Shown here piece by piece: positions 1 through 20,537 of a stretch of 20,537 nt of DNA. The position numbers were made by a program, and so were the translations under genes. This DNA is from a virus, in IMG/VR virus record IMGVR_UViG_3300043803_001322, positions 1-20,537 of that record. One strand, 5' to 3'. A model generated the notes under the pieces. The model saw only the letters and a list, made by a program, of their open reading frames with translations. It was not told where the DNA came from and did no database searches. Every line of letters begins with the position of its first letter. The stretch's first letter is position 1.

Positions 1-12
1 GAGATTACTCAT
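1..12 (-). CDS. Start of a further minus-strand gene (first four codons, MSNL)
   Basis: An ATG at 12-10 directly follows the stop codon of the acetyltransferase gene (TAA at 15-13), and the frame stays open to the window edge as M-S-N-L. The same four residues begin the ADP-ribosyltransferase-like protein at 5192-5677. Only four codons are visible, so no function can be given. The abutting stop and start suggest translational coupling. Confidence 0.45.
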
Positions 13-363
13 TTACTCTTCTCCTTCAAACTTTAAAATGTTTTCTGGTGGATAGTATCTTCCTACTTTTTTTGCCCAATCTTCGCCGTCATAAGTTCTA
101 TCTTGACTATGTTTAATTGTGGGAATGTTTTTATCTTGTTTCTTTAAATCAATTGCCATATTCCACATGGCAGTAGCAACACCTTTGCGTTGATGCTCTG
201 GATTGACGTCTACACTATCTACGCCTCGTCCATGAGCCCATCTCATTGCACCTATTGGTTTATCTTCTTTTTTTGCAACAATGTTGTGTCCACCCTGTTC
301 ATCGGCGCCTTTATATTCCAAGGTATACTCTTTAAACTGTTGTTTAGACAGATTGGTATTCAT
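13..363 (-). CDS. Small GNAT-family N-acetyltransferase (116 aa)
   Basis: This is a probable acetyl-CoA-dependent N-acetyltransferase of the GNAT fold. The diagnostic acetyl-CoA pyrophosphate-binding loop is seen as HQRKGVATAMW near residues 57-67, preceded by a beta-strand with VDSVDVNP, the usual motif A arrangement. At 116 aa it is short for the family (usually 140-170 aa), so it may be a minimal domain. Its ATG overlaps the stop of the upstream gene by one base (TAATG), indicating translational coupling, and the upstream protein is also GNAT-like. Phage GNATs can modify host proteins or small molecules; the substrate cannot be told from the sequence. Confidence 0.75.
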   Translation of the reverse strand: MNTNLSKQQFKEYTLEYKGADEQGGHNIVAKKEDKPIGAMRWAHGRGVDSVDVNPEHQRKGVATAMWNMAIDLKKQDKNIPTIKHSQDRTYDGEDWAKKVGRYYPPENILKFEGEE

Positions 364-878
364 TAGAACAACTTATACTTGATTGAATCTGGCTTTTCTT
401 TCTTTAACTTCTCAGACATATGTAGAGTCTCATTAGATGCCGCTTTACCTACATTTAGAATTGATCCTTCTGGAGTTGTCTTGTGCATGTAATCAAACAT
501 CTGGCGGCCAATTCCTCCGCCTTTATACTGATCATGTACACGCATGTAGCCGATATTAGTATCTGCAATTGGCTTTGATTTCTCACGTACCTCATTGCCT
601 TGCTGATCTTTAGTTACAAATGTAATACCAGAATCACGAACAGGCTCACGATAAAAATCTGAATAACCAACTAATCCTGGTTCCCCCTTTGGATTCTCTC
701 TAACTCCGCCACCCTTTGGATCAACTGTTCTTGGCGTTGAATCTTTTGGATCATATACAGAAAGACGACGTGCATCGCCGTAAGAACGGATGGGATGCTT
801 GTATGCCGTTTCTTCAGGCATATCGTGCTCAACGTAGTGTCTTCCTGCTGAGTCTTGGAATTCTGCATATCTGGCCAT
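363..878 (-). CDS. GNAT-like acetyltransferase domain protein (171 aa)
   Basis: The C-terminal half reads as a GNAT acetyltransferase: a strand IGYMRVHDQY is followed by the acetyl-CoA loop KGGGIGRQMFDYM (about residues 116-128). The later segment SNETLHMSEKLKK resembles the usual motif B helix. The N-terminal 70 residues (starting MARYAEFQDSAGRHYVEHD) match nothing I recognise and are charged. The gene begins 18 nt downstream of a repeated promoter-like element (897-925) with no clear Shine-Dalgarno, which would suit a nearly leaderless transcript. It is followed by a second acetyltransferase overlapping by one base. The fold call is fairly secure; the substrate is unknown. Confidence 0.6.
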   Translation of the reverse strand: MARYAEFQDSAGRHYVEHDMPEETAYKHPIRSYGDARRLSVYDPKDSTPRTVDPKGGGVRENPKGEPGLVGYSDFYREPVRDSGITFVTKDQQGNEVREKSKPIADTNIGYMRVHDQYKGGGIGRQMFDYMHKTTPEGSILNVGKAASNETLHMSEKLKKEKPDSIKYKLF

Positions 879-896
879 GAATGTATTGTGACATTA

Positions 897-925
897 TGGC
901 TACTGTCTTGAGTGGCTATTGAGAA
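897..925 (-). promoter_or_regulatory. Promoter-like repeat A
   Basis: Read on the minus strand it is TTCTCA, a 17-bp spacer, then TAGCCA, inside the longer shared string CAGTAGCCA. The start codon of the 363-878 gene is 18 nt downstream. The same arrangement occurs at 3484-3511, 5088-5115 and 5690-5718, each time just before a minus-strand start codon. TAGCCA is a poor match to a sigma-70 -10 box, so a phage-modified or alternative polymerase specificity is possible. Confidence 0.5.
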
Positions 926-942
926 AATTTTAAAAAGAACGA

Positions 943-1644
943 CTATTCAAACGTTTTTTTCTTCCAAATTTCAGTTTTATACCATCCTGTAAAGGTTGAT
1001 GCATTAGATTTTTTATTGTATAGAGTGCCTTCTTGCTCTATTGCACTGTCTTCTTGTAACTTCCATAACTCTCTTTTAAAAGGAATAATTTGAGCAATAG
1101 GAGTTCCTTTTGGAATAACACCCGTAAAGTCTTCTTTTATATAAAATGGCAAATTAGAACCGCTGTTTAAAACAAACTCTCCATCTACGATACCTGTTGT
1201 AGTTATAAAAGGCAGATCGTGACGATTAAACGGATGAGTAATTATTGCACTGTAGTTTTTAGGGATTTTAACAAACGCAGGAAACACCCAAGTAAATTCA
1301 AAAGGAGCACACCCAGATGGAACTGGAAGAGTTTTATTCAAATTCTCATGCCTATAGGTTGCTAGAGGGTAGTGAGTTGCCCAACTTAAGGCTTGGTCAA
1401 CAGAGAGATTTACAAATAAATCTCCAGGCAAAGTTAAAGCGTACCCAACTAACATGCTGTCTAAAAATGGTACGCACTTTTTTACTGTTTTACCTGTTGG
1501 AAAACGATTAAAGTCATTATCTTTCCATTGAGGAATGTTTTTATACCATTGAGGTAAATGGACATTAAGAGTAGAAACTGTATTTAAAGACTCTTCGTGT
1601 GGAGACATATACTTTAAAATATTTTTCTTTAATAATTTTCTCAT
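943..1644 (-). CDS. Phage protein of unknown function with a dUTPase-like C-terminal motif (233 aa)
   Basis: I do not recognise a named function. The middle and C-terminal part (about residues 120-200) resembles a trimeric dUTPase/dCTP-deaminase-type beta fold: a strand PKNYSAIITHP, then TTTGIVDGEF (compare the catalytic Asp motif), then DFTGVIPKGTPIAQIIPFK (compare the G..IAQ strand of dUTPases). The N-terminus, with PQWYKNIPQW and repeated aromatic residues, is not part of that family. No C-terminal P-loop-like dUTPase motif is visible, so nucleotide hydrolysis is doubtful. The gene follows the zinc-ribbon gene by 12 nt and is probably co-transcribed with it. I am confident it is coding and unsure of its role. 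Confidence 0.7.
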   Translation of the reverse strand: MRKLLKKNILKYMSPHEESLNTVSTLNVHLPQWYKNIPQWKDNDFNRFPTGKTVKKCVPFLDSMLVGYALTLPGDLFVNLSVDQALSWATHYPLATYRHENLNKTLPVPSGCAPFEFTWVFPAFVKIPKNYSAIITHPFNRHDLPFITTTGIVDGEFVLNSGSNLPFYIKEDFTGVIPKGTPIAQIIPFKRELWKLQEDSAIEQEGTLYNKKSNASTFTGWYKTEIWKKKTFE

Positions 1645-1656
1645 AGTATTTTTTGA

Positions 1657-1908
1657 CTACCCTAAACTAGAGTCAGGGTCTACTCTAGGTGCTCTACCCC
1701 ACTTACCTACGGGACACTCTGCATTTGGTAGTTTAGTCTTTAATGGCATAATACAACCACACTTTAAACAATTTTGAGTTGGTTTAAAGAAAAACTCACA
1801 AGATGTGCACACATTTAATCTAGCGTTTGAAACGCTTTCTGCTACACGTCCTATATCTTTGTTAAAAAGATCCCAAACACGAGCATTTCGTTCATTTGAT
1901 TCAGTCAT
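1657..1908 (-). CDS. Zinc-ribbon phage protein (83 aa)
   Basis: This small protein has two Cys pairs in the order CTSC-EFFF-PTQNC-LKCGC-IMPLK, then AECPVGKWG at about residues 64-72. The pattern CxxCE.F...T..C..CGC.M..K..L..A.CP.G.W is a recurring phage family, as I recall it from environmental tailed phages, and probably folds around one or two zinc ions. Its molecular role is not known to me. A good Shine-Dalgarno (AAGGAAAAAA) precedes the ATG. It sits between the 252-aa protein and the dUTPase-motif protein on the same strand, presumably in one transcript. Confidence 0.8.
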   Translation of the reverse strand: MTESNERNARVWDLFNKDIGRVAESVSNARLNVCTSCEFFFKPTQNCLKCGCIMPLKTKLPNAECPVGKWGRAPRVDPDSSLG

Positions 1909-1952
1909 TTTTTTCCTTAATATTTTTGTATTTATTAACGAATACGTGTGTT

Positions 1953-2711
1953 TTAATCAAGGATATTTCCTTCAATTTCTTTAAGAATTAAACTCCTCAT
2001 ACTTGTTTCTTTAAATTTTTTATATCTCTTTATCAAAGGCATATTTTTCCAGATGTAAGCACCACTATTAGCAGACATCGTAGCATAAGACAATAATGTT
2101 GTAGTTGGTTTTACTCTCTTTAAGATAATCGGTCTATTTGTTAAAAATTCAATATAAAAAAAGGGTTCATTTTCTTCAAAATTAAGAGTTCCTTTTAAGT
2201 CCCACACAGTAAGTTCTGCAGGCAGTGGTCGTAACCATTGACCAATATCAAAAGTTCCTATAGGCATTGATGCTGTTTTTGTGTATTTAGCCTTTCCATA
2301 ATATGGAGGAGTAAAAGTAGCCAATAAAGACTCAGTAGAAAAAAACAAATAATTTAAAGGAAGATGAATATACCCAGTATTTTGAAGAGAAGACGCTTTT
2401 TTTGTAAAAGCATTTAAAAACGGTTTAGTGCTATCTACAGGGAAAACATCTCCTTCTGCAGAAACGGCTGTTTCAGTAAAGTTATACTCATATGAACAAG
2501 TAATAGGAAAAGTAAATACATATGTATTTTTGGCTTTTGACTTAAACGCAGGACATAAATACATAGACTCAGGACTTATGGGTTGTTTTGCTTTTTCTGC
2601 CAAAATTAAACTTAATGAGTTAGGATTGCTAAATAAGAGATTCCACTCACCGTATTGAGTTTCAACACCTGTAATGGGCGCCCAATAGACTGTTATTGGA
2701 GAGGTAGTCAT
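1953..2711 (-). CDS. Phage protein of unknown function, paralogue of 4055-4765 (252 aa)
   Basis: No family name can be assigned. The protein is clearly related to the product of 4055-4765: both begin with a TVYWA strand, share a CPA segment, the block IGTFDIGQWLRPL (here near residues 151-163), an F.T.RPII.K.. segment and a C-terminus of the form LKEI..N..., in the same order. There are no Cys pairs, transmembrane segments or obvious catalytic motifs. A Shine-Dalgarno (GGTGAAGGT) lies just before the ATG. It heads a probable three-gene unit with the zinc-ribbon and dUTPase-motif genes. Confidence 0.75.
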   Translation of the reverse strand: MTTSPITVYWAPITGVETQYGEWNLLFSNPNSLSLILAEKAKQPISPESMYLCPAFKSKAKNTYVFTFPITCSYEYNFTETAVSAEGDVFPVDSTKPFLNAFTKKASSLQNTGYIHLPLNYLFFSTESLLATFTPPYYGKAKYTKTASMPIGTFDIGQWLRPLPAELTVWDLKGTLNFEENEPFFYIEFLTNRPIILKRVKPTTTLLSYATMSANSGAYIWKNMPLIKRYKKFKETSMRSLILKEIEGNILD

Positions 2712-2736
2712 ACCTTCACCCTACCATAAGTCATTC

Positions 2737-2753
2737 GCCAACTCTTCGAGTTG
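2737..2753. repeat. 17-bp inverted repeat GCCAACTC-TTC-GAGTTG, copy 1
   Basis: Six-base arms CAACTC/GAGTTG surround a 3-nt centre. A 17-bp copy with one change (centre TCC) lies at 5957-5973. It falls in the 49-bp gap between the HNH gene and the 252-aa gene. No T-run follows on either strand, so a simple rho-independent terminator is unlikely; an operator or short hairpin fits better. Confidence 0.5.
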
Positions 2754-2760
2754 CCAAAGG

Positions 2761-3132
2761 CTAGATCTCATTCTTATGGGTGTAGTGGCCTCTCTCGTGG
2801 GTCCTCTGTCTATGACAGTTAGAACATACGACATCGCACTTGCGGATCTCTTTGATCATCTTGTCCCAACTGCCTGTCTTGTGTAAGGCTGCTGGTGTGA
2901 ACTTCTTATCACTTGGATCTCGATGATCTAGGTCTAAGACATAGTAAGGATATTTAACGCCGCAATCCATACATCCTCTATGTTCTTTATACTTACGGAT
3001 ATAATCACGTATCTGATCCTTCTTGGTCTTATTACGTAATAACTGGGCGCCCCTATTTTTAAGGTAGTACTTCTTACCTGCCTTTTTACTCGTCGCCTTA
3101 GCCTTATCGGACTTCCTGTCCTTATATGGCAT
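2761..3132 (-). CDS. HNH endonuclease (123 aa)
   Basis: This is a probable HNH-fold DNA nuclease. The basic N-terminus (rich in K and R) is followed by a CMDC zinc pair near residue 55, then YYVLDLDHRDP holding the catalytic DH, and CDVVCSNCHRQRTHERG with the second Cys pair and the conserved His of the H-N-H core (near residues 99-115). Length is normal for free-standing phage HNH enzymes. The core closely resembles the C-terminal domain of the protein at 11786-12403. The start lies 6 nt after the stop of the membrane micro-protein, with no Shine-Dalgarno of its own. Base composition appears richer in GC than the adjoining genes, which would suit a mobile homing-type gene. Confidence 0.88.
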   Translation of the reverse strand: MPYKDRKSDKAKATSKKAGKKYYLKNRGAQLLRNKTKKDQIRDYIRKYKEHRGCMDCGVKYPYYVLDLDHRDPSDKKFTPAALHKTGSWDKMIKEIRKCDVVCSNCHRQRTHERGHYTHKNEI

Positions 3133-3138
3133 ATCTAG

Positions 3139-3312
3139 TTATTGCTGAGAAGAATATAAAAATGCCGCAACAATCCAGAGTAAGGCAATTATCACCGACA
3201 AGATCTTCATTACTAGATATACGGGATTACCAGCCTTGCGGGATACCCACAACACATATATCGCTACGACGCTCACACAGGTCAATGCTAAGAAGTCAGT
3301 TATTAAGATCAT
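3139..3312 (-). CDS. Small membrane protein with two hydrophobic segments (57 aa)
   Basis: The frame starts at ATG 3312 behind a strong Shine-Dalgarno (AGGAGA, 4 nt before the ATG) and ends TAA at 3139. It reads with one hydrophobic stretch at about residues 8-23 and a second at about 33-52, joined by a short basic loop (SRKAGNP), so it probably forms a membrane hairpin. It follows the zinc micro-protein by 9 nt and precedes the HNH gene by 6 nt. Its size and topology resemble a holin, but so do many small membrane proteins, and no lysin gene is adjacent. Function is unknown. Confidence 0.7.
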   Translation of the reverse strand: MILITDFLALTCVSVVAIYVLWVSRKAGNPVYLVMKILSVIIALLWIVAAFLYSSQQ

Positions 3313-3321
3313 TTGATTCTC

Positions 3322-3462
3322 CTATTTACATGTTGGACAGTAGTTATGCACCCGCAGATGTTGACTAGTTATAAAGAACTTCATAGAACACCTGGGACAG
3401 GTGACCATGATCATCTCTCTCTTTTGAGAGGCTCTCTTTATTTCTAATCCAAATAGGCGCAT
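3322..3462 (-). CDS. Zinc-ribbon micro-protein (46 aa)
   Basis: The frame opens at ATG 3462 and ends TAG at 3324-3322. It begins MRLFGLEIKRASQKRE and then holds two zinc knuckles, TCPRC and YCPTC, 16 residues apart, with the second almost at the C-terminus. An internal ATG at 3414 would give a 30-aa version; I prefer the longer one because it starts just downstream of promoter-like repeat B. A single zinc ion is probably bound by the four Cys. It leads a three-gene unit with the membrane micro-protein and the HNH gene. Confidence 0.6.
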   Translation of the reverse strand: MRLFGLEIKRASQKREMIMVTCPRCSMKFFITSQHLRVHNYCPTCK

Positions 3463-3483
3463 GAGGTACACCCTATACCCTCT

Positions 3484-3511
3484 TGGCTACTGCTTTGGCT
3501 AGTACTGAGAA
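3484..3511 (-). promoter_or_regulatory. Promoter-like repeat B
   Basis: On the minus strand it reads TTCTCA, a 16-bp spacer, then TAGCCA (within GCAGTAGCCAAG), 21 nt before the ATG at 3462. It shares about 25 of 30 positions by eye with repeat C at 5088-5117. A plus-strand gene starts at 3545 on its other side, so a role for that gene is also possible. Confidence 0.5.
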
Positions 3512-3544
3512 AAAATTATTGAATAGGGGAGGTATGCTTACTCT

Positions 3545-3799
3545 ATGAATGGGCAATTTACAATTTCAGCCAATAAGAGGGGTGGTGGGGTGTGGCATTG
3601 GACAATTCGCACAGATTGTTGGCACGAGTATCCTGACAGGCCAGAAATCCAGCAGCCTCACATAACTCGTAGAGGAAAGGCAAGGACATCGGATGAGGCT
3701 CTAAGTAAGGCTCTCTTATTTCTACATGATTATAGAAGTGTAAAGAAGATTAAGAACAACGTGGACCACGTAGCGTGGGTCATTGACGAGGGACATTAA
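3545..3799 (+). CDS. Hypothetical protein on the opposite strand (84 aa)
   Basis: I do not recognise this protein. It has an N-terminal beta-rich segment with GGGVWHWTIRTDCW, a basic middle part (ITRRGKARTSDEALSKALLF) and ends in HVAWVIDEGH. The layout, a short strand, then a helix beginning with TSDEAL, resembles small dsRBD-like or phage-accessory folds, but that is speculation. A GGGGAGG sequence lies about 12 nt before the ATG, a little far for a Shine-Dalgarno. It is the only plus-strand gene in the left arm and is convergent with the 3804-3959 gene, 4 nt away. Confidence 0.6.
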   Translation: MNGQFTISANKRGGGVWHWTIRTDCWHEYPDRPEIQQPHITRRGKARTSDEALSKALLFLHDYRSVKKIKNNVDHVAWVIDEGH

Positions 3800-3803
3800 A
3801 TTA

Positions 3804-3959
3804 TTAAACGCCCTCTTGGGCATCCTTAACTATCTGGGTTATTTGATCAATGGTAGGGGCCGATAAATTTAGACCTTTGATACCCTTAAGTATCTCCTTG
3901 GCCATCTGCAGGCGTGTACTAGCCTTTATCTCATCAAATAGGTGTGACTGCTGTTCCAT
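3804..3959 (-). CDS. Small helical protein downstream of the tRNA (51 aa)
   Basis: The frame is open through the tRNA, but the sensible start is ATG 3959, behind AATAAGGCT and clear of the tRNA 3' end (3977). The product begins MEQQSHLFDEIKAS, looks wholly helical, and ends APTIDQITQIVKDAQEGV, amphipathic enough for dimerisation. Nothing in it is recognised. It probably depends on the transcript that carries the 236-aa protein and tRNA-Gly, whose processing would free its 5' end. Confidence 0.55.
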   Translation of the reverse strand: MEQQSHLFDEIKASTRLQMAKEILKGIKGLNLSAPTIDQITQIVKDAQEGV

Positions 3960-3976
3960 AGCCTTATTGTATATAG

Positions 3977-4052
3977 TGGAGCGGATGACGAGACTCGAAC
4001 TCGCAACATCCACCTTGGCAAGGTGGTGCGCTACCAATTGCGCTACATCCGC
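3977..4052 (-). tRNA. tRNA-Gly (anticodon GCC)
   Basis: A full cloverleaf can be drawn on the minus strand: 7-bp acceptor stem GCGGATG/CATCCGC, D-stem GCGC/GCGC, anticodon stem CCACC/GGTGG with loop TTGCCAA (anticodon GCC), and T-stem GCGAG/CTCGT (one G-T pair) with loop TTCGAGT. The discriminator T and an encoded CCA follow at 3980-3977, as expected for a glycine tRNA. It begins 2 nt after the end of the 236-aa gene and lies within the same probable transcript. It may supplement the host tRNA pool, or be part of an attachment site; I cannot tell which. Confidence 0.97.
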
Positions 4053-4054
4053 AT

Positions 4055-4765
4055 TTATTGTACTAGATTGTCTTGAATTTCTTTTAAAACATAGTTTTTT
4101 GATTTAAATAGATTGTAAAAGGCATCTAAGGACATGAAAGGCCTCGTCTTAAACTTACCAGCGGCTGCTGAGTGATGTAAGGCTTTATTTAACTTCTCGG
4201 TTACAACAAATTGTTTAAAGATAATGGGTCTTTCTGTATGAAATCGCAAGTAATACAGGACATCTTGATAATCTACTGTAAAAGTATCAAACTCATCTTT
4301 TAAAATAAAAGGAAATTCTAAAGGTCTAAACCATTTACCTATATCATAGGTGCCTGGTATAGGCATGCATCGTTTAGATAGTTCAGTTTGTTCAAAGGTA
4401 GGGTGTTCGTATGCTGTAATTTTAAGACTAGGTTCATCGGTAAAAAACACATATTGATTGACAAAACTAAAAACCTTTTTTTCTATTGATCTTAAAACTA
4501 CATGTTTATCAAAAAACACCTGGTCATGAAGATCAGACGTACATTGCCCATCCTTTACTGTAAAAGAATAGTCATAAATTGATTTTATTGCGTAAAGATT
4601 ATCTAGTGCCGCATTAATTGCGGGACAGTAATTTACAGCAATAGTAGTTCTAAAATCTTTATCCATAATTTTTTGATCATAAAACCTTTTACTGACCGTT
4701 TCAGGCTTAGATGCTCTTATCCACTCATCTTCACCACAGGCCCAATAAACGGTTAAAGGCTTCAT
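4055..4765 (-). CDS. Phage protein of unknown function, paralogue of 1953-2711 (236 aa)
   Basis: It shares an ordered set of blocks with the protein at 1953-2711: an N-terminal LTVYWAC strand, a YCPA segment, IPGTYDIGKWFRPL near residues 136-149, FHTERPIIFKQF, and a final LKEIQDNL. The spacing between blocks is similar, so one is a duplication of the other or both were inherited from a multigene family. No enzymatic motif is visible. There is no Shine-Dalgarno before ATG 4765; a TATAAAGT sequence 12-19 nt upstream might be a -10 box for a short-leader transcript. tRNA-Gly follows immediately. Confidence 0.75.
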   Translation of the reverse strand: MKPLTVYWACGEDEWIRASKPETVSKRFYDQKIMDKDFRTTIAVNYCPAINAALDNLYAIKSIYDYSFTVKDGQCTSDLHDQVFFDKHVVLRSIEKKVFSFVNQYVFFTDEPSLKITAYEHPTFEQTELSKRCMPIPGTYDIGKWFRPLEFPFILKDEFDTFTVDYQDVLYYLRFHTERPIIFKQFVVTEKLNKALHHSAAAGKFKTRPFMSLDAFYNLFKSKNYVLKEIQDNLVQ

Positions 4766-4792
4766 AATATTTGCACTTTATACACTTTTATA

Positions 4793-4942
4793 TTACTCCT
4801 CAAATGAGGCGGGAGGTAAATCGCCCCAACTCTTGGGGGTAACACTATCTCTTGAGCCACACATCACGCAAGTTACTTGACCATCCATATCCAAGTCAAA
4901 CTCACACTTACTAATGCACTCTTTATTGCAGGAGGTACTCAT
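4793..4942 (-). CDS. Zinc-binding micro-protein (49 aa)
   Basis: The frame runs from ATG 4942 to TAA 4793. It begins MSTSCNKECISKCEFD and has a later CVMC pair, so five Cys in total, arranged CxxxCxxxC then CxxC, which suits one zinc site. The acidic, proline-rich tail ends PPASFEE. Its ATG overlaps the stop of the 43-aa gene by 4 nt (ATGA), and GAAGA lies about 10 nt before the ATG. Function unknown. The coupling and the Cys pattern make it more credible than a random short frame. Confidence 0.6.
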   Translation of the reverse strand: MSTSCNKECISKCEFDLDMDGQVTCVMCGSRDSVTPKSWGDLPPASFEE

Positions 4943-5070
4943 GGCAGTATCTTCTTTCTTAATTTAGAAAAAAACATAATAATTACCTCTTTTAAAGTAG
5001 GTCTAGAGCGGTACATCTTAGAGGTATACCGTTTTTCGTAAGGTATGTAAGAAAAGTATCTCCTAGGCAT
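4939..5070 (-). CDS. Small basic protein (43 aa)
   Basis: The frame opens at ATG 5070, 17 nt after promoter-like repeat C, and ends TGA at 4941-4939, overlapping the next ATG. The product is strongly basic (MPRRYFSYIPYEKRY at the start, FFSKLRKKILP at the end), with aromatic residues in the first third. It could bind nucleic acid or a membrane; nothing specific is recognised. There is no good Shine-Dalgarno, as for the other genes preceded by this repeat. Confidence 0.5.
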   Translation of the reverse strand: MPRRYFSYIPYEKRYTSKMYRSRPTLKEVIIMFFSKLRKKILP

Positions 5071-5087
5071 AGTAAAAGCCTACACCT

Positions 5088-5115
5088 TGGCTACTGCTTT
5101 GGTGAATACTAAGAA
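5088..5115 (-). promoter_or_regulatory. Promoter-like repeat C
   Basis: On the minus strand it is TTCTTA, a 16-bp spacer, then TAGCCA within GCAGTAGCCAAG, 17 nt before the ATG at 5070. It lies in the gap after the ADP-ribosyltransferase-like gene, so it would start a new unit covering the 43-aa, 49-aa and 236-aa genes, tRNA-Gly and the 51-aa gene. Confidence 0.5.
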
Positions 5116-5191
5116 AAAAATAAATGAGCCGTTTACTTGGACACTGCTCAGGTCCCTTACCTAGTTACTAAACCTAGGCAGGAAAACTATA

Positions 5192-5677
5192 TCAGTTAAT
5201 TTTCTTACATTCTGAGCAGTTCATGTATGACTCAACTGGAATTTCGTGCTTGTTACCTTCTTTATCATAACTTATGTGAACTTCTTTACCTTTACCGTAA
5301 TAACCGTGACTAATACTGTTAGTTTCATGCATCCATTTTCCGTGTGCAAGACTTTCTTGTTTTTCACGGATTGGTCCAAAAATACGGCTATAACGATCTA
5401 CTACCTCTGGCTTCATCTTACGCTTTACGTCAAACCCTGAATCAGAAGACACAACACCATAACCATGATGTTCCATATGGCTTTGTGGGTAAACTTCGTA
5501 AACGTGGTTTCCGTAGGATGCCGCATCGTCTAAATGTGTAGAAGCAAAGGCAGCATGTGGACCATCGCCATCCCACTCATCGCCACGCTGTTTAGTAGGG
5601 TTAATTGTTTCGCCTTTGATCTTTTTAGCGTTGGTTCCGTGGAAAAGGCGGAATTGCTTCTCATTAAGGTTGCTCAT
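5192..5677 (-). CDS. Arr-like ADP-ribosyltransferase (161 aa)
   Basis: The N-terminal 65 residues resemble rifampin ADP-ribosyltransferase (Arr): LFHGTNA at 11-17 (the H of the H-Y-D type active site), a GETINPTKQRG segment, then AAFASTHLDDAASYGNHVYEVYP at about 42-64, where Arr proteins have a similar AYATT.LD.A..Y....G.VYEV.P block. Such enzymes move ADP-ribose from NAD+ to a small molecule or protein. The C-terminal 90 residues diverge, and a CSEC pair close to the end is not typical of Arr. A phage enzyme would more likely modify a host protein than confer drug resistance. It is preceded by promoter-like element D, 12 nt from the ATG. Confidence 0.7.
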   Translation of the reverse strand: MSNLNEKQFRLFHGTNAKKIKGETINPTKQRGDEWDGDGPHAAFASTHLDDAASYGNHVYEVYPQSHMEHHGYGVVSSDSGFDVKRKMKPEVVDRYSRIFGPIREKQESLAHGKWMHETNSISHGYYGKGKEVHISYDKEGNKHEIPVESYMNCSECKKIN

Positions 5678-5689
5678 AGACCAAGTTTA

Positions 5690-5718
5690 TGGCTACTGCC
5701 CCCATCCTACAGCGTCAA
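5690..5718 (-). promoter_or_regulatory. Promoter-like repeat D
   Basis: On the minus strand it is TTGACG, a 17-bp spacer, then TAGCCA (in CAGTAGCCATAAAC), 12 nt before ATG 5677. Unlike copies A-C it carries a near-canonical -35 box (TTGACG). The next bases, CATAAA, could serve as an alternative -10 placing the transcript start on the ATG itself. Confidence 0.55.
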
Positions 5719-5789
5719 CCATGTCTCCGACCTGGGGGGTCCCCTGTGCGCTCACGCTTAATGGTGGGGGGGTCTTAGCAATTTATTAG

Positions 5790-5836
5790 TGTTAACAATC
5801 TCCCCTGACTATTAATCAGGTGCGATCTTGTTAACA
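5790..5836. repeat. Nested 47-bp inverted repeat
   Basis: The outer arms TGTTAACAA (5790-5798) and TTGTTAACA (5828-5836) are perfect. Inside them is a second perfect pair, CCTGA (5804-5808) and TCAGG (5816-5820), around CTATTAA. Arms are offset by 5 and 7 nt. It could be a cruciform, an RNA hairpin or a recombinase core site. Confidence 0.6.
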
Positions 5837-5850
5837 TGCGCTCAATAACT

Positions 5851-5863
5851 ATGTGTTCCACAT
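5851..5863. repeat. N5-TTC-N5' palindrome 1 (ATGTG-TTC-CACAT)
   Basis: This is a perfect 5-bp inverted repeat about a TTC centre, extendable by a T-G and a C-G pair (5849-5865). It is one of five intergenic copies in which the arms differ but the pairing is kept. It follows the 13-nt string CGCTCAATAACTA (5839-5851), repeated at 15274-15286. Confidence 0.55.
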
Positions 5864-5956
5864 GGCTTGATGACTATTTGATGACGGCACAACTAACTAG
5901 CGTTCGGCTACTGACTACGGCAACAGTTTGTTAATACGGATACCACCAGCCTATTA

Positions 5957-5973
5957 GCCAACTCTCCGAGTTG
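5957..5973. repeat. 17-bp inverted repeat GCCAACTC-TCC-GAGTTG, copy 2
   Basis: This is the second copy of the repeat at 2737-2753, with one base changed in the centre. Arms CAACTC/GAGTTG are conserved. Confidence 0.5.
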
Positions 5974-6061
5974 TTATCAGATCATTACATCACTATTACC
6001 TAGTGCCTTCTCTCCTTGTAATAACTCACATGATCAAACGCATACACACAACTACATAGCC

Positions 6062-6074
6062 ACATGTTCCATGT
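6062..6074. repeat. N5-TTC-N5' palindrome 2 (ACATG-TTC-CATGT)
   Basis: Perfect 5-bp arms about TTC. The same 13-mer occurs on the opposite strand 69 bp further on (6131-6143). Confidence 0.55.
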
Positions 6075-6130
6075 AGCAATACATATCTCTTGGCTCTCTT
6101 GGCATCACATAACTATTAACTATTCATTAG

Positions 6131-6143
6131 ACATGGAACATGT
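6131..6143. repeat. N5-TTC-N5' palindrome 3 (ACATG-GAA-CATGT, inverted copy)
   Basis: This is the exact reverse complement of palindrome 2, making an inverted pair of identical 13-bp sites separated by 56 bp. Confidence 0.55.
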
Positions 6144-6260
6144 ATCTATCTATCTCTCTCTTATATCTCTATTAGTTATTACTGGAAAAAAATACTTCGG
6201 GCGCAATTTCCCACATAACTAATTAACTAAACATCTCTCACAAGGCGCACACACTTAACT

Positions 6261-6304
6261 AACTAACTTCATGCACGCCCATTAAAGTTAGTTCGCAACT
6301 AACT
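6261..6304. repeat. AACTAACT/AGTTAGTT inverted repeats, left set
   Basis: AACTAACTT (6261-6269) pairs with AAGTTAGTT (6285-6293), which also forms a tight hairpin AGTTAGTT-CGC-AACTAACT (6286-6304). A further AGTTAGTT lies at 6367-6374. The same unit forms two hairpins at 15238-15314, on the far side of the plus-strand operon. Confidence 0.6.
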
Positions 6305-6347
6305 CCCCACCGCCACCGCTTCCGCCACCATGAGTAAGTTCGCAATT

Positions 6348-6363
6348 TCGAACGGGTGTTCGA
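6348..6363. promoter_or_regulatory. Actinobacterial LexA (SOS) box
   Basis: TCGAACGGGTGTTCGA is a perfect match to the actinobacterial LexA operator TCGAAC-N4-GTTCGA. The 12 fixed bases would be expected about 0.001 times in a sequence this long with even base use. The nearest recognised start codons are about 670 nt (minus, 5677) and 710 nt (plus, 7072) away, so the promoter it controls, if any, has a long leader or makes a non-coding RNA. The host LexA would be the repressor, because no lexA gene is in the window. Confidence 0.7.
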
Positions 6364-6521
6364 GATAGTTAGTTCCAGTTCCGAGATCGCCAGTTAGCCC
6401 CCACGCTCAGGCTCTCACGCTCAGATAGCCCTAATCGGGCTTCTAGGGGGCTTTATAGCCTTCTACCCCCCATTTAGACCCGATCACCCCACCCAAACCC
6501 CGATCAGCCAGCCATGAGCCA

Positions 6522-6534
6522 GCGTGTTCCACGC
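6522..6534. repeat. N5-TTC-N5' palindrome 4 (GCGTG-TTC-CACGC)
   Basis: Perfect 5-bp arms about TTC, extendable by an A-T pair to 6521-6535. The arms differ from the other copies at several positions but remain fully complementary. Confidence 0.55.
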
Positions 6535-6644
6535 TCAATCGGGCAATTCGGACATATCACCCACGCTGGAACTCGCTCTTATCAGGTGATCAAGGTCAAC
6601 TGGATTTTCTGATACGATCTGCTCAGGCACACGACGATAAAAGT

Positions 6645-6681
6645 TTGATCTTTTTAGAAACCTCTAGGGGCAAAAGATCAA
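6645..6681. repeat. Inverted repeat TTGATCTTTT-N17-AAAAGATCAA
   Basis: Perfect 10-bp arms at 6645-6654 and 6672-6681 with a 17-nt spacer. It is the first of a series of long inverted repeats in the AT-rich stretch. Confidence 0.6.
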
Positions 6682-6728
6682 TAATTTTCAAGTGAAAAAA
6701 GCCTAGATAGAAATTAAAATCTAGTGAA

Positions 6729-6765
6729 CTTAATAAGTCATTAAATCCTTCGGGAACTTATTAAG
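6729..6765. repeat. Inverted repeat CTTAATAAGT-N17-ACTTATTAAG
   Basis: Perfect 10-bp arms at 6729-6738 and 6756-6765 with a 17-nt spacer, the same geometry as the repeat at 6645-6681 but with unrelated arm sequence. A smaller pair, CTAGAT/ATCTAG (6703-6708 and 6719-6724), lies between them, and the palindrome TTTGTTA-A-TAACAAA (6852-6866) follows. Confidence 0.6.
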
Positions 6766-6950
6766 GTGATAGCAAATTAATTAACTATTAATTACATAGA
6801 GAATTAGGCAAACATAATCAATATGTTTTCTATTAATTAATCATGGATAGTTTTGTTAATAACAAATGCCGACAGTATCCAATCTGATCTAAGCACTAAG
6901 AAGTTAATTAATAATAAATAAAATAAACATATTGCTATATGTGTTTTCTG

Positions 6951-6997
6951 CTATTACTGGCAATAAATAATCTGCGAATTATCTTTACCAGTAATAG
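6951..6997. repeat. Inverted repeat CTATTACTGG-N27-CCAGTAATAG
   Basis: Perfect 10-bp arms at 6951-6960 and 6988-6997, 27-nt spacer, about 75-120 nt before the first gene of the plus-strand operon. Related strings TTATTACTGG and CCAGTAATA occur near 6175 and 7594. Confidence 0.55.
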
Positions 6998-7000
6998 TGG

Positions 7001-7019
7001 TGAATACATAGTGTATTCA
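7001..7019 (+). promoter_or_regulatory. 19-bp operator-like palindrome
   Basis: TGAATACATAGTGTATTCA has perfect 8-bp arms about a 3-nt centre and ends 52 nt before the ATG at 7072. Size and position suit the binding site of a dimeric HTH repressor controlling the plus-strand operon. No obvious -35/-10 pair could be fixed. Confidence 0.5.
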
Positions 7020-7071
7020 ATACAACTTAATATAGAACTTAATTCCTTCCCCCTAACAAAAGGAATAAGTA

Positions 7072-7254
7072 ATGAAAACAAATACATATATAGATACAAA
7101 CGGAAATATCGTTGCTACTGGAACAATCTCAATTAACCAAATTGATCTCGTTCTATCTAATGGAACTCGGTTCTTTTCTACTCGTTCCGATAACTACACT
7201 CTTGATGTTTTGAAAAACTTAAACATCAACAAAATAGTCAAAGGACTAAAATAA
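7072..7254 (+). CDS. Small protein heading the plus-strand operon (60 aa)
   Basis: I do not recognise this protein. It reads as beta-rich: MKTNTYIDTNGNIVATGTIS, then a strand with DLVLSNGTRFFSTR, and a short basic C-terminus (NINKIVKGLK). A Shine-Dalgarno (AAAGGAATAAGT) precedes the ATG. Its stop codon TAA directly abuts the ATG of the next gene (7255), so the two are coupled. It sits first after the inverted-repeat region and the 19-bp palindrome, a place often taken by early regulators, but no DNA-binding motif is visible. Confidence 0.65.
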   Translation: MKTNTYIDTNGNIVATGTISINQIDLVLSNGTRFFSTRSDNYTLDVLKNLNINKIVKGLK

Positions 7255-7539
7255 ATGAAAAACAAAAAAATGGTTATTGATGATCTAACTTATGATGAAG
7301 TTGGATTGTTATGCACCGCATTAAAAACCACAATAATAAAGATGAAGGAATTAGAAGTTCCTGAGTTCTTTATTGAAACCGCAATCTCTTTGTTTAATCA
7401 AGTTGAAGTTATCCTTGATACCAAAGTGGCTGAACAAAAAACTTTTATCGAGTTGATAAACGATCAACTTGATGATGTTGCAATCGCATCAGAGATCATT
7501 GAAAAAAACCCTGATGTGGTAATACCTGAATACAAATAA
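7255..7539 (+). CDS. Acidic helical protein (94 aa)
   Basis: There is no recognised domain. The protein is acidic and mostly helical, with heptad-like stretches around LLCTALKTTIIKMKELE and EVILDTKVAEQKTFIELI, and would suit a small dimer or an adaptor. It has no Cys pairs or membrane segment. Its ATG directly follows the stop of the 60-aa gene, with AAAGGA 8-13 nt upstream inside that gene. After it come a strong hairpin (7546-7582) and then the AAA+ ATPase gene, so it may be a partner of that pair. Confidence 0.65.
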   Translation: MKNKKMVIDDLTYDEVGLLCTALKTTIIKMKELEVPEFFIETAISLFNQVEVILDTKVAEQKTFIELINDQLDDVAIASEIIEKNPDVVIPEYK

Positions 7540-7545
7540 ATAAGT

Positions 7546-7582
7546 TTGTGTTAGTGATTGATTTTGGCTTTCACTAACACAA
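7546..7582 (+). promoter_or_regulatory. Strong hairpin between operon genes
   Basis: TTGTGTTAGTGA (7546-7557) pairs perfectly with TCACTAACACAA (7571-7582), a 12-bp stem with a 13-nt loop. No T-run follows, so it is not a classical terminator. It could be an mRNA processing or stabilising element raising expression of the downstream ATPase gene, or a protein-binding site. Confidence 0.65.
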
Positions 7583-7632
7583 TTCAATTCCCCAGTAATA
7601 CAAACTAACAACTAACAGAAACGGAAAACAAA

Positions 7633-8496
7633 ATGACTACAACAAATAACAAATCCTTCTTTGTTCCTTCGCTGGAACAAACTGGGCATTACATTGAACG
7701 ATCTTTCGGTGGCGGTATTACCGAAACTCAAATGTATGACTATTCACTTGAAAACAAAATGAATGTGTTAATTGAAGGTGATGCTGGAACTGGTAAAACA
7801 ACTTCCGCTATGGCTTACGCATCAAAACGCAAAATGAACTTCTTTGCAGTTCCTTCTAATAACGCACTCGACTTCACACAATTAACTGGTGGCTTATTCC
7901 CTGATAGCAAGGGCGAGTTAAAGTGGATTGACGGCGCAATAACAAAGATCGTTCGTGAAGGTGGCGTGTTATTAATTAATGAATTAAATAACGCACCAAA
8001 AAATCTTTCACAATATCTAATGAGTTTGTTAGATGATCGCCGATCAATTACATTGATGAGCCACGACAACGAAGTTATCCATGCTCACCCTGATCTATTA
8101 GTGGTTGCTGATATGAACCCTAACTATCGTGGAACTCAATTACTTAATGAGGCTTGGAAAGATCGCTTCGCAATTAAGTTAACTTACAACTACGACACAA
8201 AGATTGAAAAACAAATCCTTAGTTCAAGTTCATTACTGGAACTTGCTAATGGTATGCGTTCAACGCTTCGTGTTAATGATGCTTCTAATCCTTCAACCAT
8301 ATTTGAAACCCCAGTATCAACTCGTATCTTAAAAACATTCGAGAAACTTGCTAAGGGTCTTTCTTATGAGTTTGCTAGTGAAGTGTTTGTTAATAACTTT
8401 GCTGATGATGAGAAGCCAGCAGTTCGTATGTTGCTAGAAGGTAGCGAATACAACATCAAATCCGATCTTGGATTACTTGAACCAGTTAACGCTTAG
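7633..8496 (+). CDS. MoxR-type AAA+ ATPase (287 aa)
   Basis: This AAA+ ATPase belongs to the MoxR/CbbQ-like group that remodels partner complexes together with VWA proteins. Walker A is GDAGTGKT at residues 49-56; a NALDFTQLTGGLFPD segment follows; Walker B is GVLLINE at 111-117; sensor 1 is VVADMNPN near 157-164; and NEAWKDRF with an arginine-finger-like Arg is near 172-179. In most relatives Walker B ends in DE; here the Asp position is Asn116 while Glu117 is kept, so magnesium binding may be weaker. No separate lid domain is evident beyond residue 200. The VWA gene begins 14 nt later. The Shine-Dalgarno is weak (ACGGAAAAC). Confidence 0.88.
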   Translation: MTTTNNKSFFVPSLEQTGHYIERSFGGGITETQMYDYSLENKMNVLIEGDAGTGKTTSAMAYASKRKMNFFAVPSNNALDFTQLTGGLFPDSKGELKWIDGAITKIVREGGVLLINELNNAPKNLSQYLMSLLDDRRSITLMSHDNEVIHAHPDLLVVADMNPNYRGTQLLNEAWKDRFAIKLTYNYDTKIEKQILSSSSLLELANGMRSTLRVNDASNPSTIFETPVSTRILKTFEKLAKGLSYEFASEVFVNNFADDEKPAVRMLLEGSEYNIKSDLGLLEPVNA

Positions 8497-8510
8497 TTAG
8501 GAATAAATAA

Positions 8511-10391
8511 ATGGAATATCCATTCTTAGATTTAGATGAGGCTCTAACTCAATCTAATCTAAAAAATAAGGAGAAGCAGGAAGCAGAAATTAAACGCCAA
8601 AGGATTGAACGATTTACTCAATTCTTTGGCAGAGTTAATTCTGCATTAACACTTCGTAAGGTTGAGGTTAAAGTTGAACATGCAGAGATCAACGCACCTG
8701 CTTGGTCAGGTGCTTCTCATGTTTGTTTTAATTCACGATTACTTGGCAATCTAAATACTCCAAAAGAGATTGCTGGTTTGCGTGGTCTTGATCTACATGA
8801 AGTTAGCCACATTCTTTACACACCAAGAGAAGGTTCTGAAATCTTTGAATGGTGTAGAGATATGGATTATTTATTTGCTTACAATGCGTTAGATGATCAG
8901 CGAATTGAAACTCTATTTACAACTCGCTATCCCTCAACGATTGATTGGTTCACTTCAACAATACTTATTCACTTTGTTGACGACCCACAAGCATTTGAAA
9001 CTTCTTACGGCTTATTGCGTGGTCGGCAATATCTACCAACTGAATTGTTGGCACGATCACGCAACGCATATAAGTTCCAAGATCAATTAGATGAAATCTG
9101 CGAAATTGTTGACCAGTATCGTGTATTAGTTTTTCCTGACGATACTGAATTAGCAAAAGATTTAATCAAACGATTTGATGCGTTAATGCCAAAACAAGAA
9201 GTTCCCCAAGACGGATTAGCGGATTGGGAAAAAGATTTACTTGGTGAAGGTGGCAAGAAAGTTATGATCTCAATTAAATCTCCATTCGGTCATGGTGATA
9301 GACCAAGTGAAGGCATAGAGAGTTCATCAATATCTCGCCCAGTTCCACCAATTCAACAAAAGCGTGATCGTGATAGGGCTAAAACAAAACCTATTAAAGA
9401 TGATGCTAAATTGGCAGAACAATTAAAATCAGAACCAGTAATTGAAATTGATTTAACAGATCAAAATAAAAATACTGGTAATGGTAAAACTGCTGGTAAT
9501 CAAACTCCTGATGATCAATCTGCTTTATCAGATATGTTAAATAACATATTAGATAATCAACAGATTGCTAACGAGATCAACGACATCATTAGACAAATTG
9601 GTGGCTTACCTTCTCTTGCTACTAATAATTCTAAAGAGCCACAAAAATCTCGGTATCATAATCAAACTCCTGATGCTAAAACTTTCCAAGCATCTCTATC
9701 TTTTAGTAGAGAGTTAGAAAGATTAAAAGCAACCTTTGACCCTGCTTGGAATAAATATCAATCACAGGGTCGCTTACAGGCGCATAGATATATGCGTGGT
9801 GATGATTTAGATACGATCTTTGATCAATGGTCAGAAGGTCAAGATGATGCCACAGAGATCGAGTGCGTAATCCTTTTAGACAATTCAGGTTCAATGAGTG
9901 GCAGTAAAGAAACTTCTGCTTATCGGGCTATGTATGCGATTAAAAGAGCATTAGATCGCATTAACGCAAACACCACAGTAATTACATTCAATACGGCTAC
10001 AAATGTTTTGTATCGTGCTGATGAAAAAGCAACTGGTGTAATTCGTAATGCTGGCTCTCAGGGTGGAACTAATCCAACCGAAGCAATCACTTACGCAACT
10101 AAAATACTTGCTGAAACTGAAAAGCCAGTTCGTATTTTCTTTGCTATTACTGACGGAGAATGGGAACACTATTCCGTTAGAGAAAATGATGAAGCAATTA
10201 AAAAACTAGGTAATGCTGGTGTATTAACTGCTTTTGCATATATCGCTGATCAAAATGAATTAGTAAAACTTGATCAGGAAAAATCACACTATTGCGAAAT
10301 TGGTGCGATTGTAAATAATCCCCTTAACTTAATTAGCATGGCTAAATCAATCGTTAAGTATGCGATTAGTCGGCGATTAGTTAACGCTTAA
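8511..10391 (+). CDS. HExxH metallopeptidase-VWA fusion protein (626 aa)
   Basis: The protein combines an N-terminal zincin-like region with LHEVSHILYT (HEVSH at residues 96-100) and a C-terminal VWA domain. The VWA metal site (MIDAS) is complete: DNSGSMSG beginning at Asp457, GGTNPTEA near 520, and ITDGEW with Asp548. Between them lies a low-complexity hydrophilic linker (about residues 280-390) rich in D, K and Q. VWA-like metallopeptidases paired with MoxR ATPases are a known bacterial arrangement, usually for metal insertion or remodelling of protein complexes; the target here is unknown. The start at 8511 has AGGAATAAATAA before the ATG, and the ATPase gene ends 14 nt upstream. A phage-borne copy might act on virion, host or defence complexes. 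Confidence 0.88.
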   Translation: MEYPFLDLDEALTQSNLKNKEKQEAEIKRQRIERFTQFFGRVNSALTLRKVEVKVEHAEINAPAWSGASHVCFNSRLLGNLNTPKEIAGLRGLDLHEVSHILYTPREGSEIFEWCRDMDYLFAYNALDDQRIETLFTTRYPSTIDWFTSTILIHFVDDPQAFETSYGLLRGRQYLPTELLARSRNAYKFQDQLDEICEIVDQYRVLVFPDDTELAKDLIKRFDALMPKQEVPQDGLADWEKDLLGEGGKKVMISIKSPFGHGDRPSEGIESSSISRPVPPIQQKRDRDRAKTKPIKDDAKLAEQLKSEPVIEIDLTDQNKNTGNGKTAGNQTPDDQSALSDMLNNILDNQQIANEINDIIRQIGGLPSLATNNSKEPQKSRYHNQTPDAKTFQASLSFSRELERLKATFDPAWNKYQSQGRLQAHRYMRGDDLDTIFDQWSEGQDDATEIECVILLDNSGSMSGSKETSAYRAMYAIKRALDRINANTTVITFNTATNVLYRADEKATGVIRNAGSQGGTNPTEAITYATKILAETEKPVRIFFAITDGEWEHYSVRENDEAIKKLGNAGVLTAFAYIADQNELVKLDQEKSHYCEIGAIVNNPLNLISMAKSIVKYAISRRLVNA

Positions 10392-10398
10392 TAAATAA

Positions 10399-10458
10399 AT
10401 GTGGTGGAACATGGTCGGGGGGCTATGTTCCACCCTTCTAACTAAGGAGAATAAATAA
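10399..10458 (+). CDS. Possible leader peptide (19 aa)
   Basis: An ATG at 10399 opens a frame reading MWWNMVGGLCSTLLTKENK that ends TAA at 10456-10458, directly abutting the ATG of the next gene. The frame contains the whole 10403-10434 hairpin. It has the AATAAATAAATG start context seen at several genes of this operon but no Shine-Dalgarno. If translated, ribosome movement could open or close the hairpin and couple translation to the 206-aa gene. This is inference; a chance frame is quite possible. Confidence 0.3.
   Translation: MWWNMVGGLCSTLLTKENK
10403..10434 (+). promoter_or_regulatory. Intergenic hairpin GGTGGAACAT/ATGTTCCACC
   Basis: Perfect 10-bp arms (10403-10412 and 10425-10434) enclose a 12-nt G-rich loop, between the VWA gene and the 206-aa gene. 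Only CTTCTAAC follows, not a T-run, so termination would be weak. The arms contain the TGTTCCA string also found in the N5-TTC-N5' palindromes. Confidence 0.6.
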
Positions 10459-11079
10459 ATGAAATCCGCAGAACTAAAAGTAGGAACTAACTATGGCGTA
10501 ATTCCAGCATGGGATTATTCCTCATCAGATAAGAAAAATCCTGATCGTGTTCAACGCAACCATGTTGCTAAAGCAACTCTTGTATCTAGTTCTAAATATG
10601 AATACAAAGTTTATAGATCAGATAAACAAGATGATCAGGCTTTTGCGCCAGCAAATAAAGGTTCTCGTAATGTTGGTTATTTAGTTTGTTCTGATGATTA
10701 CAAAACTAACGGACAAGCACAGACAACTATTTTTTGGTTGGCTAGACCACAAGATATTGTTGCTGAGTATGCAACTCTTGAACCAAAGTGGGCGCAAAGA
10801 GAGCAACAAGAATTACTGGAACGCCAAAAGCAAGAAGCGGAACAAAAAGAGCGTGATCGCAAACAAAAAGAAGCAAGGGAATACCACGAAAGAGTTTCTG
10901 CTTCTTTAATTGCATCTCTTAAAACAATTCTTGGTGATCGTGCTAACAACATCACAGTTGATCAACGCAATCGCCGAGTTGGAGATAACTACATTGAAGT
11001 TTCAGAGATGAGTATTGATCTCAAAACTATGAGCATATTAATCGAGAAAGTTCTTGAAGCAAAAGACTTGGTGGGTTAA
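10459..11079 (+). CDS. Coiled-coil protein of the MoxR-VWA operon (206 aa)
   Basis: There is no named family. The first 100 residues look beta-rich and begin MKSAELKVGTNYGVIPAW, a form that suggests a small barrel or SH3-like domain. Residues 110-150 are a highly charged helix (QREQQELLERQKQEAEQKE and onward), probably a coiled coil, followed by a C-terminal alpha/beta tail with NITVDQRNRRVGDNYIEVS. A strong Shine-Dalgarno (AAGGAG) sits 9 nt before the ATG. Its stop overlaps the next ATG by one base (TAATG). It is likely an accessory to the neighbouring ATPase pair or to nucleic acid metabolism. Confidence 0.7.
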   Translation: MKSAELKVGTNYGVIPAWDYSSSDKKNPDRVQRNHVAKATLVSSSKYEYKVYRSDKQDDQAFAPANKGSRNVGYLVCSDDYKTNGQAQTTIFWLARPQDIVAEYATLEPKWAQREQQELLERQKQEAEQKERDRKQKEAREYHERVSASLIASLKTILGDRANNITVDQRNRRVGDNYIEVSEMSIDLKTMSILIEKVLEAKDLVG

Positions 11080-11813
11080 TGACTACACAAACTAAAACTA
11101 AAGATAGTTTTTATCTTGAACGATTAAAAACTAAGTTTGATACCAAAGATGCCTATTGGAGTGTTGGGGAAACCAGCACTTCAATTTGGCAACCACACAC
11201 TCGCAATAAGTTTGATCTATTAACCCAACACAAATTAATTGATATAACTTTTGATGAACAAATCTACAAAGGTTTTCAATTAATAATTCTTGGTTTTAAT
11301 TATGAGTTCAGGACAGTTTTGGACTTAAATGGAAATACAAGTTCAAGTTATTTGGCTGATAGTGATATTAGTGGATACATGAATGATGTTAAATCGTTTG
11401 TTTATTACGAAAGTATTGCTTATGAAATCGGTGGTAGTGGCGATACAAAACAAAACTTAAATTGGTTAGGTGAGTGCGCTACCCTCTACATGTATGGCGG
11501 TGATACTGACCCAAATAAAGTTATTAAAAAATGCCAAAAGAGATTAGATTTACTTTCACAGATCGTAAATGTGAGAGATGAATTAATTTCTATTGCTGAT
11601 GAACGAATTGGTTATTACGACACAAAAAATCCATACAACATTAATGTTGGAGATCAAGTCTTTATTCAAGCGCATGGGCGTATGCGTAAAGGCAAAATTG
11701 TGTCCACAACTGGTAGCCGATTTATTGTTGCTTATTTAACTCCGTCAAACCATAGTGATCTTAAATATAAGACACTTAGATTGGATTGTTTGTGGCTACC
11801 AATAAGTCCGTAA
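11079..11813 (+). CDS. Hypothetical protein with a C-terminal barrel-like segment (244 aa)
   Basis: I do not recognise it. The N-terminal two thirds are mixed and include YESIAYEIGGSGDTKQNL. The C-terminal 55 residues carry NVGDQVFIQAHGRMRKGKIV followed by TGSRFIVAYLTPS, which reads like a KOW/Tudor/SH3-type small barrel of the kind that binds nucleic acid or protein. It is translationally coupled to the 206-aa gene (TAATG) and overlaps the start of the HNH gene, so it belongs to the same operon as the ATPase pair. Confidence 0.65.
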   Translation: MTTQTKTKDSFYLERLKTKFDTKDAYWSVGETSTSIWQPHTRNKFDLLTQHKLIDITFDEQIYKGFQLIILGFNYEFRTVLDLNGNTSSSYLADSDISGYMNDVKSFVYYESIAYEIGGSGDTKQNLNWLGECATLYMYGGDTDPNKVIKKCQKRLDLLSQIVNVRDELISIADERIGYYDTKNPYNINVGDQVFIQAHGRMRKGKIVSTTGSRFIVAYLTPSNHSDLKYKTLRLDCLWLPISP

Positions 11814-12403
11814 TTAAATCAAGACAAACTAAAGTGTGTATAGGTTGCTTTACTGCTCTACCACTTAATCGGTTTAATAAACATACGCAAGGTAAATACA
11901 AAGTTAGGGCAAGGTGTAAATCTTGCTTTGCCCTAATGCGTAAAGGTTCATCAAACCGCAAAGCAGAAAAGTTAAACTTACTTGCTAAGGGTAAAAGGCG
12001 TTGTAGTTATTGTCGCAAGATCAAATCACTATCTCGCTTTCAACCTAAATCACACGCAAGCGGTAATAAGGGCTATGAAGGGGCTTGTAAGCCTTGTGTG
12101 TCTATCAGACAAGCGGAGAAACACAAAACTAACCACAAAGAGGTAAGAGAGTTTGTATTTAATTATTTATTACAAAATCCTTGTATTGATTGTGGTGAAA
12201 GTAATGTGTTGGCTTTAGAGTTTGATCACTTACATAGTAAAAAGTTTAATATCGGAACTGCGCTTGGTAGCAACAAACTTTCTAAATTAATTAAATCAGA
12301 AATTAAAAAGTGTGTTGTTAGGTGTTCTAGTTGCCACCGAATTAAAACTCATCAGGAACAAAATAGTTGGAGATACCAACTATATTTGGAAAGGAGTAAA
12401 TAA
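11786..12403 (+). CDS. HNH endonuclease with two N-terminal zinc knuckles (205 aa)
   Basis: Three Cys modules are visible: CIGC...CKSC (about residues 19-47), CSYC...CKPC (about 72-103), and a C-terminal HNH core with CIDCGESNVLALEFDHLHS, then CVVRCSSCHRIKTHQEQ (about 132-195). The HNH core matches the protein at 2761-3132 in order and spacing. The repeated knuckles with a central F.. (LNRFNKH, LSRFQPK) are typical of phage endonuclease VII/HNH proteins. No ATG fits; the start is TTG 11786 or, equally possible, GTG 11792, both inside the end of the preceding gene. It may be a homing-type nuclease lodged in the operon. Confidence 0.82.
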   Translation: MFVATNKSVIKSRQTKVCIGCFTALPLNRFNKHTQGKYKVRARCKSCFALMRKGSSNRKAEKLNLLAKGKRRCSYCRKIKSLSRFQPKSHASGNKGYEGACKPCVSIRQAEKHKTNHKEVREFVFNYLLQNPCIDCGESNVLALEFDHLHSKKFNIGTALGSNKLSKLIKSEIKKCVVRCSSCHRIKTHQEQNSWRYQLYLERSK

Positions 12404-12562
12404 ATGAGATCAAAAACTTATTACCGAGTTCGAACTGCGGTTCGTATTCTTTTTTGGAGTGCGTTAGCGGTTGGAACTTATTATTTAGCAACACACATCA
12501 GTTGGGTTGGTGATCACTATTGCTTTGGCACTATTGATCAATGTTATTTTGGGGGTAAATAA
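12404..12562 (+). CDS. Small membrane protein (52 aa)
   Basis: ATG 12404 directly follows the HNH stop and has a strong Shine-Dalgarno (AAAGGAG). The N-terminus is basic (MRSKTYYRVRTAVR), followed by one hydrophobic stretch ILFWSALAVGTYYLA (residues 15-29). A short polar tail with two Cys (HYC and QCYFGGK) would lie outside the membrane by the positive-inside rule. Function unknown; a holin-like or superinfection role is only a guess. The next ATG directly abuts its stop. Confidence 0.7.
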   Translation: MRSKTYYRVRTAVRILFWSALAVGTYYLATHISWVGDHYCFGTIDQCYFGGK

Positions 12563-12739
12563 ATGGGATATGTAGAAATTGTTAGACGAGTTCAAGATCA
12601 CGAATTAGATTTATGTGATCAATGCGGTCAGCAAGGCGTTCGCAATAATGGCAAAACAATTACTGATAACTATTCTCAGGATATTCTTTGGTTTTGCTAT
12701 AACTGCGTAGAAACACAAAAGAGATCACTTTCTCGCTAA
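12563..12739 (+). CDS. Zinc-ribbon micro-protein (58 aa)
   Basis: It begins MGYVEIVRRVQDHELD, then has LCDQCGQQG (about residues 18-25) and WFCYNCVETQ (about 43-52), two CxxC pairs that would form a small zinc ribbon. ATG 12563 directly follows the stop of the membrane micro-protein in the TAAATAAATG context found repeatedly in this operon, with GGGGG just upstream. Its role is not known. It ends 9 nt before the structured-RNA candidate. Confidence 0.7.
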   Translation: MGYVEIVRRVQDHELDLCDQCGQQGVRNNGKTITDNYSQDILWFCYNCVETQKRSLSR

Positions 12740-12748
12740 CTTAAAATT

Positions 12749-12888
12749 GTTGGGTAGGCGTTAACACAAGACCTTAATGGGGTTTTGTTTTCATTCCCCA
12801 CTCCTTTCACTTGTGAAGGGCGGTCAAGACTTTTATTTCCTTAATTTGCTTTGGATAATAAAACGAGCCGTATCTGCGCCTACTCAAC
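12749..12888 (+). ncRNA. Candidate structured RNA leader upstream of the sigma-4-like gene
   Basis: The 172-bp gap between 12739 and 12912 folds into an ordered structure. A long-range P1 stem pairs GTTGGGTAGGCG (12749-12760) with CGCCTACTCAAC (12877-12888), 12 bp with one G-U. Inside, GACC/GGTC (12770-12773 and 12822-12825) encloses a TGGGG/CCCCA hairpin (12778-12800) and CCTTTCA-CTTG-TGAAGGG (12803-12820). A third hairpin is TTTTAT-T-TCC / GGA-TA-ATAAAA (12831-12863). The P1 3' strand contains TACTC and overlaps ACTCC, both able to pair with the Shine-Dalgarno of the next gene (GGAGTA, 12902-12907). This suggests a switch in which P1 frees the ribosome site. I recognise no known riboswitch class. 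Confidence 0.55.
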
Positions 12889-12911
12889 TCCTAATAGAAT
12901 TGGAGTAAGTA

Positions 12912-13070
12912 ATGTTTAATGAAAATGAAAAGAAAAAAATAGTTCACCAAAGAATTGAGTATCAAAAATCTTTATCCGAAGTTGCTCGTATGTTTGGAAC
13001 TTCAAGAATACAGATTAGAAAGATAGAAACGGAATATCTAAATCAATTAAAGGAGAATAAAAATGGCTGA
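12912..13070 (+). CDS. Free-standing sigma-70 region 4.2-like HTH protein (52 aa)
   Basis: Residues 19-45 read KSLSEVARMFGTSRIQIRK then IETEYLNQL. This closely follows the promoter -35-binding helix-turn-helix of primary sigma factors (typically TLEEVG..F.VTRERIRQIE..AL..L). No region 2 or 3 is present, and at 52 aa it is essentially one HTH. The start at ATG 12912 has GGAG seven nt upstream, and that ribosome site can pair with bases of the preceding RNA structure. The end overlaps the start of the Cys-rich gene by 8 nt. It could mimic or compete with sigma region 4, bind WhiB, or simply be a small DNA-binding regulator. Confidence 0.65.
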   Translation: MFNENEKKKIVHQRIEYQKSLSEVARMFGTSRIQIRKIETEYLNQLKENKNG

Positions 13071-13260
13071 TGATTTACTTGATGAAAGTTTATTTGATGA
13101 AGTATTTAGCACCGAGCCTGAGTGTAATTGTGAGTGCGGTTGTAAAGTTCCAGTATTAGGTCAATGCGTTGATTGCGGTGGTGATACTGGGCATCAAAAT
13201 AACAATGGATTACCTCAATACGATTACTTAAATGAACTAATTATGAAGGAGAAACAATGA
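13063..13260 (+). CDS. Acidic Cys-rich protein (65 aa)
   Basis: The acidic N-terminus (MADDLLDESLFDEVF) is followed by a dense Cys cluster CNCECGC at about residues 22-28 and a CVDC pair at 36-39, giving six Cys that could bind one or two zinc ions. The tail ends QYDYLNELIMKEKQ. A good Shine-Dalgarno (AAAGGAG) lies within the end of the preceding gene, and its own stop overlaps the next ATG (ATGA). Its role is unknown; the acid-rich start and metal site would suit a protein-protein adaptor. Confidence 0.7.
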   Translation: MADDLLDESLFDEVFSTEPECNCECGCKVPVLGQCVDCGGDTGHQNNNGLPQYDYLNELIMKEKQ

Positions 13261-13574
13261 ACCAAGAACAAATGGATTTAATTAAATCTATTAACTTTGC
13301 TAATGAGTTTATTAAAATTGTTCGTGGATTTAAGTTAGATCAAGAACGAACAGATAGTTTGCCACAAGAAATAAAAGAGTATTTAGCAAATGAACACTTA
13401 AACAAAATGATTTCAGATCAAAACCTAGAACCTGAGATGTTGGTATGGGGTTTATTACACATGATTGAAATACTTTTGAAGTTTGCTGATTTACAACCCA
13501 ATGATTTAGTTGAAATCATGGAGAAGTTTGTTCAAACTCTTACTAATGAAAAGGGAGATAAAGATTATGACTAA
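13257..13574 (+). CDS. Helical protein of unknown function (105 aa)
   Basis: It reads as all-helical: residues 1-45 are amphipathic (DLIKSINFANEFIKIVRGF), then NLEPEMLVWGLLHMIEILLK near 60-80 and LVEIMEKFVQTLTNEKGD at the end. There are no Cys, membrane or catalytic motifs. It begins inside the 4-nt overlap with the Cys-rich gene and its own end overlaps the whiB-like start by 8 nt, so it is tightly embedded in the regulatory operon. Confidence 0.65.
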   Translation: MNQEQMDLIKSINFANEFIKIVRGFKLDQERTDSLPQEIKEYLANEHLNKMISDQNLEPEMLVWGLLHMIEILLKFADLQPNDLVEIMEKFVQTLTNEKGDKDYD

Positions 13575-13890
13575 ACCTAAAAGTCAAGTGTCTTTTACTA
13601 AAGCAAGAAAAGTAATAAAGCCAGTTGAATTAACTACGCCTACTCCACAAGATATTGATGATGCGCCATGCCAAACAGTTGACCCTGAAATCTTTTTTCC
13701 TGATCCAACTGATGTAATTGGTATTAAAAAAGCCAAAACTTTTTGTGGTAATTGCGATCAAGCAATTAAAACTAAATGTTTATCTTTTGCATTATCTAAC
13801 AAAGTTAGATATGGCGTATGGGGTGGATTAACTGAGATTGAACGCCAAAGTTTGCTTCGCAAACAATATAGGAGTGGTATCAATGGTTAA
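13567..13890 (+). CDS. WhiB-family iron-sulfur regulator (107 aa)
   Basis: WhiB-like proteins hold a 4Fe-4S cluster and bind region 4 of the primary sigma factor to redirect transcription; the family is confined to actinobacteria and their phages. Visible features are PCQTVDPEIFFPD with the first Cys at 35, FCGNC with Cys60 and Cys63, Cys71 in KTKCLSFAL, and the GVWGGLTEIER turn at about 83-93. The Cys63-Cys71 gap is seven residues, whereas the family usually has five. I chose ATG 13567, which has GGGAGATAAAG before it; an upstream in-frame ATG at 13510 would lie inside the previous gene and adds residues not typical of WhiB. Its stop overlaps the next start. Confidence 0.93.
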   Translation: MTKPKSQVSFTKARKVIKPVELTTPTPQDIDDAPCQTVDPEIFFPDPTDVIGIKKAKTFCGNCDQAIKTKCLSFALSNKVRYGVWGGLTEIERQSLLRKQYRSGING

Positions 13891-14353
13891 TACTTTTATT
13901 CCTTATCCTGACTTTGTTAAGTCTGCTAAGGCTCTTGATTACAGGCGATTAGGTAAGCAACGAGTTGAAGCGTGGCAAATACTTAGGGCGTTAATCGGTA
14001 TTAGTCAGGGCTGGCGTAATCACCCCGCTACAAAAATGTGGCGTGGGCATGAGAGGGCTTTGTGTGAATACGGAATTGCGATCTGCCAAGAGTGGATAGA
14101 TCGTGGCTACAAAGATACTTTGTTGCCCAGTTTTGTAGCAATACACCCAACTTTCCCTGATACTGGATTACCTTTTTGGTTTGGTAATTTAGAACTTCAT
14201 AACTCGCATCAAAGTAATCTAAATCGTAAAGATAATACTTATTATCAATTTAATGTGCCAGTAGATTTACCTTATCTATGGGCTGATACGGAAACTAAAA
14301 CTACAAAGTGGGGAACTAAACCTAATGAAACTAAACAGAAAGTTAAAAGATAA
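13883..14353 (+). CDS. Pyrimidine-dimer glycosylase/endonuclease V-like protein (156 aa)
   Basis: The N-terminus MVNTFIPYPDFVKSAKALD, followed by RRLGKQRVEAWQILRALIG and GWRNHPATKMWRGHERALCEYG, matches the MSMEG_6728/Pyr_excise-like group related to T4 endonuclease V (DenV). These enzymes remove UV-induced pyrimidine dimers by glycosylase and lyase action. Further conserved text is the AICQEWIDRGYKDTLLP helix and the FWFGNLELHNSHQSNL block near residues 100-115. I chose ATG 13883, which gives this standard N-terminus and has AGGAGTGG before it. It overlaps the end of whiB by 8 nt. A light- or damage-related role would fit with the SOS box at 6348; catalysis itself is inferred from the family. 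Confidence 0.82.
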   Translation: MVNTFIPYPDFVKSAKALDYRRLGKQRVEAWQILRALIGISQGWRNHPATKMWRGHERALCEYGIAICQEWIDRGYKDTLLPSFVAIHPTFPDTGLPFWFGNLELHNSHQSNLNRKDNTYYQFNVPVDLPYLWADTETKTTKWGTKPNETKQKVKR

Positions 14354-14355
14354 AC

Positions 14356-14544
14356 ATGAGCGAATGGCTAACAAATACAGATATAGCAAAGATAACTGGA
14401 TTAAAGATCGAAACTCTACACAGTTATCTAAATCGCAACACCCTTCCCAAGCCCGACAAATACATGGGGAGAACACCAGTTTGGTTAACGACAACCATAA
14501 AACAATGGGCATCAGAGAGAGAATTGGAGATTGAAAATGAATAA
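14356..14544 (+). CDS. Excisionase-like/MerR-type winged HTH protein (62 aa)
   Basis: The whole protein is a small helix-turn-helix: LTNTDIAKITGLKIETLHSY (residues 5-24) then a wing with LPKPDKYMGRTPVWLTTTI and a final helix KQWASERELE. This order (HTH, then a PxPxxxGRxxxW wing) is that of AlpA/Xis-type excisionases and MerR-like DNA-binding domains. With an integrase 0.9 kb downstream on the same strand, an excisionase role is reasonable, though a plain repressor is possible. It follows the glycosylase gene by 2 nt and overlaps the next gene by 8 nt. Confidence 0.75.
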   Translation: MSEWLTNTDIAKITGLKIETLHSYLNRNTLPKPDKYMGRTPVWLTTTIKQWASERELEIENE

Positions 14545-14698
14545 AGATCAAGCAATTAAAGAGTTAACCCAACTTCAACATGTTTGGCGTAAAAGGCAGA
14601 ACCATGCTGAACAAGACGGCACTTCTGACTTTATGATGTTAGACGGCGCAATATCAGGATTAGATGTTGCGATTGATATTGTAAAGGAGATCAACTAA
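14537..14698 (+). CDS. Small helical protein (53 aa)
   Basis: ATG 14537 lies inside the end of the HTH gene with GGAGATTGAAA before it. The product is wholly helical: MNKDQAIKELTQLQHVWRKR, then a turn (EQDGTS) and DFMMLDGAISGLDVAIDIVKEIN. The helix-turn-helix hairpin shape is common in small phage adaptor proteins. No domain is recognised. Its stop overlaps the ATG of the next gene (TAATG), so it is certainly positioned as part of the operon. Confidence 0.65.
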   Translation: MNKDQAIKELTQLQHVWRKRQNHAEQDGTSDFMMLDGAISGLDVAIDIVKEIN

Positions 14699-15234
14699 TG
14701 GGTTTAGATATGTATTTGTATGCTGAAAAATATATGGGTAGCAACACAGATAAAACTGGTTCTTATGCCGAGATTAGAAATCTTGCTGGATTAAAAGATT
14801 TACCAACTCCTGATTTTTCAAGCATAATCGTTAAATCAATGGTTGGTTATTGGCGCAAGGCAAACGCTATTCATGGCTGGATTGTTGATAAGTGTGGCAA
14901 GGGCGTTGATGAGTGCCAAGTAATTTATTTAAGTGATGAGGATTTATTAAACCTTAGAAGCGAGTGTATTAAGGCTTTGGCTAATCCTAGTCGTGAATAT
15001 CAGATAGAAAACCAAAAAGTTTTTTATCAATTATGCGATTACTTAAACAGTTTAGAAACTGAATTAACTCCTGATACTTTTCAAAATCCACTTCCACCAG
15101 TTGAAGGATTTTTCTTTGGTGGTGATGATCTAACCGATTATTACTATTACCAACTGGAATACACGATTGATTTAATTACTTCCCTATTAGAGAGCGATCA
15201 CGATTTGGGATTTAGTTATCAAGCCAGTTGGTAA
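14698..15234 (+). CDS. Conserved-type phage/plasmid protein beginning MGLDMYLYA (178 aa)
   Basis: Recognisable landmarks are MGLDMYLYAEKYM at the start, VGYWRKANAIHGWIVDKCG at about residues 50-68, ECQVIYLSDEDL, and PVEGFFFGGDDLTDYYYYQL at about 137-156. This set recurs in many phage and plasmid hypothetical proteins as I know them; the function is not established. The MGLDMY start, WRK.NAIH.W and the aromatic acidic FFFG..D..DYYY block are the features worth checking against families. It is the last gene of the plus-strand operon and is followed by two hairpins and a terminator. Confidence 0.78.
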   Translation: MGLDMYLYAEKYMGSNTDKTGSYAEIRNLAGLKDLPTPDFSSIIVKSMVGYWRKANAIHGWIVDKCGKGVDECQVIYLSDEDLLNLRSECIKALANPSREYQIENQKVFYQLCDYLNSLETELTPDTFQNPLPPVEGFFFGGDDLTDYYYYQLEYTIDLITSLLESDHDLGFSYQASW

Positions 15235-15237
15235 ATC

Positions 15238-15272
15238 GAACTAACTTTTATTTAATTCCAGAAAGTTAGTTC
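15238..15272 (+). repeat. Long hairpin GAACTAACTTT/AAAGTTAGTTC
   Basis: Perfect 11-bp arms at 15238-15248 and 15262-15272 enclose a 13-nt loop, starting 3 nt after the operon's last stop codon. No T-run follows. It shares its arm sequence with the next hairpin and with 6261-6304. Confidence 0.65.
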
Positions 15273-15281
15273 ACGCTCAAT

Positions 15282-15314
15282 AACTAACTTGTCTGGTGTT
15301 CCACCAAGTTAGTT
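15282..15314 (+). repeat. Long hairpin AACTAACTT/AAGTTAGTT enclosing palindrome 5
   Basis: Arms AACTAACTTG (15282-15291) and CAAGTTAGTT (15305-15314) are perfect. The centre is the fifth N5-TTC-N5' palindrome, TGGTG-TTC-CACCA (15294-15306); a continuous fold of AACTAACT/AGTTAGTT with a small bulge and then TGGTG/CACCA is possible. The preceding string CGCTCAATAACTA (15274-15286) also occurs at 5839-5851. Confidence 0.6.
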
Positions 15315-15354
15315 CCAAGCCTGACCGCCTAATTCCCTATGTAGCCAATAGTTC

Positions 15355-15390
15355 AGCCCTTAGTCCGATTTGGATTAGGGGCTTATCTTT
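15355..15390 (+). terminator. Rho-independent terminator after the plus-strand operon
   Basis: AGCCCTTAGTCC (15355-15366) pairs with GGATTAGGGGCT (15372-15383) with two G-U pairs, a 5-nt loop, then TATCTTTT. It would end transcripts from the operon before the integrase. Confidence 0.75.
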
Positions 15391-15402
15391 TGATTAAGAA
15401 CC

Positions 15403-15453
15403 TACTCACCAGTAGTATTACTCACCAGTAGAAGGGTCATTACTCGCCAGTAG
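15403..15453 (+). repeat. Three direct repeats TACTCACCAGTAG before the integrase
   Basis: Copies at 15403-15415, 15419-15431 and 15441-15453 (the last with one change, TACTCGCC). Each is itself a partial palindrome (CTACT...AGTAG). Start-to-start spacings are 16 and 22 bp. They end 12 bp before the integrase ATG and could be repressor operators or arm-type integrase sites. Confidence 0.6.
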
Positions 15454-15465
15454 AGGGGGCAACTT

Positions 15466-16803
15466 ATGGCGTATGTGATTAAGCGCAACGGCAGATTTAC
15501 AGGCTATTACAGGCTTCAAAATCGCCGTTTATCGGCTGGCACATGGGCTAATGAAACCGAAGCCATGTATCACGCCATACAAGCCGAGAAGCAGGGCTTA
15601 AAAGCCCCCTCAAAGGCTAATTTAAGGGTGGTTGATTTTGTAGATCAATGGCTGGCGGTGGCTGATCTAATGCCGATCACAAAGAAGGGCTATAAGTCGG
15701 TCTTAACTAGATTTGTAATTCCAGTTATAGGAGATCGAGAACTAACTTCCCTGAAGCCTTCAGACCTAGTTAAGTTAATTGATGATCTCAAACTATCGGG
15801 AGTTAGACCTGCCACCTTAAATCAGGTGAAGGCTTCTCTTGGCTCAATGTTTTCAAAGTTGGTTAATGCTGGTCAGTTGGAGAGCAATCCGACACATGGA
15901 ATTAAGATCAAGGTCAATCATGCCAATATATCTAATCTCCTAGACCCTGATGAGTTTAAGGAGATCATTAAGCATTTACCGACACAAGGAACTAAATTAT
16001 TTGCCCAATTTTTAGTAGCAAGTGGTTGCCGATTTGGTGAAGCAACGGAAGTAAGAGCAAAAGACATTAATTTCAAAACTGGCGAAATCTTTATTCAAAG
16101 GCGAGTTAGTGATCTAGGAACAAATTACAACAATGGAACTAGGTTCATGGTGATAGATGCCACCAAGTCAGGGCATAAGAGAAGCCTAGTGATAGGAAAA
16201 GCCCTATTACAGCAGTTAAATGCGTATGTCCTAGCAAAAGGCATAGCAAAAGATGATCTGATGTTTCCAAGAACAATACTCTTAACGGAAGGTAAACTTA
16301 AAGGTTCACGAAGCGCAAAGCCCTCTCGACCATTCGAGAAAGGCGGAAAACAGTTCCAGCATGGAACTCTCTACTCCTATACACATGGGAGTTGTAGATG
16401 CGAAGGGTGTAGGCAAGCAGTAGCAAACTACCGCAAAGCCAAAGCCCAAGCAGAAGCACTAGCAGAAGCAGAGCAGGTAAGAAGCCGAAGCCGTAAGGCA
16501 AAGCAGAAGCATCAGCAGAAGCACAAGCAAGGGAGTTTCATCAACAATATGAGCCACATGCCTCGTGATGTATGGAGAACAACTTGGAACAAAGCAATAG
16601 CCAAGTCCGCAATCGGCTGGTCGCCTAGAACTCATGATTTACGACATGCAAACGCTACGCAGTTGTTAAAGAACGGCATAGATGTCCATGAAGTAAAAGA
16701 GCGATTAGGACACCAATCGATCAAGACGACAGAGCGGTATTTACACCGCCTTCGTTCACACCAGTCAAAGGCATCTGAAAGTGCCAACGACTATTTGGAG
16801 TGA
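15466..16803 (+). CDS. Tyrosine recombinase (phage integrase) with a Cys-containing insertion (445 aa)
   Basis: This site-specific integrase has all three expected parts. The N-terminal 45 residues form an arm-binding-like domain (FTGYYRLQNRRLSAGTWANE). Residues 55-150 are the core-binding SAM-like domain (VDQWLAVADLMPITKKGYKS and onward). The catalytic domain has Arg189 (SGCRFGEA), Lys in ATKSGHKRS, His390 and Arg393 (THDLRH), His416 (LGHQS) and the nucleophile Tyr425 (ERYLH). Between the Lys region and His390 lies an insertion (about 290-375) with YTHGSCRCEGCRQA (Cys310, 312 and 315) and a lysine/alanine-rich tail. A GAGGGGG Shine-Dalgarno precedes the ATG. The next gene starts in its stop codon. 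Confidence 0.93.
   Translation: MAYVIKRNGRFTGYYRLQNRRLSAGTWANETEAMYHAIQAEKQGLKAPSKANLRVVDFVDQWLAVADLMPITKKGYKSVLTRFVIPVIGDRELTSLKPSDLVKLIDDLKLSGVRPATLNQVKASLGSMFSKLVNAGQLESNPTHGIKIKVNHANISNLLDPDEFKEIIKHLPTQGTKLFAQFLVASGCRFGEATEVRAKDINFKTGEIFIQRRVSDLGTNYNNGTRFMVIDATKSGHKRSLVIGKALLQQLNAYVLAKGIAKDDLMFPRTILLTEGKLKGSRSAKPSRPFEKGGKQFQHGTLYSYTHGSCRCEGCRQAVANYRKAKAQAEALAEAEQVRSRSRKAKQKHQQKHKQGSFINNMSHMPRDVWRTTWNKAIAKSAIGWSPRTHDLRHANATQLLKNGIDVHEVKERLGHQSIKTTERYLHRLRSHQSKASESANDYLE
16437..16532 (+). repeat. Period-6 AGC-rich tract within the integrase insertion
   Basis: Repeated units such as AGCAGA, AGCCGA and AGCAAA encode the alternating Ala/Lys/Gln tail of the integrase insertion. Similar units occur at 16842-16895, 17390-17450 and 18478-18540, in different frames and beyond gene ends. 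Confidence 0.55.
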
Positions 16804-17405
16804 TGATGAAAACAAACGCAAGAATAAGAGCCGAGCAGATGCCAAAGGCAATAGCCAAAGCATCAGCAAAAGCCCAAGCAAGACTAAAGGCTTTAATACT
16901 TGGTGGGTCAATTTCGACCTTAGCCGTAGCATTTGGAGTAGCAACTACATCAGATGCCATAGCACCAACAAGAGCCGAAGCACTAATAGTTAGCGAAACA
17001 ACAAACGAAGCAACCTTGAAGAAGTATGAAAATACTCATAAGTTAACCGATCTTGAATTGGTTGAGTTGCTTCATGCCGTAGGCTTTACAGGCACAGACC
17101 TGAAAGAAGCATGGGCAGTTGCTAAGAAAGAAAGTAATGGGCGACCCCTCGCTCACAATCCTAATACAAACACAGGTGATAACTCGTGGGGCATGTTTCA
17201 AATAAACATGATCGGAGAGTTAGGCAAAGATCGTAGAGAAAAATTTGGTTTAGAAAATAATGCCGAATTGCTCAACCCTGTGGTCAATGCAAAGATCGCT
17301 TACTACATGAGTAGAGGCGGTGAAGATTGGAGTTCTTGGCATGGACTTACTCCAAAGACTAAGCAGTTGATGGAACAGTTCCCAGCGAAAAACGCAAAGC
17401 AATAG
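16803..17405 (+). CDS. Secreted lysozyme-like (SLT-type) protein (200 aa)
   Basis: The C-terminal half has a lysozyme/transglycosylase-like core: AWAVAKKESNGRPLAHNPN with the likely catalytic Glu110, then TGDNSWGMFQINMIG (the G.FQI motif), and NPVVNAKIAYYMSRGGEDWSSW at about 155-178. These enzymes cut the glycan of peptidoglycan. The N-terminus is basic, then has a hydrophobic stretch LILGGSISTLAVAFGVA (about 31-47) and a possible cleavage region TRAEA, so export or membrane anchoring is likely. ATG 16803 shares a base with the integrase stop (TGATG); ATG 16806 is equally possible. It could be an endolysin, or an enzyme helping DNA entry or transfer. A terminator follows. Confidence 0.8.
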   Translation: MMKTNARIRAEQMPKAIAKASAKAQARLKALILGGSISTLAVAFGVATTSDAIAPTRAEALIVSETTNEATLKKYENTHKLTDLELVELLHAVGFTGTDLKEAWAVAKKESNGRPLAHNPNTNTGDNSWGMFQINMIGELGKDRREKFGLENNAELLNPVVNAKIAYYMSRGGEDWSSWHGLTPKTKQLMEQFPAKNAKQ

Positions 17406-17450
17406 CAGAAGCCATAGCAGAAGCATAAGCAAGCAAAGCAATAGGAGAAG
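17390..17450 (+). repeat. Period-6 AGC-rich tract at the lysozyme gene 3' end
   Basis: Units AGCAAT, AGCAGA, AGCCAT and AGCATA continue past the stop codon at 17405 into the intergenic space, so they are not explained by coding alone. Confidence 0.5.
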
Positions 17451-17476
17451 CCCCATCAGAGATGGTGGGGCTATCT
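17449..17476 (+). terminator. Terminator after the integrase-lysozyme unit
   Basis: AGCCCCA (17449-17455) pairs with TGGGGCT (17466-17472), with a possible inner ATC/GAT extension, followed by ATCTT. The T-run is short, so efficiency may be modest. Confidence 0.6.
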
Positions 17477-17525
17477 TAGAACCAACTTACCTGGCAGCCA
17501 GGAGACGTTATAAAAGGAGAAACAA

Positions 17526-18191
17526 ATGGATCACAAATTATTTTGGGAAAATGTTTGGTCTTTTCAACATTTTTATAAAAATAAAAATAATTCAAAAGAA
17601 TTGCCTTGGGACATATATAAACATGATCCAGCATTGGAATTAGTATTACAAAATATACCTATACAAGATAAAGCAAATGCCCTTGATATAGGTTGTGGGT
17701 TAGGGTATGACAGTGCTTTTTTAGCAAAAAAAGGATATTCCGTAGTTGGATTAGATATTTCTGAAAAAGCAATTAATCTTGCAGAACAAACAAATTTAAC
17801 AAAAAACACAAAATATGTAGTTTCAGATATTTTTAATTTTACTAATTTAGAAAAATTTGATGTTATTTACGATAGAGGGTGTCTTCATAATAATACAGAA
17901 CTATTAACAGATTATTTTAAGAAAATAAAAACTCTTATTAAAGATACTGGAGATTTAATAATTATTACAGGCAACGCAAATCACTATAAAAATAATAAAC
18001 AATTTACAAAACCTGAACCTATGAAAATCTCTCAAATTGAAAACTATTCGGAAGAATTTTTTAATATAATTCTTGTTAAAGAAATTGAATTTTTATTGAA
18101 TAATAATTATGAAAACACATCTGGATGGTTATTTTGGTTAAAACCAAAAGAAAATTTATTTTCATCTGTTTTTGAAAAAACTTTGCTATGA
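17526..18191 (+). CDS. Class I SAM-dependent methyltransferase (221 aa)
   Basis: The SAM-binding fold is clear: motif I LDIGCGLGYDS at residues 53-63, acidic residue Asp77 at the end of strand 2 (VVGLDIS), then YVVSDIFNF and FDVIYDRGCLHNN. The first 45 residues (WENVWSFQHFYKNKNN and onward) resemble small-molecule or thiopurine-type methyltransferases more than DNA methylases, and no target-recognition domain or DPPY motif is present. The gene is far richer in A and T than the integrase and lysozyme genes beside it and behaves like an acquired cassette. A strong Shine-Dalgarno (AAAAGGAG) precedes the ATG. The next gene overlaps its stop by 4 nt. Confidence 0.82.
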   Translation: MDHKLFWENVWSFQHFYKNKNNSKELPWDIYKHDPALELVLQNIPIQDKANALDIGCGLGYDSAFLAKKGYSVVGLDISEKAINLAEQTNLTKNTKYVVSDIFNFTNLEKFDVIYDRGCLHNNTELLTDYFKKIKTLIKDTGDLIIITGNANHYKNNKQFTKPEPMKISQIENYSEEFFNIILVKEIEFLLNNNYENTSGWLFWLKPKENLFSSVFEKTLL

Positions 18192-18514
18192 ATAATAAAC
18201 AATTTATAGATCGCTATGACGACTTAAATCAAGGTTATATAAAGCACAAGCAAACTCAATACAAACATTACAAAGAACCTAATTTGCCTTATAGTGAAGA
18301 ATTATTTTGGAATAAGTTAGTTCATTTAGGTTGGAGAAAAGATTACACAACAACAGAGTGTTTAGTATTAGTTTGCTCTGTGTGTGAAGTAGCCATAACA
18401 AAGGTAGTTCTTAAACATAATGTAGATATTAAACCTTTATTAAATGTTGAAGATAAAGTACAACTTCACAAAGCAGCATATTGCAAAGCAACAGCAGAGC
18501 AGAGCAAAGCATAA
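18188..18514 (+). CDS. Hypothetical protein coupled to the methyltransferase (108 aa)
   Basis: No family is recognised. It begins MNNKQFIDRYDDLNQGYIKH, has many Tyr and Lys, and a middle segment TECLVLVCSVCEVAITKVV containing a CSVC pair. The last residues (KATAEQSKA) come from a period-6 AGC-rich DNA tract, so the original C-terminus may have been replaced. It starts in the methyltransferase stop (ATGA overlap), making it a probable partner gene. It converges on the ribonucleotide reductase gene, 26 nt away. Confidence 0.6.
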   Translation: MNNKQFIDRYDDLNQGYIKHKQTQYKHYKEPNLPYSEELFWNKLVHLGWRKDYTTTECLVLVCSVCEVAITKVVLKHNVDIKPLLNVEDKVQLHKAAYCKATAEQSKA

Positions 18515-18540
18515 GCAAAAGGCAAAGCAATAGCAGAAAA
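18478..18540 (+). repeat. Period-6 AGC-rich tract between convergent genes
   Basis: Units AGCATA, AGCAAC, AGCAGA and AGCAAA run from the end of the 108-aa gene to the stop codon of the ribonucleotide reductase gene. No terminator hairpin is visible in the gap. Confidence 0.5.
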
Positions 18541-20537
18541 CTATTGATTATCTTTAATTAGCCTAACTTCGCAGGCATCGGTTGTACAGTAAGCCTCACC
18601 AATAGCGTCAGCAGCCATACCAGCATAAACTCCTGACAAATCAATTGGAAATAATTTCATAGTTCCTTCTGATTCATACTCTTCGGCAGTAATTTGAGTG
18701 TAAGGCATTTGAGGATAGGTAGCATTACCAGAAGGTAAGAAGGAAACAGTTTTAAGTTGACCATCATACATATGCAAAGCCGTACCAATAGCCGAGGCTT
18801 CGGTCTCAGGATTAAAACTGATAGTTACACTTACAGAGTTGTCTGACCAATAACGTTGTGCAGTTGCAGCAAGAGCCATCTTTTCGTAAATGCTTACGTC
18901 TTTTTCAGAACGTCTAGCATTAGATTTGATTGGGAAAAAGACAACAGAGGTAGTTTCTGGAGATTCACTTGCTGGTTCTACTCTGTAGTTAGCCATCTTA
19001 AACAAAGGCAACATTGGATCAGAGTTTGCAAAACGAATAGCACGATTAAAGTACTCGCCTCCTACAGTCCAATGAACGCCAGGTGATTCACCTGCCAAGA
19101 TGCTAACTGTTCCACTTGGCTTTACGGTAGTCATCTTGATTGACTCACGGATACCAAGCCACTCTGAGTAGGTAGTGTCGTAGGTCTTAATTACCTTATA
19201 TCCTTCATCCATCCACTGACGGAGTATTGGTAATCCTTTCCTATCTGCAAAGTTAGCCACTCCTGAAACAGAAGTTCCAATGCGCCGATTTCTTTGCATT
19301 ATGGCGTTTGTTTCTTCCCAGTGTGTAGGTATGAGAGTTACGGTCTTTGCATATAGGTAAGCAAACTTTAAGGTTCTTTTAAAGTCCTCCATATCTTCGT
19401 GACGGTTTAAGTAAGTTTCTACTAAGGTACAGCACTCAAAGGACTCAAGAGATTGTTCTGCACATGGGTTGTATCCTGCGATGCGCCAATCTTTATTATT
19501 AATTGGATCAATAAGACGGCCATATTGTTTTGAGATATCCATCCAGACAACTCCTGGCTCTCCGTTACGAGCAATGCCATCAATAATGTTATCTAAATTA
19601 TCTCCAACATTTACCGATACAGAGTTGTTGGACATCCAAGCCCAACCTGGTTTATTTGGGTCGTAAGAGTTTCTTTCTGGAAATTTTTCTGCATTCTTTA
19701 AATTTAAAAAGTCCTCATCATCAATTCGACCAATAAGTAACTCAGCAGACCGCCGAACATTACCAGATACAACACAAACCCCAATAAGGTTCCCAATATC
19801 AGCAATATCAATGCGGGTAAGTTTCTCACCAGCACGTTCTTTGAAGATTCCATCGATGTAATTATGTAACTTAATGAGCGGTTCTGGACCTGCTGCTGTT
19901 CCACCAAATGTCTTGATAGGTTCACCTGCCTTGCGAATTTCTTCATAATCGAACCTAGGACGTTTTGAGTCTGATCGTAGGTAAGAGTTAATAAGCGTGG
20001 CCGTTGACTCGACCCAGCCTTCTCTGGTATCTGGAATGACATATATTTCCCCCTCTTGCGGTTTGTAAATCGTAAAGTCTTTGTCGGCACCCTTATCGTC
20101 GAACCCAACTCCAACACCAAGCATACTAGCCTCCATTAAAAACGCAAAAGGCTTTGCTGGATCGGTCTTAGTCATTGAGCCAGTTGATACAAACGCACAG
20201 TTTTGTAAGGCTGCTGAGTTTCGTTTTTCATTTACAAGCGGAGTACCCATAACCCAAAGACCCCTACCTGGTGGTGTCCACTTTAAGTTCCACAAACGGT
20301 CGAAAGCCTCTTTGGCTGAGGCGGCTGCTTTAGCGTCTGACCAAGGTAAGCGGTTTGTTTTAGCGTGGTCTTTTTGTAAAGAATACATACCGTTGATTAC
20401 TCTCTCACAGACGTCAACCCAAGTTTCTTTAGTACCATCTGCTTTAAGTCGTGAATAGGTCCTAAGAAAAGTTATTTCACCAACGGAATTACCAGCGGCA
20501 TCTTGATATCCAAAGGGGGCCTTTAAACTCTTGTATG
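18541..20537 (-). CDS. nrdJ: Class II (adenosylcobalamin-dependent) ribonucleotide reductase, 5' end beyond the window
   Basis: This enzyme reduces ribonucleotides to deoxyribonucleotides using B12 radical chemistry. Features fit the monomeric class II form: NCAFVS with the first active-site Cys near 20195, IGNLIGVCVVSGNVRRSAE, the catalytic block NPCAEQ (19453-19470) with the radical Cys and Glu, ESFECCTLVE with the partner Cys, VKPSGTVSILAGESPGVH, and a C-terminal CTTDAC (Cys-x4-Cys, as in the Lactobacillus enzyme shuttle). A Met at 20388 could open a 615-aa frame, but the frame continues upstream to the edge with sensible reductase sequence (GEITFLRTYSRL, WVDVCERVINGMYS), so the true start is outside. 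Tailed phages often carry such genes to raise dNTP supply. Confidence 0.95.
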   Translation of the reverse strand, partial: YKSLKAPFGYQDAAGNSVGEITFLRTYSRLKADGTKETWVDVCERVINGMYSLQKDHAKTNRLPWSDAKAAASAKEAFDRLWNLKWTPPGRGLWVMGTPLVNEKRNSAALQNCAFVSTGSMTKTDPAKPFAFLMEASMLGVGVGFDDKGADKDFTIYKPQEGEIYVIPDTREGWVESTATLINSYLRSDSKRPRFDYEEIRKAGEPIKTFGGTAAGPEPLIKLHNYIDGIFKERAGEKLTRIDIADIGNLIGVCVVSGNVRRSAELLIGRIDDEDFLNLKNAEKFPERNSYDPNKPGWAWMSNNSVSVNVGDNLDNIIDGIARNGEPGVVWMDISKQYGRLIDPINNKDWRIAGYNPCAEQSLESFECCTLVETYLNRHEDMEDFKRTLKFAYLYAKTVTLIPTHWEETNAIMQRNRRIGTSVSGVANFADRKGLPILRQWMDEGYKVIKTYDTTYSEWLGIRESIKMTTVKPSGTVSILAGESPGVHWTVGGEYFNRAIRFANSDPMLPLFKMANYRVEPASESPETTSVVFFPIKSNARRSEKDVSIYEKMALAATAQRYWSDNSVSVTISFNPETEASAIGTALHMYDGQLKTVSFLPSGNATYPQMPYTQITAEEYESEGTMKLFPIDLSGVYAGMAADAIGEAYCTTDACEVRLIKDNQ

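Follow-up and report, generated by a model that had tools for sequence, protein, structure and literature searches.

A putative accessory LexA-type operator and a structured leader RNA between divergent genes of an actinophage with an integrase

The window, meaning the whole stretch of DNA that was analysed, comprises 20,537 bases of a virus record and is, judged by its genes, a fragment of an integrase-bearing actinophage whose kin at the level of the AAA ATPase are Gordonia phages GMA6 and Gray and Brevibacterium phage Cantare. By identity of the AAA protein, Cantare is the closest cultured relative (44%), followed by Gray and GMA6 (40-42%); IMG/VR supplied 42 related loci, some within records of 87-97 kb. 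Encoded in the window are the AAA ATPase (7633-8496, + strand) and a VWA protein (8511-10391, + strand), which together span 7633-10391, as well as WhiB, a pyrimidine-dimer glycosylase (Pyr_excise, 13838-14353, E=3e-21), an HTH/excisionase-like protein (14356-14544, a weak HTH_17/AlpA match), a tyrosine integrase (15466-16803, + strand, Pfam PF00589, E=2e-23), a lysozyme-like protein, a class II ribonucleotide reductase and one tRNA-Gly(GCC) (3977-4052, - strand). A sequence-only reading of this DNA had reported the excisionase-like and glycosylase-like proteins, and both were found; however, it had also taken them as pointers to induction, and they lie 7-8 kb from the box described below, in another gene group, and by themselves are not indicative. 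Since the window encodes WhiB and the cultured kin infect Gordonia and Brevibacterium, an actinobacterial host is very likely, and low G+C together with resemblance to known freshwater actinophages points to a freshwater habitat for the group. A host search with the full-length phage tRNA-Gly(GCC) gave zero exact matches among 84,980 genomes, and the AAA alignment matched solely a distant Clostridiales fragment; a search with the same alignment found no prophage form of the phage. A tyrosine integrase is present in the window and in 18 of 19 related records, and a temperate status is predicted from this gene. Peptidase_S24, the domain of LexA/CI-type repressors, was found in 0 of 19 related records, many of them incomplete fragments, and the same search did detect it in 10 of the 14 genomes used as controls, C. 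glutamicum among them. The phage seems to be without an S24-type repressor of its own, but it may carry a repressor of non-S24 type.

Between the first leftward gene (5192-5677, - strand, ORF start 5677) and the first rightward gene (7072-7254, + strand; 60 aa, function unassigned) lies a gene-free divergent region of 1.4 kb (5678-7071), in which short ORFs are disrupted by indels among relatives and to which no similar DNA was found in the phage collection searched. The leftward gene encodes a 161-aa protein that has no Pfam or PHROG match and that may resemble Arr-like ADP-ribosyltransferases. The left part of the region is a conserved DNA block (5685-5997, no strand assigned) with ~70% identity in distant relatives, and its repeated words ACCTGATAACAA, TGTCACC and CAGTAGCC, read on the - strand, are kept in 18 aligned rows. 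Within the block, the strandless palindrome CCCCTGACTATTAATCAGGTG (5802-5822), one base off symmetry, is kept in 18 of 18 aligned rows, unlike the box; relatives read CACCTGACTACTAATCAGGTG on this strand. An RNA reading of the block was rejected, the signal being weak (z -1.8, - strand, 5678-6190). The block is likely to be the phage's main operator or its origin, and its conservation suggests control of the main switch by a phage protein. The box itself is contained in a hypervariable, palindrome-rich spacer (6225-6590, no strand) marked by indels and repeat turnover among relatives, where a neighbouring palindrome, AGTTAGTTCGCAACTAACT (6286-6304, no strand), occurs in 1-3 copies ~36 bp apart in relatives. 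The promoter-like element GGTCAACTGGATT...TGATACGAT, also written GGTCAACTGGATT...TGNTANNNT (6594-6618, + strand), is conserved in close relatives and probably acts as an extended -10 promoter from which transcription begins near 6625. In many relatives (L002, L005, L006, L008, L014, L017, L025 and L038) the contig stops within 1.2-3 kb of the AAA gene on its upstream side; disruption of the assemblies by the variable spacer is the probable cause.

The SOS/LexA-type palindrome TCGAAC GGGT GTTCGA (TCGAACGGGTGTTCGA, no strand) occupies 6348-6363, at 671 nt and 709 nt from the flanking ORF starts, which agrees with the sequence-only reading of a perfect actinobacterial LexA operator in gene-free surroundings with no start within ~670 nt. 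It is the single full match of the window to TCGAAC-N4-GTTCGA, with 12/12 specified bases. Under Markov models of order 1-3, between 1.3e-4 and 4.1e-4 full matches are expected per window, so the box is not background, despite a local spacer rich in GTTCG words and palindromes. That the box arose by chance, as a neutral sequence that became fixed in a single lineage and is now disappearing, is quite improbable: its scattered occurrence and its loss by deletion at short repeats would suit such an origin, as would the screening of many windows, in which rare matches are expected to appear, but the expectation of 1e-4 to 4e-4 per window, the location in a non-coding control region and the fact that allele differences all fall outside the core argue against it. 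A near match at 12430, TCGAACTGCGGTTCGT, was rejected because it lies within the coding ORF 12404-12562, and an 11/12 match in the related locus L053, TCGAACAGATGTTCTA, was rejected as lying inside an ORF. The box sits in the control region 270 bp upstream of the conserved + strand promoter-like element, and a simple scan, which unusual promoters would escape, found no promoter-like pair at the box itself, where no promoter could be placed.

Comparison of relatives revealed that the box is held in a 34-bp present/absent cassette, AAGTTC-N23-ATAGT (6336-6369, no strand). The cassette is present in the window, L044-L049, L085, L065, L091, L058 and L090, and the frame AAGTTC-N23-ATAGTTAGTTC is intact in all carriers. 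Retention of the box by related elements, which the sequence-only reading had named as a check, gave a mixed result: nine relatives having the region (L044-L049, L085, L065 and L091) carry the full site, with GGGC as the middle four bases in L085, and two more (L058 and L090, allele D) carry TAGAACATGTGTTCGC in the same slot with the GAAC/GTTC core kept, but the cassette is absent in at least eight close relatives (L004, L013, L120 and L122-L126), some with nearly identical flanks. The full site is also absent from all more distant relatives. Because at least eight close relatives are without the box, it is not essential, and by this comparison the box is optional and dispensable. The 9-bp cassette flanks AGTAAGTTC and AGTTAGTTC are near-direct repeats, and L004, L123 and L124 read GAGTTAGTTCCAG (or GAGTTAGTTCCAA) at the cassette position, as a AGTAAGTTC-AGTTAGTTC deletion would leave; some losses of the box thus have the appearance of deletions across the short repeats on either side. 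The cassette is missing in other ways in L122, L120, L125, L126 and L013.

When alleles B, C1 and C2 were compared with allele D, all 9 or 10 differences fell within the 23 nt outside GAAC/GTTC (P 0.003-0.006 each; 9/9 differences and P=0.006 each for B vs D and C1 vs D), in comparisons that are non-independent, were devised after the alleles had been viewed and draw on about five alleles. The outer arms of allele D no longer pair, and the GAAC-N4-GTTC core and its spacing are retained; a LexA-type site would be expected to behave in this way, and the pattern favours a protein site over a hairpin. Of the readings considered for the box, hairpin formation by RNA or by single-stranded DNA, such as a processing site or an origin hairpin, is the least probable; although six perfect pairs around a 4-nt loop could form, and the distant relatives L032-L036 have a hairpin with a UUCG loop, GAAC UUCG GUUC, at another place in their region, the two outer pairs are lost in allele D with no compensation, the fold around the box is no better than that of shuffles (z -0.07), and the transcript probably begins downstream of the box. 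The UUCG-loop look-alike in L032-L036, TAGAACTTCGGTTCGC, is situated in a gene-free region, for example at 8415-8430 of L036, and it reads as RNA.

The main rival to a LexA operator, possible though less probable, is that the box is one of several interchangeable palindromic spacer repeats serving a phage protein (a repressor or a replication initiator), with its LexA likeness arising from shared GTTCG words. This would account for the adjoining AGTTAGTTCGCAACTAACT repeats with their 1-3 copies and 36-bp spacing, for a GTTCG density in 6240-6640 that is ~13x that of the window, for the other palindromes that L126 has in the box slot, for the CGAAC...GTTCG arms of L013 at a different spacing, and for the patchy presence and absence of the box; however, the full site is expected just ~3e-4 times in 6240-6640 under third-order local composition, and allele D keeps both the spacing and the core of GAAC-N4-GTTC.

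The explanation favoured here, with a probability of roughly 0.5, is that the box is an accessory, dispensable operator, most likely with LexA of the actinobacterial host as its putative binder. The LexA-type palindrome (GAAC-N4-GTTC) would then be a protein-binding site for host LexA and an accessory input to divergent transcription in an integrase-bearing actinophage with no evident S24-type repressor. It lies in the turnover-prone spacer, between the conserved left operator-like block and the conserved rightward promoter, and the latter, ~270 bp downstream of the box, would give rise to a 447-nt structured leader followed by the AAA-VWA operon; LexA bound at the box would reduce transcription of one of the two divergent units, and DNA damage would free that unit again. 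Counted in favour of LexA were the 12/12 match, the allele differences outside the core, the integrase (18/19), Peptidase_S24 (0/19) and WhiB; counted against it were the lack of a promoter-like pair at the box, its absence from at least eight close relatives and, as a full site, from all more distant ones, and the abundance of similar GTTCG palindromes in the same spacer. Altogether, a LexA-type operator in the divergent control region is plausible. If the box does bind LexA, part of a freshwater actinophage group would sense DNA damage in the host directly and would need no S24 repressor to do so; close relatives that differ in having or lacking the 34-bp cassette would then offer a natural experiment on the gain and loss of SOS control.

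Two known systems bear on this proposal. GIL01 of Bacillus thuringiensis is a temperate phage under host-LexA control (PMC4551915), and the absence of Peptidase_S24 from the 19 related records, many of them incomplete, is compatible with use of the host's repressor in the manner of GIL01. LexA-type boxes in the phage control region are common to both, and as in GIL01 no CI/LexA-type repressor of the phage's own was found in the related records; however, GIL01 carries its boxes as a set within promoter P1 and has the small co-repressor gp7 (PMC4551915), whereas the window has a single, optional box away from any visible promoter, and the simple promoter scan placed no box within a lysogenic promoter. 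In S. venezuelae, the LexA consensus is tCGAAC-N4-GNNCGa and prophage genes are among the LexA targets (PMC9380542). The operator is thus of the same type as the box; the S. venezuelae sites were tested by ChIP (PMC9380542), whereas the box is known here from sequence alone.

The IMG/VR members of the group share a feature more striking than the adjacent box, namely the rightward operon's long, structured RNA leader (6625-7071, + strand, 447 nt). The stretch 6617-7071 folds far better than its shuffles (z -4.0, 0/100 shuffles). The sequence-only reading had offered a long-leader transcript beginning at the box, and the leader part of that suggestion is well supported; its start is not at the box, since the conserved promoter-like element lies ~270 bp downstream and the likely start is near 6625. 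Domain 1 of the leader (6819-6934, + strand), identified by alignment, is closed by the covarying stem P1 around GCCGACAGTATCCAATCTG, whose arms pair better with their own partners than with swapped ones (0/2000 permutations equal, kinship of the sequences being uncorrected). Domain 2 is a conserved, covarying 73-nt hairpin (6938-7010, + strand) in which 95.3% of cells are paired and 15 pairs are changed on both sides (0/500 shuffles), with a covariation score of 0.447, where shuffles give 0.209 and slid versions no more than 0.122. Its G-U pairs outnumber A-C by 72 to 7, which indicates that the RNA strand is +. A model of this hairpin, R1, was found in 13 of 14 IMG/VR family records searched, partly by construction because many of the model sequences come from the same records; it hits a single place in each record, ahead of the rightward operon, and scores far better on the + strand. 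Before the ATG at 7072, the fold also contains a possible Shine-Dalgarno-masking hairpin, ATTCCTT/AAGGAAT (7042-7066, + strand), whose sequence is kept in close relatives.

A search of Rfam 15, including GOLLD, ROOL and OLE, gave no match for the leader, the single match of the window being the tRNA-Gly, and at E up to 5 nothing credible was found over 5600-7650. Like GOLLD, ROOL and OLE, the leader is a long structured non-coding RNA, in the window at the head of an early-type operon; however, it is smaller, has no Rfam match at E up to 5 and contains no recognised known motif. As a structured non-coding RNA it was also compared with put of HK022, a phage leader RNA. The conserved leader is a new RNA element that is concrete enough to be tested and for which a calibrated model exists. 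The broader proposal that it represents a new class of multi-domain structured RNAs from freshwater actinophages, acting as an RNA switch (e.g., in antitermination, replication priming or translation control of the AAA-VWA operon) in a control region that, in part of the group, is wired to the host SOS response through the LexA-type box, is speculative and, taken as a whole, unlikely.

The Bendigovirus phages GMA6 and Gray and the Cantarevirus phage Cantare share with the window a homologous AAA ATPase (40-44% identity) that has a large gene after it. Gray (1.16 kb) and GMA6 (1.06 kb) also have a gene-free divergent region close to this place, and that of Cantare measures 0.66 kb and lies further from the AAA gene. 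These phages differ from the window in that no full SOS box is present in the stretches read and that the R1 search of Cantare, Gray and GMA6 gave no match. Gray has five one-strand copies of GACCGGGTG at L055 7392, 7577, 7982, 8048 and 8199, around the gene-free region and the first gene; this word resembles GAACGGGTG of the box and is absent from GMA6, and allele D has no GAACGGGTG-like word. The gene-free region of GMA6 contains TTGACA-N17-CATAAT and that of Gray TTGACT-N17-TATTGT, and long GC-rich gene-free leaders follow these TTGACT/TTGACA-type promoters in Gray (L055 7215-8026), where Rfam gave no match, and in GMA6 (L056 6297-6904), where the leader folds strongly (z -3.3).
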